From Ancylobacter tetraedralis (GTDB lineage Bacteria; Pseudomonadota; Alphaproteobacteria; Rhizobiales; Xanthobacteraceae), in the NCBI RefSeq assembly GCF_014195655.1, contig NZ_JACICD010000001.1, positions 534,682-598,681 of the forward strand: DNA of 64,000 nucleotides, read 5' to 3'. Made by a program: the position numbers and the translations under genes. Shown here one piece after another: positions 1 through 64,000 of the stretch. How positions within the stretch are numbered: the first letter of the stretch is position 1; every line of letters starts with the position of its first letter. The notes beneath the pieces are model-generated. The model saw only the letters and a list, made by a program, of their open reading frames with translations, did not search any database and was not told the origin of the DNA.

Positions 1-4
1 CGGC

Positions 5-346
5 ATGAACGTCACCACGCTGTTGGTGCCGCTGTTCGCGCTCACCGCGCTGGCCGGCCGCATCATCGCGCCGAATACGCCCTATGTGGAGCTGAAGTAC
101 CGCCAGGCGCTGGCACTCTCCACCACCTACCAGGCCGGTATCGTCGTGTGGGTGGCGTTCTGGGCGTTCTATGGCCAAGGCTTCACCGTGGAGAACGCGG
201 CCTCGATCGGCTCGTTCGGCGCGGCCTACATGCTGGTCGTTCTGGTCGAGCCGCTGGTCGATCTCGCCGTGCTGGCCGCCGCCAAGGCGCTCAACGGGCT
301 CAAGGGCAGCCCGATTTTCGAGCGTCGTCTCTATAACGCGGCCTGA
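5..346 (+). CDS. small membrane protein of unknown function, possibly 5'-truncated
   Basis: A 113-residue protein rich in hydrophobic residues with about three likely membrane segments (around residues 3-20, 40-57 and 66-93) and a basic C-terminus. I do not recognise the family. The ATG lies four bases from the window edge, so the true start may be upstream and this could be the C-terminal part of a longer membrane protein. It converges with the antiporter gene downstream, and a GC-rich hairpin lies between them. Confidence 0.55.
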   Translation: MNVTTLLVPLFALTALAGRIIAPNTPYVELKYRQALALSTTYQAGIVVWVAFWAFYGQGFTVENAASIGSFGAAYMLVVLVEPLVDLAVLAAAKALNGLKGSPIFERRLYNAA

Positions 347-354
347 TATCCGGG

Positions 355-377
355 CCGGGAGGCGCTGCGCCTCCCGG
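355..377. terminator. hairpin between convergent genes
   Basis: An 11-bp inverted repeat (CCGGGAGGCGC, one base, then its complement) sits directly between two convergent genes and could stop transcription from both sides. No T-run follows on either strand, so intrinsic termination is uncertain. Confidence 0.4.
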
Positions 378-390
378 TTCCCCTCGCGGG

Positions 391-1821
391 TCAGACGCTA
401 ATCCGCCCCGTCGCCAGGCCATAGAAGGCCAGCACGGCCCCGCCCGCCGCCACCGCGAACAGCAGCGCCTCGGCCGGGGCGAATACCCGGTGGCCGCGCT
501 CGCGCTGGGCGATGACGAACAGCACCGTGCCGGGCGCGTAGATCACCAGCGACAGCAGCAGGAATTTCAAGCCGCCGGCATAGATCAGCCCGGCGGCGTA
601 GAGCGTGGCGAGGCCGGCGCGCGTGAGGTCGACATTGCGGCCCTTCGGCTCGCGCCCATAGGTCTCGCCGCTCAGCGCCAGCTTCAGCGCATAGGCGGCG
701 ACGAGGAAATAGGGCAGCAGGATCATCGAGGACGTCAGCTTGAGCGCCAGCAGGAAGGCCTGCTCGGCGAACAGCGTCAGGATCAGGAACAGCTGGATCA
801 GGCTGTTGGTCAGCCACAGTGCGGCGAACGGCACCTTGTTCCGGTTCTCCGCCGCCAGAAAGGCCGGCATGCTCTCCATCTTCGCGGCCGAATAGAGCAC
901 CTCCGCCGCCAGCAGCGACCAGGAGAGATAGGCGCCCAGCACGGAGACGATGAGCCCGAGGCTGATGAACACCGCGCCCCACGGCCCGACCAGTGCGGCC
1001 AGCACGCCGGCCATGGACGGGTTGCGAAGTTCCGCCAGATCCGGCCGCAGCATCACGCCATAGGACAGCATCGTCACCAGCACGAGCAGGCACAGCACGC
1101 CGAGAAAGCCCAGCAGCGTGGCGAGGCCGACATCGGAGCGCTTCCTGGCATAGCGCGAATAGACGCTGGCGCCTTCGATGCCGACGAAGACGAACACCGT
1201 TACCAGCATGGTGCCGCGCACCTGCGCGAACAGGCCCTCGCTCTCCAGCCCCGGCCCGCCATGGAAATTCACGGCGAAGATATCGGCTTTGAAGCCGAAC
1301 CCAACGAAGACGAGGAAGATCAGGATCGGAATGATCTTGGCGACCGTCACAACGGTGTTGATGAAGGCCGCCTCGCGCACGCCGCGCAGGATGAGGAAGT
1401 GCACCACCCACACGCCGACCGAGGAGATCGCCACCGCCGTCACGGTGTTGCCGTCGCCCAGAACCGGGAACAGCGCCCCGAGCGTCGACTTGATCAGCAC
1501 CCAGTACGAGACATTGCCCAGGCAGCACACGGTCCAGTAGCCGAGCGCCGAGAGGAAACCGAGATAATTGCCGAAGCCGGCCTTGGCATAGGCATAGACG
1601 CCCGCGTCCAGCTCCGGCTTGCGGCGCGACAGTGTCTGGAACACGAAGGCCAGCATCAGCATGCCCCCGCCCGCGATGCCCCAGGCGATGATGGCCCCGA
1701 GCCCGCCGGTGACGCGCCCGAAGGTCTGTGGCAGCGAGAAGATGCCCGCCCCGACCATGGAGCCCACCACCATGGCGGACAGCGTCGGCAGGGCGAATTT
1801 CTGCGGGGAAGGTTCGGTCAT
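391..1821 (-). CDS. arcD: arginine/ornithine-type APC antiporter, second copy
   Basis: A 476-residue APC-superfamily transporter with about 12-13 hydrophobic segments. The N-terminal helix carries the APC signature [12 protein letters not shown] (residues 20-31), and the overall pattern matches the basic amino acid/polyamine antiporter group that exchanges arginine for ornithine across the inner membrane. It is the last gene of the minus-strand arginine deiminase cluster, separated from arcA by about 195 bp that hold a palindromic intergenic repeat. It is clearly paralogous to the antiporter upstream of arcA but well diverged, so it may prefer a different exchange partner (citrulline, agmatine, lysine). 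Family assignment is strong; exact substrate is inferred from arcA next door. Confidence 0.82.
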   Translation of the reverse strand: MTEPSPQKFALPTLSAMVVGSMVGAGIFSLPQTFGRVTGGLGAIIAWGIAGGGMLMLAFVFQTLSRRKPELDAGVYAYAKAGFGNYLGFLSALGYWTVCCLGNVSYWVLIKSTLGALFPVLGDGNTVTAVAISSVGVWVVHFLILRGVREAAFINTVVTVAKIIPILIFLVFVGFGFKADIFAVNFHGGPGLESEGLFAQVRGTMLVTVFVFVGIEGASVYSRYARKRSDVGLATLLGFLGVLCLLVLVTMLSYGVMLRPDLAELRNPSMAGVLAALVGPWGAVFISLGLIVSVLGAYLSWSLLAAEVLYSAAKMESMPAFLAAENRNKVPFAALWLTNSLIQLFLILTLFAEQAFLLALKLTSSMILLPYFLVAAYALKLALSGETYGREPKGRNVDLTRAGLATLYAAGLIYAGGLKFLLLSLVIYAPGTVLFVIAQRERGHRVFAPAEALLFAVAAGGAVLAFYGLATGRISV

Positions 1822-1848
1822 CGAGGCACCTGAATGCGTCCGTCAAAC

Positions 1849-1970
1849 GTTCCTCTCCCCGCCGGGGAGGGGAGGGGTAGTCCGCACAGCGGGTCGGGGA
1901 GGGGATCGACGATGGCGGAGCGGCAAAACCCCTCACCCCAACCCTCTCCCCGAGGGGGAGAGGGGGACGG
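1849..1970. repeat. GC-rich palindromic intergenic repeat, copy A
   Basis: This element consists of CTCTCCCC...GGGGAG palindromes at both ends joined by a conserved middle containing GCGGGTCGG and GCGGAGC. The same architecture recurs at about 33812-33924 and, inverted, at about 41865-41985, always between genes. It separates arcA from the second antiporter gene. Confidence 0.75.
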
Positions 1971-2016
1971 GTGCGCGTGCGGCTCCCTCGGCTCAGAGGA
2001 GAGGGAAAGGCCCGCC

Positions 2017-3252
2017 TCAGAACTCCACCGCGTCGCGGATGATCGGGCAGGTCATGCAGTGGCCGCCGCCGCGGCCGCGACCGAGCTCGGAGCCATCGAT
2101 GGTGATGACCTCGATGCCCGCCTTGCGCAGCAGCGTGTTGGCATAGGTGTTGCGGTCATAGGCGAACACCACGCCCGGCGAGGCGCAGACGAGGTTGGCG
2201 CCGCTGTCCCACTGGGTGCGCTCGCGCATGTAGTCGTTGCCGCCGGTCTCGACGACGCGCAACTCCTTCAGGCCCAGCGCCTCGCGAACGGTTTCGACCA
2301 GGCCCTTGTCCTTGGAAAGCTCCACTCCGCCCTTGCCGTCGGGGCGGTAGGAGAAGCACTCGATCTTGTCGACGATATCGGGATAGAGCAGCACGCAGTC
2401 GCGGTCGGCGAAGGTGAAGACGGTGTCGAGATGCATGGCCGCGCGCAGCTTCGGCATGGCCGCGACGATGACGCGCTCGGCGCCGCCCTGCGCGAACAGA
2501 GCCGCCGCCGCCTGGCTGATCGCCTGGCGCGAGGTGCGCTCGCTCATGCCGATCAGCACGTTGCCCTTGCCGATCGGCATCACGTCGCCGCCTTCCAGCG
2601 TGGCCATGCCCCAATCCTGCGTCGGGTCGCCCCACCACACCTTCACCTTGCCGGCGAAGTCCGGATGGAACTTGTAGATCGAGGTGGTGAGGATGGTCTC
2701 CTCGTGCCGCGCCGGCCAATAGAGCGGGTTGAGCGTGACGCCGCCATAGATCCAGCAGGTGGTGTCGCGGGTGTAGAGCGTGTTCGGCAGCGGCGGCAGC
2801 AGATATTCGTTCACCCCGGCCGCATCGCGGATCAGCTCCAGCGTGGCCCCGCCCATGGTCTCGGGGAATTCATAGGTCGACAGGCCGCCGATCAGCGTCT
2901 CGGCGAGCTGGCGGTTCGACAGGCCCTCGAGATAGGAGCGCACCTCGTCGACGAAGCCGAGGCCGATCTGGTTCGGCACGACCTGGTTGTCGAGGATCCA
3001 TGTCTTGGCTTCCGGGATCGCCACGGTCTCGGTCAGCAGGTTGTGCATTTCCACCACGTCGATGCCGCGCTCGCGCATCTTGCTGACGAAGTCGAAATGG
3101 TCGCGCTTGGCGACGTCGACCCACAGCACGTCGTCGAACAGAAGCTGGTCGCAATTGCTGGGCGTCAGGCGCTGGTGGGCCCGGCCGGGCGCGCAGACCA
3201 TGACCTTGCGCAGCTGGCCGACCTCGGAGTGCACGCCGAATTTCGTTTCCAT
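2017..3252 (-). CDS. arcA: arginine deiminase
   Basis: A 411-residue protein matching the usual length of arginine deiminase, which hydrolyses arginine to citrulline and ammonia as the first step of the ADI pathway. Family hallmarks are visible: the N-terminal [10 protein letters not shown] strand, LLFDDVLWV, the catalytic-His region [22 protein letters not shown] and the C-terminal [13 protein letters not shown] with the nucleophilic Cys at about residue 399. The start [10 protein letters not shown] was chosen because it aligns with family N-termini. The reading frame continues upstream into the neighbouring antiporter, but that extension is not protein-like. Two arcD-like antiporter genes flank it, while ornithine transcarbamylase and carbamate kinase genes are absent from the window. 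Confidence 0.95.
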
Positions 3253-3278
3253 GATGAGGCTCCCGATGCTTGTTCTTG

Positions 3279-4715
3279 TCAGGGTGTGATGATGCCGGTG
3301 AGAAGGCCGTAGGTGCCGATGGCACCCGCCACCAAGGTCACGCCGAAGATCACCAGCTCGATGGGGGTGAACAGGCGCGCCTTCTGCTCGCGGCGGGCCC
3401 AGAAATAGAGAAGGATGGTGCCCGGCACGAACAGCACCGCGACCAGCAGCACGTATTTCAGGCCGGCGGCGACGAACATGAACAGCGTGTAGACCACGGC
3501 GATCCACGCGAAGACCTGGTCGCGGCCGCGCTCGTTCGGCGTTTTCTCGTAGCCGACGCCGCTGCGCGCCAGCAGCACGCCATAGCCCGCCACCAGAAGG
3601 TAGGGCAGCAGCGAGGTGACGCTGGTCATGTCGAGCATGAAGTTGAAGGCGTCGCGCGACCAGTAGGTGGAAATGACGAACAGCGAGACGACGATATTGG
3701 TCATCCACAGCGCGTTGGCCGGCACGCGGTTGCCGTTCTGCGCCGCGAACAGCTTGGGCATGTCCTTGGACTTGGCGGCGGCAAACAGCACTTCCGCGCA
3801 GATCAGCGACCAGGCGAGATAGGCGCCGAGCACCGAGACCAGCACGCCGATGGAGATGAAGATCGCGCCCCAGTGGCCGACTACCAGTTCCAGCGCGCCG
3901 GCCAGCGAGGGGTTCGCCACCCCGGCAATATAGGCGCGCGGCGCCGTGGCGAAGGGCAGCATGGTAACCGCCACCATCAGTCCGGTGACGGCGACGAAGC
4001 CGAGAATGGTAGCCGAGCCGACATCCGAACGCTTCTTGGCGAAGCGCGAATAGACGCTGGCCCCCTCGATGCCGAGGAACACGAACACCGTGATCAACAT
4101 GGTGTCGCGCACCTGCGCCAGCAGCGTCTTCTCCGGCATGCCCACGCCGCCGAAGAAGTTCTCGGAGAACTGCGCATAATTGAAGAAGAAGATGAAGGCG
4201 AGGATCGCCACGATCAGCGGCACGATCTTGGCGATGGTGACGACCATGTTGATGAAGGTCGCCTGCTCGACGCCGCGCAGGATCATGAAGTGGAACAGCC
4301 AGATACCGGCCAGCGACACCATGATCGCGGTGGCGGTGCTGCCGTCGCCGAAGATTTCGGGGAAGAAGCGGCCGAGTGTCGAGCCGATCAGTACCCAGTA
4401 GAACACGTTGCCCAGGCAGCTTCCCAGCCAGTAGCCGAAGGCCGAGAGGAAGCCCATGTAATCGCCAAAGCCCGCCTTGGCATAGGCGAACACGCCGGAA
4501 TCGATGTCCGGCCGCTTTTCCGCCAGCGCCTGGAACACGCGGGCCAGCATGTACATGCCGGTGCCGGCGATCGCCCAGGCGATGATGGCGCCGAACGGGC
4601 CCGTCGCCGTGGCGAAGCGGCCCGGCAAGTTGAAGATGCCGGCGCCGACCATCGAGCCGACGACCATGGCGGTGAGCGAAAAAAGGGAAAGCTTGCCGGC
4701 CGACTTGTCAGCCAT
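3279..4715 (-). CDS. arcD: arginine/ornithine-type APC antiporter, first copy
   Basis: A 478-residue APC-family antiporter with about 12-13 membrane helices and the N-terminal [12 protein letters not shown] motif (residues 20-31). It ends 26 bp before arcA and is probably co-transcribed with it, supplying arginine and exporting ornithine or citrulline. I prefer the start MADKSAG at 4715 over an in-frame ATG at 4727, because GAGG lies about six bases before the former and no ribosome site precedes the latter. It is closely similar in layout to the second antiporter downstream of arcA. Confidence 0.87.
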
Positions 4716-5257
4716 GATGCGCCTCATCGAGCGAGGAAGGAGGGCGGAATTCCACCCAGCGAGCCGGAATTCTCGGAGTCCCAGTCATGATGCGCCGAGT
4801 GTCGAATAAAAGCGTGTCATGATACGCAATTTTATAGATGGCGCATCTGTCGTTTGTTTTGCAATAGCTAGCAGGTCGAGCCGATTTGTCCCGCAATGCA
4901 GCAATTGTATTTGATATTATATATTCAGATCGAGCGCGCCGCCTGGCACAGGGAGCCGGCGGGCTGGCGTTTCTGCCGCGCCGGGGGCGCCTCTTGGCAT
5001 GTGGGAAGCTGATCGGGCGCAAGGGATGGTTCGGCGAATGGGGGCGATCGAGTGGCGCATCTTCAGGGCGAGGCCCTTGCGGGCGCCGTCAGCCTGTTTG
5101 CTGGCAGAGGAATGGCGCAAAGCGAAGCCGGGCATGATAACTGGATACAGCGTGTGATAATGCGCGATAGCCATGGCTGCCCGTCGAGCGGCGGCACGCC
5201 CGGCGATGCGGGGTGCACGAGCATTCCGGCGGCCGGTGGACGGGAAGTGATTGGGGC
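4716..5257. promoter_or_regulatory. divergent control region, arc cluster / AraC regulator
   Basis: About 540 bp without a supported gene, and locally AT-richer than its surroundings (4800-4925). On the minus strand, TATAAA at 4836-4831 is a possible -10 for the arc operon with only a weak -35, as expected for an activator-dependent promoter. Two related 16-bp elements, GCGTGTCATGATACGC (4812-4827) and GCGTGTGATAATGCGC (5150-5165), match at 13 of 16 bases and sit near each divergent gene. TGATAA also occurs twice 20 bp apart (5135-5140 and 5155-5160), a spacing typical for AraC-type binding. Binding is inference. Confidence 0.45.
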
Positions 5258-6328
5258 ATGTCCGAGTACCGCAAGCTCGATATCGATTTTCGCGACGTAC
5301 TCACCGGGCTGCGCCTCGGAGAGCGCCTGCGCGGGGCCGAGGCACTGGGCGCGAGCGACGACATCTTCCGTGTGAAGGAGCATAATTACCGGCGCGTGGA
5401 CGATTACACGCTGCTGCATGTGCTCAATTTCGAGGCCGGGCAGCCCTACAGCCTGAAGATCGCCCGGCAGGACCTCGTCTGCATCCAGGCCATCGTCTCC
5501 GGCAATTATCACCGCTGGATCGGCCAGCGGATGGATCTCGTCAGCCCGCATCTGCTGGAAATCAGCAACGTGCCTCAGTCCGTCGTGGATGTGGGAGCGG
5601 GCGGTCGGCTGCGTGGCCTGCTGATCATCTGCGACCGGCGCCATCTGGTGGAGCATTATCGGCTGAACGTCGATCGCCTGCCGGCCGCCTACCGGCCCAT
5701 CTTCCTCTCGCGCACGGGTACGCCCGAGGTGCTGCATATGCCGTTGTCCTCGACCGGCCTGCACCTGGTGGATCAGATCCTGACCTGCAAATATCAGGAA
5801 CCGCTGCGCGGCATCTTTGTCGGCGCCAAGACGATCGAGATCCTCTGCGACGTCGTCGCCCAACTCGGCGCGATGCCCGGGCAGGGCGCGCCCCGCCCGG
5901 CGGGCCCGCGGCAGAAGGCGCGGGCGATCGAGGCGGCGGCGGAGATCTACCGGCGCGAGTTCGGCAGCCCGCCGACCATCGAGCAACTGGCGCAGCGCGT
6001 CGGGCTCAACCGCAATGAACTGACCAGCGGCTTTCGCGACGCATTCGGCGTTACGCCCCATGCCTATGCGCTGGTCCAGCGCATGGAGCGGGCCCAGCAG
6101 ATGCTGCGGGAAGGCCGGCTGTCCATCAGCGAGGTCGCCCGCCGCATCGGCTATGAAGGCTATTCCAGCTTCGCGCGGGCCTATCACGCCCATTACGGGC
6201 GCGCCCCCTCGCTCGACATTCCTGCGCTCGATGTCGCCTCGCCGGCGCTCGATGTCGCCTCGCCGGGCATTCCGCCCCTGGGCGTCCGCGCGTTCGATAC
6301 GCCAGCCCTCGGGAGCCGCGACGAATAG
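5258..6328 (+). CDS. AraC/XylS-family transcriptional regulator
   Basis: A 356-residue regulator. Residues about 218-318 form the two-helix-turn-helix AraC DNA-binding domain (TIEQLAQRVGLNRNELTSGFRDAFGVTPHAY and, later, ISEVARRIGYEGYSSFARAYHAHYG, each seen as conserved segments). The N-terminal ~200 residues are a sensor domain I cannot name. It is divergent from the arginine deiminase cluster and probably controls it; AraC-type regulators are known to control arginine catabolism in pseudomonads (ArgR), but orthology is not claimed. The C-terminal tail beyond the HTH carries a perfect 21-bp tandem duplication (6224-6265) giving ALDVASP twice. An alternative ATG lies at 5213. Confidence 0.82.
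   Translation: MSEYRKLDIDFRDVLTGLRLGERLRGAEALGASDDIFRVKEHNYRRVDDYTLLHVLNFEAGQPYSLKIARQDLVCIQAIVSGNYHRWIGQRMDLVSPHLLEISNVPQSVVDVGAGGRLRGLLIICDRRHLVEHYRLNVDRLPAAYRPIFLSRTGTPEVLHMPLSSTGLHLVDQILTCKYQEPLRGIFVGAKTIEILCDVVAQLGAMPGQGAPRPAGPRQKARAIEAAAEIYRREFGSPPTIEQLAQRVGLNRNELTSGFRDAFGVTPHAYALVQRMERAQQMLREGRLSISEVARRIGYEGYSSFARAYHAHYGRAPSLDIPALDVASPALDVASPGIPPLGVRAFDTPALGSRDE
6224..6265 (+). repeat. perfect 21-bp tandem repeat inside regulator gene
   Basis: Two identical 21-bp units (6224-6244 and 6245-6265) encode ALDVASP twice in the low-complexity tail after the AraC DNA-binding domain. The unit length is a multiple of three, so expansion or contraction would keep the frame. Confidence 0.9.
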
Positions 6329-6355
6329 GCGAGGCGGGGCCTGCCCGTCGGATCG

Positions 6356-7708
6356 TTACGCGACAGGCTCGTGCGCGGTTTCCGGCATCCGCCGCCAGAT
6401 GACGAGCAGGCTCGTGAGGCTGGCGAGGACGACATAGGCGACCGGCGCCAGCGGGCTATCCAGCGCGCTGGTGAGCCAGACGGCGATGAAGGGTGCGAAG
6501 CCGCCGAACGTGGCGGTGGCCAGCGCATAGGAAATCGACGACCAGCGCGATCGGTCCAGCGTATCGAACAATTCGACCGTCACCGCCGGGCCGGGTCCCG
6601 AATACAGCGCGATGGCAACGCCGAACAGGGCCTGCACGAGTAGAACCATCGCGAGGCTCTGGGTGTGCAGGACGCTCCAGAAGCCCGGCAGCACCAGCAC
6701 CAGCACGGCGAGGCACGAGGCGATGAGGAACGGGCGCCGGCCATAGCGGTCCGACAATCGCCCGACGAGCGGCACCAGCAGCACGATGATCGCCGTGCAG
6801 AGCGCGGTCGACCAGCCCGCCTCGGCGGGACTGAGGCCAGCCTGCTTCTGCGTGAAGATCGGAAAGTATATAACGAGGACATAGAAGCAGACCGTCCAGT
6901 GGACGGTGAAGCCGAACACCGTGAGACCCGGACGCCGCACACGGTCGAGCACTGGGCCGGCGCCCCGCGTGCGGCGGGTCCGCGCCTGCCGATAGACCGG
7001 GGTCTCGTCAATGCCCGCGCGCAGCCACAATGCGAGGAGGCCGAGCCCGGCACCGAGCAGGAAGGGCACGCGCCAGCCCCACGCTGCCATCTCCTCGACC
7101 GACAGCAGGCTGCCGAGCAGCGCGGCGGCGGCGCTGGCGAGACCGCTGCCCAGCGCCACCGTGGCTGACAGGAAGCTGGTGGCAAAGCCGCGCCGGCCTC
7201 TGGGCGCGGATTCCAGCAGGAAGGCGCTCGCCACGCCCCACTCGCCGCCCGCCGAGAAGCCCTGGAGCATGCGGGCCACCAGCAGCAGGATGGGCGCCAG
7301 CGCGCCGATTCGGTCGTAGGCGGGGATGAGGCCGATCGACAGCGTTGCCAACGCCATCAGGCTCGCCGCCAGCAGCAGCGCGGGCTTGCGCCCGCGCCGA
7401 TCGCCGAGGCCCCCGAGCACGAGGCCGCCGAGCGGGCGCATCACGAAGCTCACACCGAACACCGCGAGCGTGGCGAGCAGCGCGGCATTCGCGCCGTGCT
7501 GTGGGAAAAAGGCTCGGGAAATATGGATCGCCAGCAGGCCGTAAATCGCGAAGTCGAACCATTCCAGCACGTTGCAGAGCATCACCGCGACCAGCGCCCG
7601 GCCGCGCCTGCGGGGAGGTGCGGAACCGGCGCGCCTCATCGGCACGAGTGTTGACGGATCGTCGCCGGGCGCTGATTGCGGGGCTTGGGTCATGAGCCTC
7701 GCGGACAT
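6356..7708 (-). CDS. MFS transporter, metabolite:H+ symporter (MHS/ProP-like) type
   Basis: About 450 residues with 12 predicted membrane helices. Hallmarks of the MHS subgroup (ProP, KgtP, ShiA) are CNVLEWFDFAIYG in the first helix, the loop 2-3 motif GGLGDRRGRKPAL, and RMLQGFSAGGEWGVA in helix 4. Such carriers import osmolytes, dicarboxylates or shikimate with protons; the substrate here cannot be read from sequence. Start codons at 7708 (MSARLM) and 7693 (MTQAP) are both possible. It converges with the AraC gene, leaving only about 27 bp between the stops, so a functional link to arginine is not implied. Confidence 0.85.
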   Translation of the reverse strand: MSARLMTQAPQSAPGDDPSTLVPMRRAGSAPPRRRGRALVAVMLCNVLEWFDFAIYGLLAIHISRAFFPQHGANAALLATLAVFGVSFVMRPLGGLVLGGLGDRRGRKPALLLAASLMALATLSIGLIPAYDRIGALAPILLLVARMLQGFSAGGEWGVASAFLLESAPRGRRGFATSFLSATVALGSGLASAAAALLGSLLSVEEMAAWGWRVPFLLGAGLGLLALWLRAGIDETPVYRQARTRRTRGAGPVLDRVRRPGLTVFGFTVHWTVCFYVLVIYFPIFTQKQAGLSPAEAGWSTALCTAIIVLLVPLVGRLSDRYGRRPFLIASCLAVLVLVLPGFWSVLHTQSLAMVLLVQALFGVAIALYSGPGPAVTVELFDTLDRSRWSSISYALATATFGGFAPFIAVWLTSALDSPLAPVAYVVLASLTSLLVIWRRMPETAHEPVA

Positions 7709-8237
7709 GGTGAGTTGATGCGCCTTCAAGGCACCACAGCCGCCGCGCCGTGGCAAGCGGTGCGGCACCGGCATGTTCAAACGTCCGCCACGCCCGGCCG
7801 TACCCGATCGCGCGGGCTGCCGGGCCGCATGACAGCAGGGTGCGGAGTCCAAAAGGGCGGTCGTGCGAACGCTGGTGCCGATGCGCCGCGCCGGCTACGC
7901 AGTCCCACGTCTGCAACCCAGGGTCTCCTCACCGAGGGCGCAGGGGGAGGGGGCCGGCGCGGCAGAATCCTCCGCCATTGTCCATTCAAGATGGAAAGAC
8001 ATCGTGCGGCGTCCCAATGAATGCTGGGTTAGCGCTCGCCTTGCCCTGTTTTTGCCACACTCCAGCCGCGGCGGCCACAAAAGTGTGTCGCGGAAGCCAC
8101 GCAAGCGGCGATATGTGCCAGAGGTCGTGCGGACCCGTCGAAATCTAGGAGAAAATTGCAGAGAATATGTGGGAAGAGAGCTTCAGGCGCTGCCGGGTGC
8201 GTTTTTCAGATACGCTCGTTCACATTAGGGCCACAGC
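7709..8237. other. gene-free interval before the HAD phosphatase
   Basis: About 530 bp between divergent genes. Open frames here have no recognisable protein character and conflict with each other. A degenerate fragment (about 7921-7955: CTCACCGAGGGCGCAGGGGGAGG) looks like a decayed copy of the palindromic intergenic repeat. The stretch 8130-8200 is AT-richer and probably holds the phosphatase promoter; I see no clear -35/-10 pair. Confidence 0.5.
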
Positions 8238-8933
8238 ATGGATATGGCGCTTCGCCCACATTTCGCAATGGACTTTGACGGCACCATCTGCCCGTCCGAT
8301 GCTACGGATTCGTTGTTCGATACTTTTGCGACACCGGAATGGCGTGCGATCGAGGATAGGTGTGTCGCGGGTGAAATGACGTCGCGCGAGTGCATTTCCC
8401 GTGAGGTGGAGTTGTTCCGGGCCACGCCGGAAGAACTGGAGCAGGCCGTCGCCAAGCTGAGCATCGATTCCGACGTCCCCGATTTCGTCGCCGCCGCGCG
8501 TCGCTATGGCGCCACCGTTTCTGTCGTCTCGGACGGCTTCGATCTGTTCATCCATCCGCTGCTGCGTGCCGCCGGCCTCGACCTGCCGGTGAGCGCCAAC
8601 ACCATGCTGCAGATGGGCGCGGATGGCTGGAAGGCAGCGTTCGCCAATGGTGCGGAAGGCTGCGGCAGCGGCACCTGCAAGTGCAAGGCGACGAGCGGGC
8701 GGCATCCGCTGGTGCTGATCGGTGACGGGCGGTCGGATTTCTGCCTCGCCCGGCGGGCCGACTTCGTCCTCGCCAAGGGCAAGCTCGCCACGTACTGCGC
8801 GCAAGAGGGCATTCCGCACATCGCCATCACGAATTTCGCCGACGCGTTGGCCTTGCTGCCGACGATCATGGCGGAGATCAGCCCGACCATTCCCACGTCC
8901 CTCGACGTGTCATTCGAGAGCAGTAATGCGTGA
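8238..8933 (+). CDS. HAD-superfamily (subclass IB) phosphatase, MtnX/phosphoserine-phosphatase-like
   Basis: A 231-residue protein with the HAD nucleophile motif DFDGT at residues 12-16, a middle VVSDGF (motif II) segment and GDGRSDFCLA (motif III metal site). The region resembles the group of 2-hydroxy-3-keto-5-methylthiopentenyl-1-phosphate phosphatases (MtnX) and related phosphoserine phosphatases. It carries a Cys-rich segment, GCGSGTCKCK, between motifs II and III, as seen in MtnX-like proteins. It is monocistronic with no methionine-salvage genes nearby, so the substrate is open. Alternative start at 8244. Confidence 0.8.
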   Translation: MDMALRPHFAMDFDGTICPSDATDSLFDTFATPEWRAIEDRCVAGEMTSRECISREVELFRATPEELEQAVAKLSIDSDVPDFVAAARRYGATVSVVSDGFDLFIHPLLRAAGLDLPVSANTMLQMGADGWKAAFANGAEGCGSGTCKCKATSGRHPLVLIGDGRSDFCLARRADFVLAKGKLATYCAQEGIPHIAITNFADALALLPTIMAEISPTIPTSLDVSFESSNA

Positions 8934-9392
8934 TCGCAGCCGCGTCACCGATGGGCACCGTGCGACCGACGAGCGCCTTTGTGGGCTCCCGTTCGCTGGT
9001 GCTGCATGGGTGAGTGGCGCGTTGTGTTTCCAAAGCCGCCAGGTGAAGCGAGGGCTCGTTCCTTGTTTCATCTGATCTTTGGAAGCGAAGACCCGCGCGG
9101 AGGGGTTGTTCCTGACCGCGACAGGGGTTTCGGAGTTCGGGTGCAGGATCGGTGCACCGGGGTTCCGCGCCTTCATCTTTGTCTATGCAGCACGGCGCAT
9201 CAACAGGGTGCGGGCCCTGGCGCCGTTTTGTCTCCGGTCGCGTGATTACTTGACTACCCGAGCAGTTCAGCAAGGTTCGCCGCCAATTTCTCGCGGGCCG
9301 GCGATCGGTAGGCCGTGGCAACGGTCAAGCCGGAAGTTTGCTGAGCGTCAAGGGCTTGGTCAGGTCGTATTGGAATTGGAAGGGGGGCTTCG
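8934..9392. other. gene-free interval before first hydrolase
   Basis: About 460 bp in which I see no supported gene or RNA. Frames on both strands are short and unlike proteins. The 3' end has a good ribosome site (AGGGGGG) just before the hydrolase start. Confidence 0.5.
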
Positions 9393-10355
9393 ATGCGTAA
9401 TCCTGTTGTCGATAATAGCATCTATTACGAGCGTGGCCCTGTCGGTGTCCTTCTCATCCATGGTCTGACCGGTACGCCGGTCGAGATGCGCGATACGGCC
9501 CGCCGGCTGGCGGCAGGTGGCCACACGGTTCTGTGCTGTCAGTTGGCGGGCCATTGCGGCACCGAGCAGGACCTGGTCGCCACGAATTTCGAGGATTGGT
9601 ACGAGAGCGCGGTGAAGGGCATCGAGCGGCTGGAAAAGCACTGCTCGCAGATTCTCGTCGGCGGTCTGTCCATGGGTGCGGTTCTGTCCGCTCTGGTCGC
9701 CGCCCGCCAGCCCAAGCGGGTGCATGGCGTCATCATGCTGGCGCCGACGCTGACCTATGACGGCTGGTCGATCCCCAAATACAGCTTCCTTCTGCGTATC
9801 GCCATGCAGACGCCGCTCGGGCGCTTCTACCGCTTCGAGGAGCGTGAGCCCTTCGGGCTCAAGGACGAGCGTGCGCGGGCCATGGTCGCTTACGCGCTGA
9901 AATACGGCAATTCCGCCGAGTCGGGCTTGATTTCCAAGCCGGCGACATCCCTGCGCGAGCTTTGGCGCCTGACGGCCGCCCTGAAGCCGCTGCTGCCGCA
10001 GATCAACCAGCGCACGCTGGTCATCCAGGCGCGGCAGGACGACGTGGCGAGCCTCGGCAACATGGCCACGCTGCAGCGCGAACTGGGCGGGCTGGTCGAC
10101 ACCATGGTGCTGAATGACAGCTATCACATCATCACCGTCGACCAGCAGCGCCATCTGGTTGGCGAGCGGGTGCTGGAATTCGTCAACCGCTTCGCCCGTG
10201 GCGCTGCGAGCGAGGTGCCCTATACCGTCCCGGCGCGGGCGGTGGAAAAGGCGAATGGCGTGGTGTCGGTTGGACATGCGTTGCCCGATCCCGGCAGCCG
10301 GGTTGGGGGAATGAGTGCGGGTCTGGCGCCGGCGGGCGTTGCGCACGGCTCCTGA
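9393..10355 (+). CDS. alpha/beta hydrolase (carboxylesterase/S33-like), tandem copy 1
   Basis: A 320-residue serine hydrolase with the oxyanion-region LLIHGLTGTP, the nucleophile elbow GLSMG (Ser93), a candidate acid Asp216/217 in QARQDDVAS and His245 in SYHIIT. It is probably a soluble carboxylesterase or lysophospholipase-like enzyme; the substrate is unknown. AGGGGGG precedes the ATG. It is the upstream member of a tandem pair: the gene at 10672 encodes a protein with near-identical core (for example QTPLGR[FY]YRFEEREP and LAPTLTYDGWSIPKY). The last ~45 residues are low-complexity and diverged from the paralogue. Confidence 0.88.
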   Translation: MRNPVVDNSIYYERGPVGVLLIHGLTGTPVEMRDTARRLAAGGHTVLCCQLAGHCGTEQDLVATNFEDWYESAVKGIERLEKHCSQILVGGLSMGAVLSALVAARQPKRVHGVIMLAPTLTYDGWSIPKYSFLLRIAMQTPLGRFYRFEEREPFGLKDERARAMVAYALKYGNSAESGLISKPATSLRELWRLTAALKPLLPQINQRTLVIQARQDDVASLGNMATLQRELGGLVDTMVLNDSYHIITVDQQRHLVGERVLEFVNRFARGAASEVPYTVPARAVEKANGVVSVGHALPDPGSRVGGMSAGLAPAGVAHGS

Positions 10356-10369
10356 TGGCCGGCGCCGCC

Positions 10370-10429
10370 GGCTGCCTTCCTATTCCGTAACCGGACACTT
10401 CCCCTACGGTACGGAATAGGAAGGCAGCC
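10370..10429. repeat. 20-bp perfect inverted repeat between the tandem hydrolase genes
   Basis: The arms GGCTGCCTTCCTATTCCGTA (10370-10389) and its exact complement (10410-10429) enclose 20 bases. Allowing one bulged A, three more pairs form, leaving a 13-base loop. It lies 14 bp after the first hydrolase stop. There is no T-run on either side, so it could be an mRNA-stabilising hairpin, a Rho-independent stop of weak type, or the footprint of a mobile/REP-type element. Confidence 0.85.
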
Positions 10430-10671
10430 TGTGGACGTGAAGATAGGTACTGGATTACCTCTGTGGATGCCAGTATGACTGCGCCGATGGGTGTCATTCG
10501 CATTGGCCGGACGTCGTGCCTTCCAGATTTCGGTGAGAGGGGTGATCTCGCCGTCTGGGATGTGGAGTGAGAGGCCGCCCGCCTCGCGGTGCGGCTCCTA
10601 GCGGTGCGGGAACACTAGTTCCCGATCACGGCGAGCGTCAGCTTGCCGGAAGAGAATTGGTGGGGTGGGCA

Positions 10672-11655
10672 GTGCATAAACATACGAGTGATCATACGAT
10701 TTTCTATGAACGCGGTCCGGTCGGGGTTCTCCTCATTCACGGACTTGCGGGGACGCCGGTCGAAATGCGCGATACCGCGCGGCGGCTGGCCGCAGGCGGC
10801 CACACGGTGCTGTGCTGCCAGCTCGCGGGCCATTGCGGCACCGAGGAAGACCTCATCGCGACGACGTTCGAGGACTGGTATCAGAGCGCGATGCAGGGCA
10901 TCGAGCGGCTCGAGAAGCATTGTTCGCGCATCCTCGTCGGCGGGCTGTCCATGGGCGCGGTGCTCGCGGGGCTGGTGGCGGCCCGACAGCCCAAGCGCGT
11001 GCACGGCCTCATGATGCTGGCGCCGACACTGACCTATGATGGCTGGTCGATCCCGAAATACAGCTTCCTGCTGCGCATCGCGATGCAGACGCCACTCGGG
11101 CGCTATTACCGCTTCGAGGAGCGCGAGCCCTATGGGCTCAAGTGCGAGCGGGCCCGCGCGATGATCGCCTATGCCATGAAATTCGGCAATTCGAGCGAGG
11201 CGGGCCTGCTCTCCACACCGGCTCTGGCGGTGCGCGAACTCTGGCGTCTCACGGCGGCCCTCAAGCCGATGCTGCCGCAGGTCAAGCAGCGCACGCTGGT
11301 CATCCAGTCCCGCATCGATGATGTGGCGAGCCTCAAGAACATGATGACCCTGCAGCGCAAGCTGGGCGGTTTGGTCGACACGATGGTGCTCGACGACTGC
11401 TATCACGTCATCACGATCGACCATCAGCGCGACCTTGTCGGCGAGCGCTGCGTGGAGTTCGCCAACCGCTTCGCCCGGCAGATTGCCGGCGAAGCGCCGA
11501 TCGCCGTCCCCCTGCGGGCCGCCGAGAAGACCAGCCAAGCCCCGGCCGCGTTGCCGGAACAGGCGGGTCCCGGCAGCCGGCTGGCCACGTCAGGCGTCAT
11601 TCCCGCCGGCATCGCCACGGCCCAGGAACTCGGCATGCGGCTTATGAGCCTCTGA
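10672..11655 (+). CDS. alpha/beta hydrolase (carboxylesterase/S33-like), tandem copy 2
   Basis: A 327-residue paralogue of the preceding hydrolase, with the same GLSMG elbow (Ser93), QSRIDDVAS acid region and CYHVIT histidine (His245). I chose the GTG at 10672 because it places the start exactly ten residues before the shared [YF]YERGPVGVLLIHGL block, as in copy 1, and GGTGGGG lies just upstream. An upstream ATG at 10567 would add a non-conserved arginine-rich extension. The C-terminal ~45 residues are a variable, Ala/Pro-rich tail. The two genes arose by tandem duplication and have since diverged, mostly conservatively, which suggests both are kept functional. Confidence 0.86.
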   Translation: MHKHTSDHTIFYERGPVGVLLIHGLAGTPVEMRDTARRLAAGGHTVLCCQLAGHCGTEEDLIATTFEDWYQSAMQGIERLEKHCSRILVGGLSMGAVLAGLVAARQPKRVHGLMMLAPTLTYDGWSIPKYSFLLRIAMQTPLGRYYRFEEREPYGLKCERARAMIAYAMKFGNSSEAGLLSTPALAVRELWRLTAALKPMLPQVKQRTLVIQSRIDDVASLKNMMTLQRKLGGLVDTMVLDDCYHVITIDHQRDLVGERCVEFANRFARQIAGEAPIAVPLRAAEKTSQAPAALPEQAGPGSRLATSGVIPAGIATAQELGMRLMSL

Positions 11656-12443
11656 GCCTTCGCGGGGCCGCCCTTCCACGCGCAGCCCCGGCTTAGGTGA
11701 GCGGATCAAGGGCGGGCCTCGCGGTTGCCGGCACGTGCCGCCGCGCGGAATGTGAGCGACGCGGCACCATGCCCGTGAGCCGCCTCGGCGGTCTTCCGGC
11801 GACGATGGCGACTGGTAAAGGGAACCGGACCGCATCGAGCTCCATTGTGGAATGTGCGGCTCGTCCGGTGCCGTCGGCGTCAACGCCCTGCGGCATTGCC
11901 GGTGGCACCACCGGCAGGCGACCGTGCGGTACGTCGGCCCCCCGCCGGGATTGGCCGATCGGCTGGCACGCGCCGCGCGCCCGTTCCCGCAGGGATGCGA
12001 CCCCTCGCGCGCGCAGCATCGCACGGCTGGATCGGCGGGTCGCCGGCCGCCGCCGCTCGATCTTCTCACAAGCCTCCCCGCCGTCGCCTTTCCGCGTCCT
12101 CGTCGCTCCCTTTTGCGCGCTCTCGCCGCCGGCCTCATGCGAAGGGCAGGGCGCCCGCGCGCTCGTGGGTCGGCGTCCCCCAGCGGCGCGCCGCTGCCTG
12201 GCGGTCCGAAAGCGCCCTTGTCCCGGCTCGAACACAGTTCGTTAGCGAAAGAATCCATTTCTGGAGCGCTTCCAGACGAAAAGGGTCTGTGGCCGGAAAA
12301 TCTATCTTGTACGACAATGTCATCCTCTGTCACGCCTTGGGCATCGTGTTGGTATTCGCGATGCCGGAGCGGTCCGTGCGGAGGCTTAGGAGGTCGAAGC
12401 CGCAGCGCCGGATGGGCGCGGGGCCGGATACGTGAGCGCAACA
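11656..12443. other. gene-free interval of about 790 bp
   Basis: Several long open frames cross this stretch on both strands, but all are Arg/Pro/Ala-rich GC artefacts without conserved protein character. The 3' part (12235-12330) is AT-richer and likely contains the promoter of the DUF2147 gene; TTGT-ACG-ACAA at 12307-12317 is a short palindrome there. I cannot identify an RNA gene or mobile element. Confidence 0.5.
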
Positions 12444-12926
12444 ATGAAACGGATATGGCATCTACTTGGCGTCGTGCTGACCCTGCTCGGCGGCGTCGCT
12501 CCCGTCCTGGCGGATACGCCCGATGACATTCGCGGCGTGTGGATGACCGACGATTCGCAGGCGGCGGTGGAGTTGATGTCTTGCGGCAGCTCGGTCTGCG
12601 GAAGGATCGTCTGGCTCAAGACCCCCGTCATGGACGGGCAGCCGCTGCGCGACATGCGCAACCCGAATGCCGACGCGCGCAGCAGGCCCCTGTGCGGGCT
12701 GTCAATCATCGGTGGACTGCGCCCCAATGACGACCGCTTCGAGAATGGCTGGGTCTATGATCCCGTCTCCGGCGGGCGCTACCGGCTGAGCGCCGAGTTG
12801 AGATCCAGCGGGCGACTGGCCATTACCGGCTTCATCGGCGTCGAATCGCTCGGCCAGACGCGGGAATGGCGCCGCGCGCCCTCCAGCCTCGGGCGCTGCT
12901 CGGACCCGCAGACGCGCCAGAGCTGA
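12444..12926 (+). CDS. DUF2147 family exported protein
   Basis: A 160-residue protein. Residues 1-24 form a signal peptide (basic MKR, hydrophobic core, cleavage expected after VLA), so the mature form is periplasmic. The mature part has the DUF2147 pattern: an early GVWMT, a C-x4-C pair (SCGSSVCGRIVWL), LCGLSIIGGLRP and a GWVYDPVSGGRY segment. The family is widespread in proteobacteria and has no firm function. I take the ATG at 12444 as start; a GTG 12 bases upstream is in frame. It is monocistronic. Confidence 0.82.
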   Translation: MKRIWHLLGVVLTLLGGVAPVLADTPDDIRGVWMTDDSQAAVELMSCGSSVCGRIVWLKTPVMDGQPLRDMRNPNADARSRPLCGLSIIGGLRPNDDRFENGWVYDPVSGGRYRLSAELRSSGRLAITGFIGVESLGQTREWRRAPSSLGRCSDPQTRQS

Positions 12927-12982
12927 AGCCCGGCGCAACCTGAAGCGCGCGGCGCCAGACGTTGCGCGCGTCGTCCGCCGGC

Positions 12983-14773
12983 TCAGTCCAGCGGCTCGCC
13001 GGTGATTTCGCCGAGCCGCCGCGCCATCTCGTCGCTGTAGCGCTTCACCGCGTGAGCCTCGCTGAGCAGGCCGACGATCCGCCGCTCGGCATCGACAACC
13101 GCGAGAGCATCCGCCTCCACCCGTGAAAAGGTGGCCAGCGCATCGCGCAACGTCATGCCGGGGGCGAGCGTTTCGCCGGCATGGGTCAGCAGCGCGCGCA
13201 AGGTCGCGGGGGCATCGGCCTTGCCATCACTCTCCGCCTCGGCCTCGAACAGTGCGGTGGTGGAGACCATGCCGGCATAGAACCCGCTTTTCTCGCTGGC
13301 GACGAGATAGGGGGTGGAGCCCGGCGGATAGGCGCGGCACGCCTGCGCCAGCGGCGCATCGGCATCGACAAGGGGCACCTCGCGGCGCATCAGGCTGGAG
13401 ACGGTAAGTTCGCGTAGCCAGCCAACATCATGCGCGCCGCGGATGTTCTCGCCGCGCAGATGGAAGCGCCAGGTGGTGAAGGAGAAGCCGAACAGCCGGC
13501 GCGTGGTGAGCGAGGCGGTCGCGGCGGCGGCGAGCACCGCGAGCGTCAGCTTGAGGTCGCCGGTAATCTCCAGCGCCAGCAGCGTCATCGTCATCGGCCC
13601 GCCCACCACCGCCACCGCCAGGGCGCTCATGCCGATGAGAGCGTAGAAGGCATGCGAGGCCACGAGGCCGGGCAGCACGAGGTCCAGCCCCGCGCCATAG
13701 GCCCGCCCGGCCAGCACGCCCATCAGCAGCGAGGCGAAGAACAGGCCGCCGCGAAAGCCGGAGCCGATGGAAACCGATGAGGCCACCACCTTGGCGACCA
13801 GCAGCAACCCGAGCACCGTGAACGAATCGCCCGAGACAATGAAATGATAGACCGCGCCGTGACCGGCCGAGAGCACCGCCGGGTTCCACAGCGCCAGCGC
13901 GCCGACGATCAGACCACCGACGGCCGGCCTCAAGACCTGGGGCAGGGCCGAGCGGCGGAAACCACTTTCCACCAGCGTGACGCCGCGCATGACCGCGATG
14001 CCGACCAGCGCGCAGACGAGGCCAAGCAGCAGCACCGCCGGCCAGTCGCCCAGTGTCGGCGGATCGAGGGCCGGCAGCACGGGCACGGGCGTGGGTTGCA
14101 GGATCTGCCGGGTAAGCGAGGCGGTGAAGCTCGCCGTCATCATCGGCACGAAGGCGGGAATGGCATAGGTGCCGAGCACCAGCTCGAAGCCGTAAAAAGC
14201 GCCCATCAGCGGCGCGTTGAAGGCGGCGCCGATGGCCGCGCCCGCGCCGCAGCCGACCAACAGGCGCAGATCGGCGCGCCGCAGCCGCACCGCCTGGCCG
14301 ATCCGCGAGGCCGCGCCGCTCGCGGCCTGCGTATAGCCCGCCTCCAGCCCGACCGAGGCGCCGACGCCGCTCGAGAACATCGTCTGCACCGCGACGATGG
14401 CGCTGTCCTTCAGCGACATGCGCCCGCCATGCAGCGCGTTGGCCTCGATCGGATCGACCGGCGGAGCGGTGGCCCGGCGCGTCGCCAGCCAGGAGCCGAC
14501 GCCGAAGACGAGGCCGCCGAGCGTGGGTCCGAGCAGCAGCAGCGCCGGCGCCATGCCGGATGTGATGGACAGATGCGCGTCGAGCGGGATGCGGAAGATG
14601 AACTCGTGCATCGCCTGCGTCGCCGCGTTCATCACGACGACCGCCAAACCCGCGGCAACGCCGACCAGCGCCGCCAGCAGCACAATGCCGATCTCGCTCG
14701 CGCGAATGAGCTGCCGCAGCGACCGCATCTCGGTCTCAGGCGTGGATGATGCCGGATCGGAAGCCACTGTCAC
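12983..14773 (-). CDS. ClC-family chloride channel/antiporter with CBS domain region
   Basis: A 596-residue protein with an N-terminal ClC membrane domain (about residues 25-430) and a soluble C-terminal region (about 465-590) resembling a CBS pair. The ClC selectivity motifs are modified: GSGIP reads SSGVG, GREGP reads GLEAG (the gating glutamate is kept) and GIFAP reads GLFFAS (proline lost). This divergent subgroup is common in proteobacteria. The protein probably moves chloride or another small anion across the inner membrane; channel versus H+ exchanger cannot be decided. It is monocistronic, divergent from the sulfide operon. Confidence 0.85.
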   Translation of the reverse strand: MTVASDPASSTPETEMRSLRQLIRASEIGIVLLAALVGVAAGLAVVVMNAATQAMHEFIFRIPLDAHLSITSGMAPALLLLGPTLGGLVFGVGSWLATRRATAPPVDPIEANALHGGRMSLKDSAIVAVQTMFSSGVGASVGLEAGYTQAASGAASRIGQAVRLRRADLRLLVGCGAGAAIGAAFNAPLMGAFYGFELVLGTYAIPAFVPMMTASFTASLTRQILQPTPVPVLPALDPPTLGDWPAVLLLGLVCALVGIAVMRGVTLVESGFRRSALPQVLRPAVGGLIVGALALWNPAVLSAGHGAVYHFIVSGDSFTVLGLLLVAKVVASSVSIGSGFRGGLFFASLLMGVLAGRAYGAGLDLVLPGLVASHAFYALIGMSALAVAVVGGPMTMTLLALEITGDLKLTLAVLAAAATASLTTRRLFGFSFTTWRFHLRGENIRGAHDVGWLRELTVSSLMRREVPLVDADAPLAQACRAYPPGSTPYLVASEKSGFYAGMVSTTALFEAEAESDGKADAPATLRALLTHAGETLAPGMTLRDALATFSRVEADALAVVDAERRIVGLLSEAHAVKRYSDEMARRLGEITGEPLD

Positions 14774-15079
14774 TCGCCAAACCCTGCCGTGCCGACATCT
14801 GCCGTGCCGATATCGGCCGCGTCTCCGCGAATATCGCCACCCGGGAGCCCATCCGGCGAAGAACCCCTCACGATAGGCTCTAATTCATTTCAGGCGCCCG
14901 GGAAATCGCCGGATCCGCAGTGACGGGATACCCGCGGCCTCCTCGGCTGCCGGTCCGTCGAGCGAGGGCAGCATGGATGCGTATTTATACTTGCATAAAA
15001 ATAGTTGCAATAAAATGCAATCGTTTTATCCAAGAGACGACAGGAACATCCCTGCCGGCCCCGTTGGAGGGTGAAGCCC
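14774..15079. promoter_or_regulatory. control region of the sulfide-detoxification operon with AT-rich BigR-type operator
   Basis: About 300 bp between divergent genes. Around 14980-15030 a strikingly AT-rich patch contains TTGCAT (14991-14996), TTGCAA (15005-15010) and ATGCAA (15015-15020), giving overlapping direct and inverted TTGCA half-sites. AT-rich palindromes overlapping the promoter are what BigR-type ArsR repressors bind in other bacteria; the BigR gene lies in this operon. Binding is inferred. Confidence 0.55.
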
Positions 15080-15298
15080 ATGAACCACAATATCGGACGC
15101 ACCGACCGTGCCCTGCGCGTCGTCGTCGGTCTCGCGCTGCTCTCACTGCTGGTCGTGGTCGAGGGCGATCTGCGCTGGCTGGGGCTCATCGGCCTCGTGC
15201 CTTTGCTCACGGCGCTGGTCGGCAACTGCCCGCTCTATTCGATGCTCGGCGTCTCGACCTGCCCGCGTCGTGCGGGCAAGCTCGACCGGCGCTCGTGA
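15080..15298 (+). CDS. DUF2892 inner-membrane protein (YgaP-like membrane domain)
   Basis: A 72-residue protein with the DUF2892 pattern: NIGRTDRALRVVVGLALL, a second hydrophobic segment, then NCPLYSMLGVSTCP. Two membrane helices are likely. Family members accompany sulfide and persulfide metabolism genes, as here. GGAGG nine bases upstream supports the ATG at 15080. The conserved NCPLY and TCP cysteines may handle sulfane sulfur, but that is inference. Confidence 0.85.
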   Translation: MNHNIGRTDRALRVVVGLALLSLLVVVEGDLRWLGLIGLVPLLTALVGNCPLYSMLGVSTCPRRAGKLDRRS

Positions 15299-15326
15299 TA
15301 CCCCGACGCGGCGAGGCCCCGGCATC

Positions 15327-16208
15327 ATGAGCCAGAAACCCGAGGTGACCGGGTTCTTCGATCCGCGCACCTCGTCGATCCAGTATGTCGTGGCCGATCC
15401 GGCGGCGCGGCGCTGCGCCATCGTCGATCCGGTGCATGATTTCGATGAGAAATCGGGCCAGACCGCTACCGCCAGCGCGGACCGCCTGCTCGCCTTCATC
15501 GCGGACAAGGGGTACGCGGTCGAGTGGATCCTCGATACCCACCCCCATGCCGACCACTTCTCGGCCGCGCACTACCTAAAGGCCCGGACCGGCGCGCCGA
15601 CGGCGATCGGCGAGCGGGTGAAGGACGTGCAGGAATTGTGGAAGGGCTTCTATAACTGGCCGGATTTCCCCGCCGACGGCTCGCAATGGGACCGGCTCTT
15701 CACGGAGGGCGAGCGCTTCGCGGTGGGCGGGATCGACGCGCGCGTGATGTTCTCCCCCGGGCACACGCTGGCCTCCATCACCTATGTGATCGGCGATGCG
15801 GCCTTCGTGCACGACACGCTGTTCATGCCCGATAGCGGCACCGCGCGGGCGGATTTTCCCGGCGGCAGCGCGACCACGTTGTGGGCGTCGATCCAGCGCA
15901 TCCTGGCGCTGCCGGACGAGACGCGGCTGTTCACCGGCCATGATTACCAGCCGGATGGCCGCGCCCCGGCCTGGGAATCCACCGTGGCGGCGCAGAAGGC
16001 GGAGAACATCCACCTCACGCGGTGCCGCACGGGGGCGGAATTCGTCGCCCTGCGCGAGGCGCGCGACCGCAGCCTGCCCATGCCCCGGCTCATCCTGCAA
16101 TCGCTGCAGATCAACACCAATGGCGGGCGGCTGCCGCTGCCGGAATCGAATGGGGTGCGCTATCTCAAGATCCCGCTCGACCTGCTCACCAATACCGCCT
16201 GGGATTGA
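15327..16208 (+). CDS. blh: persulfide dioxygenase-type metallo-beta-lactamase hydrolase (Blh/ETHE1-like)
   Basis: A 293-residue MBL-fold enzyme with the metal-binding motif THPHADH (about residues 71-77), the downstream SPGHT histidine, the D in DTLFMPDSGTARADF and the final FTGHDY histidine. This set and the length match the Blh/ETHE1 group, which oxidises glutathione persulfide to sulfite with a mononuclear iron. It sits between DUF2892 and bigR, the same arrangement as the BigR regulon of Xylella and Agrobacterium, where it protects against sulfide. The rhodanese domain found fused in some Blh proteins is absent. Confidence 0.88.
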   Translation: MSQKPEVTGFFDPRTSSIQYVVADPAARRCAIVDPVHDFDEKSGQTATASADRLLAFIADKGYAVEWILDTHPHADHFSAAHYLKARTGAPTAIGERVKDVQELWKGFYNWPDFPADGSQWDRLFTEGERFAVGGIDARVMFSPGHTLASITYVIGDAAFVHDTLFMPDSGTARADFPGGSATTLWASIQRILALPDETRLFTGHDYQPDGRAPAWESTVAAQKAENIHLTRCRTGAEFVALREARDRSLPMPRLILQSLQINTNGGRLPLPESNGVRYLKIPLDLLTNTAWD

Positions 16209-16212
16209 GACC

Positions 16213-16569
16213 ATGCCCGACGCGCTGAACCCGGAAGCCGCGCAGATGAAGGCGCGGGTTGATGAGGCCTCCGCCTTCCTCAAGAAGCTGGCCAATCCCG
16301 ACCGTCTGCTGGTGGCCTGCGCGCTGGTGGACGGGGAGCGCTCGGTGCGCGAGCTGGAGGATCTGCTCGGCATCCGCCAGCCCGGCCTGTCGCAGCAACT
16401 CGCCGGCCTGCGCGTCGCGGGGCTGATCACCGGGCGCAAGGAGGGCAAGCAGGTGTTCTACCGTCTCGCCGATCCCCGCGTCGAAACCTTCATCACCACC
16501 CTGCACGGGCTGTTCTGCGCGCCGGCGACACGCGGTGCCGGCGGGGCCGAGAACGAGGTATCGCCATGA
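16213..16569 (+). CDS. bigR: ArsR-family sulfide/persulfide sensor repressor
   Basis: A 118-residue winged-helix repressor (DLLGIRQPGLSQQLAGLRVAGLI is the recognition region, quoted only in part as its core GLSQQLAGLR). Two cysteines, Cys36 in LLVACALV and Cys102 in GLFCAP, are 66 residues apart, the spacing of the redox pair in BigR/SqrR-type sensors, where persulfide formation releases DNA. No metal-site cysteine pair of classical ArsR is present. The start follows the blh stop by four bases and the stop overlaps the next gene by ATGA. Confidence 0.9.
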   Translation: MPDALNPEAAQMKARVDEASAFLKKLANPDRLLVACALVDGERSVRELEDLLGIRQPGLSQQLAGLRVAGLITGRKEGKQVFYRLADPRVETFITTLHGLFCAPATRGAGGAENEVSP

Positions 16570-17024
16570 CAGGCTTCACGTCGACGATTTTTCCGCTGAC
16601 CGACTTCACGCCCGTCGCCTCCTTCCTGGGCGGCGCGCTCATCGGCCTCAGCGCCGTGCTGCTGCTGCTGGTCGAAGGGCGCATTGCCGGCATCAGCGGC
16701 ATTGCGAGCCGGTTGCTGCCGCCCTACCGGGAGGGTGGCTTTGCCGGACGGCTGGCCTTCATCGCCGGCCTCATCGCCGCGCCCTTCGTGGCCGGTGCCG
16801 TGACGGGCGCGCCGGTTGTGCAGACGGTCTCCTCCAACCTCCTCCTCATGCTTGCGGCGGGGCTGCTGGTCGGCTTCGGCGCGGTATGGGGCGGAGGCTG
16901 CACCTCCGGCCATGGCGTGTGCGGCATGGCGCGCCTGTCGCCCCGCTCGTTCGTTGCGACCGGCGTTTTCATGACGGCCGGCTTTCTCACCGTCTTCCTC
17001 GTGCGTCACGTGATCGGAGGCTGA
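16566..17024 (+). CDS. YeeE/YedE-family sulfur transporter, first half-protein
   Basis: A 152-residue membrane protein with four likely helices and the YeeE/YedE (DUF395) signature GGGCTSGHGVCGMARLSPRS, holding cysteines thought to relay thiosulfate or sulfane sulfur. It overlaps bigR by ATGA and is followed three bases later by the second half. Together the pair equals one full-length YeeE/YedE transporter, as for PmpAB-type split proteins. Expected role: movement of thiosulfate or related sulfur species during sulfide detoxification. Confidence 0.88.
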   Translation: MTGFTSTIFPLTDFTPVASFLGGALIGLSAVLLLLVEGRIAGISGIASRLLPPYREGGFAGRLAFIAGLIAAPFVAGAVTGAPVVQTVSSNLLLMLAAGLLVGFGAVWGGGCTSGHGVCGMARLSPRSFVATGVFMTAGFLTVFLVRHVIGG

Positions 17025-17027
17025 GCC

Positions 17028-17444
17028 ATGTCGGTTCTGGTCAATCTCGCTCTCGGCCTGCTGTTCGGCCTCGGCCTTGTCCTTTCCGGCATGAGCGATC
17101 CGGCCAAGGTGCTGAATTTCCTCGATCTCGCCGGCAGCTTCGATCCCTCGCTCGCCTTCGTCATGGGCGGGGCGGTGCTGGTCGCCTTCATCGGCTTCCG
17201 CCTGACGCTGCGGCGCGAGCGGCCCGTGCTGGCGCCGCGCTTCCAGCTGCCGACCCGGCGCGACATCGATGCGCGGCTGATCCTCGGGCCGGCGCTGTTC
17301 GGCATCGGCTGGGGGCTGGGTGGTTTCTGCCCCGGCCCGGCCTTCACCGCGCTCGGTCTCGGGGCGAGCGGCACGCTGGTCTTCGTCCCCGCCATGCTCG
17401 CCGGCATGTGGGCGGCGCGGGCGCTGGCCGAGCGCCGGGCCTGA
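17028..17444 (+). CDS. YeeE/YedE-family sulfur transporter, second half-protein (DUF6691-like)
   Basis: A 138-residue membrane protein starting three bases after the first half. It shows GLVLSGMSDPAKVLNFLD near the N-terminus (core SGMSDPAKV) and GWGLGGFCPGPAF in the C-terminal half, which are the counterpart motifs of split YeeE/YedE transporters. It ends the sulfide operon; about 180 bp later the cytochrome bd cluster begins on the same strand. Confidence 0.87.
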   Translation: MSVLVNLALGLLFGLGLVLSGMSDPAKVLNFLDLAGSFDPSLAFVMGGAVLVAFIGFRLTLRRERPVLAPRFQLPTRRDIDARLILGPALFGIGWGLGGFCPGPAFTALGLGASGTLVFVPAMLAGMWAARALAERRA

Positions 17445-17576
17445 AGGGCCGGCCTGAACAGCTGCCGCCAGCGCGGGAGCGGGGCGGGGTGGGACGATCC
17501 GTCCACCCCCGCGGTGACGAAATCGACAAATCGCGGATGGGCGGGAGTGCGAAAATGGAATACATGCTGGCCACTA

Positions 17577-17596
17577 ATTTCAGAAACTTCTGAAAT
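17577..17596. promoter_or_regulatory. 20-bp palindromic operator candidate before the GbsR-like gene
   Basis: ATTTCAGA-AACT-TCTGAAAT is a perfect inverted repeat with a 4-bp spacer, 30 bp before the regulator start and in the only AT-rich patch of the intergenic region. It is the obvious candidate for autoregulatory binding by the GbsR/MarR-type dimer that follows. Confidence 0.65.
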
Positions 17597-17626
17597 CACC
17601 GTACGAAACTCGTCGGGGCCAGCGCC

Positions 17627-18244
17627 GTGAATCTGCCGCCGCTCATACGTTCCTTTGTGCTTCATTTCGGCGAAATGGGCAGCCGGTGGGGCATCAACCG
17701 CACGGTTGGCCAGATCTACGCGCTGCTCTATGTGGCGCCCCGGCCGCTCTGCGCGGATGACATCGTCGAGGCGCTCGGCATCTCGCGCTCCAATGTTTCC
17801 ATGAGCCTGCGGGAATTGCAGGCGTGGAACCTCGTCGTGCTGAAGCACCTGCCAGACGACCGGCGCGACTTCTTCACCACCCCGGACGACGTGTGGCAGA
17901 TCCTGCGGACGCTGGCGGAGGAGCGCAAGAAGCGCGAGGTCGACCCCACCCTCTCGGTGCTGCGCGAGATCCTGATGCAGCCGGCCGGCAGCGAGGAGGA
18001 GGCCCACGCGCAGCGGCGCATGGCGGAAATGCACGATCTCATCGAGCAGCTGACCACCTGGTATGATGACGTGAAGCGGCTGGAGACCGAGCGTCTCGCC
18101 ACGCTGCTGAGCCTCGGCTCGAAGATCACGCGGCTGCTGGAAACCAAGGACCGCATCGTCTCCTTCGGTCGAGCCCGGAAGTCCGAGCGGCCCGGTGAGC
18201 GCCGCAGCGGCGGCGCGACACCCGGCAAGGACCCGGAAGAATGA
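17627..18244 (+). CDS. GbsR/MarR-family regulator of the cyd operon
   Basis: A 205-residue winged-helix regulator. The DNA-binding region includes ADDIVEALGISRSNVSMSLREL (core GISRSNVSMSLRE) at about residues 45-65, followed by a long helical C-terminal half. The length and pattern match the GbsR branch of MarR-like proteins. It starts with GTG and overlaps cydD by ATGA, so it is the first gene of a regulator-cydDCABX operon and probably controls it through the palindrome at 17577-17596. The inducing signal is unknown; redox, oxygen or sulfide are plausible given the neighbours. Confidence 0.84.
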   Translation: MNLPPLIRSFVLHFGEMGSRWGINRTVGQIYALLYVAPRPLCADDIVEALGISRSNVSMSLRELQAWNLVVLKHLPDDRRDFFTTPDDVWQILRTLAEERKKREVDPTLSVLREILMQPAGSEEEAHAQRRMAEMHDLIEQLTTWYDDVKRLETERLATLLSLGSKITRLLETKDRIVSFGRARKSERPGERRSGGATPGKDPEE

Positions 18245-19986
18245 GCGAGACGAGCGCCGTTCCCGCCCCATCCTCCTCGGCCACCTCCTCGGCCAGCCGG
18301 ACGACGCTCTCCGGCCGCCGTGGACGGACGGGCGCGGCCGCGCTGAGCCGCGCCGAGCGTCGGGCTATCGGCCTGCAGGTGGCGGCCGCGCTCATCTGGG
18401 TGCCGCAGGCCGCGCTGCTCGCCTACGCGGTGGCGGGCATTGCCGATGGCGCGGGAATGAGTGCGGCGCTGCTGCCGGCTCTCGGTCTCGTGCTGCTCGG
18501 CGCCCTGCGCGCGGGGCTGGAGGCCGCCGGTGGGCGGCTGGCCTTCCGCTTCGCCCGGGCCGAGCTGTCGCGGTTGCGGGCGCTGGCGGCCCTCGCCCTG
18601 ATGCGCCGCTCGCCGGTTGACGCCGGCCGCGCGACCTCCGGCCTTGCCGCCAGCGTGCTGGCCGAGCAGGCGGAGGCGGTGGTGCCCTATCTCGCCCGCT
18701 TCCGGCCGGCCCGGTTCAAGGCGACCTGCGTGCCGCTGGTCCTGCTCGCCTTCGTGCTGCCGGTCTCCTGGGCGGCGGCCTTCGTGCTCGCCTTCGCGGC
18801 GCCGTTCATCCCGCTATTCATGGCGCTGATCGGCTGGCGGGCCAAGGAGGCGAGCGAGGCCCAGCTGGTCGAAGTCGGCGGCATGAACGCCTTCCTGCTC
18901 GACCGGCTGCGCGGGCTCGCCACCATTCGCGGGCTCGGCGCGGTGGACGCGACGGCCCGGCGCCTGCGGGTGGATGCGGAGAGCCTGCGCCGGCGCACCA
19001 TGGTGGTGCTGCGCATCGCCTTCATGTCCTCGGCGGTGCTGGAGCTATTCTCCGCCGTCGCGGTCGCGATGGTCGCGGCCTATATCGGCCTGCACCTCCT
19101 GGGCTCCCTCGAATTCGGCAGTTGGGGCCACAGGTTCGGGCTGGGTGAAGGCCTGTTCGTGCTCCTCCTCGCCCCGGCCTTCTTCGATCCGCTGCGCGAA
19201 CTGGCGGCCGCCTGGCATGACCGGGCGGCGGGGCAGGCGGCGCTGGCCGCCCTTGAGCAACTGGCGGAGCCCGGCCGGCCGGTCGTCGGTGGCGATGTGC
19301 CGGTGGCCCCCGTGCCCGCCGGTGGCGGCGCCCCGGCGCTGGCGCTGGAATCGGTTTGCTTCCGGCATGCCGGCACGGATGCGGCGGTGTTCCACGGGTT
19401 TGACCTCACCGTGGCGCCCGGCGAGCATGTCGCGCTGTTCGCGCCGAGCGGGGCGGGCAAGTCGACGCTTCTCGCGCTGCTCGCCGGTCTTGCCGCGCCG
19501 GAAGCGGGCCGGATCCTGATCGACGGCGAGCCACTGACGGCGTTGAGCGCCGACCGGTTGCGTGCGCGCATGGCCTATATCGGCCAGCAGCCGCATATCT
19601 TCGCGGGCACGCTGGGCAGCAATGTCGCGCTCGGCCGGCCGGGGGTGGATGCGCCCGCCATCCGCGCCGCCATCCGCGCCGCCCGGCTGGAGCGGGTGGC
19701 GGCGGCGCGCGGTCCCGCGCCGATCGGCGAGGGCGGGCGCGGCCTGTCCGGCGGCGAGGGGCTGCGCCTGGCGCTGGCCCGCCTTGCGGCGACGCCGTCG
19801 GCCGGGCTCATTCTCGCCGATGAGCCGACCGCACATCTCGACAGCGACACGGCCGGCGAGATCACCGAGGCGCTGCTGCAACTCGCGCGCGGCCGGACGC
19901 TGATTGTGGCCACGCATGATCCGGTGCTCGCGGCGCGGATGGACCGCATCATCCGCCTCGCGCCGAACGGGGAGATCGCGTCATGA
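18241..19986 (+). CDS. cydD: heterodimeric thiol-reductant ABC exporter subunit CydD
   Basis: A 581-residue half-transporter: an N-terminal six-helix exporter domain (about 40-330) and a C-terminal ATPase with Walker A APSGAGKST, signature LSGGEG and Walker B LILADEPTAHLD. CydDC exports cysteine and glutathione to the periplasm and is needed to assemble cytochrome bd. It overlaps the regulator upstream and cydC downstream by ATGA. The first ~35 residues are a Ser/Ala-rich extension. Confidence 0.92.
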   Translation: MSETSAVPAPSSSATSSASRTTLSGRRGRTGAAALSRAERRAIGLQVAAALIWVPQAALLAYAVAGIADGAGMSAALLPALGLVLLGALRAGLEAAGGRLAFRFARAELSRLRALAALALMRRSPVDAGRATSGLAASVLAEQAEAVVPYLARFRPARFKATCVPLVLLAFVLPVSWAAAFVLAFAAPFIPLFMALIGWRAKEASEAQLVEVGGMNAFLLDRLRGLATIRGLGAVDATARRLRVDAESLRRRTMVVLRIAFMSSAVLELFSAVAVAMVAAYIGLHLLGSLEFGSWGHRFGLGEGLFVLLLAPAFFDPLRELAAAWHDRAAGQAALAALEQLAEPGRPVVGGDVPVAPVPAGGGAPALALESVCFRHAGTDAAVFHGFDLTVAPGEHVALFAPSGAGKSTLLALLAGLAAPEAGRILIDGEPLTALSADRLRARMAYIGQQPHIFAGTLGSNVALGRPGVDAPAIRAAIRAARLERVAAARGPAPIGEGGRGLSGGEGLRLALARLAATPSAGLILADEPTAHLDSDTAGEITEALLQLARGRTLIVATHDPVLAARMDRIIRLAPNGEIAS

Positions 19987-21671
19987 CCCGGCTTCGCTCC
20001 CTCGGCGCGATCCTGCGCGTGTTCTTCGCCGAGCGACGCCTCGCGCTGGTCGCCGGCGCGCTGCTGGCGGCGCTGACGCTGGCGGCGGGAACCGCGCTCC
20101 TTGGCACCGCCGGCTGGTTCATCACCGCCACCGCCATCGCCGGACTGAGCGTGGCCGGCGCACTGGTCTTCGACATCTTCGTGCCCTCCGCCGGCATCCG
20201 GCTATTCGCCATCATCCGCACCGCGGCGCGCTATGGCGAGCGGGTGGTGACGCATGATGCGGCGCTGGCCGTGCTGGCGGGCCTGCGCGAAAGGCTGTTC
20301 CGCGGCTGGGCCGAGCCGGAGGCGGCGGGGCGGCTGGCCGACCGGCCGGCGCGGCTGCTGTTCCGCCTCACGCTGGATATCGACGCGCTTGATTCGCTTT
20401 ACCTGCGGGTGCTGGTGCCGGTTGCCGCGGCGCTGGTGGTGACACTGGGCGCTGTCCTCGTCATCGGCCTGATCGACCTGAACACCGCGCTCGTCTTCGG
20501 GCTCGTCGTGCTCACCTGCGGCATCGCCATCCCGCTGATCGGCCTGCGGGCCGCGCGGCGCCCGGCGCGCCGCCGGCTCCATGCGCTGGAAGTGCTGCGC
20601 TCGCGCGCGGTCGACCTCGTCGCGGGCCAGAGCGAGTTCATCATGGCCGGTCGCCTCTCGGCCGCGCGCGACGGGCTGGCCGCCGCCGATGCACGCCTCG
20701 CGGCGGCGGACGACGCGCTGAACCGGGTGGAGATGTTCATTTCGGCCGGCTTCGGCATCGCCGGCGCGGTGCTGCTGGCGCTGATGCTGGTCATCGTCGC
20801 CGCCCTCACCGCCGGCGGCGGGATGGACGCCCCGATCGCCGCGCTGGTTCTCCTGGTGGCGCTGGCGGCGTTCGATCCCTTCGCTGCCCTGCGCCGCGGG
20901 GTGATTGAGGCCGAGCGCGCGCTCATCGCGGCGGGCCGGGTCGCTCCGCGCCTCAAGCGCCAGCGCGCGGCGGTGCCGCGCCACGCGCCCAAGGCGGGGA
21001 TGGCGGCCGAACTCGCCGCTGTCGACCTCGCCCCTCCCGGCGCGGCGCGGCCGGTGCTGCGCCATCTCGACCTCTGCGTGCCGCTGGGCGAGACGCTGGC
21101 GCTGGTCGGCCCCAGCGGGGTCGGCAAATCCACCCTGCTCGCCGCGCTGGCCGCCGAGATCGCGCCGGCGGCGGGCACGCTCGCAGTATTGCCGGCGACG
21201 CTGCTCACCCAGCGCACGGAGTTGTTCCTCGACAGCCTGCGCGGCAATTTGCTGCTGGCGGATCCTGCCGCGAGCGATGTGGAACTGACGGCCGCGCTGG
21301 ATGCGGCCGGGTTGTCGGCGGTGGTGGCGGGCCTGCCCGAGGGGCTGGACACCCGGCTCGGCGAAGCGGGGCTCGGCCTCTCCGGCGGGCAGGCGCGGCG
21401 GCTGACGCTGGCCCGGCTTATCCTGCGCGACGCTCCGCTCTGGCTGCTCGACGAGCCGACCGACGGGCTCGACGGACCGACGGCGCGGGACGTGTTGCGC
21501 CGCATCAAAGCGAATGCCGGCCGGCGGACTATCATCCTCGCCACTCATCTCGCGCGCGAGGCGGAGATCGCCGATCGCATCGCCGTCCTCGCCGATGGCG
21601 CGCTCCACACCCTCACCCGACGCGGCGAGCCGGGCTTCACGGCGGCGCTCGCCGCGCTGCGGCCCGACTGA
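19983..21671 (+). CDS. cydC: heterodimeric thiol-reductant ABC exporter subunit CydC
   Basis: A 562-residue partner of CydD with an exporter membrane domain (about 15-310) and an ATPase with Walker A GPSGVGKST, signature GLSGGQA and Walker B LWLLDEPTDGLDG. The early TAGWFITATAIAGL segment is characteristic of CydC. Overlap with cydD indicates coupled translation; the oxidase genes begin 69 bp later. Confidence 0.92.
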   Translation: MTRLRSLGAILRVFFAERRLALVAGALLAALTLAAGTALLGTAGWFITATAIAGLSVAGALVFDIFVPSAGIRLFAIIRTAARYGERVVTHDAALAVLAGLRERLFRGWAEPEAAGRLADRPARLLFRLTLDIDALDSLYLRVLVPVAAALVVTLGAVLVIGLIDLNTALVFGLVVLTCGIAIPLIGLRAARRPARRRLHALEVLRSRAVDLVAGQSEFIMAGRLSAARDGLAAADARLAAADDALNRVEMFISAGFGIAGAVLLALMLVIVAALTAGGGMDAPIAALVLLVALAAFDPFAALRRGVIEAERALIAAGRVAPRLKRQRAAVPRHAPKAGMAAELAAVDLAPPGAARPVLRHLDLCVPLGETLALVGPSGVGKSTLLAALAAEIAPAAGTLAVLPATLLTQRTELFLDSLRGNLLLADPAASDVELTAALDAAGLSAVVAGLPEGLDTRLGEAGLGLSGGQARRLTLARLILRDAPLWLLDEPTDGLDGPTARDVLRRIKANAGRRTIILATHLAREAEIADRIAVLADGALHTLTRRGEPGFTAALAALRPD

Positions 21672-21740
21672 CACGCCTTTCCGGCGCCGCGCCCGTGCGG
21701 TGCCACAAGACCAGGAGACCGGACGCAACCGGAGACCACG

Positions 21741-23318
21741 ATGGAACTTGATGTCGTCGACCTCTCGCGCCTGCAATTCGCAATGACGGCGCTCTACCAC
21801 TTCCTGTTCGTGCCGCTGACGCTGGGCCTTTCCGTGCTCCTTGCCATCATGGAGACGGTCTATGTCATGACCGGCCGGCGGGTCTGGCGCCAGATGACCA
21901 AGTTCTGGGGTGTGCTGTTCGGCATCAATTTCGTGCTCGGCGTCGCCACCGGCCTGGTGATGGAATTCCAGTTCGGTATGAACTGGAGCTATTACTCGCA
22001 TTATGTCGGCGACATTTTCGGGGCGCCGCTCGCCCTCGAAGGGCTGATGGCATTCTTCCTTGAGGCGACCTTTGTCGGCTTGTTCTTCTTCGGCTGGGAC
22101 AAGCTGTCCAAGGTGGGCCACCTGATCGCCACCTGGGCGGTGGCGGCCGGCTCCAATTTCTCCGCGCTGTGGATCCTGGTGGCCAATGGCTGGATGCAGA
22201 ACCCGGTGGGTTCGGAGTTCAACCCGCAGACCATGCGCATGGAGGTGAGCGATTTCTTCGCCGTCGTGACCAACCCGGTGGCGCAGGCGAAGTTCGTGCA
22301 CACCGTCTCGGCCGGCTATGTGACAGCCTCGATCTTCGTGCTGGGCGTCTCCGCCTGGTATCTGCTGAAGGGCCGGCATATCGAGATCGCCAAGCGCTCG
22401 ATGACGGTGGCCGCCTCCTTCGGCCTCGCAGCTTCGCTCTCCGTCGTCGTTCTGGGCGACGAGAGCGGCTATCTCACCACCGAGCACCAGCAGATGAAGC
22501 TCGCCGCCATCGAGGCCATGTGGGAGACCGAGCCGGCGCCCGCCGCCTTCACCGTGTTCGGCTTCCCCAGCGAGCAGGACCGCGAGACGCATTTCGCGGT
22601 GCGCATTCCGTGGGCGCTCGGCCTCATCGCGACGCGCTCGCTCGACACCGTGGTGCCGGGCATCGAGCAACTGGTCAACCATGCGGAGGAGCGGATCCAG
22701 AGCGGCATCCTTGCCTTCGACGCGCTGCAGAAGATCCGCGCGGCGGGCTCCACGGCGGCCATTCCCCCCGCCGTCAAGGATGCCTTCGAGGATAACGGCA
22801 TGGATCTCGGCTATGCGCTGTTGCTGAAGCGCTATGTTGACGATCCGCGCACCGCGACGCCCGAGCAGATCAAGGCGGCCGCCTGGGACACGGTGCCGAG
22901 CGTGCCGACGCTGTTCTGGGCCTTCCGCATCATGGTCGGGCTCGGCTTCTTCTTCATCCTGCTGACGGCGGTGTTCTTCTTCCTGTCGGCGCGCCGCACG
23001 CTCGACCGCTACCGGCCGCTGCTGTGGCTGGCCGTGCTGGCCATCCCGCTGCCGTGGATCGCGGCGGAAATGGGCTGGGTGGTCGCGGAGATCGGCCGCC
23101 AGCCCTGGATCATCGAGGGCGTGCTGCCGACCGCCGCCGCCGTGTCCAGCCTCGGCGCGGCCACCGTGCTTACCACCATCGTCGGCTTCGCGGCCCTCTA
23201 TACCGTGCTGATCATCATCGAGATGACGCTGATGATCCGGGCCATCCGCAAGGGGCCCGAGCCGGACGAGGATCCTGAAGCCAATCTCATCCCCGCCCAT
23301 CTCGTCGCCGCGGAGTAG
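21741..23318 (+). CDS. cydA: cytochrome bd ubiquinol oxidase subunit I
   Basis: A 525-residue integral membrane protein. The heme ligands are recognisable: His in [11 protein letters not shown] near residue 19 (b595), His in [14 protein letters not shown] (b558) and Met in FRIMVGLGF (b558). The periplasmic Q-loop is of the long, E. coli-like type ([24 protein letters not shown]), so this is a true bd-I type rather than a short-loop cyanide-insensitive oxidase. It reduces oxygen to water with quinol at high affinity and tolerates sulfide and nitric oxide better than heme-copper oxidases. Confidence 0.95.
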
Positions 23319-23322
23319 GAAC

Positions 23323-24480
23323 ATGGTTCTTCACACGCTCATCGACTACGACACGCTGCGCGTCATCTGGTGGCTGCTGCTCGGCGTGCTGCTGATCGGC
23401 TTCGCCGTGATGGACGGTTTCGACCTCGGCACCGACATCCTGCTGCCCTTCGTCGCCAGGACCGACCTGGAGCGGCGTATCGTCATCAACTCGGTCGGGC
23501 CGGTCTGGGAAGGCAACCAGGTGTGGCTGATCCTCGGCGGCGGCGCCATCTTCGCCGCCTGGCCCCAGCTTTATGCGGTTTCCTTCTCCGGCTTCTATCT
23601 CGCCATGTTCGCCATCCTGTTCGCGCTCATCCTGCGGCCGGTGGGCTTCAAGTACCGCTCGAAGCGCGAAGGCCGGCTGTGGCGCGGCGCGTGGGACTGG
23701 GCGCTGTTCATCGGCGGGCTGGTGCCGGCGCTGGTGATGGGCGTGGCCGTGGGCAACGTGCTGCAGGGCGTGCCTTTCCACCTGAACAACGACCTGCGCA
23801 TCTTCTATGACGGCTCCACGCTGTTCGAACTGCTCAACCCCTATGGGCTGCTCGCCGGCCTGCTCTCCGTGGCCATGCTGACCATGCACGGCGCCGGCTG
23901 GCTGGTTCTGAAGACCGACGGGCTGGTGGCCGAGCGGGCGCGCAGGTTCGGCGCCATCGCGGCGCTGGCGACGGTGCTGCTGTTCGTGCTGGGGGGCGTG
24001 TGGCTGTTCCTCGGCATCCATGGCTACCGCATCACCAGCGTGATCCCGGTGGCCGGGCCGTCCAACCCGCTGGGCAAGACCGCCGAGGTCGCGGCGGGTG
24101 CGTGGTTCGCCAATTATGCCGCGCATCCCTGGATGCTGGCCGGACCCGTGCTGGGCATTCTCGGCGCGCTGGCGGCGTTCGCCCTGCTGTGGGCGCGCAA
24201 GGAGGTAACGCCGGTGCTGGCGAGCGCGGTGTCGATCTTCGGCATCATCTCGACGGTGGGGCTGACAATGTTCCCCTTCATCCTGCCGTCCTCGGTCGAT
24301 CCGAAATCCAGCCTGACCGTGTGGGATTCCTCGTCGAGCCACCTCACGCTGTTCATCATGCTGGTCAGCGTCGCAATCTTCGTGCCGATCATCCTCGCCT
24401 ACACCAGCTGGGTGTACCGCGTGCTGTGGGGCAAGGTGGATGCGGGCGAGATCCAGAAGGACAACAGCCACGCCTATTGA
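23323..24480 (+). CDS. cydB: cytochrome bd ubiquinol oxidase subunit II
   Basis: A 385-residue membrane protein starting four bases after cydA. The CydB pattern is clear: [24 protein letters not shown] near the N-terminus (core MDGFDLG), [15 protein letters not shown], and ALYTS-like C-terminal helices ending [14 protein letters not shown]. It forms the scaffold of the oxidase with CydA. A long hairpin follows, then the small cydX gene. Confidence 0.95.
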
Positions 24481-24486
24481 GAGGCG

Positions 24487-24524
24487 GAGCCCTTCCGGCG
24501 AACTCTCGTTCGCCGGAAGGGCTC
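24487..24524 (+). repeat. 17-bp perfect hairpin between cydB and cydX
   Basis: GAGCCCTTCCGGCGAAC and its exact complement enclose only TCTC. It begins six bases after the cydB stop. The first T-run comes about 11 bases later (CGTTTT), so it is at best a leaky terminator. It more likely protects the upstream mRNA or sets a lower level for cydX. Confidence 0.8.
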
Positions 24525-24601
24525 GAGAGGATCGTTTTGACACGCTTTCGTCACGCGAACCGGAATCCGCTTCGCTCGAAAACGCTCAAGGGAGAATGCA
24601 G

Positions 24602-24775
24602 ATGTGGTATTTCGCCTGGCTGCTCGGCCTGCCGCTCGCCGCCGCCTTCGCGGTGCTGAACGCCATGTGGTACGAGCTGATCGATGATGCCAAGCGGGCC
24701 GGTCCTCCGGTCAAGCCGGCCCCGGCGCGGACGGTGCCCGCGCGCCCGGCTGTCGCCACCCGCCGGCGCAGCTGA
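24602..24775 (+). CDS. cydX: cytochrome bd oxidase small subunit CydX
   Basis: A 57-residue single-helix protein. The start MWYFAWLLGLPLAAAF and the following LNAMWYEL are diagnostic of CydX/YbgT, the small subunit that stabilises the heme site of cytochrome bd. GGAG seven bases upstream favours the ATG at 24602 over the in-frame ATG at 24596. The C-terminal ~25 residues are a Pro/Ala/Arg-rich extension beyond the usual CydX. It closes the cyd operon and converges with the RND genes. Confidence 0.93.
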   Translation: MWYFAWLLGLPLAAAFAVLNAMWYELIDDAKRAGPPVKPAPARTVPARPAVATRRRS

Positions 24776-24791
24776 TCCAGCGCTCAACGGA

Positions 24792-24828
24792 CCGCCCCGG
24801 TGCGCGCCGTCGGCGCCGGTCGGGGCGG
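24792..24828. terminator. hairpin between convergent cydX and RND permease genes
   Basis: CCGCCCCG (24792-24799) pairs with CGGGGCGG (24821-24828), with further partial pairing inside the loop. It is placed between two stops of convergent genes. A short CTTT follows on the plus strand; intrinsic strength is modest. Confidence 0.45.
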
Positions 24829-24839
24829 ACCTTTCCCGC

Positions 24840-27800
24840 TCACTCGGCCGGGGTGGGGGCGGGCGTGGCGCCCGGCAGGGGACGGGCGCTGAACCGGGCC
24901 TGCAGCCGCGCGAGATAGAGATAGACCACCGGCGTCGTGTAGAGGGTGAGCACCTGGCTCAGCGCGAGGCCGCCGACCATGGCGAAGCCCAGCGGCTGGC
25001 GCAGTTCCGATCCCGTCCCGGTCCCCAGCATCAGGGGCACGCCGGCCAGCAGCGCCGCCAGCGTGGTCATCAGGATCGGCCGGAAGCGCAGCCGGCAGGC
25101 CTCGGTGATCGCCTCCTCCGGGCTCATGCCGCGGTCGCGCTCGCCGGCAATGGCGAAGTCCACCAGCATGATGCCGTTCTTCTTCACGATGCCGATCAGC
25201 AGGATGATCCCGATAATGCCGATCACCGAGAGGTCGAACCCGCCCGCCCACAGCGCCAGCAGCGCACCGATGCCGGCCGAGGGCAGTGTCGACAGGATGG
25301 TGAGGGGGTGGATGTAGCTCTCATAGAGCACGCCGAGAATGACATAGACCGCGAACAGCGCCGCCGCGATCAGCGCCGGCTCGCTGGCCAGCGCGCTCTG
25401 GAACACCTGCGCGCTGCCCTGGAAGCTGCCGGAGAGGGTTGAAGGTGCGCCGAGTTCTGCCGAGGCGGCATTGATCACCTGCACCGCCTGGCCCAGCGAG
25501 ACGCCGGGCTTGAGGTTGAAGGAGAACGTCACCGCCGGGAACTGCGCCTGGTGCGAGACCGAGAGTGGTCCCACCGTCTTGGAATCGATGGTGACGAGGG
25601 TCGACAGCGGAATGGCCTGGCCCGAAATCGGCGACTTCACATAGATCTGGTCCAGCGAGCCGATATGCTTCTGCAGCTCCGGCGTCGCCTCGATGATGAC
25701 CGCATAGGAATCCAGCTGGGTGAAGTACTGCGCCGCCTGGCGCTGGCCGAAGGCGTCGTTAAGCGTGGCGTCGATCACCGCCGGCTGGATGCCGAACCGC
25801 GCCGCGCGGTCGCGGTCGATGACGATCTTGAGCTGCGGCGCGCTGCCCTGCTGGTCGCTCGACACGTCGGTCAGTTCGGGCATCTGGCGCAGCCGGGCGA
25901 GCAGCTTCGGCGCCCAGCCGTCCAGCTCGTCGAGATCGACGTCGGTGAGCGTGTACTGGTACTGCGCGCGCGAGATGCGCCCGCCGACCGTGATGTCCTG
26001 CGAGGGCTGGAGGAACACGGTCGCCCCGCCCACGCCGTTCAGCTTGGGCCGCAGCCGGGCGATGACCTCGGAGGCCGAGGCGTCGCGCGCCTCAAGTGGC
26101 TTCAGCGCGATGAAGAAGCGGCCGGTATTGGTGGTGGACGCGCCGCCCGAACCGAGCACCGAGCCGAACGCGGCCACCGCCGGGTCCTTGGCGATGACCT
26201 CGCCGAGCGCCTGCTGCAGCCGCTTCATCTCTTCCGGCGACACGTCCTGCGCGGCTTCCGACAGGCCGGTGAGGATGCCGATATCCTGCGTCGGGAAGAA
26301 GCCCTTGGGCACCACCACGAACAGCCAGCCGGTGATCGCGACGGAGGCGAAGAACACCATGAGCGTGATGAAGCGATAGCGCATCGCGATCCGCAGCGTC
26401 GCCACGTAGAAGGCAAGGATACCGTCGAAGCCGGCTTCGATCCCCCGGTACAGCCAGCCATGCGTGTGCGCCGGCGGCTTGAGGAAGCGCGAGCACAGCA
26501 TGGGCGTCAGCGTGAGCGAGACCAGCGCCGAAACGGCGATGGAGGCGGTGACGGTGAGGGCGAATTCGCGGAACAGCCGGCCGACAATGCCGCCCATCAG
26601 CAGAAGCGGAATGAACACCGCCACCAGCGAGAGGCTGATGGACAGCACGGTGAAGCCGATCTCCCGCGCGCCCTTCATGGCCGCGCTGTAGGCCGGCTCG
26701 CCTTCCTCGATGTAGCGCACGATGTTCTCGACCACGACGATGGCATCGTCCACCACGAAGCCGACGGCGATGGTCAGCGCCATCAGCGAGAGGTTGTCGA
26801 GACTGAAGCCGAGCGCGTACATCACCGCCGCGCTGCCGGCCAGCGAGAGCACCACCACGAGGGCGGGAATCAGCGTCGCGCGCAGATTGCGCAGGAATAG
26901 CAGGATGATCATCACCACCAGGCCGATGGTGAGCGCGAGGGTGAACTGCACGTCCTCCACCGCGGCGCGGATGGTCGTGGTGCGGTCGATCACCGTATCG
27001 ATGGTCATGCCGGTGGGGATGATGCCGTCGAGTCGGGGCAGGGTCGCCTTGATGGCGTCGACCGTCTCGATGACGTTGGCGCCCGGCTGCTTGAACACGA
27101 GCAGCACCACGGCACGCTTCTCGCCGCTCCAGGCCGCGACATTGACGTTCTCCGCCCCCTCGACCGCGTGGCCGACATCGCGCACCTTGATCGGCGCGCC
27201 ATTGCGATAGGCGAGGATCACGTCGTCATAATCGGCCGCCTTCAGGATCTGGTCGTTGGCGGCGATGGTGAAGCTGCGCACCGTGCCGTTGATCGATCCC
27301 TTGGCCGCCTCGGCGGTGGAGGCGGCCAGCGTCGTGCGCACATCCTCGAAGGTCAGCCCGCTGGCGGCGAGTCGCGCGGGGTCCAGCTGGACGCGGATGG
27401 CCGGCTTCTGCTCGCCGCCGATCACCACCTGCGCCACGCCCTGCACCTGCGAGAGCCGCTGCGCCAGCACGTTGTCGGCGATGTCGTCCACCTGCGTCAT
27501 CGGCATTGTGTCGGAGCGGGCGGCCAGGATCATGATCGGGCTGTCGGCGGGATTGACCTTGCGATAGCTCGGCGGCGAGGTGAGATCGTCGGGCAACTGC
27601 CGCAGCGCGGCGGTGATCGCCGCCTGCACGTCCTGCGCCGCCGCGTCGATATTGCGGGAGAGCTCGAACTGCAGCGTGATCGAGGTCGAGCCCAGCGTCG
27701 AGGTCGACGTCATCTGGTCGAGGCCGGAGATCTGGCCGAAGCGCCGCTCCAGCGGCGAGGCCACCGCCGAGGCCATGGTGTCCGGGCTCGCCCCCGGCAG

Positions 27801-27950
27801 GCTCGCCGAGACCTGGATGGTGGGAAAGTCCACCTGCGGCAGCGGGGCCACCGGCAGCAGCGGATAGGCGACCACGCCGAGCAGCGCCAGTGCCGCCATC
27901 ATCAGCGAGGTGGCGATGGGGCGTTCGATGAAGGGGGCGGAAATGTTCAC
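24840..27950 (-). CDS. RND efflux permease, MdtB/MdtC-like (HAE1)
   Basis: A 1036-residue inner-membrane pump with the typical N-terminus (IERPIATSLMMAALALLG), two large periplasmic loops and the helix-4 proton-relay motif GFVVDDAIVVVENI, which holds the two essential aspartates. Layout resembles MdtB/MdtC and related multidrug exporters. It takes substrates from the periplasm or membrane and drives them out by proton influx through a tripartite complex. The adaptor gene lies upstream in the same operon; no outer-membrane channel gene is present, so a shared TolC-type channel is expected. Confidence 0.92.
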   Translation of the reverse strand: MNISAPFIERPIATSLMMAALALLGVVAYPLLPVAPLPQVDFPTIQVSASLPGASPDTMASAVASPLERRFGQISGLDQMTSTSTLGSTSITLQFELSRNIDAAAQDVQAAITAALRQLPDDLTSPPSYRKVNPADSPIMILAARSDTMPMTQVDDIADNVLAQRLSQVQGVAQVVIGGEQKPAIRVQLDPARLAASGLTFEDVRTTLAASTAEAAKGSINGTVRSFTIAANDQILKAADYDDVILAYRNGAPIKVRDVGHAVEGAENVNVAAWSGEKRAVVLLVFKQPGANVIETVDAIKATLPRLDGIIPTGMTIDTVIDRTTTIRAAVEDVQFTLALTIGLVVMIILLFLRNLRATLIPALVVVLSLAGSAAVMYALGFSLDNLSLMALTIAVGFVVDDAIVVVENIVRYIEEGEPAYSAAMKGAREIGFTVLSISLSLVAVFIPLLLMGGIVGRLFREFALTVTASIAVSALVSLTLTPMLCSRFLKPPAHTHGWLYRGIEAGFDGILAFYVATLRIAMRYRFITLMVFFASVAITGWLFVVVPKGFFPTQDIGILTGLSEAAQDVSPEEMKRLQQALGEVIAKDPAVAAFGSVLGSGGASTTNTGRFFIALKPLEARDASASEVIARLRPKLNGVGGATVFLQPSQDITVGGRISRAQYQYTLTDVDLDELDGWAPKLLARLRQMPELTDVSSDQQGSAPQLKIVIDRDRAARFGIQPAVIDATLNDAFGQRQAAQYFTQLDSYAVIIEATPELQKHIGSLDQIYVKSPISGQAIPLSTLVTIDSKTVGPLSVSHQAQFPAVTFSFNLKPGVSLGQAVQVINAASAELGAPSTLSGSFQGSAQVFQSALASEPALIAAALFAVYVILGVLYESYIHPLTILSTLPSAGIGALLALWAGGFDLSVIGIIGIILLIGIVKKNGIMLVDFAIAGERDRGMSPEEAITEACRLRFRPILMTTLAALLAGVPLMLGTGTGSELRQPLGFAMVGGLALSQVLTLYTTPVVYLYLARLQARFSARPLPGATPAPTPAE

Positions 27951-28036
27951 GACGCTGTCCTCGGCACTCGGCTGTCGGCGGTTGATCTAAAGCGCTGTCT
28001 TCCCGCGAACGCGAACCCGCGTCGGGTGAGCAGGCT

Positions 28037-29251
28037 TCAAGGGCCTGTCTTGACGGTGCCATCCTCGGCGAGGTGTTCGCGGCCGGCCTCCTTCTGGCTG
28101 TCGCCGCTGATCGCCACCTTCACGTTGGGACGCAGCCGGTACTGGCCCTCGGTCACCACCCTGTCGCCGGCATCCAGCCCCTTGGTCACGACCGCGACGC
28201 CGCTGGCGACCTGGCCGGTCTCGATCGGCTTCACGGCGGCGGCGCCGCTCTCGCCCACCACCCAGGCGAACAGCCCGTCCGGCCCGCGCTGCACGGCGGC
28301 GACCGGCACGGTGAGCGCGTCCTTCACCGTGTCGACCGAGACCAGCACATGCACGAAGCCGCCGGGCCACAGCCGCTCGTCGTCATTGGCGAACACCGCC
28401 TTGAGCCGCAGGGTCGCCGTGCCGGCATCGACGAGATTGTCGATGACGGTCAATTTGCCGGTGCCGAGCACGCCGCCATCGTCGCGGGTGGCGGTGACGG
28501 TCACGGCGCCTCGCGCCTGCGCATCCTTCACGGCGTCGAGATCCTTCTCCGGCAGGGAGAAGATCACCGATACCGGCCTGAGCGCGGTGAGCACCGCGAT
28601 GGGGGTCGTGTCGCTGGTATGGACGATATTACCGGGGTCGACCTGGCGCAGGCCCATCCGCCCGTCCACCGGGGCGGTGACATTGGTGTAGTCGAGATTG
28701 GCCTGCGCGGTCTCGATGGCGGCATCGTCGGCGGCGATCGAGGCTTTCAGCTGGTCGACGGTCGCCTGCTGCTGGTCCACCGACTGCCGGCTGGCATAAT
28801 CCTTCTGCACCAGCTGGGTGTAGCGCGAGAGATCGGCCTCGGCGCCGTGCAACTGGGCCTCGTCCTTGGCCTTGGCGGCGCGGGCCTGGTCGAGGCTGGC
28901 GCGGGCGAGGCGCGGGTCGAGCGTGGCCAGCACGTCGCCCGCCTTCACGTTCTGCCCCTCGATGAAGTTGACCGATTGCAGCGTGCCGTCGACCCGCGCG
29001 TGGATGTTGATGGTCTGCGAGGCCTGCACCGTGCCGAGGCCGTTGAGCACGACCGGAACATCCCGCCGCTCCACCGGCGCGACGCTGACGCGCACGGTCT
29101 GCGACCGGGGAGCGGCCGTAGCCGCGGGCTGCGCGGCATTGGCGCGGTTCTCGCGCCAGAGATAGGCGCCGCCGGCGCAGGCCAGAACGGCACCCATGAT
29201 CAATGGAACGGCAAGGCGCCCCCGCCGCGAGGCCCTCTGTGCAGTTTCCAT
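28037..29251 (-). CDS. RND periplasmic adaptor (membrane fusion protein), MdtA-like
   Basis: A 404-residue membrane-fusion protein. An N-terminal membrane anchor (VPLIMGAVLACAGGAYLW) is followed by VERRDVPVVLNGLGTVQA, a lipoyl half-motif (VDGTLQSVNFIEGQNVKAGDVLA), a coiled-coil hairpin (about 105-170) and the DGRMGLRQVDPGNIV beta-barrel entry. It would bridge the permease and an outer-membrane channel. The ATG at 29251 has GGAG eight bases upstream; a GTG two codons earlier lacks spacing. It lies 86 bp before the permease gene. Confidence 0.9.
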   Translation of the reverse strand: METAQRASRRGRLAVPLIMGAVLACAGGAYLWRENRANAAQPAATAAPRSQTVRVSVAPVERRDVPVVLNGLGTVQASQTINIHARVDGTLQSVNFIEGQNVKAGDVLATLDPRLARASLDQARAAKAKDEAQLHGAEADLSRYTQLVQKDYASRQSVDQQQATVDQLKASIAADDAAIETAQANLDYTNVTAPVDGRMGLRQVDPGNIVHTSDTTPIAVLTALRPVSVIFSLPEKDLDAVKDAQARGAVTVTATRDDGGVLGTGKLTVIDNLVDAGTATLRLKAVFANDDERLWPGGFVHVLVSVDTVKDALTVPVAAVQRGPDGLFAWVVGESGAAAVKPIETGQVASGVAVVTKGLDAGDRVVTEGQYRLRPNVKVAISGDSQKEAGREHLAEDGTVKTGP

Positions 29252-29340
29252 CGTCACACTCCGCTGGCGGTCCGGCTAACTCCCCTCATTGTGCGCCGCA
29301 ACCCGTCATCCGTCTCATTAAATCTTGTTTAGTCACAGTA

Positions 29341-29352
29341 CCTTACGTAAGG
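29341..29352. promoter_or_regulatory. palindrome in the RND operon promoter
   Basis: CCTTACGTAAGG is a perfect 12-bp palindrome 90 bp upstream of the adaptor start. On the minus strand TTACGT within it and CAAGAT 17 bp further form a plausible -35/-10 pair, so a dimeric repressor (TetR type would be usual) bound here would block transcription. No regulator gene is adjacent. Confidence 0.5.
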
Positions 29353-29370
29353 CCCGGGTCGTGCGGGCGG

Positions 29371-30129
29371 TCATCCCCAATCCCGTACCGGAAACTCGTG
29401 CGGGTGGACGGTGACGGCGCCGCCGCTCGCCAGGATGACGGCATAGGCCGGCGATTCGAAGCTGACCGCGTGCGGGCCGGTGAAGGTGAGTGCCGACTGA
29501 TGGTTGGTGCCCCGCAGCGTCGAGAAGGGAATGCCGCCCCAGCTGCCATTTGCCAGCCGGTGCACATGGCCGGCGAAGATGTGCCGCGCATTCTGGTGCC
29601 GCCGCAGCACCTCCATGAGCCGGCCGGCATCCGCGAGGCAGGTGTCGTCGAGCGCGGGCACGCCGATCGGGCAGGGCGGGTGGTGCAGGAACAGCAGCGC
29701 GTGGTCGGCATCGGCGAGGCTGGCATCGAGCCAGTCGAGGCGGGCGCCGCACAGCCGGCCCTCGATGCGTCCGGGCTCCAGCGTGTCGAGCAGAACGATC
29801 CGCATGCCGTCCATGTCGGCGAAAGAGTGGGCGAAGCCGTCCGCGCCGAGCGCCTCGGGAAATACCGCTGCGAAGGCCTCGCGCGCGTCGTGATTGCCGA
29901 GCATCAGCCGGAAGGGCGGGACAAGTGCCTCCAGGCGCTCGCCCAGCGCGGCATAGGCGGCCGGTTCGCCGTTATCGGTCAGGTCGCCCGAGAACACGAC
30001 GAGGTCGGCATCGGAATGATGGAGGTTGAGATCGACGATGCAGTCCTCGAGCCGGGCCAGCGGGTCGCTGCCGAATAATGGCTCGCCCGGCGTCACGAGG
30101 TGAAGGTCGCTGACCTGGATGATCTTCAT
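29371..30129 (-). CDS. calcineurin-like phosphodiesterase, GpdQ/CpdA type
   Basis: A 252-residue dimetal phosphoesterase with the complete motif series: SDLHL (Asp8, His10), FSGDLTDNG, LGNHD, FLHHPP and GHVH. This matches the class III phosphodiesterases that include glycerophosphodiesterase GpdQ and cAMP phosphodiesterase CpdA. It is cytoplasmic (no signal peptide). It overlaps the inositol-monophosphatase-like gene by ATGA and is the last gene of the ABC importer operon, so I infer that it hydrolyses an imported phosphodiester such as a glycerophosphodiester rather than cAMP. Confidence 0.85.
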   Translation of the reverse strand: MKIIQVSDLHLVTPGEPLFGSDPLARLEDCIVDLNLHHSDADLVVFSGDLTDNGEPAAYAALGERLEALVPPFRLMLGNHDAREAFAAVFPEALGADGFAHSFADMDGMRIVLLDTLEPGRIEGRLCGARLDWLDASLADADHALLFLHHPPCPIGVPALDDTCLADAGRLMEVLRRHQNARHIFAGHVHRLANGSWGGIPFSTLRGTNHQSALTFTGPHAVSFESPAYAVILASGGAVTVHPHEFPVRDWG

Positions 30130-30938
30130 GGCAGAGTCTCCATCCGCGCCGCTTCGATCAGGCCGAGCAGATCCTCGCACAGCTGCGGTGCACAGCCGAT
30201 GACAGTCCCGCCCGCCGCGAGATCCCCACTGGCGGCGACATCCTGGGTCCAGCCACCGGCCTCGCGGATGAGCAGCAGCCCGGCGAGACAGTCCCAGGCA
30301 TGCATGTGCGGCTCGTAATAGGCGGCGAGCCGCCCGCAGGACACATGCGCGAGGCTGAGCGCGCCCGAGCCGCTGCGCACGAACATGCCGCCGGCTTCCA
30401 GTAGCCGCCGGATGACGGCGGCGATCAACCGCGCGGGCACGCGGAAACTGGCGCCGACCGAAGTGAGGCCGTGCCGCAGGTCGGTGCGCGTATCGACGCG
30501 GATCGGGCGGCCGTTGAGCGTGGCCCCCGCGCCGTGCACGGCGGCGAACGTTTCCTGCGCGTTCGGGTCGAGGATGAAGCCGGCCACCGTGCGCCCGCGC
30601 TCCACCAGCGCCAGCGCGACGCACCAGTTGGCAATGCCATGGACAAAGCAGCTTGTGCCGTCGATGGGGTCCAGCACCCAGACGAAATCCGAGCGGGCGG
30701 GCACGGCACCCGATTCCTCGCCGAGAAAGCCGTCCTCGGGGAAGGCCTGCGCGAGGCGCCCGCGCACCAGCTGCTCCACCGCGCGGTCGGCGATGCTGAC
30801 CACGTCCTGTCCATTGGCCTTGGCCTCCACCACCAGCGTTTCGACGTCCGCGAAATAGGCCAGCGCGCGGGCGCCGGCCTCGGCGAGGATGGCGTGCGCG
30901 GCGTCGATCCGCGCGGTGAGGTGGGCGGGGGCGTTCAC
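30126..30938 (-). CDS. inositol-monophosphatase-family phosphatase
   Basis: A 270-residue member of the IMPase superfamily. It shows the metal ligands GEESG, DPIDGTSCFVHG (the WVLDPIDGT motif) and HAWDCLAG. Such enzymes remove phosphate from inositol phosphate, histidinol phosphate, PAP or sugar phosphates. The GTG start overlaps the LacI stop (GTGA) and its own stop overlaps the phosphodiesterase (ATGA), so expression is tightly coupled. In context it probably dephosphorylates the monoester left after phosphodiester cleavage. Substrate is not readable from sequence alone. Confidence 0.87.
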   Translation of the reverse strand: MNAPAHLTARIDAAHAILAEAGARALAYFADVETLVVEAKANGQDVVSIADRAVEQLVRGRLAQAFPEDGFLGEESGAVPARSDFVWVLDPIDGTSCFVHGIANWCVALALVERGRTVAGFILDPNAQETFAAVHGAGATLNGRPIRVDTRTDLRHGLTSVGASFRVPARLIAAVIRRLLEAGGMFVRSGSGALSLAHVSCGRLAAYYEPHMHAWDCLAGLLLIREAGGWTQDVAASGDLAAGGTVIGCAPQLCEDLLGLIEAARMETLP

Positions 30939-32029
30939 GGGTGGGCTCCAATGAGGCTGTCGTTGGCGGCGGGGGTGTCGACCGGCGCCGCCTCGACATG
31001 CGAGGCGGCGGCTGCGCGCGTGGTGATGCGGGCCATGAACATCGCGTCGAGCCGGGCGGTGGAAGGGGATGCACTGGGGTCGGCGAGGCGGCGGTCGAGA
31101 TGGGCGATGGCCTGCGCGGCGATCAGCACCGGATCCTGCCGGAACGTGCTGAGCCCATAGGCGCCCCAGCTGGCTTCGGGAATATCGTCGAAGCCGATGA
31201 CCGCGAGGTCGCGCGGGATGGCGAGGCCGAAGCGGCCGCGCGCGGCGTCCATCAGCCCGAAGGCGACGAGATCGTTGACGCAGAACACCGCTTCCGGGCG
31301 GTCCGCCCGGCCGAGCAGCGCGTCGGCCGCTTCCTGCCCGCCGGCATAGTCGGTGTCGGCACCGCGCACGATGGTCATATCGGCGCCGAGCTGCCGGGCC
31401 TCCTGCGCGAAGGCAAGCTCGCGCTCGGTGATGCTGGGGGTGCCCGATTGCGAGCCGGCAAAGGCCAGCCGGCGGAAACCCTGCGCGTGGAACAGCCGGG
31501 CGGCCAGCCGCGCGGCCCCCGCATTGTCGATCTTCACATGGTCGCAGCCCGGCTCGGAGCGGCCGATCGACACCAGCGCATGGCCGTTCTGGCGCGCCGT
31601 CTCCACCAGCGCGGCGGGCGGCGAGCCGGAAAGGATGATGGTCGCCTCCGCGCGATAGCCGAACAGCGCCGCCTGCGCGGCCTGCAGTTCCGCCTCGGAA
31701 TGGCCGGTATTGATGACGACGGGAACATTGCCGCGCCGGATCAGCGCCCCCGTCAGCGCCGCTACCAGATGCGCGCGGAAGCCGACCTCGGGCTTTGTCA
31801 CGACGAGCCCGACCAGCCGGCTGCGATTGGCCAGCAAGCCGCGCGCGAGGTCGTTGACCTGGTAGCCCAGCTCGGCGGCGGCCTGCATCACCTTCTGCCG
31901 CGTTTCCGCGGCGATGCTGGCGCCGGGCGTGAAGGCGCGCGAGACCGCCGAGCGCGAGACGCCGGCCAGTTCGGCCACCTGCTGGGCGCTGACGAAACGC
32001 CGGGCAACCACCTCGTCCGAGAACGGCAT
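30935..32029 (-). CDS. LacI-family transcriptional regulator
   Basis: A 364-residue repressor. The N-terminal LacI HTH is VSAQQVAELAGVSRSAVSRAF (core AGVSRSAVSRAF, residues about 14-33), followed by the hinge helix QVNDLARGLLANRS and a periplasmic-binding-like effector domain (LVGLVVTKPEVGF to the IGFDDIPEASWG segment). It lies inside the ABC importer operon and most likely binds the palindrome TTGCACAGCTGTGCAA just upstream of the first gene. The effector is presumably the imported compound or a product of the phosphodiesterase and phosphatase. Confidence 0.9.
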   Translation of the reverse strand: MPFSDEVVARRFVSAQQVAELAGVSRSAVSRAFTPGASIAAETRQKVMQAAAELGYQVNDLARGLLANRSRLVGLVVTKPEVGFRAHLVAALTGALIRRGNVPVVINTGHSEAELQAAQAALFGYRAEATIILSGSPPAALVETARQNGHALVSIGRSEPGCDHVKIDNAGAARLAARLFHAQGFRRLAFAGSQSGTPSITERELAFAQEARQLGADMTIVRGADTDYAGGQEAADALLGRADRPEAVFCVNDLVAFGLMDAARGRFGLAIPRDLAVIGFDDIPEASWGAYGLSTFRQDPVLIAAQAIAHLDRRLADPSASPSTARLDAMFMARITTRAAAASHVEAAPVDTPAANDSLIGAHP

Positions 32030-32061
32030 GGCTGAAACCGGGAGGGGGGAACGCGGGCTTT

Positions 32062-32907
32062 TCACTGGCCGACCTTCGAGAGCACATCGGATTTGAGGAA
32101 GCGCTCCACCACCAGCATGAAGCCGATGGACGGAACCAGCAGCAGCAGCGCGCTGATCGAGGCGATCTGGTAATTGCCGCCGGCCCCGGCCGAATAGAGC
32201 AGCAAAGGCAGCATGTTCACATCCGGCGCGCCGACGAAGTAGCTGCCGGTGAACTCGTCCAGCGATTCCAGGAACACGAAGATCGCGCTGGCCAGCAGGC
32301 CGGGAGCGGCGAGCGGCAGCGTCACGTCGCGAAAGGCCCGCAGCGCCCCGGCGCCGATCGAGCGCGCCGCCTGTTCCAGCTCGCGATCGATGGCGGCGAA
32401 GGCGGCGGTGGCGATCCACACGGCATAGACGAGGCCATGGGTGACATGCACCAGAACCACGCCCGGCACCGTGCCGTTGAGGCCGATCTGGTAGAACAGT
32501 CGCGCCACGTTCACATAGACCGGCAGGTTGGGAAAGGCCTGCGGGATGAGGAAGGCGATGAGGATCACCGCCCGGCACGGCAGCTGGAGCCGCGCCAGCG
32601 CATAGCCGGCCGGTATCGCGAGGGTGAGCGAAACCAGCACGGTGAGGCTCGCCACCAGCAGGCTGTTGCCGAGCGATTCCATTGCGTTGCCGCGCGGCGC
32701 GAAGACCCGGGCCCAGTAGCTGAAGCCGTAGTCGATGGGTAGCGCATGGGGGAAGTACCAGCGCTCGGCCACGGTCCACAGCAGGAGATTGGTCAGCGGG
32801 CCGAAGATGACGAAGGCGAGCAGGCCCAGGATGAGCGCGCGCGGGATCCACCACAGGTCGAGCGTCAGGCCGGAGCGCCGGAAGACGGACGAGGCGGGCC
32901 GGGTCAT
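32062..32907 (-). CDS. ABC transporter permease (binding-protein-dependent, PotC/CysW-like)
   Basis: A 281-residue permease with about six helices and the EAA-type loop (EQAARSIGAGALRAFRDVTLPLAAPG; key residues G, A and the TLPLAAPG end) that contacts the ATPase. Type and neighbours match importers of spermidine/iron/sugar-phosphate type with two separate permeases. It overlaps the other permease gene by ATGA. Confidence 0.88.
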   Translation of the reverse strand: MTRPASSVFRRSGLTLDLWWIPRALILGLLAFVIFGPLTNLLLWTVAERWYFPHALPIDYGFSYWARVFAPRGNAMESLGNSLLVASLTVLVSLTLAIPAGYALARLQLPCRAVILIAFLIPQAFPNLPVYVNVARLFYQIGLNGTVPGVVLVHVTHGLVYAVWIATAAFAAIDRELEQAARSIGAGALRAFRDVTLPLAAPGLLASAIFVFLESLDEFTGSYFVGAPDVNMLPLLLYSAGAGGNYQIASISALLLLVPSIGFMLVVERFLKSDVLSKVGQ

Positions 32908-33725
32908 GTCCGCTCCCGCACGCTGTGGCGCAGATAGACGATCGCCGCGCAGGCGCTGATGGCGAGCGAGACGAGGCCAAGCGCATTGGCCACGCCATAA
33001 TCGCCATAGGCATTGATGCGGAAGGCGATGTCGGCGGTGATCATGGTCGGTGACTGGGCATTGATCATCAGCGGAACCGACAGCACCGACATCATGGTGA
33101 CGAAGGACAGCACCAGCGACACCATCAGCGTGGTGGCAACCTGCGGCACCAGGATCTCGACCAGGATGCGCGCCCGCGAGGCGCCCAGATTGCGCGCGGC
33201 CTCGATGGTGCCGCGGTCCACCGAGGCCATGGCGCCGGCCACCAGCAGGGCGACGAAGGGCGTCTGCTTCCACACGAAGGCGATGACGATGCCGCGCCAG
33301 TCGAGAAAGCTGGCGGCGTCGAGCGGGGTGATGAGGCCGGCGGCGATCAGCACGTTGTTCATCAGGCCGTTCTTGGCGAGAAAGGTGCGCAGCACCTGCC
33401 CGACCACGATGAAGGGAATGAACATCGGCCAGCGGTAGAGCCAGCGCAGGATCGCCACCGCGCGCGGGTTCTCGCCCAGCGTGAGGTAGCCGCCGATGGC
33501 GATGGCGAAAGTCCCGATCAGCGCCGTCGACAGGCTGACGATCAGCACGGTGAAGACGATGTCGGGCGTGTAGAGCGCGAAGGTCTTGACGAAATTGCCG
33601 AGGCCGACGCCGTCTCCCACCACGAAGGCGCCCGCCACCGAGGCGCCGAGCGGCACCACGAACAGCAGCAGCACGACGACGAGGGCCGGCAGCACGAGGA
33701 GGAGGCCGAGGAGGGGCGGGGGCAT
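32904..33725 (-). CDS. ABC transporter permease (binding-protein-dependent, PotB-like)
   Basis: A 273-residue permease with six hydrophobic segments and the EAA loop EAARNLGASRARILVEILVPQ (core AARNLGASRARI). I chose ATG 33725 (MPPPLLGLLL), which begins directly with the first helix; the longer open frame upstream runs through an intergenic repeat. Downstream it overlaps the second permease by ATGA, and the binding-protein gene lies about 210 bp upstream across that repeat. Confidence 0.86.
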   Translation of the reverse strand: MPPPLLGLLLVLPALVVVLLLFVVPLGASVAGAFVVGDGVGLGNFVKTFALYTPDIVFTVLIVSLSTALIGTFAIAIGGYLTLGENPRAVAILRWLYRWPMFIPFIVVGQVLRTFLAKNGLMNNVLIAAGLITPLDAASFLDWRGIVIAFVWKQTPFVALLVAGAMASVDRGTIEAARNLGASRARILVEILVPQVATTLMVSLVLSFVTMMSVLSVPLMINAQSPTMITADIAFRINAYGDYGVANALGLVSLAISACAAIVYLRHSVRERT

Positions 33726-33811
33726 CGGGGTTTCTGGAGAGGCGTGGGGTGGAGAGGGGGCTGTGTGACTCGAGGCTCGGTTGGGCCGGAGAGGGCCCAA
33801 CGTCCGCCTTA

Positions 33812-33924
33812 ACTTTCCTCTCCCCGGTGGGGAGAGGTGGCCCGCGGAGCGGGTCGGCGAAGCGCGACGCGATTGCGGAGCCTCAAAGCCCCCCTCTCCC
33901 CGTCGGGGAGAGGGGCCGACCCGC
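33812..33924. repeat. GC-rich palindromic intergenic repeat, copy B
   Basis: The same element as at 1849-1970: CTCTCCCCGG-GGGGAGAGG, then CGCGGAGCGGGTCGGCGA, then GCGGAGC..CAAAGCCCC, closing with CTCTCCCCG..GGGGAGAGGGG. It separates the binding-protein gene from the permeases and its hairpins may lower downstream expression. Confidence 0.78.
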
Positions 33925-33936
33925 TGGAGTGATCGC

Positions 33937-35088
33937 TCAGTTCGTCGCCTGGCGTTCATAGGCCTCCAGGATCGCGCTGTTATAGGGCGCGATCGGGAAG
34001 GGCTTGCCGTATGCGGCGAGGTCTTCCGGCGTGACGCTGGTGAACAGCTTCTTCCACACCGCGTCGGGAAGTTCGGCCTGCACATATTTGGCGTCGATGC
34101 CGGGATACCAGTTGAAGCGCTCGACGATGCCCTGCGCCTGAACCTTCGGGCTTGTGGCGAGCTCGACGAACTTCTCGGCCAGATCCTTGTTGGCGCTCTT
34201 GGCCGGGATCACATAGTGCATCGGCTGGCCGGGCATGCCGGGGGCCGGCAGCACCAGCTTGAAGTCCGGCGGCAGGCGCCCGTCGGCCTGCCAGGAATAG
34301 AACATGTCGACCCAGACCGGGCCCATGGCGATCTCGCCGCGCGAGAGCAGGTCGAGCGTCCCGGCATTGCCCGGCGTGAGGGTGGCGTTCTTGGTGAAGT
34401 CGCGCAGGCTCGCGAAGGCGGCGTCCCACTTCTTCGTCTCGGCTTCCTCGAACGGGCCGTTCATCAGCTTGGCCGCGTCGCCATCGCCGAAGGCATAGAT
34501 CCAGCCCATGACGAAGCTGACGCCCGAGGCGCCGCCCTTGATGCCGTTATAGCCGAACTGCTTGGGGTGAGCTTTCGCCCATTGCGCGATCTCGGCGTAG
34601 CTCCGGGGCGGGTTCGGCACCAGCGCCGGGTTGTAGGCGATGGCGGTCTGGCTGTTGAACATCGGCATGACATAGCCGGTCACCTTGGTGCCCAACGCCA
34701 TGTCGGCATTGGCGCGGGAGACCAGCTTGCCGCTGGAAATCCGGTCCCGGTAGGATTCGAGATAATTGCCCTTGATCATCGGGCCGACGAACTTCTCGTG
34801 CACCACCGCGACGTCGGTGTCCCAGGTCGCGCTGCCCGCCTTGTCCTGCGCGTCGAAGCGCTCGACGATCTTCTGCGAACCGGCGTCGCCCGGCCCGGTG
34901 CCGACCACGCGCACCGTGTTGCCGGGATACTGCTTCTCGAACAGCGGGGCGAGGTACTGGTTGACGTAGTCGACCATGTTCTGGTCGCCGGCGGTGATGA
35001 CGGTGAGTTCGGCGGCGCCGGCGGGTGCGGCGGCAAAGCCGAGAAGGAGCGTCGCGGAGGCGAGCGCGGGCGCGAGGAGGCTCTTCAT
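33937..35088 (-). CDS. ABC transporter periplasmic substrate-binding protein
   Basis: A 383-residue exported binding protein: signal peptide of about 25 residues (MKSLLAPALASATLLLG..PAGA cleaving before AELTV) and a family-1/AfuA-like fold beginning ELTVITAGDQNMVDYV. The segment GTGPGDAGSQKIVERFDA resembles phosphate-handling loops of binding proteins for phosphorylated or polyanionic ligands, but I cannot fix the ligand. It is the second gene of the importer operon and, with the phosphatase and phosphodiesterase downstream, suggests a phosphorylated organic solute. Confidence 0.85.
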   Translation of the reverse strand: MKSLLAPALASATLLLGFAAAPAGAAELTVITAGDQNMVDYVNQYLAPLFEKQYPGNTVRVVGTGPGDAGSQKIVERFDAQDKAGSATWDTDVAVVHEKFVGPMIKGNYLESYRDRISSGKLVSRANADMALGTKVTGYVMPMFNSQTAIAYNPALVPNPPRSYAEIAQWAKAHPKQFGYNGIKGGASGVSFVMGWIYAFGDGDAAKLMNGPFEEAETKKWDAAFASLRDFTKNATLTPGNAGTLDLLSRGEIAMGPVWVDMFYSWQADGRLPPDFKLVLPAPGMPGQPMHYVIPAKSANKDLAEKFVELATSPKVQAQGIVERFNWYPGIDAKYVQAELPDAVWKKLFTSVTPEDLAAYGKPFPIAPYNSAILEAYERQATN

Positions 35089-35110
35089 GGGGCAAGGTCT
35101 CCGGTGAGGA

Positions 35111-36280
35111 TCAGGAAATGGCGGCTTCGCGAACGCGGTCCGGCCGGGTGGCGCGGGTCGCGGTCGGGTGCGTGTCGTCGGCCGGCGCGGCGGCGCCGGA
35201 CGGCGAGGGGGTGTTGAAGAGAAACAGCTTTTCCGCGGGGATCGTCAGCCGCACGGCGGTGCGCGGCGCCAGCGAATGTTCCGCATCGGCGAAGACCGGG
35301 GTCTGGCCGATGCGCACCGAGTGGCGCCAGGCCCCGCCGAGATAGCTGACCGCCTCGACATGGCCGGACAGCGCCAGCCCCTCGGTGGCGGGTGGTGCAT
35401 CGTGCGCCTGCAGTTGCACCGCCTCGGCGCGGAAGCGCGCCTCCAGCGCACCGCTGGCGAGCGCCCGCCCGTCCAGCGGCACTTCCGCCGCCCCATAGTG
35501 CGGGCCGGCCGCGATGTGGATGTGCTCCCCCCTCACCGTGCCGTTCAGCGCCAGCATGTTCTCGGCGCCCATGAAGGCGGCGACGAAGGCCGAGGCTGGC
35601 CGGTTGTAGATCTCTTCCGGCGTGCCGGCCTGCGCGATGCGGCCGGCCTCCATGACCACGACGCGGTCGGCCATGGCCATCGCCTCCTCGCGATCATGGG
35701 TGACATGCACGGCGGTGATGCCGAGCCGCTGCTGAAGCGCGCGGATCTCGTGGCGCACCTTCAGGCGGATGCGGGCGTCGAGATTGGACAGCGGCTCGTC
35801 GAGCAGCAGGATCTGCGGGTCTACCGCCAGCGCCCGGCCGAGCGCCACGCGCTGGCGCTGGCCGCCGGAGAGCGCGCCGGGCTTGCGCCCCCCGAGGCCG
35901 CTCAAGCCTAGCAGCGCCTCGATCTCGCCGACGCGCCGTTCGATCGCCGCGCGCGGCAGGCCCTTGAGCTTGAGCCCGTAGCCGATGTTCTTCGCCACGC
36001 TCATATGCGGCCACAGCGCATAGGACTGGAACACCAGCGCCATGCCGCGCCGGTCCGGCGGCAGCCGGGTCACGTCCCGCCCGGCCACTGCGATGGCGCC
36101 GGCGGATGGCGTGACGAAGCCGGCAATCGCCCGCAGCAGCGTGGTCTTGCCGCAGCCGGAGGCGCCGAGCAGCGCCACGAATTCACCCCGGGCGATGGAA
36201 AGGCGCAGGCGCTCCAGCACCCGCGTCGCGCCATAGCCAACCGACAGATCGGTGATGCGGAGGAAGGCGTCGTCGTTCAT
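35111..36280 (-). CDS. ABC transporter ATP-binding protein (PotA/FbpC/UgpC-like)
   Basis: A 389-residue ATPase with Walker A GASGCGKTT, Q-loop FQSYALWPHMS, signature LSGGQRQR, Walker B ILLLDEPLSNLD and a C-terminal TOBE region (about 250-370). It energises the importer formed with the two permeases and the binding protein. The start MNDDAFLR has AAGGAAC upstream; it is the first gene of the minus-strand operon, and the LacI palindrome sits ten bases before the start codon. Confidence 0.9.
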   Translation of the reverse strand: MNDDAFLRITDLSVGYGATRVLERLRLSIARGEFVALLGASGCGKTTLLRAIAGFVTPSAGAIAVAGRDVTRLPPDRRGMALVFQSYALWPHMSVAKNIGYGLKLKGLPRAAIERRVGEIEALLGLSGLGGRKPGALSGGQRQRVALGRALAVDPQILLLDEPLSNLDARIRLKVRHEIRALQQRLGITAVHVTHDREEAMAMADRVVVMEAGRIAQAGTPEEIYNRPASAFVAAFMGAENMLALNGTVRGEHIHIAAGPHYGAAEVPLDGRALASGALEARFRAEAVQLQAHDAPPATEGLALSGHVEAVSYLGGAWRHSVRIGQTPVFADAEHSLAPRTAVRLTIPAEKLFLFNTPSPSGAAAPADDTHPTATRATRPDRVREAAIS

Positions 36281-36574
36281 GCGGGTTCCTTGCACAGCTG
36301 TGCAACGGGGTGTGCATCTGGATGGGCGGTCGCGGTCTCAGCTAGCGCGGGTTCATTGCAGCTGGATGACGCCCGCGCCGCGTCAAGCTGGGGGCATGGG
36401 TGCTCTCGCCCCCGCGCGGCCCTGCCGGGTCGTGCCGGATCGATTACCGGAGGCTGACGGCCGGCAAATCCGCGAGGCCGTGCCGAGGCTTCGCGATGTC
36501 ACGCGACCGTCATGCGGCTCCCTTAGCTGTTCGCGCACATTCATTGCGCGGAACATTCATGTCCCGGAACGTCC
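36281..36574. promoter_or_regulatory. divergent control region of two ABC importers
   Basis: About 290 bp between divergent operons. It holds the palindrome TTGCACAGCTGTGCAA (36290-36305) with a further TGTGCA half-site at 36310-36315, and near the plus-strand gene a 16-bp near-duplication (36550-36565 and 36566-36581). No convincing sigma-70 boxes are visible. Confidence 0.5.
36290..36305. promoter_or_regulatory. LacI-type operator candidate
   Basis: TTGCACAGCTGTGCAA is a perfect 16-bp palindrome ten bases upstream of the first gene of the importer operon that encodes a LacI repressor. Its position between promoter and ribosome site suits repression. Confidence 0.68.
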
Positions 36575-37645
36575 ATGTCCTCTGAAGCCTCTCCAGCGGT
36601 CCGCGTTCGCGGCCTTGGCCTTTCCTATGGCCCGGCGCGGATCCTGCACGATGTCGGCTTCGAGGTGGCGCAGGGCGAGGTGCTGGCGCTGCTCGGCCCG
36701 TCGGGTTGCGGCAAGACCACGCTTCTGCAGCTGCTCGCCGGGCTGCTGGCGCCGACCACCGGGCAGATCGACATTCGCGGCCGGCGGGTGGCCGATGCCG
36801 CGGGCGGCGCGTTCCTCCCTCCCGAGGCGCGCGGGCTTGGCATGGTGTTTCAGGATTACGCGCTGTGGCCGCATATGAGCGTGGCGGACAATGTCGCCTT
36901 TCCGCTGGAAATGCGCGGCGTGCCGGCCCGCGAGCGCCGGGCGCGCGTGGGTGCCGCGCTGGAGCGCGTGGGCCTTGGCCAGCTGGCGGGCCGCCGGCCG
37001 TCCGACCTGTCCGGCGGCCAGCAGCAGCGGGTTGCGCTTGCCCGCGCCATCGTCGCCGAGCCCCAGCTGGTGCTGTTCGACGAGCCGCTGTCCAATCTCG
37101 ATCCCGAATTGCGCGAGGCCATGGTGGGCGAGATCGGCGGGCTGGTCGCCCAGTTCGGCCTGACCGCGATCTATGTCACCCATGACCGCACGGAGGCCTT
37201 CGCGCTGGCCGACCAGGTGGCGGTGATGCGGGCCGGCCGGATCGCCCAGCTGGCGCCGCCGCAGGCGCTGGTGACCGAGCCGGCGAGCCCGGAGGTCGCC
37301 GAATTCCTCCATCTCGGCTGCGTGCTGCCCATGCGGCGCACGCCAGACGGATGGCGGATTGCCGGCACCGCGATGAGCGTCGGCGCGGAGGGCCCCTCGG
37401 GCCGCGAGGCGCGACTGCTGCTGCCCGGCCGCAGCACCCGCATCGGCACGCCCGTGGAGGGCCGCCCGGCCGGCGAGGTGCTGCGCACCCGCTTTCGCGG
37501 CGACGGCTACGCGCTGACGCTGAGGATCCTGGACACGCCGTTCGAGATCCAGCTCGCAAGTCCCGTGCGGGCCGCCGTTGGAGATGTGGTCGGGCTGTTC
37601 TGCCCGCCCGAGGACATGCGCTGGTTCGCCGGCGCGGCCGCCTGA
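36575..37645 (+). CDS. ABC transporter ATP-binding protein (FbpC/PhnT-like)
   Basis: A 356-residue ATPase: Walker A GPSGCGKTT, Q-loop FQDYALWPHMS, signature LSGGQQQR, Walker B LVLFDEPLSNLDPE, and a C-terminal TOBE-like domain from about residue 245. It belongs to the Fe3+/2-aminoethylphosphonate/hexose-phosphate importer group, matching the binding protein and double-length permease downstream. ATG 36575 lies in the second unit of a short tandem duplication that contains two ATGTCC sequences. Confidence 0.9.
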   Translation: MSSEASPAVRVRGLGLSYGPARILHDVGFEVAQGEVLALLGPSGCGKTTLLQLLAGLLAPTTGQIDIRGRRVADAAGGAFLPPEARGLGMVFQDYALWPHMSVADNVAFPLEMRGVPARERRARVGAALERVGLGQLAGRRPSDLSGGQQQRVALARAIVAEPQLVLFDEPLSNLDPELREAMVGEIGGLVAQFGLTAIYVTHDRTEAFALADQVAVMRAGRIAQLAPPQALVTEPASPEVAEFLHLGCVLPMRRTPDGWRIAGTAMSVGAEGPSGREARLLLPGRSTRIGTPVEGRPAGEVLRTRFRGDGYALTLRILDTPFEIQLASPVRAAVGDVVGLFCPPEDMRWFAGAAA

Positions 37646-37665
37646 AACCCCTGAAGGAGACGACA

Positions 37666-38625
37666 ATGCGCGCATTCACGGCCGCCATGGGCCTTGCCCT
37701 TGCCCTCGGTGCCTCGCTCATGGCCAGCCCGGCGATGGCGGACATCACCGTCTATTCCGCCGGTCCCGGCGGGCTGATCGACAAGCTGGCAAAGGGCTAC
37801 ACGGAAAAGACCGGCGTGAAGGTCAACGTGTTCCAGGCCACCACCGGCAAGATCATGGCCCGTATCGAATCGGAAGCCGCCAATCCGGTGGTGGACGTGC
37901 TGATCTCGGCCTCGTGGGATACGGCGAGCGACTTCGCCAAGCGCGGCTGGCTCGTCGCCTATGCCAGCCCGAACGCCGCCATGGTGCCGGACTTCCTGAA
38001 GAATGACACCGCCGTGGCGCAGGGCATTTCCGCGCTTGGCATCGCCTGGAACCCGGCTTCCGGCACGCCCCGGCCGACCGAGTGGGCGGATCTCGCCAAG
38101 CCGGCCTACAAGGATCTCGTGACCCTTCCCGATCCGGCGCAGTCCGGCGCCTCGTTCGAGCTGGTGGCGGCGCTGCAGGCCAAGAATGGCTGGGGCCTGT
38201 TCAAGGATCTCGCCGCCAACGGCGCCATCGTCGCGGGCGCCAATGCCGAGGCGCTGAACCCGGTCATGCAGGGCGCCAAGGCGGCGGTGTTCGGCGCGGT
38301 CGACTACATTTCGCTGGCCGCCAAGGCCAAGGGCGAATCGATCGACGTGATCTTCCCTGCCTCCGGCACGGTCATCGCGCCGCGCCCGATGATGATCCTG
38401 AAATGGTCGAAGCAGCCGGACGCCTCCAAGGCGTTCATCGACTACGTGCTGTCGGATGAGGGCCAGAAGGCGGTGGCGGCGACCTATCTCATGCCCGCGC
38501 GCAGCGACGTGAAGGCCAATCGCCCGCTGATCTCCGACCTCAAGATCCTGCCGGTCGACGCGGCCGCGGTCTACGGCACGCGCGACACGACGCTGGCCGA
38601 GTTCGCCAAGCTGTTGGCCAAGTGA
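37666..38625 (+). CDS. ABC transporter periplasmic binding protein (Fe3+/phosphonate/AfuA-like)
   Basis: A 319-residue exported protein: signal peptide of about 25 residues ending ASPAMA before DITVYSAGPGGL, then a class II binding fold with GVKVNVFQATTGKIMARIESE (core QATTGKIMARI) and the PADGVDVL-type segment NPVVDVLISASWDT. Members bind ferric iron, 2-aminoethylphosphonate or hexose phosphates. The tyrosine pair of canonical iron-binding proteins is not obvious to me, which favours a phosphorylated or phosphonate ligand. GAAGGAGA precedes the ATG. Confidence 0.88.
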   Translation: MRAFTAAMGLALALGASLMASPAMADITVYSAGPGGLIDKLAKGYTEKTGVKVNVFQATTGKIMARIESEAANPVVDVLISASWDTASDFAKRGWLVAYASPNAAMVPDFLKNDTAVAQGISALGIAWNPASGTPRPTEWADLAKPAYKDLVTLPDPAQSGASFELVAALQAKNGWGLFKDLAANGAIVAGANAEALNPVMQGAKAAVFGAVDYISLAAKAKGESIDVIFPASGTVIAPRPMMILKWSKQPDASKAFIDYVLSDEGQKAVAATYLMPARSDVKANRPLISDLKILPVDAAAVYGTRDTTLAEFAKLLAK

Positions 38626-38672
38626 GGGCGGCGGTTCCCGCCCGATAGCCCGATAGAATGAGTGCCTGAGCC

Positions 38673-40367
38673 ATGCGGAGGGATATGAAGACCGGCGGCC
38701 ATGGGCTTCTGGGCTGGGTCGCGGGCATCAGCCTGAGCGTCATCGTTCTGGTGCCGTTCGTCTTCATCGTCCTGCAGGCGATCTTTCCGGATCTGGGGCG
38801 CGGTTCGTTCGCCGCGCCCCTCGTCCATCTCGGCCGCACGGTGGCCGATCCCCGGCTGCTGCACCTCACCGGCAACACGCTGACCCTCGGCCTCGGGGTG
38901 ATGCTGGGCTGCGTGGCGATCGGCGTGCCGCTGGCGGTGGCGCGCGCACTGTTCCGCGTGCCCTTCGCGCTGGTGTGGGACGTGCTGTTCCTCGTCCCCT
39001 TCATGATCCCTCCCTATATCGCGACGCTCGGCTGGATCCTGTCGATGCAGCCGCGCGGCTATCTCCAGCAACTCACCGGGATCAATCTCGGCCCGCTGCT
39101 GTTCTCCGTGCCGGGCATGGTTCTGATCATGAGCCTCAACCTGTTCCCGGTGGTCTATTTCGCGCTGTCGCGCACCATCGAGGCGGTCGGCACGCGTTAT
39201 GGCGATGTCGGGCGCGTCTTCGGCGCCCGTCCGGTACGCGCCTTCTTCCGCGTCACCCTGCCGCTCGCCATGCCGGGGCTGGCGGCGAGCCTGCTGCTGG
39301 TCTTCGCGCTGGCGATCGAGGAATACGGCACGCCCGCCGCGCTCGGCAGCCGTTTCGGCTTCCAGGTGCTGGTGACGGGCATCGAGAACCGCATTTCCGA
39401 CTGGCCGATCGACCTGCCGGGCGCGGCGATCCTCTCGCTGCTGCTGGTCGGTCTGTCGCTTGTCGCCTTTCTCATCCAGCGCCGCATCCTCGCCGGGCGC
39501 AATTACGACACGGTCTCGGGCAAGCCGCAGGCACGGGAGAAGCGCGCGCTGGGGGCGCTGGCGCTGCCGGTGACGGCCGCCTTCGCGCTCGTCGCCTTTC
39601 TCGCCACCGGCCTGCCGATCCTCGCCATTCTCGCCACGGCGCTGTCCAAGACCATTTCCGGCGGGCTCAAGCCGTCCAATTTGGGGTTGCAGAATTTCGT
39701 CGAAGTCTTCGCCAATACGGGCGGGGCGCTGCAGGCGCTGGTCAACTCGCTGTCGCTGGGCATCGCGACGGCGCTGTTGGCGGGGGGGCTGGGCGCCATC
39801 ACCGCCTATGCGGTGGTGAAGGGGCATGGGCGGGGCCGCCTCGCGCTCGACATGCTGGCCATGCTGCCCAGCGCGCTGCCGGGCGTGGTCGTGGCGGTGG
39901 GCATGATCCTGGCGTGGAACCAGCCCTGGCTGCCGGTCACGCCCTATAATACGCCGCTGATCCTGCTCATCGCCTATTGCTGCATCCTGCTGCCGCAGCC
40001 GGTGCGCTATGCCAGCGCCGCCTTCCAGCAGATCGGCGACAACCTGGAGGCCGCCGCGCGGGTGGCCGGGGCGCGGCCCTTCACGGTGTTTCGCCGGATC
40101 ATGCTGCCGCTGGTGCTACCCAGCCTGATCACCTCCATGCTGCTGGTCTTCGCGGTCGCCTCGCGTGAGCTGGTCGCCTCGCTGCTGGTGGCGCCGGTGG
40201 GCATGATGACCATTGCCGGCTTCATCTGGCGGCAGTTCGAGCAGGGCTCGGTGGGGCTCGGCATGACCATGAGCTTCATCGCCATCGTGCTGACCACGCT
40301 GATTCCGATGCTGCTGATCGCCGCGCTGCGCCGCATCGCCGGCGGACGCTTTACCGGGCTTCACTAG
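38673..40367 (+). CDS. ABC transporter permease, fused double-domain (FbpB/AfuB-like)
   Basis: A 564-residue permease with two homologous six-helix halves and two EAA loops (DVGRVFGARPVRAFFRVTLPLAMPG at about 185-210 and EAAARVAGARPFTVFRRIMLPLVLPS at about 465-490, cores RVFGARPVRAF and RVAGARPFTVF). This fused architecture is standard for Fe3+/phosphonate-type importers. It completes the ATPase, binding protein, permease operon. Confidence 0.92.
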   Translation: MRRDMKTGGHGLLGWVAGISLSVIVLVPFVFIVLQAIFPDLGRGSFAAPLVHLGRTVADPRLLHLTGNTLTLGLGVMLGCVAIGVPLAVARALFRVPFALVWDVLFLVPFMIPPYIATLGWILSMQPRGYLQQLTGINLGPLLFSVPGMVLIMSLNLFPVVYFALSRTIEAVGTRYGDVGRVFGARPVRAFFRVTLPLAMPGLAASLLLVFALAIEEYGTPAALGSRFGFQVLVTGIENRISDWPIDLPGAAILSLLLVGLSLVAFLIQRRILAGRNYDTVSGKPQAREKRALGALALPVTAAFALVAFLATGLPILAILATALSKTISGGLKPSNLGLQNFVEVFANTGGALQALVNSLSLGIATALLAGGLGAITAYAVVKGHGRGRLALDMLAMLPSALPGVVVAVGMILAWNQPWLPVTPYNTPLILLIAYCCILLPQPVRYASAAFQQIGDNLEAAARVAGARPFTVFRRIMLPLVLPSLITSMLLVFAVASRELVASLLVAPVGMMTIAGFIWRQFEQGSVGLGMTMSFIAIVLTTLIPMLLIAALRRIAGGRFTGLH

Positions 40368-40426
40368 GCCGAAGCTCCCTGGAGCGCGCCCGGTGCAACG
40401 CTTTTCTTCATGCAGGAGAAAGGCGT

Positions 40427-40452
40427 TTTCTTTGCAAGAAATTTTGTTGACA
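40427..40452. promoter_or_regulatory. palindrome and -35 box before dmmD
   Basis: TTTCTTTGCAAGAAA (40427-40441) is a near-perfect palindrome directly followed by TTGACA (40447-40452), a consensus -35 box. The -10 is weak. A related sequence, TTTCCTGCAAAGAAT followed by TTGACG, lies between tmm and dmmA, so one regulator may bind both. Confidence 0.5.
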
Positions 40453-40589
40453 CACTCCCGTCCCGATGCAAACATTCCCAGCGTTGAGGGCGCGGGCGGG
40501 GCATGTCTTTGCCTGTATGTCGCCCGGTATTTTCTGTTCAGTTTCGTCTGCCGCACCCCGGACTTCGTCGAACGAAGGTTTCCTCAGAT

Positions 40590-41717
40590 ATGACCGCCGT
40601 ATTCCCTCGCAATTCTATTCTCAACGAGCGGCATATCCAGCTCGGAACCAAGTTTGAATCGTCCTGGAACGGCATGCCTCTGCCGCAATTCTATTCGACC
40701 GATCCGTATGACGAGGTCGCCACCATCCGCTCGCGCGCCGGGCTGATCGATGTGTCGTCGCTCAATCTGGCGAACGTCAAGGGCAAGGACGCGGTCGCGC
40801 TGCTCAACGAGGTGCTGACCTCGGATATCGCCAAGATGAAGCCGGGCCAGTCGGCCATCAGCAATATCGTCGACGACAACGGATCGCTGATCGACGACGT
40901 GCTGGTCTATTGCAACGCCGCTGACGATTTCCGTCTCTCGCACGGCTCGGGCAAGCTGGAGGAGGTTCTGGCGCAGTTCAGCGCCGGGCGCGACGTGTCG
41001 GTGGCCAATGACGGGGACACCCATGTCCTGTCGCTGCAGGGCCCGCGGGCGCTGGACATCCTCGCGCCGCATGCCTCCATCGACCTGACCACGCTGAAAT
41101 ATTTCGAGCACGCCCCGGCGACCCTGTTCGGCCGGCCGGTGACGCTGGCGCGCGGTGGCTATTCGGCCGAGCGCGGCTATGAAGTGTTCAGCGCCGCGGC
41201 CGACACCGTGTTCATCTGGGATTCCATCCTGGAGGCCGGAAAGCCGTTCGGCGCCATCCCGGTATCGTGGCAGAGCCTCGACATCGTGCGCGTGGAGGGC
41301 GCGCTGCTGTTTTTCCCCTATGACATGCCCAGGGGCGACGAGACGCCGTGGGAAGTTGGCGCGGACTGGACGGTAAACCTCGACAAGCCCTCCTTCCGCG
41401 GCAGGGAGGCCTTGATCCGCCGCAAGGGCGAGGCGCGCGTCGTCCAGCGCGGCATGGAGATCGACCATCACGAGCAGATCGAGCCCGGCGCCAAGCTGTT
41501 CAAGGACGGCAAGGAAGTCGGCTCGCTGAACTCGTCGATCTATAGCCGGCACCTCATGCGCTCCATCGCGCTGGTGCACGTTCTGCCTGAGTTCGGCGCC
41601 TTCGGCACGGAATTCGAGGTGGTGGGCCCGCAGGGCACGTTTACCGGGCGGCTGGTGAAGACCCCGTTCTACGACCCGCTGCGCCTGCGCACCCACCCGC
41701 TCGAGGAGCGGGGCTGA
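40590..41717 (+). CDS. dmmD: GcvT-like THF-dependent aminomethyltransferase, DmmD-like
   Basis: A 375-residue GcvT/YgfZ-fold protein: AGLIDVSSLNLANVKGKDA near the N-terminus (core LIDVSSL), SLQGPRALDIL, a GYSAERGYEVF middle segment and a C-terminal beta-barrel. The family transfers one-carbon units to tetrahydrofolate. Located beside tdm, tmm and dmmABC, it fits DmmD, a GcvT-like protein needed for growth of Ruegeria on methylated amines though not for dimethylamine monooxygenase activity itself. Probable role: capture of formaldehyde as methylene-THF. A DMSP-demethylase role (DmdA, also GcvT-like) is less likely in this context. It is separated from dmmABC by the divergent tdm-tmm unit. Confidence 0.78.
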   Translation: MTAVFPRNSILNERHIQLGTKFESSWNGMPLPQFYSTDPYDEVATIRSRAGLIDVSSLNLANVKGKDAVALLNEVLTSDIAKMKPGQSAISNIVDDNGSLIDDVLVYCNAADDFRLSHGSGKLEEVLAQFSAGRDVSVANDGDTHVLSLQGPRALDILAPHASIDLTTLKYFEHAPATLFGRPVTLARGGYSAERGYEVFSAAADTVFIWDSILEAGKPFGAIPVSWQSLDIVRVEGALLFFPYDMPRGDETPWEVGADWTVNLDKPSFRGREALIRRKGEARVVQRGMEIDHHEQIEPGAKLFKDGKEVGSLNSSIYSRHLMRSIALVHVLPEFGAFGTEFEVVGPQGTFTGRLVKTPFYDPLRLRTHPLEERG

Positions 41718-41727
41718 AATCCCCCGT

Positions 41728-41817
41728 CGTCATCCCGGACGGCCAAAGGCCTATCCGGAATCGTGGCCAGAATGGCGCGCGATGCCGGCTCTGCGCTTGG
41801 CGTCGGCCGGGATGACG
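41728..41817. repeat. intergenic element bounded by 11-bp inverted repeats
   Basis: CGTCATCCCGG (41728-41738) and CCGGGATGACG (41807-41817) bound a 90-bp GC-rich stretch. Similar CATCCCGG..CCGGGATG elements are abundant between genes of many Hyphomicrobiales, so this is probably a dispersed palindromic repeat rather than a site specific to these genes. Confidence 0.6.
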
Positions 41818-41864
41818 GATGACGCCCGCGCGATGCCGTGGGGGGATGCCCGGTCGGACCGGTG

Positions 41865-41985
41865 CTGCTCCCTGTCCCCGTGGGGAAGAGAGCTGCGGTG
41901 AGGGCAGGCTCTGCGTGCCGCCGCCGTGTGCCCCCTGACCGACCCGCGACGCGGGCCACCTCGCCCCGACGGGGAGGGTGACGTC
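41865..41985. repeat. GC-rich palindromic intergenic repeat, copy C (inverted, decayed)
   Basis: Read on the minus strand, the segment near 41940-41983 gives CCTCCCCGTCGGGGCGAGG, TGGCCCGC and GCGGGTCGG, matching the start of copy B. It lies between dmmD and tdm, which converge. Confidence 0.6.
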
Positions 41986-42051
41986 AAGGAAGACTGCCGC
42001 GGGTCGGCTCGCACACCGTCTGTCTCGTTGGATGACGATCACCCAATGCAA

Positions 42052-42082
42052 AAAGGCCGGAGCGCCCCCCGCTCCGGCCTTT
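42052..42082 (-). terminator. Rho-independent terminator of tmm-tdm
   Basis: A 12-bp stem (AAAGGCCGGAGC and complement, 7-base loop) is followed on the minus strand by TTTTT. It begins 18 bp after the tdm stop. The A-run on the other side makes it partly bidirectional, so it could also stop dmmD transcripts. Confidence 0.85.
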
Positions 42083-42099
42083 ACGCGTGCCGTGAGGCT

Positions 42100-44364
42100 T
42101 TACGCCCGCACGCGGCTCTTGGTCGGGTCGTAATGCGGGAAGGCGACGATGGTGGCGGCAAGGCGCTTCTGGTGCCCGTCCAGCTTGCCGATCTCTACGC
42201 CCGCACCCGGCTCCGCCGCGCTCACGTCCAGCCGCGCCAGCGCGATGATGGAACCGAGGATCGGCGAGCGGGTGGCGCTGGTGACGATGCCGATCTGCGC
42301 GCGCCCATTATAGACCGGGTCGCCGTGATGCACCGGCTCGTTCTCCGCCACCGTGAGGCCGACCAGCTTCCTTGCCGGGTGGGCACGTCGGCGGTCGAGG
42401 GCCTGCTTGCCGACGAAGTCGTCCGGCTTCGATTCCGGCACGGTAAAGCCGATGCCGGCCTCGAACGGGTCGGTCTGGTCGCAGAATTCATAGCCGGCAA
42501 AGGCGAGCCCCGCCTCGATGCGCAGCATGTCGAGCGCGAGAAGGCCGAGCGGCTCCAGCCCGTGCGGCGCGCCGGCTTGGAGGATGGCGTCCCACAGTTC
42601 CACGCCGCGGCTGGGATGGCACCAGATCTCATAGCCGAGTTCGCCGGTATAGCCGGTGCGCGACACCATGACGGGTGTGTCGCCGATCTTGCCGATGGTG
42701 AAGCGGAACCATCTCAACTCGTCCGCGCTCGGCTGGTGGGCTGGCGTCACCAGGATCTCGCGCAGAATGTCGCGCGATTTCGGCCCCTGCAGCGCGAGAT
42801 TGTGCAGTTGGTCGGTGGACGACTTCACGAAAGCATGCAGCCCGTGCTTTGCTGCCAGTTCGCGCAGCCAGACGCCGCAATAATCATCGCCGCAGACCAG
42901 GCGGAAATTGTTCTCGGCGAGGCGGAACACCGTTCCGTCGTCCAGCATGCCGCCATGCTCGTAGCACAGCGCGGTGTAGACCACCTGCCCGACCGCGAGC
43001 TTGCGGATGTCGCGGGTGACGGCGAGCTGGACGAGCTTCTCCGCATCCGGCCCGAGAATCTCGAACTTGCGCAGCGCCGAAAGGTCCATCACCACGGCGC
43101 GCTCGCGGCAGGCCCAATATTCCTCGATCGGCCCGCCGGCATTGAAGCCGTCCGGCAGCCAGAAGCCGCGATAATCGGTGAACTTGCGGGTGAGCGCCGA
43201 GGTCCGCGCATGGAAGGCGGTCTCGCGCGTCAGCCGCGGGGCGGAGTCGGGCGTCATGCGGTGGGCGATCCCTCTGGAGAAGTGGTTGGCGCCGTCATAG
43301 ACGCGCACATGAATATCGGTGGGGTGCCAGGCATTGGACGCATCGACATCATCGGCGCAGGAGGACGAGGCGCAGACGAGATCGGTGAGCGCGCGCAGCA
43401 GCACGTAGTCGCCCGGCCGCGACCACGGTTCATCCATGCCGATGCGGTCACCCGGTGAGAGGAAGGTGTTGTAGAAGAAGTTCACCGCCGGCCAGCCCAT
43501 TTTCGGCGCGATGCCATAGGGCGTCAGGGCACGGTTGAAATTGTCCGTGCAGTTGTCGTGCCCGGGATAGCCCATGTCCTCGTAATATTTGGCGTTGCAG
43601 GCGAGCATGAACGTGTCGTGCCGGCCGACCGTGTCGCGGATCACCTCGACCAGCGCGGTCTGGTCCTCGTCATAATATTTCGAGTGCAGGCCGGGGCCCG
43701 GGCTGGCCGAGCCCATCAGCGTGCGGGTGGTGGTGGGGTCGAGCCCCTTCTCGCGGCCGGAACGGAGCTTGGCGGCATCAAAAGCGAGGAAGTCCGAGCA
43801 CTGCTGCCCGTCGACATCGATGATCTGGATATAGTCGCCGGCCTTCACCTCATAGGCGCTGGCCGAGGCCGCGCGGATGCGCAGATCGAGCTTGGGCTCG
43901 GCGAGCGGGGGCGGCACGGTGCCGGCGGAAGGGATGGCCGGTTCGATCTCGACGATCAGGTCGGTGGGGGCGTCCTGCGCGCCCGGATCCATCGGCCCGC
44001 CCGGGGCGAGGAGAACGCAGGAGAGCGGTGCCGGCGCGGTGAAGCTGACGGCGCTGCCCGCCGCCGCCTCGGGGGAGAAGAGGGAGAACGCGGAAACGTC
44101 CGTGCCGAGAAAGGCGCGGGCGGCTTCCGGCACCGCCTCGCGGCCCGGCACGGGGACGGCGCCCGCCAGCAGGTCCGGCAGCGGGTCGGACAGGCCCGCC
44201 ACGATCAGCAGGCCCGCCTGCCCGCCCTCGGGGTCGAGGATATGGGCGCGGTCGCCGGGCTTCATCTCGAAGCGGACGAAGCTGCCGCCCGGTGCCACAT
44301 GGCGCAGCCGCGCGGGGTTGATCCGCCGCGCCGCCGGAGCGGCCGAACCGAGCTGGATATTCAT
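42100..44364 (-). CDS. tdm: trimethylamine N-oxide demethylase/aldolase
   Basis: A 754-residue two-domain protein: an N-terminal DUF1989-type region (about 165-365) and a C-terminal GcvT-like THF-binding region (about 375-750). This fusion is diagnostic of Tdm, which converts TMAO to dimethylamine and formaldehyde, with the GcvT part passing the formaldehyde to THF. Cys256, Cys272 and Cys336 are spaced 16 and 64 apart, as I recall for the zinc cysteines of the Methylocella enzyme. RBS GGGAGG precedes ATG 44364. It follows tmm by 28 bp in the same transcript and ends at a clear terminator. Confidence 0.92.
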   Translation of the reverse strand: MNIQLGSAAPAARRINPARLRHVAPGGSFVRFEMKPGDRAHILDPEGGQAGLLIVAGLSDPLPDLLAGAVPVPGREAVPEAARAFLGTDVSAFSLFSPEAAAGSAVSFTAPAPLSCVLLAPGGPMDPGAQDAPTDLIVEIEPAIPSAGTVPPPLAEPKLDLRIRAASASAYEVKAGDYIQIIDVDGQQCSDFLAFDAAKLRSGREKGLDPTTTRTLMGSASPGPGLHSKYYDEDQTALVEVIRDTVGRHDTFMLACNAKYYEDMGYPGHDNCTDNFNRALTPYGIAPKMGWPAVNFFYNTFLSPGDRIGMDEPWSRPGDYVLLRALTDLVCASSSCADDVDASNAWHPTDIHVRVYDGANHFSRGIAHRMTPDSAPRLTRETAFHARTSALTRKFTDYRGFWLPDGFNAGGPIEEYWACRERAVVMDLSALRKFEILGPDAEKLVQLAVTRDIRKLAVGQVVYTALCYEHGGMLDDGTVFRLAENNFRLVCGDDYCGVWLRELAAKHGLHAFVKSSTDQLHNLALQGPKSRDILREILVTPAHQPSADELRWFRFTIGKIGDTPVMVSRTGYTGELGYEIWCHPSRGVELWDAILQAGAPHGLEPLGLLALDMLRIEAGLAFAGYEFCDQTDPFEAGIGFTVPESKPDDFVGKQALDRRRAHPARKLVGLTVAENEPVHHGDPVYNGRAQIGIVTSATRSPILGSIIALARLDVSAAEPGAGVEIGKLDGHQKRLAATIVAFPHYDPTKSRVRA

Positions 44365-44392
44365 GGCGTTCCTCCCGCGGGTGCGGCCCGTC

Positions 44393-46056
<1,664 letters not shown>

Positions 46057-46689
46057 ATGGAACGGCCTCCAGAGACCGCACGCATGCTGATTTCGGACAT
46101 AAAGAGCCGGCCCGTCTATGAGCGCCTGAGCCTTGATGGCGCCGGCCGGCGCCATCTCGTGCTCAGCGACGCTCCCCGTCCGCTGGGCGAGGTGATCGAC
46201 GGCACGGACGGTGCTGGCGCGCCGCTCGGCTACTGGATCGTCGCCGCCACCAGCGCGGTCGATGCCCAGCCGCAGGCGGAAGCCGCGCCCGGCAATGCCG
46301 CGCCGGTGGAACGGCGCGCCTTCCGCGCCGCTTCCCATCTGCTCGACCGGCTGTCCCACCGCCTCGCGCAGGAGACCGTCGGGCTCCGCCTCTATGCGAT
46401 CGGCGAGGAAGGCTTCATCTGGGATGTGGCGCGGATGGCGCGCGAGGCGGGGCTGGAGCCCTCCGAGTGCTTCACCGCGCATGCCGGCTCGCTGCGCCGC
46501 AAGGTGTTCTGCGTCCATTGCAAGACCGTCACCTCCGGCGTCACCACCAGCCTCGCGGTGTGTGAGGGCTGCGGCGCGCATCTGGTGGTGCGCGATCATT
46601 TCTCGCGCACCCATGCCGCCTTCATGGGCGTGCAGGCCGATGCCGAGGCGCCGGGCGAACTGCCGGCGGTCGAGGAGGTGTTTCCATGA
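46057..46689 (+). CDS. dmmA: dimethylamine monooxygenase subunit DmmA
   Basis: A 210-residue protein (or 201 if ATG 46084, MLISDIKSR, is used; neither start has a strong ribosome site). The C-terminal part carries paired cysteines, FCVHC and CEGC, in C-x2-C-x13-C-x2-C spacing, followed by LVVRDHFSRTHAAFMGV, the pattern of DmmA-like subunits. The cysteines probably bind zinc or iron. It overlaps dmmB by ATGA. Together with DmmB and DmmC it oxidatively demethylates dimethylamine to methylamine and formaldehyde. Confidence 0.85.
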   Translation: MERPPETARMLISDIKSRPVYERLSLDGAGRRHLVLSDAPRPLGEVIDGTDGAGAPLGYWIVAATSAVDAQPQAEAAPGNAAPVERRAFRAASHLLDRLSHRLAQETVGLRLYAIGEEGFIWDVARMAREAGLEPSECFTAHAGSLRRKVFCVHCKTVTSGVTTSLAVCEGCGAHLVVRDHFSRTHAAFMGVQADAEAPGELPAVEEVFP

Positions 46690-47642
46690 CCGCGCGCCCC
46701 CGCATCATGGCGCTGCGCGTGGCCGCCGCCATTCCGCTCTCACCAACGCTCAAGGCCTTCACCTTCATCCCCGCCGATGGCGGGCTGGTTCCGCCCTCGG
46801 GCCCCGGCGCGCATCTGCGGCTGAATCTGCCCGTGCCCGGACGCACGCTCAAGAACGCCTATTCACTCATTTCCAACCCGCAGGACCGCAGCCACCACTC
46901 CATCATCGTGCGGCGTGTCGCCGGGTCGAAGGGCGGTTCGGCCTTCCTGCATGAGGAGGTGCAGGACGGCGATGTGATCGAGGCCGGGCTGCCGGCCAAT
47001 CTCTTCCCGGTCGTGCGCACGGCGCGGCGCCATCTCATGGTGTCGGGCGGCATCGGCCTCACGCCGTTCCTCGCCTATATCGCCGCCTTCGAGGCCGCCG
47101 GCACGCCGTGGGAACTGCACCATTTCTGCCGGCCCGACGAGCGCTCCGTGTTCGAAGGGCTGCTCGCGCGCTATCCGGCCTCGAAGGTGAACATCCATTG
47201 CGATGTCGATCTGGCGGTGCTGGAGGAGGTGCTGGCGCGCCAGCCGCTTGGCACGCATTTCTACACCTGCGGCCCCGCGCTCCTGATGGATTCGGCGATC
47301 GAGCGCGCCGCCGCGCTCGGCTGGCCGCGCTCGCGGCTGCATTCGGAATCCTTCGGCGGCGCGGCCGAGGGCGGCGAGCCCTTCATCGCGGTGCTTCGGC
47401 GCTCGGGGCTGGAAGTGATGGTGGGCGCCGATACCAGCCTGCTCGCCGCCATCGAGGCCGCCGGCGTCGAAGCGCCCTGCCTGTGCCGGGGCGGTGCCTG
47501 CGGCCAGTGCCTCATCGAGGTGGCGGAAGGCATTCCCGAACACCGCGATCATTTCCTCGATGGCGAGGAACGTGCCTCGAACCGCCTCATCATGACCTGC
47601 GTGTCGCGGTCCCGTACCGCGCGCCTCGTTCTCGACCTCTGA
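46686..47642 (+). CDS. dmmB: dimethylamine monooxygenase reductase subunit DmmB (PDR/VanB family)
   Basis: A 318-residue electron-transfer flavoprotein: flavin domain with YSLISNP, NAD domain beginning LMVSGGIGLTPFLAY and a C-terminal plant-type [2Fe-2S] ferredoxin with CRGGACGQC (C-x4-C-x2-C) and a final Cys in LIMTC. This domain order is that of phthalate-dioxygenase-reductase/VanB proteins. It passes NAD(P)H electrons to the DmmC heme oxygenase component. Overlaps dmmA; dmmC follows 16 bp later. Confidence 0.92.
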   Translation: MTARPRIMALRVAAAIPLSPTLKAFTFIPADGGLVPPSGPGAHLRLNLPVPGRTLKNAYSLISNPQDRSHHSIIVRRVAGSKGGSAFLHEEVQDGDVIEAGLPANLFPVVRTARRHLMVSGGIGLTPFLAYIAAFEAAGTPWELHHFCRPDERSVFEGLLARYPASKVNIHCDVDLAVLEEVLARQPLGTHFYTCGPALLMDSAIERAAALGWPRSRLHSESFGGAAEGGEPFIAVLRRSGLEVMVGADTSLLAAIEAAGVEAPCLCRGGACGQCLIEVAEGIPEHRDHFLDGEERASNRLIMTCVSRSRTARLVLDL

Positions 47643-47658
47643 CCGGACGGAGCCTGCC

Positions 47659-48741
47659 GTGACCATCCAGTTCAAGCCGGACGAGACGTTCCGCGACGAC
47701 TTCCGCTATTCCAACTCCGACGCCGCGGTGCTGCGCTTTCCGTTCCCCTTCCCGGAAGACGCCTACATGTACTCGGTGAACATCGAGCCGCATGTGCCGG
47801 GCGGGGCGACGCCGGCCTTCGACAACCCGTTCGATGTCGACGAGCATTATGTCGCCGAGTGCCGCGAGCGGGCACAGGTGCTGGAGCAGGACCCCAGCCG
47901 CTGCAAGGTGCTGCCGCACATGATGGCGGCGCAGTGGGACACGCTGGAACTGCTCATGGAGAGCCTGGCGACCTCCTATCCCGCGCATTTCACCCTCACC
48001 CGCGAGGGCACCAGCTGGACCTGGGAGAACCGCCCGCTCGGCATTCGCGACAGCTTCACCTTCGGCGATGCCTCAACCCTGCCGCTGCCGCCCTTCGAGT
48101 ACATCACCCGTCAGGCGCAGGGCGACTTCACCCTGCAGGACCAGCGCGACGACAACCTGTTTATCGATGCCGGCATGGTGACGACGCAGGCCGACTGGTC
48201 GCTCGATTTCGATGTCGGCATGAGCTTCCACCAGTGGCACGGCCCGGTGCCGCTCGCCCACCAGAAGGGGGTGTTCGACCGCGCGCTCAAGTTCCTGCTG
48301 CGCCTGCAATATGGCGCGCCGGTGCGCCGGTTGAACTGGACCATGACGGTCAATCCGCGGCTCGACACCAGCCCGGAGAATTACCCGCAATGGGGACCGG
48401 ATCGCACCACGCTGACGGCCGAGAACATCGGGCAGAAGCTGCATCTGCGTGTCGAACTGCAGTCGCTGTTCCGCCTGCCGCGCTCCAACGCCATTCTTTT
48501 CGGCATACGCTGCTATCTCTGCAGCATCGAGGACCTTGCCCGCGTGGAATTGTGGGGCAAGCGCCTGCACCGCGTGCTGCGCGACCTGCACCCCGAGATT
48601 GCCGACTACAAGGGCACGACGCGCTTTCGCGAGATGGCGGTGGCCTATCTCGCGCCGTTCGATGACGGCGCCGAACTGCCGGCGGGCACGGCGCCCCGCC
48701 AGTCCACCCTGCCGCCCGCCGCCCTGCCTGTCGAGCGCTGA
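47659..48741 (+). CDS. dmmC: dimethylamine monooxygenase heme-dependent oxidative N-demethylase subunit DmmC
   Basis: A 360-residue protein of the heme-dependent oxidative N-demethylase family (formerly DUF3445): FRYSNSD, LRFPFPFPEDAYMYSVNIEP (core FPFPEDAYMYS), SFHQWHGPVP, the RLNWTMTVNPRLDT segment and RVELQSLFRLPRSNAILFGIRCYL (core QSLFRLPRS) are recognised as conserved blocks. This is the catalytic part of dimethylamine monooxygenase. Translation starts at GTG 47659. It is the third gene of dmmABC, followed eight bases later by the regulator. Confidence 0.9.
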   Translation: MTIQFKPDETFRDDFRYSNSDAAVLRFPFPFPEDAYMYSVNIEPHVPGGATPAFDNPFDVDEHYVAECRERAQVLEQDPSRCKVLPHMMAAQWDTLELLMESLATSYPAHFTLTREGTSWTWENRPLGIRDSFTFGDASTLPLPPFEYITRQAQGDFTLQDQRDDNLFIDAGMVTTQADWSLDFDVGMSFHQWHGPVPLAHQKGVFDRALKFLLRLQYGAPVRRLNWTMTVNPRLDTSPENYPQWGPDRTTLTAENIGQKLHLRVELQSLFRLPRSNAILFGIRCYLCSIEDLARVELWGKRLHRVLRDLHPEIADYKGTTRFREMAVAYLAPFDDGAELPAGTAPRQSTLPPAALPVER

Positions 48742-48748
48742 GGCCGGC

Positions 48749-49504
48749 ATGCGCATGCCGCTTCGCACCCTGACCCGACCGGCCGAGTCGCCGCCCGCCC
48801 CGGCGGAGAGCGAGACGAGGGCGGACGGTGCCCCGGCGGTGAACGGCAAGGCGCCCGCCAGGTCCCCCGTCGAGGCGCTACCGGGCACGGGCGAGGAGGG
48901 CCTTCCCACCGGCTCCAACGCTCCGCGCGCCGCCAGCCTGACGGTCGAGCAGGCGATCGGCGCGCAGATCCGCCAGCATCGCAAGACGCTGGACATCACC
49001 AGCGCCGAGCTGGCGGCAACGGCGCGGATTTCCCCGGGCATGATCTCGAAGATCGAGAACGGGCAGATCTCCTCCTCGCTGGCCACGCTCACCGCGCTGG
49101 CCAGCGCGCTGAACGTGCCGATCGCCTCGCTGTTTGCCGGCTATGACGACCGGCGCGACTGCTCCTTCGTCAAGGCGGGGCAGGGCGCCCTCATCGAGCG
49201 GCGCGGCACCAAGGCGGGGCACATCTACGAACTGCTCGGCCATTCGCTCGGCGCGGGGGTGATGATCGAGCCGTTCCTGATCACCCTGACGGAAGAGGCC
49301 GCGCCCTATTCCGCGTTCCGCCATGCCGGGGTGGAGCTGATCTACATGCTCGGCGGCTGCGTCGGCTATCGCCACGGCGACCGGATCTACCAGCTGGAGC
49401 CCGGCGACACCCTGTTCTTCGACGCCTCCGCCCAGCACGGGCCGGAGGAACTGATCTCCGTGCCGGCGACCTACCTGTCGATCATCGTCTACCCCAAGGA
49501 ATGA
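48749..49504 (+). CDS. XRE-family regulator with cupin sensor domain
   Basis: A 251-residue regulator: a disordered Pro/Ala/Glu-rich leader (residues 1-65), an HTH_3 domain (about 68-125; IGAQIRQHRKTLDITSAELAATARISPGMISKIENGQ, core SPGMISKIENG) and a C-terminal cupin (about 150-248; HAGVELIYMLGG and LEPGDTLFFDASAQHGPE). XRE-cupin proteins often control small-molecule and amine catabolism. Lying directly after dmmC and before tmoXVW, it probably senses a methylated amine and controls this island. Confidence 0.87.
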   Translation: MRMPLRTLTRPAESPPAPAESETRADGAPAVNGKAPARSPVEALPGTGEEGLPTGSNAPRAASLTVEQAIGAQIRQHRKTLDITSAELAATARISPGMISKIENGQISSSLATLTALASALNVPIASLFAGYDDRRDCSFVKAGQGALIERRGTKAGHIYELLGHSLGAGVMIEPFLITLTEEAAPYSAFRHAGVELIYMLGGCVGYRHGDRIYQLEPGDTLFFDASAQHGPEELISVPATYLSIIVYPKE

Positions 49505-49653
49505 GTGCCGCGGCGGCACATCCTTCCGCGCGAAAACGTCCTTGGCGCGCCGATCTAGTGGCCTGACATTTGCCTACCAAGAAAGTGATGTTCCTGCGGG
49601 GACACTCTTCGCGACGCATTGCCTCCAGAGAACCATCCAAGGGAAAAGCTCCG

Positions 49654-50598
49654 ATGCGCGTTCAAAGCCTCCTCAAGACCCTCGCGGTGTGCGGGGTACT
49701 CGGCGGACTGCCCGCTTTGGCCCCCGCTCCGGCGCGGGCCGATGAATCCAAGGACACCATCATCATCGCCCTGCATGACTGGACGGGCCAGCACATCACC
49801 TCGCACATCACGGGCGAGCTGCTGAAGGCGAAGGGCTACAAGGTCGACTACGTCACCATCGACTACCTGACCGGCCTCACCGCGATGGAAAATGGCGACA
49901 TCACCTTCATGTCGGAGCTGTGGGCCACCACGGCGGGAGATGCCATGAAGGCCTCCGACGCCACCGGCAAGACCGAGAATCTCGGCCCCCTCGGCCCGGC
50001 GGCCAAGGAGGAATGGTGGTATCCGCTCTACATGAAGGAGAAGTGCCCCGGCCTGCCGGACTGGAAGGCGCTGCTGAAGTGCGGCGAGGCGTTCTCCGCG
50101 CCCGAGACCGCGCCCAAGGGCCGCTATCTCGGCATGGAAGCCACCTGGGGCGGGCATGATCCCGAGCGTATCGAGGCGCTGGGCCTGCCCTTCGTCGCGG
50201 TCGATGCCGGCACCGAGGCGGCGATGTTCGCCGAGCTGAAATCGGCCTATGAGCGCAAGGCGCCGATCCTGCTGTGGGTCTACTCGCCGCACTGGGTGCC
50301 CTCCGTCTTCGAGGGGGAGTGGGTGCAGTTCCCGGAATATGAGGCGGCCTGCTACACCGATCCCAAATGGGGCATCAATCCTGACAAGGCGTTCGACTGC
50401 GGCAAGCCGCATGGCGAGATCTTCAAGTACACCTCCGCCGAGACCAAGAAAAAGTGGCCCGGTGCCTATGCGGTAATGAAGAAGCTCAAGGTCGATGGAC
50501 CCGAGCTGAACCTCATGGTCAAGGAGGTCGATGTCGACGGCAAGCCGCTGGATGAGGTCGTCGCCGCCTATGTGACCAAGCACAAGGGCGAATACTGA
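49654..50598 (+). CDS. tmoX: TMAO ABC transporter substrate-binding protein
   Basis: A 314-residue exported binding protein of the glycine betaine (OpuAC/ProX) class. The signal peptide ends about residue 28 (APARA before DESKD). The mature protein starts TIIIALHDWTGQHI and is rich in tryptophans placed to form an aromatic cage for a quaternary or N-oxide ligand (DWTGQ, SELWATT, EEWWYPLY, ATWGGHD, LWVYSPHW). In this gene neighbourhood it corresponds to TmoX, the TMAO-binding protein; betaine or choline remain possible ligands. AAGGGAAAA precedes ATG 49654. Confidence 0.88.
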   Translation: MRVQSLLKTLAVCGVLGGLPALAPAPARADESKDTIIIALHDWTGQHITSHITGELLKAKGYKVDYVTIDYLTGLTAMENGDITFMSELWATTAGDAMKASDATGKTENLGPLGPAAKEEWWYPLYMKEKCPGLPDWKALLKCGEAFSAPETAPKGRYLGMEATWGGHDPERIEALGLPFVAVDAGTEAAMFAELKSAYERKAPILLWVYSPHWVPSVFEGEWVQFPEYEAACYTDPKWGINPDKAFDCGKPHGEIFKYTSAETKKKWPGAYAVMKKLKVDGPELNLMVKEVDVDGKPLDEVVAAYVTKHKGEY

Positions 50599-50605
50599 TC
50601 GCTCG

Positions 50606-50638
50606 CCCGGCGCCGCTGCCCTTTGCCGCGGCGCCGGG
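50606..50638 (+). repeat. hairpin between tmoX and tmoV
   Basis: CCCGGCGCCGC (50606-50616) and its exact complement (50628-50638) form an 11-bp stem just after the tmoX stop. It lacks a T-run. Such structures after binding-protein genes usually stabilise the upstream mRNA so that more binding protein than membrane components is made. Confidence 0.65.
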
Positions 50639-50693
50639 TTCGCCTGCCTGATTGCCTTGTCGCCACCCGACCGATCGATGAAGGGCCCTCTCC

Positions 50694-51776
50694 ATGGCCA
50701 TGGTCTCTCTCGCGCCAGACACCGCGTCTTCCTCCGCCAAGGTGCGGGCCGCCACGGACGCGCCGGCGGCGCTGATCTGCCGCAACCTGTGGAAGATCTA
50801 CGGCGCCAATGCCGAGGCCTTCCTGCGCGAGAACCCGATGCCCACGCATGCCGAGGTGCGCGCGGCCGGCCTGTTCGCGGCGGTGCGCGATGCCTCGCTG
50901 GAAATCCGCCAGGGCGAGATCTTCATCATCATGGGCCTGTCCGGCTCGGGCAAATCCACGCTGGTGCGCTGCCTCTCGCGCCTGGTGGAGCCGACCGGCG
51001 GCTCGGTGTTCTACGAGCACCAGAACCTTCTGCGCATGTCGCCGGCCGAACTCATCCAGGTGCGACGGCACAAGATGGGCATGGTGTTCCAGAATTTCGC
51101 GCTGCTGCCGCACCGCACCGTGCTCGGCAATGTCGCCTTCCCGCTGGAAGTGCAGGGCATGCCGAAGGAGGAGCGCGAGGCGCGGGCGCTGAAGATGATC
51201 GACCTTGTCGGCCTCACCGAGCGCGCCGGCTACTACCCGCGCGAACTCTCGGGCGGCCAGCAGCAGCGCGTCGGCATCGCCCGTTCGCTGGCGGTGGAGC
51301 CGGCGCTGTGGTTCCTCGACGAGCCGTTCTCCGCGCTCGATCCGCTGATCCGCCACGAGATGCAGAACGAGTTCCTGCGCCTGCAGCGCATGCTGTCCAA
51401 GACCATCGTCTTCATCACGCATGATTTCGACGAGGCCATCCGGCTCGGCGACCGCATCGCCATCATGAAGGACGGCGCGGTCATCCAGGTCGGCACGGCC
51501 GAGGAACTCGTGCTCAACCCGGCCTCCGATTATGTCTCCGCCTTCACCCGCCATGTGGCGCGGGCCAAGGTACTCACCGCCGGCGGTGTCAGCGTGCCGG
51601 TCACGCCCGGCGAGGCGCTCGGCGCCACGGTGCCGGCGCGCGCGCTGGTGGCCGAGGTGGCGGAAGTGGTGCTCACCTCAAACCTGCCCGCGGCGGTGGT
51701 GGACAAGAACGGCATGGTCATCGGCAAGCTGGAGCGAGCGAACGTGATCGCCAATCTGGTTGGAGGCGTTCCGTGA
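50694..51776 (+). CDS. tmoV: TMAO ABC transporter ATP-binding protein
   Basis: A 360-residue ProV/OpuAA-type ATPase: an N-terminal extension with the typical LWKIYGANAEAFL helix, Walker A GLSGSGKST, Q-loop FQNFALLPHRT, signature LSGGQQQR and Walker B LWFLDEPFSALDP. A C-terminal tail of about 90 residues replaces or shortens the CBS pair of osmosensing homologues, which suits a catabolic importer. Its stop overlaps tmoW by GTGA. Confidence 0.9.
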   Translation: MAMVSLAPDTASSSAKVRAATDAPAALICRNLWKIYGANAEAFLRENPMPTHAEVRAAGLFAAVRDASLEIRQGEIFIIMGLSGSGKSTLVRCLSRLVEPTGGSVFYEHQNLLRMSPAELIQVRRHKMGMVFQNFALLPHRTVLGNVAFPLEVQGMPKEEREARALKMIDLVGLTERAGYYPRELSGGQQQRVGIARSLAVEPALWFLDEPFSALDPLIRHEMQNEFLRLQRMLSKTIVFITHDFDEAIRLGDRIAIMKDGAVIQVGTAEELVLNPASDYVSAFTRHVARAKVLTAGGVSVPVTPGEALGATVPARALVAEVAEVVLTSNLPAAVVDKNGMVIGKLERANVIANLVGGVP

Positions 51777-53764
51777 GCGAGGTGGCGCTGCCGCGCGAGG
51801 AGGCGCACCCGCGCCGCTTTCCCGTCGGCTGGATGGTGGCCGCCCTCGTGGCGCTCGCCGTCCTCCTGCCCTATGCGGCGCCGGGCATGTTCGGCTGGGC
51901 GAAGTCCTACCCCGCCACATGGATCGTGCCGATCAGCGACTGGCTGAAGGCGTTCCTCTATTGGCTGGCGCGCGACGCCACCTTCGGCCTCTTCACCTTC
52001 AAGGACATGACGCGCTTCGTCTCCGGCCTGTTCGGCCATGCGCTGGATGTGCCGAAGGCGCTGCTCTCGACGGGCATCACCCTTGGCGACGAGGACGGCG
52101 CCTTCCACATTCCGCGCCTCTCCTGGGCCGGGCTCATCGCGGCGGTGACGATCTGGAGCTACCTGCTGGGCGGCGCGCGCCTCGCGCTGCTGGGCTTCGT
52201 CGGTTTCGGCTATATCCTTGTCTTCGGGCAGTGGGACAGCGCGATGGTGACGCTGTCGCAGGTCATCGTCGCGGTGCTGAGCGGGGTGGTCGGCGGCATC
52301 CTCATCGGCATCCTCGCCTATCGCGTGCCACGCATCGAGGGCGCGGTGGTGGCCGCGCTCGACTTCATGCAAACCGTGCCGACCTTCGCCTATCTGGTGC
52401 CGCTGGTCTTCCTCGTCGGCGTCGGCCCGGTGTCGGGCATGCTGGCGACCATTCTCTACGCCATGCCGCCCATGGTGCGGGTCACCCTGATGGCGCTGAA
52501 GCGCGTGCCGCCGGAACTCGACGAACTCGCGCGCATGACCGGCTGCGAGCCGCGCCAGGCGCTGTGGAAGGTGCTGGTGCCGTCCGCCCGCGACGACCTC
52601 TTGGTCGGCGTCAACCAGGTGATCATGCTGACCCTCAACATGATCATCATCGCCGCCATGATCGGCGCCGGGGGGCTCGGCTTCGACGTGCTCAACGCGC
52701 TGCGTCAGGCCAATGGCCTGGGCAAGGGCCTGGAGGCCGGGCTGGCCGTGGTGGCGCTCGCCATCGTGCTCGACCGCATGAGCCGCGCGCTGGTGGAAAT
52801 GCGCCCGGTGCACGGGCCCGCCGCGCAGCGCCGCCGGCAGCTGTTCTGGCTCGGTCTCGTCGTGCTCATCGGCTTCACGGCGCTCTCCTTCGTCGTCCCG
52901 GCGCTGGAGAAACTGCCGAACGAGTACCGCATCTCCACCGGCAACATGTGGTCGGACGTGGTGTCGTGGGTGAACATCAACATGTTCGCCACCACCGATG
53001 CCATCCGCACCTTCCTGCTGCTCTACCTGCTGGTGCCGGTGAAGACCTTCCTCATCGGCTTTCCCTGGCTGGGGCTGGTGGCGGTGGTGGGCGGGGGAGC
53101 CTATGCCCTGGGGGGCTGGCGCTTCGCGCTGGGGATGATGGCGCTCATCGCCTTCATCCCCGTCGCCGGGCTGTGGGAGCGCGGCATGACGACGATCTAC
53201 CTGTGCTCGATCTCGGTCGTCATCGCCACGCTGATCGGCCTGCCGCTCGGCCTGCTCGGCAGCCGTTCCGAGCGCATGCACGCGTTTCTCGGCGCGATGT
53301 GCGACACGCTGCAGACGCTGCCCTCCTTCGTCTACCTGCTCCCGGTGGTGATGCTGTTCCGCATCGGCGACGTGTCGGCGCTGGTGGCCATCGTGCTCTA
53401 TGCCATGGTGCCGGCCATCCGCTTCACCGACCATGGCCTCAGGCGCGTGCCGCCGAGCCTGCAGGAGGCCGGAACCATGGCCGGCTGCACCGGCACGCAG
53501 CGCCTCACCAAGGTGGAGCTGCCCTATGCGCTGCCGGAAATCATGCTGGGCGTGAACCAGGTGATCATGATGGCGCTGTCCATGCTGGTCGTGTCGTCCT
53601 TCGTGGGCACCAACGATCTCGGCAAGCAGATCCAGGTGGCGATCTCGCAGGCCGATCCCGGCAAGGGCCTGTCCGCGGGCCTCGCCATCGCCTTTCTCGG
53701 CATCCTCGCCGACCGCATGATCGGCCGTTTCGTCGCCGCCCGCCGCCAGCGCATGGGGCTGTAG
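51773..53764 (+). CDS. tmoW: TMAO ABC transporter permease, fused double-domain
   Basis: A 663-residue permease with two homologous OpuAB-like halves (about 110-350 and 430-660), each with five to six helices and an EAA-type loop (DELARMTGCEPRQALWKVLVPSA and QEAGTMAGCTGTQRLTKVELPYA; cores RMTGCEPRQA and TMAGCTGTQR). The tandem arrangement is typical of TmoW and some choline/betaine systems. Starts with GTG overlapping tmoV. It ends 17 bp from the convergent sigma-54 regulator stop. Confidence 0.9.
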   Translation: MSEVALPREEAHPRRFPVGWMVAALVALAVLLPYAAPGMFGWAKSYPATWIVPISDWLKAFLYWLARDATFGLFTFKDMTRFVSGLFGHALDVPKALLSTGITLGDEDGAFHIPRLSWAGLIAAVTIWSYLLGGARLALLGFVGFGYILVFGQWDSAMVTLSQVIVAVLSGVVGGILIGILAYRVPRIEGAVVAALDFMQTVPTFAYLVPLVFLVGVGPVSGMLATILYAMPPMVRVTLMALKRVPPELDELARMTGCEPRQALWKVLVPSARDDLLVGVNQVIMLTLNMIIIAAMIGAGGLGFDVLNALRQANGLGKGLEAGLAVVALAIVLDRMSRALVEMRPVHGPAAQRRRQLFWLGLVVLIGFTALSFVVPALEKLPNEYRISTGNMWSDVVSWVNINMFATTDAIRTFLLLYLLVPVKTFLIGFPWLGLVAVVGGGAYALGGWRFALGMMALIAFIPVAGLWERGMTTIYLCSISVVIATLIGLPLGLLGSRSERMHAFLGAMCDTLQTLPSFVYLLPVVMLFRIGDVSALVAIVLYAMVPAIRFTDHGLRRVPPSLQEAGTMAGCTGTQRLTKVELPYALPEIMLGVNQVIMMALSMLVVSSFVGTNDLGKQIQVAISQADPGKGLSAGLAIAFLGILADRMIGRFVAARRQRMGL

Positions 53765-53781
53765 GAGGAGCCCTCACGCCC

Positions 53782-55647
53782 TCACGCGTCGTCGAGGTGT
53801 TTGTAGACCGTGGTGCGCGAAATGCCGAGCTGGCGCGCGGTGGCGAGCACATTGCCGCCGCTGTCGCGATAGGCCTCGCGGATCTGCCGGCAGCGCAGCC
53901 GTGCCAGCATCGTATCGGCACAATGCCGGCAGACCTCCGCCGCCGCCTCCGGGTCCGCCGGCTCATCGTCCTCTTCCGCCTCGTCCAGGGCGTCGTCGGT
54001 CAGCACGGCGCGCCGCAGGAAGGATTGCAGTTCGCGAATATTGCCGTGCCACGGCCGGAGCCGGGCACGCTGCAGCGCGGCCTCGCGGAGCGTCGCGTCG
54101 GGCGCATGGAGCGCCAAGAGGTGGCGCGCGATGGCGTCGAAATCGCTGCGCGCCCGCAGCGGCGGAATCTCCAGGGCAAAACCGCACAGGCGGTAATAGA
54201 GATCGGAACGGAACTGCCGCGCCGCTGCGGCTGCCGCCAGATCGCGATTGGTGGCGGAGACGATCTGCACGTCCAGCTTCACGACGCGCGTGCCGCCGAT
54301 GGCGCGCAGCTCCATCGTGTCGAGGAAGCGCAGCAGCGCGCTCTGGGCGGCGAGGGGGATCTCGCCCACCTCGTCGAGGAACAGCGTGCCCTTGTCGGCC
54401 AGACGTATGAGACCGGAGGAGCCCTCGTTGCGCGCGCTGGTATAGGCGCCGCGCTCATGGCCGAACAATTCGCCGATGAACAGGCTCTCGGGCAGCGCGC
54501 CGCAATTGACCGCGACGAACGGCCCGGTCCGGCCGCTGATCTCGTGGACATGGCGGGCCATCAGCTCCTTGCCGGTGCCGGTCTCGCCGTGAATATGCAC
54601 GGCCAGCCGGCTGCGCACCGCCGCCTCCAGCCCGCGCATGCGCCGGCGCAGCACCGGATCCTCGCACACGAAGGCGGGCGTCGGCACGGAGGCCTTGGAC
54701 GGCGTCACGGCGGGCGGCGCGGCCTTGACCGGGACGGCCGTGCGGCCGGCGAGGCGGCGGCAGCTCACATGCAGCAGGCTGCCGGCACGGTCGCGCAGCC
54801 GCGCCACGCCATGGGCGGCCATCTCGTCCGCCACCGCCCCGAGATTCCCGTCGAACAGCGCCTCGAATCGCTGGCCCGGCTCGGCCTCCAGCCCCGCCAG
54901 CATCGCCCGCGCGGGGCGGTTGAGCGACAGCAGCACGCCCTCGGGCGACAGGGCGATGAGCCCGGCCGACAGCGTATCGAGATATTCCGCGCGCGGGTGC
55001 AGGGCGATGAGCAGCACGTCGCTGCGCTCCTGCGCGATCAGCCCGTTCTCCACCGCCGCCGCCGCCATGCGCACCAGCGCATGGGTGTGCTGCTGGCGCG
55101 CCTCATTGGTGGAGGAGGCGTCGATCAGCCCGGCGATGCGGCCGGCGGGATCGAAGATCGGCACGGCCACGCAGCTCAGCCGGCCGTGGCTGGCGAAGAA
55201 GTGCTCGCGCCCATAGACCGCGGCCGGGGCCTGTTCCACCAGCGCGAGGCCGAGCGCATTGGTGCCGCGCATCGTCTCGTCCCAGCGGCTGCCCGGCACG
55301 ATGGCGCGCCCGGCCTCGCTCTCGCTGAAGCGCGCGTCGCTGAGCGTGTCCAGCACCACCCCGTCGGCGTCGCCGAAGGCGATCATGAATTCCGAGCCGG
55401 CGATCTGCTCGTAAAGCAGCTGCATCTGCGCCAGCGCGAGGCGCCGCAGCAGCGCCCGCGCCTCGCGCCGCGCCTTCACCTCGGCAAAGGGCACCACGAC
55501 CTCGGAGGGTCGCTGGCCGGGATCGAGCCCGCCGGCGACGCAGCGTTCCCAGCTGCGGGCGATTTCCGGATTGAGCGCGCCGCCGGGAAAGCGGCCGCCG
55601 GCTTCGAGCGCGGCGCGCGCCCGGTCGAGGCTTGAGAGCGGTGGCAT
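53782..55647 (-). CDS. mimR: sigma-54-dependent enhancer-binding regulator, AcoR/MimR-like
   Basis: A 621-residue activator: N-terminal GAF-type sensor (about 60-200), central AAA+ domain with Walker A GETGTGKE and Walker B TLFLDEVGEIP, and a C-terminal Fis-type HTH (GGNVLATARQLGISRTTVYKHL, core LGISRTTVYKHL). The loop that normally reads GAFTGA and contacts sigma-54 is GAYTSA here. GGGAGG precedes the ATG. It is divergent from the alcohol dehydrogenase and monooxygenase genes, which have sigma-54 promoters, so it should activate them in response to a substrate such as propane, acetone or an alcohol. The long open frame upstream of the chosen start is not coding. Confidence 0.9.
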   Translation of the reverse strand: MPPLSSLDRARAALEAGGRFPGGALNPEIARSWERCVAGGLDPGQRPSEVVVPFAEVKARREARALLRRLALAQMQLLYEQIAGSEFMIAFGDADGVVLDTLSDARFSESEAGRAIVPGSRWDETMRGTNALGLALVEQAPAAVYGREHFFASHGRLSCVAVPIFDPAGRIAGLIDASSTNEARQQHTHALVRMAAAAVENGLIAQERSDVLLIALHPRAEYLDTLSAGLIALSPEGVLLSLNRPARAMLAGLEAEPGQRFEALFDGNLGAVADEMAAHGVARLRDRAGSLLHVSCRRLAGRTAVPVKAAPPAVTPSKASVPTPAFVCEDPVLRRRMRGLEAAVRSRLAVHIHGETGTGKELMARHVHEISGRTGPFVAVNCGALPESLFIGELFGHERGAYTSARNEGSSGLIRLADKGTLFLDEVGEIPLAAQSALLRFLDTMELRAIGGTRVVKLDVQIVSATNRDLAAAAAARQFRSDLYYRLCGFALEIPPLRARSDFDAIARHLLALHAPDATLREAALQRARLRPWHGNIRELQSFLRRAVLTDDALDEAEEDDEPADPEAAAEVCRHCADTMLARLRCRQIREAYRDSGGNVLATARQLGISRTTVYKHLDDA

Positions 55648-55828
55648 TGGCGTTCCTCCCGCGTTCTTATTTGCGGCGTTCTTTTCATTTTGCGCCAGCC
55701 TCCGCCCGATGCGCGCGGATGGCAATAGCCAGAAACTGGACACTGCGTTCGCCCGGCTGTTCAGGCGCTGGACGGCAATAGTGCGTCGCCGGAACGCCAA
55801 GTCATTGATAGATAAGGATAATGCTCTC

Positions 55829-55844
55829 TGGCACGGATGCTGCG
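55829..55844 (+). promoter_or_regulatory. sigma-54 promoter of the alcohol dehydrogenase gene
   Basis: TGGCACG-GATG-CTGC has GG (55830-55831) and GC (55842-55843) separated by exactly ten bases, matching the -24/-12 consensus except for C in place of the first T of TTGC. Transcription would start near 55855, which excludes the upstream in-frame ATG at 55837. GGCAATAG repeats at 55721-55728 and 55774-55781 could be part of an upstream activator site. Confidence 0.8.
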
Positions 55845-55899
55845 CTTGTTCTCTTCGACGACGGCGCAGGCCGGCGCGGAAAAAACAAGGGAGAACGCC

Positions 55900-56952
55900 A
55901 TGAAGGCTCAGGTCCTGAAAACCTATGACGAAAAACTCGCCGGCGATCGCTGGGTGGTCGAGGAGAACGTGCCCGACCCGAAGATCGTCAAGTCGACCGA
56001 TGTCATCGTGCGCGTCGGCGGCGCGGGCGTCTGTCGCACGGACCTGCACATCATCGAGGGCGTGTGGAAGCCGCACATGGACCCGACGGGCGACCAGCTG
56101 CTGCCGCTCATCATGGGCCATGAGAATGCCGGCTGGATCGAGGAGGTCGGCAAGGAAGTCGAGGGGTTGAAGAGGGGCGATCCGGTCATCGTTCACCCCA
56201 AGATCACCGGCGGCACCTGCCTCGCCTGCCGGCGCGGCTTCGACATGCACGGGCCGGGCAAGTTTCCCGGGCTCGATTGCGACGGCGGCTATGCCGAGTT
56301 CATCTGCACCTCGGAGCGCAACATCGTGCCGCTGCCGCGCACGCTGGCACCGAAGGAAGTGGCGCCCTATGCCGATGCCGGCCTCACCGCCTATCGCGCG
56401 GTGAAGAAGGCGACGCGCCACCTGCTGCCCGGCGAGAGCTGCGTGGTGATCGGCGCCGGCGGCCTCGGCCATATCGGCATCCAGTGCCTCAAGGCCATGT
56501 GTGCCGCCGATGTCATCGTGGTCGACAAGTCCGACGCCTCGCTGGCGCTGGCGGCCAAGAGCGGCGCCGACAAGACGGTGAAGGCCGATGGCAACGAGGT
56601 GGAGGCGGTGCTGGAACTCACCGGCGGCGTCGGCGCCGAGGCGGTGATCGACTTTGTGGGCGAGAAGGGCACCACGAGCAAGGGCCTGAAGATGACCCGG
56701 CCCATGGGCAGCTATTACATCGTCGGCTATGGCGAAGACATCAAGATTCCGACGGTCGACCTGATCATCTCCGAGCGCAACATTATCGGCAATCTCGTCG
56801 GCACCTGGGCGGAACTTACCGAACTGATGGCGCTGGCCGATCGAGGCCTGGTTCATCTCGCGACCGCGGAATACAAGCTGTCGGAGGCCAACCAGGCGCT
56901 GCACGACCTCAATGCCGGCAAGATCCACGGCCGGGCCGTGCTGATCCCCTGA
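55900..56952 (+). CDS. zinc-dependent NAD(P) alcohol dehydrogenase
   Basis: A 350-residue medium-chain dehydrogenase. Catalytic-zinc residues are seen in GVCRTDLHIIEG and MGHENAGWIEEVG, and the Rossmann motif is GAGGLGHIG. The structural-zinc lobe is incomplete: CLAC is kept but the other two usual cysteines are missing (FDMHGPGKF). Alcohol dehydrogenases accompany propane monooxygenase clusters and oxidise the propanol product, here most likely 1- or 2-propanol or acetol. AGGGAG precedes ATG 55900, and the identical 16-bp start context recurs at the amidohydrolase gene. Confidence 0.9.
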   Translation: MKAQVLKTYDEKLAGDRWVVEENVPDPKIVKSTDVIVRVGGAGVCRTDLHIIEGVWKPHMDPTGDQLLPLIMGHENAGWIEEVGKEVEGLKRGDPVIVHPKITGGTCLACRRGFDMHGPGKFPGLDCDGGYAEFICTSERNIVPLPRTLAPKEVAPYADAGLTAYRAVKKATRHLLPGESCVVIGAGGLGHIGIQCLKAMCAADVIVVDKSDASLALAAKSGADKTVKADGNEVEAVLELTGGVGAEAVIDFVGEKGTTSKGLKMTRPMGSYYIVGYGEDIKIPTVDLIISERNIIGNLVGTWAELTELMALADRGLVHLATAEYKLSEANQALHDLNAGKIHGRAVLIP

Positions 56953-57555
56953 GGCCGGTACCGCATGATGTTGCCGCGGCATGACGATATCGGCCGGGGA
57001 GATTCTGGAATGCCATATATCATTTCGGCATCCCAGCAAATATATGTCGCGACGCAACAATGAATTCGGTAAGTAAGTGTTGTTGTCTGTCTCTTCGGCG
57101 ATGCAACATTTTCTCAAAATGAAACAACAACAAGCTGGAGATTCGCAAAACGGATCAATCCAGCCGGTCATTGGAAGCGGCGAGCCTGAAAAGTCGTTAA
57201 AACACTTACTGCGACGAGTTGGCACGCCTCTTGCTAATCTTCACATTAGAAAAATGCTGACTGGTCCCATGGGACGAGCCGCGACAAGAACGAAGGGGAG
57301 ATATTCGAGGAAGGCACCGGCGCGGCACCCCGCCGCCGGCCGGTGGACGATGCTCGCGCCCTGAGCGCGACCACCGAACCGCCAGACACGTCCCTCGGAT
57401 CTTGGACCTTTGCCGTCGTCGAACCCGCTTGTCGCACCTTGCGCCAGGCAACGGTTCGCCATGTCCCAAAGCCCGGCTCCGGGTGGCACCGCGTGCCGCG
57501 CCGGCGGCGGGAGGAAACAGACCGTGGACTCCGATCCAGGAGGAGGATGGTAGAA
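56953..57555 (+). promoter_or_regulatory. regulatory region and long leader of the monooxygenase operon
   Basis: About 600 bp with no convincing gene. The first half (56990-57260) is AT-rich and holds repeated GCAACA (57054-57059 and 57103-57108), TGTTGTTGT/ACAACAAC arms (57079-57086 and 57124-57131) and the inverted repeat CATTTT-CTC-AAAATG (57107-57121), about 110-170 bp upstream of the sigma-54 promoter, the usual place for enhancer-binding sites. The second half is a GC-rich leader of about 310 bases containing a hairpin at 57315-57345 and possibly more structure. Confidence 0.6.
57219..57237 (+). promoter_or_regulatory. sigma-54 promoter of the propane monooxygenase operon
   Basis: TTGGCACGCCTCTTGCTAA matches the consensus TGGCACG-N4-TTGC fully, with GG (57221-57222) and GC (57233-57234) ten bases apart. 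Start of transcription is expected near 57246, leaving a leader of about 310 bases before mimA. Confidence 0.92.
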
Positions 57556-59230
57556 ATGACCAACACACTGACCCTCAACAAGATCACGGCGCAGAAGGGC
57601 ATTCCCGTCGCCGAAGCCGCCAAGAAGATCGCCGATCTCGGGTGGAATCCCTCCTATGTGTGTGCAGGAGGCGATGACCTTCCCCACCGACTACAAGATC
57701 ACCAAGGCGCCGCGCGACCCGATGAAGCAGGTGCTGCGTTCCTACTTTCCGATGCAGGAAGAGAAGGACAACCGCGTCTATGGCGCGCTCGACGCGGCGC
57801 TGCGTGGCGACATGTTCCGCAATGTCGAGCCGCGCTGGGTGGAGTGGATGAAGCTCTTCCTCGCCATCATCCCGTTCCCGGAAATCTCGGCCGCGCGCTC
57901 CATGGCGATGGTCGGGCGCCTGGCGCCGGGCGAGGAACTGCGCACCGGCTTCACGATGCAGATGGTCGACGAGTTCCGCCATTCCACCATTCAGATGAAC
58001 CTGAAGAAGTGGTACATGGAGAACTATATCGACCCGGCTGGCTTCGACATCACCGAGGAAGCCTTCGGCAAGTGCTACGCCACCACGATCGGCCGCCAGT
58101 TCGGTGAAGGTTTCATCACCGGCGATGCCATCACCTCGGCCAATGTCTACCTCACCGTCGTGGCGGAAACCGCGTTCACCAACACGCTGTTCGTCGCCAT
58201 GCCCTCGGAAGCCGCCCGCAATGGCGACTACGCGCTGCCGACCGTGTTCCTCTCGGTGCAGTCCGACGAGAGCCGGCATGTCGGCAACGGCCATTCCATG
58301 CTGATGTCGATGCTGAAGGAGCCGGAAAACCATCTCCTGCTCGAGCGCGACATGCGCTACGCCTTCTGGCAGAACCACGCCATCGTGGATGCCGCCATCG
58401 GCACCTTCATCGAATACGGCACCACCAACCGCGACAAGAACAAGGAATCCTACGCGGAGATGTGGCATCGCTGGATCTTCGAGGATTACTACCGCACCTA
58501 CATGCTTCCCCTCGAGAAGTACGGCATCAAGATCCACCACGATGACGTGCAGACGGCGTGGAAGCGCATCACCGAGAAGAACTACGTCCACAAGATCGCA
58601 CAGTTCTTCTCGGTCGGCTGGCCGGTGAATTTCTGGCGCATCGAGGCTCAGACCGACAAGGACTTCGAGTGGTTCGAGTCGAAGTATCCGGGCTGGTACG
58701 GCGAGTTCGGCGAGTACTGGAAGTGGTACGAGAAGCTCTCGCATCGCGGCCAGACCAACATCACCTTCAACCCCGACACCGGCTATGTCTACCCGCACCG
58801 GTGCTGGAGCTCGATGGTGCCCTGCGTGGTGCGCGAGGACATCGTCACCGACACGATCGACGGCCAGCTGCACACCTTCGCCCACGAACTCGACCGCTGG
58901 ACCGCGGTTGAAGCCTTCGCCGGCGAATATCAGGGCCGTCCCACCCCGGCGATGGGCCGCTTCAGCGGTCGTCGCGAATGGGAAAGCTGCTACCACGACT
59001 GGGATCTGGCCGACGCCATCAAGGATCTCGGCTTCGTGCGTACCGACGGCAAGACCCTGGTGCCGCAGCCGCACCTGCGCTTCGAGCAGGACGAGATGTG
59101 GACGCTGGACGATGTGCGCGGCTTCACGCTGAAGAGCCCGCTCATCACCCTGCGGGGCATGAGCGAGGCCGAGCGCGAGAAGCATCTCGCCGAGTACCGC
59201 GCCGGCTTCACCATCAACCCCTGCAACTGA
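57556..59230 (+). CDS. mimA: propane-type monooxygenase hydroxylase large subunit, with apparent frameshift
   Basis: Catalytic alpha subunit of a group 5-like soluble diiron monooxygenase (MimA/PrmA). Iron ligands appear in FPEISAARS, VDEFRHS and DESRHVGN (two E-x2-H motifs) and GEGFITGDA. The natural start is ATG 57556 (MTNTLTLNKI) with AGGAGG nine bases upstream. That frame reads through LGWNPSYV and then loses homology, while the rest of the protein, from QEAMTFPTDYKI on, lies in the +1 frame to 59230. The switch falls at (TG)4, 57657-57664; two units fewer or one more would restore one frame of about 555 codons. As given, only a 524-residue form starting at the weak ATG 57656 could be made. 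The enzyme hydroxylates propane and, in relatives, acetone or phenol. Confidence 0.9.
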
Positions 59231-59240
59231 GCGCATGGCC

Positions 59241-59261
59241 GGGGCCGGCTCGTCCGGCCCC
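59241..59261 (+). repeat. hairpin between mimA and mimB
   Basis: GGGGCCGG (59241-59248) and CCGGCCCC (59254-59261) form an 8-bp stem with a 5-base loop ten bases after the mimA stop. No T-run follows, so partial attenuation or mRNA protection is more likely than full termination. Confidence 0.55.
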
Positions 59262-59304
59262 GTGCCTGCCATCCGCCTGCACACATCCGAGGGGAGGTCG
59301 CGCG

Positions 59305-60366
59305 ATGGGCGACGTCTATACCGTCCGCTTGAACCCGGTCGGCGTCGAATTCGAGGTCGAGGAGGGCGAGACCGTCCTCGATGCCGCGTTCCGGCAGGGT
59401 ATCGCCCTGCCGCACGGCTGCAAGGAAGGCCGCTGCGCCGCCTGCAAATGCGTGCTGAACGAGGGCGAGGTGGAAATGAAGACCTATTCCACCTTCGCGC
59501 TCAACGAGATGGAGCGGGACCAGAACCACATTCTCCTGTGCCGCACGCTCGTCTACACCGATATCGACGTCGACCTGCTCAACTATGACGAGGAGCTGCT
59601 GTCGAAATCGATCCCGGTCCGCAGCATCGCAGGGCAGGTGAAGCGGGTCGTCGAACTCACCCATGACATACGTCGTCTGGAAATCGAGCTCGATCAGCCC
59701 ATCAAATTCTGGGCGGGGCAATATGTCGACATCACGCTCCCGGGACCAGAGGCGATTACGCGTTCGTTTTCCATGGCAAATACGCCGCTCGAAGGCAAAG
59801 AGCTCGCGTTCATCATCAAGAAATACCCCAATGGACGCTTCTCCTCCCGCCTCGACGGAGAACTCACGCCCGGAACCCGCCTCGATGCCCGAGGTCCCTT
59901 CGGAACCTGCTTTCGCCGGGAAGGACGATCCGGCGCCCTGATCCTGGTGGGCGGCGGCTCGGGCATGTCGCCGCTATGGTCGATCCTCAACGACCATTTC
60001 CAGAGCGGGGAGGACCGCGAGGTTCACTTCTTCTACGGCGCACGCACGCAGAAGGATCTGTTCTACCTCGACGAATTCGCCCGGCTGGCCGCGGAATATC
60101 CCCGCTTCCACTTCATCCCGGCGCTCTCGCACGCCGCGGACGATGCCGGCTGGACCGGCGAGACGGGTTTCGTGCACGAGGTGCTCGACGCCCATCTGCG
60201 CCGGCTCGAATTCGGCGAGGACTGCGATGTCTATGCCTGCGGCCCCGAGCCGATGATCGAGGCGCTGGTGCCGGTCCTGCAACTGAACGACGTCGCCACC
60301 GAGCGGATCCACTTCGACAAGTTCACGCCGGCGTCCACCACAACCGAGACTTTCGCTCACAGCTGA
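59305..60366 (+). CDS. mimB: propane-type monooxygenase reductase
   Basis: A 353-residue reductase with three domains in order: N-terminal [2Fe-2S] ferredoxin (HGCKEGRCAACKC, then the fourth Cys in LLCRT), FAD domain (RSFSMAN) and NAD domain (GGGSGMSPLWS, final YACGPEPMI). It delivers NADH electrons to the diiron hydroxylase. GGGGAGG lies eight bases before ATG 59305. The longer open frame upstream overlaps mimA and is not used. Confidence 0.94.
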   Translation: MGDVYTVRLNPVGVEFEVEEGETVLDAAFRQGIALPHGCKEGRCAACKCVLNEGEVEMKTYSTFALNEMERDQNHILLCRTLVYTDIDVDLLNYDEELLSKSIPVRSIAGQVKRVVELTHDIRRLEIELDQPIKFWAGQYVDITLPGPEAITRSFSMANTPLEGKELAFIIKKYPNGRFSSRLDGELTPGTRLDARGPFGTCFRREGRSGALILVGGGSGMSPLWSILNDHFQSGEDREVHFFYGARTQKDLFYLDEFARLAAEYPRFHFIPALSHAADDAGWTGETGFVHEVLDAHLRRLEFGEDCDVYACGPEPMIEALVPVLQLNDVATERIHFDKFTPASTTTETFAHS

Positions 60367-60423
60367 GCGGACCGGCTTCCACGCCGTCTCAATTGAAGTC
60401 GCCAGATAAAAGGGAGGAAGACA

Positions 60424-61494
60424 ATGACCGCCACAGAAACGGCAACGTTCAAGTCGGGGGCTGCCGGCTCGGCGATCTTCGCCGATAGCGATAGCCGCAA
60501 GTACCGTTACTTCGAGCCGCGCGGCAAGCGCGCCACCCATTACGAGGACGTCACGGTCGACGTCCAGCCCGATCCCGAGCGCTACCTGCTGCAGGACTGG
60601 ATCATCTCCTTCGCCAATGGCAAGGGCGCCTATTCCAAGGACAACACCGCCGCGCTGAGCTCCAACTGGCACCTGTTCCGCGCCCCGGACCAGGAGTGGG
60701 AGCGCACCCATTACCAGCGCCAGTCCAAGATCGAGGCGATGGTGCAGGCGGTCATCGCCAATGGCCGCAAGGCCGGCGCGCCCAAGGCCTTCGACCGGGC
60801 CTGGATCAAGGTGCTGCAGACCCATCTCGGCGCCTGGAAGCATGTTGAGTTCGGCCTTGGCACCTCGCTGATGCAGGCGCAGCGCTACGGCTACACGCAG
60901 ATGATCAACAACGCGACGCTGACCAATTCGTCGTACAAGCTGCGTCTCGCGCAGGACATCACGCTCTACCTCGCCGAAATCGGCATGGACATTTCCGGTT
61001 TCGACGACGAGGCGGGCAAGCGCGCCTGGCTCGAGGACGGGGTGTGGCAGGGTACCCGCCACGCGGTCGAGGCCATCATGGGCGCGACCGATTATCTCGA
61101 GCAGTATTTCGCCATCAACATCGTGTTCGAGCCGCTGGTGGGCGAACTGTTCCGCTCCGGCTTCCTCATGCAGGTGGCCTCGCCCAATGGCGACTTCATC
61201 ACCCCCTCGGTGATCTCGGCGGCCGAGGCCGACTACGAGCGCAACCTCGCCAACGCCATCGATCTGTTCCACGTGCTCGTCCACGACGCCGAGCATGCGG
61301 GGCACAATAAGGGCCTGTTCCAGGCTTGGCTGCACAAGCATGCGGCCCTCGCCGCCAAGGCCGCCGCCGGCCTGCAGCCCATCTGGTCGCAGCCCCATTC
61401 CAAGCCGGTGTCCTACGCCGACGCGCATGGCCATTCGCTGGAGCGCTTCGGCAAGATCCTCGGCGAACTCGGCCTCGACATTCCCAGGGAGTGA
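60424..61494 (+). CDS. mimC: propane-type monooxygenase hydroxylase small subunit
   Basis: A 356-residue beta subunit of the hydroxylase, of the ferritin-like fold but lacking the full set of iron ligands. It shows the family N-terminus RKYRYFEPRGKRATHYEDVT (core YFEPRGKRAT) and LQDWIISFANGKG. It forms the alpha2-beta2 core with MimA. GGGAGG precedes the ATG; mimD follows six bases later. Confidence 0.93.
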   Translation: MTATETATFKSGAAGSAIFADSDSRKYRYFEPRGKRATHYEDVTVDVQPDPERYLLQDWIISFANGKGAYSKDNTAALSSNWHLFRAPDQEWERTHYQRQSKIEAMVQAVIANGRKAGAPKAFDRAWIKVLQTHLGAWKHVEFGLGTSLMQAQRYGYTQMINNATLTNSSYKLRLAQDITLYLAEIGMDISGFDDEAGKRAWLEDGVWQGTRHAVEAIMGATDYLEQYFAINIVFEPLVGELFRSGFLMQVASPNGDFITPSVISAAEADYERNLANAIDLFHVLVHDAEHAGHNKGLFQAWLHKHAALAAKAAAGLQPIWSQPHSKPVSYADAHGHSLERFGKILGELGLDIPRE

Positions 61495-61500
61495 ACATCC

Positions 61501-61872
61501 ATGTCCGTGACATCGCGTTCCGCCACCAACAGCAACATCTTCCAGAAGATGGACGCCATCGTCTTCAACCAGACGATTTCGCACCAGTGCGGCGTCACCA
61601 TGAATGACAGCGTCGAGGCCCGCGCCATCGCCGAGTTCATGGCGCAGAAGCCCAACGTCACCGTGACCTATCAGCCGGCGCTGATCCGCATCGACGGCGA
61701 GGGCAAGATCGTCTTCAAGATGGACGAGATCGGCGAGATCCTCGGCAAGGAAATGAATGCCGAGATCTTCGAGGTCAACACGTCCACCCACTATGGCCGC
61801 ATGATCCGCGTCGACGACAACACCGTCACGCTGTTCGGCGACATGGACGAGATGCGCCAATACATCGAGTGA
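61501..61872 (+). CDS. mimD: propane-type monooxygenase coupling/effector protein
   Basis: A 123-residue cofactor-free protein of the MmoB/DmpM family. Recognisable parts are VEARAIAEFMAQKPNVTVTYQPALIRIDGEGKIVFKMDEI (cores EARAIAEFM and RIDGEGKIVF) and the conserved HYGRMIRVDDNTV end. It docks on the hydroxylase to gate substrate and oxygen. Its length is typical for the propane monooxygenase branch. Confidence 0.93.
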   Translation: MSVTSRSATNSNIFQKMDAIVFNQTISHQCGVTMNDSVEARAIAEFMAQKPNVTVTYQPALIRIDGEGKIVFKMDEIGEILGKEMNAEIFEVNTSTHYGRMIRVDDNTVTLFGDMDEMRQYIE

Positions 61873-61885
61873 CGCCACCGGCCGT

Positions 61886-61909
61886 CCGGGGGAGGGGTTT
61901 CTCCCCCGG
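61886..61909 (+). repeat. hairpin after mimD
   Basis: CCGGGGGAG, loop GGGTTT, and CTCCCCCGG form a 9-bp stem 13 bases after the mimD stop. It separates the four monooxygenase genes from the accessory genes and may give them different mRNA levels. No T-run follows. Confidence 0.6.
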
Positions 61910-61969
61910 CTCGCCCGCGCCCGCGGTGGCCGGCCCGCTGCGGCAATCCAATTCAGAAGGGAGAACGCC

Positions 61970-62992
61970 ATGTACACGACGCCCGACGGCGAAGAGGTCT
62001 TCATCATCGACGGCCACACGCATTTCTGGGACGGCAGTCCGGAAAACCAGAAGAACATCCATGGCAAGCAGTTCATCGACTGCTTCTACGGCTACCACAG
62101 CTCACTGAGCCCCAAGGACAAGCTGTGGACCCGCGAGCAATTCGCCAAGTACAGCGCCGACAAGATGTATCACGACCTGTTCGTCGACGGTCCCGACGAC
62201 ATGGCGATCGTGCAGTCGACCTATCTCAAGGACTTCTACAAGAACGGCTTCAACACGATCGAGCGCAACCATGAGATGGCGCAGGGCCAGCCGGGTCGCT
62301 TCATCGTCAACGGCGCCTACGATCCGCGCGACGGCGAGGAAGCGCTGGAGTACATCCACTTCCTGAAGGAAACCTACGACGTCAAGGGCGTGAAGCTGTA
62401 CACCGCCGAGTGGAAGGGCGAGTCGCGCGGCTGGAAGCTGACCGATCCCAATTCCTATCGCTGCCTCGAGCTCTGCCAGAAGCTCGGCATCACCAATGTT
62501 CACATCCACAAGGGCCCGACCATCATCCCGCTCGACAAGGATGCCTTCGACGTCCACGACGTCGACCATGTCGCGACCGACTTCCAGGGGCTCAACTTCA
62601 TCATCGAGCATTGCGGCCTGCCCCGGCTCGACGATTTCTGCTGGATCGCGGTGCAGGAGACCAATGTCTATGGCGGCCTCGCCGTGGCGCTGCCCTTCAT
62701 CCATTCCCGCCCGCGCTACTTCGCCGAGGTCATCAGCGAACTGCTGTTCTGGGTCGGCGAGGACAAGCTGCTGTTCGGCTCGGACTACGCCATCTGGACG
62801 CCGCGCTGGCTGGTCGAGAAGTTCTGGAACTTCGAGATCCCCGAGGACATCAAGCAGGAGCATGGCGTCGACCTCACCAAGGAGGCCAAGCGCAAGATCC
62901 TCGGCCTCAACGCCGCGCGGCTCTACAATATCGATGTCGAAGCGCAGAAGGTGCGCCTGAAGAACTCCCCGCTCGCCGTCGCGGCGGAGTAG
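61970..62992 (+). CDS. amidohydrolase-2-family metal-dependent hydrolase of the monooxygenase operon
   Basis: A 340-residue TIM-barrel metallohydrolase. The first metal motif is DGHTHFWDG (H-x-H, about residues 13-15), the barrel continues with GVKLYTAEW and NVHIHKGPT, HCGLPRLDDF and the late LLFGSDYAIW aspartate. This gene is a regular companion of prm/mim monooxygenases, but no function is established. It could act on a downstream metabolite or assist the enzyme's maturation. AGAAGGGAGAACGCC before the ATG copies the start context of the alcohol dehydrogenase. Confidence 0.85.
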   Translation: MYTTPDGEEVFIIDGHTHFWDGSPENQKNIHGKQFIDCFYGYHSSLSPKDKLWTREQFAKYSADKMYHDLFVDGPDDMAIVQSTYLKDFYKNGFNTIERNHEMAQGQPGRFIVNGAYDPRDGEEALEYIHFLKETYDVKGVKLYTAEWKGESRGWKLTDPNSYRCLELCQKLGITNVHIHKGPTIIPLDKDAFDVHDVDHVATDFQGLNFIIEHCGLPRLDDFCWIAVQETNVYGGLAVALPFIHSRPRYFAEVISELLFWVGEDKLLFGSDYAIWTPRWLVEKFWNFEIPEDIKQEHGVDLTKEAKRKILGLNAARLYNIDVEAQKVRLKNSPLAVAAE

Positions 62993-62997
62993 GCGCG

Positions 62998-63861
62998 ATG
63001 GGCGCGATGGACAACACCCCGATCGGCGGCGACACGCGTGTCGCCGCCCTGTGGGACGGCCTGTCCCGCGTCATGGATCCCGAGCTCGACGAGTCCATCG
63101 TCGACCTCGGCTTCGTGACCGATGTCTCGCTCGACGCGGCCGGCCGCGTCGATGTCGGCTTCCGCCTGCCCACCTACTGGTGCTCGCCGAACTTCGCCTT
63201 CCTCATGGTCGACGACATCGCCCGGGAACTCGCACGCCTGCCCTTCGTGCGCGAGGTGCATCCGAAGCTGCACGACCACATGGCCTCGGACGAGGTCAAT
63301 CGCGGCGCGCATCTCGGCCTCTCCTTCGCCGAGACGTTCAGCGCCTTCGAGGTCTCCGGCACGCTGGAGGACCTGCGCGAGACCTTCCATCGCAAGGCCT
63401 TCCAGCGCCGGCAGGAGGCGGTGATCCTCGGGTTGCGGCGGGCCGGCTGGTCGAATGCCGCCATCGTCTCGGCCGACCTGGCCACGCTGGATCGGGTGGT
63501 GCTGGAGGACGAGGAAGCGGCGCGCCAGAAGCCGCGCTACCGCGAATTGCTGCTGGCGCGCGCGCTGGCCTCGACGCCCAGTGACCGTGCCTTCGTGACG
63601 CTGGAGGGCGCTCCCCTCACCGAGGTGACGCTCCCCGCGCATATGCGGGCGCTGCGCGCGGTGCGCATCAACATGGAAGCCAACGGCGCCCTGTGCCGCG
63701 GTCTTCTCGATGCTCGCTATGGCGAGGCGCCGGCCCCTGAAGTGCCGGCGCACGAGCCCGACCACGCGGCTCATGCCTGTGGCGGCGGCGGCAAGGCCTG
63801 CTGCGGCGGCTGCGCGCGACAGGTCTCCGCATTCCAGCCCACCGCCGCGCCGGATCTCTGA
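62998..63861 (+). CDS. DUF59/metal-sulfur cluster assembly-type protein with Cys/His-rich tail
   Basis: A 287-residue protein. Residues 12-110 form a DUF59/PaaD-like domain (GLSRVMDPELDESIVDLGFV, core VMDPELDESIVDLG, and LPTYWCSPNFAFLM). The middle (about 110-245) is helical and of unknown type. The last ~45 residues end in a possible metal-binding tail with HACGGGGKACCGGC. Such proteins occur in propane monooxygenase operons next to a GroEL-like gene, suggesting help with diiron-site insertion. Starts at ATG 62998, three bases after the amidohydrolase stop codon; ATG 63007 is an alternative. Confidence 0.85.
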   Translation: MGAMDNTPIGGDTRVAALWDGLSRVMDPELDESIVDLGFVTDVSLDAAGRVDVGFRLPTYWCSPNFAFLMVDDIARELARLPFVREVHPKLHDHMASDEVNRGAHLGLSFAETFSAFEVSGTLEDLRETFHRKAFQRRQEAVILGLRRAGWSNAAIVSADLATLDRVVLEDEEAARQKPRYRELLLARALASTPSDRAFVTLEGAPLTEVTLPAHMRALRAVRINMEANGALCRGLLDARYGEAPAPEVPAHEPDHAAHACGGGGKACCGGCARQVSAFQPTAAPDL

Positions 63862-64000
63862 CGCGCGGCGTCGACGAACGAGGACGAAACCCGGTCGAGC
63901 CGACGTCACGCCAAGGACCAAAGGTCACCCGACGACGACAGCGACCCACCACGTCGTCACTCAAGACGACATCACAAAACAAGACGCACTCAAGGAGGAC
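63862..64000 (+). promoter_or_regulatory. spacer and Shine-Dalgarno of a gene beyond the window
   Basis: 139 bp of non-coding sequence, purine-rich at its end, closing with AAGGAGGA (63992-63999), a consensus ribosome-binding site. The next start codon must lie a few bases past the window edge. From known prm/mim clusters I expect a GroEL-like chaperonin (mimG), but nothing of it is visible. Confidence 0.6.

Follow-up and report, generated by a model that had tools for sequence, protein, structure and literature searches.

In Ancylobacter tetraedralis, does the gene for the catalytic subunit in a propane-monooxygenase-like operon still encode its enzyme, and what are the origin and meaning of the short TG repeat at which its reading frame breaks? 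The gene lies in a 64,000-nucleotide stretch of DNA (hereafter the window, meaning the whole stretch that we analysed) on contig 1 of a 5.03-Mb draft assembly of 29 contigs that is 99.88% complete. The closest genome compared (G001), taken as Ancylobacter amanitiformis DSM 15561 (NZ_JAUSVR010000002.1), shares ~94% DNA identity with the window, and the main aligned pieces range from 91.5 to 95.4%, which makes the source of the window a different species of the genus.

Relatives were sampled at several levels. The genus sample comprised 29 other Ancylobacter genomes, one genome per species. The family-wide search covered 391 genomes, a copy being a match at E up to 1e-100 and the query starting at the protein's third residue; the order-wide sample held 397 genomes, with one genome (G228) common to both. 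From a broader scan, the best 80 of 520 relatives were retained. The 86 locus rows used below consist of 6 from the genus search, of which 5 are duplicate genes, and 80 from the wider scan; 82 of them could be read with a pattern at the junction, and the remaining four are L063, L072, L082 and L083.

Frame break in the hydroxylase large-subunit gene

The features of the locus are listed in Table 1. Upstream of ATG 57556 stands AGGAGGAGG, and the frame opened there reads MTNTLTLNKITAQKGIPVAEAAKKIADLGWNPSYV. Translation from this ATG gives, as the sequence stands, a chain of 183 aa with a stop at 58107, of which the first 35 residues only are family-like. The remainder of the hydroxylase is found in the frame of ATG 57656, which runs for 524 aa to a stop ending at 59230, and the A. 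amanitiformis copy passes through the junction in one uninterrupted frame of 556 aa. The preliminary description of this DNA had proposed a strong ribosome site at ATG 57556, a family-like N-terminus up to LGWNPSYV and a switch of frame at a (TG)4 run; all three were confirmed in the sequence, and the single frame of the relatives agrees with them. The length given there for the intact protein, 555 residues, is corrected to 556 on the basis of the A. amanitiformis copy.

Calculated anti-Shine-Dalgarno duplexes amounted to -15.0 kcal/mol for ATG 57556, -7.2 for ATG 57656 and -10.3 for ATG 57674. The last is a further in-frame start with AGGAGG 2 nt upstream, a spacing too short for a good site. 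The earlier view that ATG 57656 lacks a good ribosome site thus holds in that its site is weak; the site is not absent, and ATG 57674 is also available in the same frame.

Table 1. Features of the hydroxylase operon and of the frame break, in window coordinates
Feature	Position	Strand	Remarks
Sigma-54-dependent regulator (GAF, Sigma54_activat, Fis-type HTH)	53782..55560	-	
Zinc alcohol dehydrogenase	55900..56952	+	
Sigma-54 type promoter, near-consensus, TGGCACGCCTCTTGCT (TGGCACG-N4-TTGCT)	57220..57235	+	motif; ~320 bp before hydroxylase start
5' part of hydroxylase large-subunit gene, codons 1-35 (MTNTL...LGWNPSYV)	57556..57660	+	strong Shine-Dalgarno upstream; A. amanitiformis has identical 35 residues
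Inverted repeat CCTCCT/AGGAGG, 6 bp, TG run in loop	57650..57671	+	in 6/6 congeners
524-aa remaining open frame (MCV + 521 native codons)	57656..59230	+	six di-iron ligand positions included
(TG)4, TGTG tandem duplication, frame lost	57657..57664	+	4 bp longer than nearest relative
Reductase (Fer2, FAD_binding_6, NAD_binding_1)	59305..60366	+	intact
Hydroxylase small subunit	60424..61494	+	intact
Coupling protein (MmoB_DmpM; MimD-like, below NCBIfam cut-off)	61501..61872	+	intact
Amidohydrolase-type metal hydrolase	61970..62992	+	intact
Iron-sulphur cluster assembly type protein (FeS_assembly_P)	62998..63861	+	287-aa open frame

The junction and the operon in relatives

The large subunit of the operon is patchily distributed in Ancylobacter: a close copy is present in 6 of the 29 other genomes, another shows just a weak match (28%), and no match was found in the remaining 22. 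At the junction, five of the six congeners with a copy read TATGTGCAG and one reads TATGTCCAG, and the window, with TATGTGTGTGCAG, has exactly 4 bp more. The congeners have (TG)2 or TGTC at the TG site, and the duplication was seen in the window only. The preliminary description had named (TG)2 and (TG)5 as the states that would restore the frame; the former does occur in congeners, and the latter in none of the relatives read.

Wider sampling gave the same picture. A copy was found in 31 of the 391 genomes of the family, and the 30 others align in one frame from query residue 1-3 to 551-554, while the alignment of the source genome's own copy begins at residue 27 only. In the order, a copy is present in 22 of 397 genomes, with alignments beginning at residue 1-5 in the 21 others and at residue 29 in the source genome's own copy. 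LGWNP[ST][YF]V stands immediately before QEA, in one frame, in all 82 readable locus rows, and the alignments of the four unreadable rows span residue 2-6 to 557. A natural start of close homologues at MCVQEAM, which had been raised as a way in which the upstream frame could be irrelevant, is ruled out, as none of the 82 readable rows starts there and all extend upstream in frame; on this point the preliminary description is borne out. As judged from the sequence, the lesion is a private, presumably disabling change in a gene that is intact in the relatives examined. The genus and family searches found no second copy of the hydroxylase gene in the source genome.

Homologues of the gene also occur on plasmids, with 26 plasmid records covering at least 80% of the query. 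The homologue on plasmid pShin-04 of Shinella sp. HZN7 (NZ_CP015740.1; L101, 3001-4047) is cut after about residue 351 and is a match without an annotated gene; an IS21 istA/istB pair lies directly 3' of it, so that this copy is broken by a different route.

Downstream of the broken gene, the reductase, small subunit, coupling protein and hydrolase are unbroken and share 97-100% protein identity with those of A. amanitiformis. A GroEL-type gene lies just past the window end; along the entire open frame it shares 93% identity with its A. amanitiformis counterpart. A sigma-54-like site lies ahead of the gene in 69 of the 84 rows in which the junction was found, the window's row counted; the A. 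amanitiformis promoter reads TGGCACG-N4-TTGCG, differing in the last base, and no such site was found upstream of the gene in one further genome (G022, L005). Within the operon, the catalytic subunit alone looks to be hit, and the predicted promoter and the partner genes look intact. Beyond the window, after the GroEL gene, lies an open reading frame for a putative second sigma-54-type regulator, so named from its sequence (774 aa; L096, 3109-5433; 95% identical in A. amanitiformis).

Actinobacterial prmABCD operons agree with this locus in the order of the four genes and in the types of genes around them (PMC4428276). Like prmABCD/mimABCD of Rhodococcus BCP1 and RHA1, Gordonia TY-5 and Mycobacterium goodii, the window has the large subunit, reductase, small subunit and coupling protein in this order, and it shares with those operons a metal-dependent hydrolase, a metal-sulphur cluster protein, GroEL, an alcohol dehydrogenase and a Fis-type regulator (PMC4428276). 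Unlike in those operons, the large-subunit gene of the window is frameshifted, and the alcohol dehydrogenase and the regulator lie upstream. Among the matches listed, the best actinobacterial plasmid copy shows 63% identity across most of its length. None of the NCBIfam names passes its cut-off (MimD scores 108 of 150 bits), so that propane is a putative substrate. Among the papers listed for this gene in Ancylobacter, none names the operon in its title or abstract opening, and a search combining propane monooxygenase, Methylocella and frameshift found no paper.

Age and origin of the duplication

Over the 521 codons shared with A. amanitiformis, we counted 40 synonymous and 2 non-synonymous differences and no stop. 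The residue that the window has at each of the two non-synonymous sites is the most frequent one there (K, 49 of the 82 rows; E, 65 of them), and the direction of these two changes is unclear among the five congeners alone. When the 40 synonymous differences were polarised with the five congeners, 7 fell on the window's branch and 13 on the other, 20 being unclear. Seven synonymous changes correspond, as a rough figure, to 26 amino-acid changes expected without constraint (7 x 1227.5/335.5 sites), whereas at most 2 were observed, indicating that constraint acted on the gene along most of this branch. The ratio of 40 to 2, together with the commonest residues at both sites, suggests either a recent lesion or continued selection on the gene. 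Such constraint would be expected equally of a young lesion, of an error in the sequence and of a short form that is still in use.

A sequence error had been raised as a possible cause in the preliminary description, and we agree that it has to be weighed; the cell would then have the unduplicated sequence and make the normal 556-aa protein, while the assembled sequence would look just as it does. In its favour, the rest of the gene is conserved and shows no decay, and the assembly is a draft in 29 contigs. On the other hand, an exact 4-bp tandem duplication within a run of 8 bp is atypical for current platforms, whose usual errors concern homopolymer length or substitutions. In addition, we compared 59 A. 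amanitiformis ORFs, called mechanically by G+C at third positions, with the window. Twelve had no match (outside the overlap), one had only a 32% paralogue and one was cut at the window's edge. Among the remaining 45, 40 aligned whole and five were flagged, the hydroxylase gene being the sole clear interior frame break. The four others were all flagged at their ends: the first 39 of 404 residues in one, the final 10 of 138 in another, the first 68 of 315 left unaligned in a third, and a 21-residue piece in another frame that starts a 789-aa ORF. In the reverse comparison, no problem was seen in 41 of 42 window ORFs; the other one is an antisense ORF that was called too long. With the other 44 of the 45 ORFs free of a clear interior frame break, general assembly noise was rejected, and the assembly is not generally error-ridden. 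Note that the pairwise alignment of the window with A. amanitiformis contains 100 indels, of which 81 are not a multiple of three, and that the 4-bp one is the sole indel within 57556-59230. We regard the error as unlikely, and it is quite likely that the frameshift is real.

The reading that we favour, and consider reasonably probable, is that a recent 4-bp tandem duplication put the gene for the catalytic subunit in a propane-monooxygenase-like operon out of frame, as a real mutation that abolishes or strongly reduces function. Replication slippage turning TGTG into TGTGTGTG would be the simplest origin, and the flanking CCTCCT/AGGAGG perhaps helped it. Folded as RNA in its short form, this inverted repeat gives -8.1 kcal/mol; its presence in all six congeners indicates that it is made by conserved codons. 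As a special hot spot it was rejected, since those congeners carry the repeat without the duplication, and it would be a helper at best. A mutator state was likewise rejected, as genes of the mutS and mutL families, the two repair genes examined, were found without internal stops.

The TG run had also been suggested to be an on/off device, in which reversible slippage would switch the enzyme. Its position in the 5' coding part, its dinucleotide unit and the flanking inverted repeat are what such a contingency locus would have, but the run has four units only. In the window 0.62 such runs are expected, and at least one occurred in 47 of 100 shuffled windows. Chance can account for the (TG)4 run alone, but not for a broken frame within a conserved gene. 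Typical dinucleotide microsatellites have 5-50 units according to PMC7015867. The relatives speak against the device as well, because a longer or variable run was seen in none of those read: the congeners have no variable-length repeat at the site, and the junction is unbroken in the 30 other family and 21 other order copies. The presence of mutS and mutL points the same way. With a tract no longer than chance and no length variation in six congeners at one genome per species, a switch is unlikely as far as a comparison across species can tell, and reversible slippage here strikes us as extremely improbable.

A recoding event would be another way to keep the gene in use: a ribosome at UGU could slip two bases back to an identical UGU, or hop from GUG to GUG, giving low-level full-length protein. 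The sequence ...UAU GUG UGU GCA makes such re-pairing geometrically possible, but we found none of the known kinds of stimulator, and the relatives are without such a site, so that the run was not selected for recoding. We give this scarcely any weight. That the TG run is a working device at all, hedging an expensive oxygenase either by population switching or by UGU re-pairing that lets a small amount of full-length enzyme, two residues longer, be made, is in our judgement very improbable.

The lost N-terminus and the expected outcome

The 524-aa part scores 199.9 bits with Pfam Phenol_Hydrox, and methane monooxygenase (MMO) alpha chains in the PDB match the A. amanitiformis copy at E about 1e-63; this domain and the kinship with MMO and phenol hydroxylase support the earlier assignment to the MimA/PrmA-type hydroxylase large subunits. 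The di-iron ligand positions, assigned by the ligand numbering in MMO, are E108, E138, H141, E203, E237 and H240 (four Glu and two His, with ExxH pairs). They are invariant in 24 relatives and aligned with MMO, and all six are retained in the 524-aa frame.

An internal-start protein of 524 (or 518) aa could accordingly be made and work, the upstream frame being merely lost. The long frame is intact and conserved with its six ligand positions, and there are the weak site at ATG 57656 and the AGGAGG 2 nt before ATG 57674 to start from. However, 18 of the 35 N-terminal positions are invariant in the 24 aligned relatives. The 524-aa form is without Phenol_Hydrox positions 1-24, where the domain starts, and a portion of what is lost aligns, as a weak match in the right place, with chains of methane monooxygenase and phenol hydroxylase whose structures are solved. 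None of the relatives read uses the internal start. The predicted structure of the lost N-terminus has a mean pLDDT of 41, too low for use. Conservation argues that this stretch is not dispensable; a protein from an internal start would keep the di-iron site, lack the conserved start of the domain and probably be poor or inactive. A functional short form thus appears improbable to us.

Under the favoured duplication, the main product would be a useless 183-aa chain, and the internal starts would yield no more than small amounts of a 524- or 518-aa protein. The cell would then have little or no working enzyme, and the strain would be deficient in this oxidation with the rest of the operon ready to work. 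Because ribosome-site pairing at the internal starts and the six ligands are kept in the 524-aa frame, loss of function is something that we infer from sequence. The gene is dispensable in the genus, since 23 of the 29 other genomes have no close copy. Predictions of propane-type oxidation from this genome would be misled, as a family search returns a long conserved frame although the gene as written has no normal protein. If the duplication is real, the strain offers a near-isogenic null of natural origin for an operon of patchy occurrence; in the case of an error, the sequence record needs correction.

Two phase-variable genes offer a comparison: oipA of Helicobacter pylori, with a (CT)n run (PMC10564699), and a type III methyltransferase gene of Mycoplasma mycoides, with (AG)12 (PMC3498834). 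Compared with these, the present gene is similar in having a coding dinucleotide run whose length sets the frame, and differs in having four units, no length variants in relatives, a metabolic enzyme as its product and an environmental bacterium as its host. We found nothing by which the locus differs from an ordinary recent pseudogene. The event is ordinary in kind and says little new on gene switching: as in other such pseudogenes that arise from a short tandem duplication, there is a single frame break, in a gene otherwise conserved and with an accessory function.
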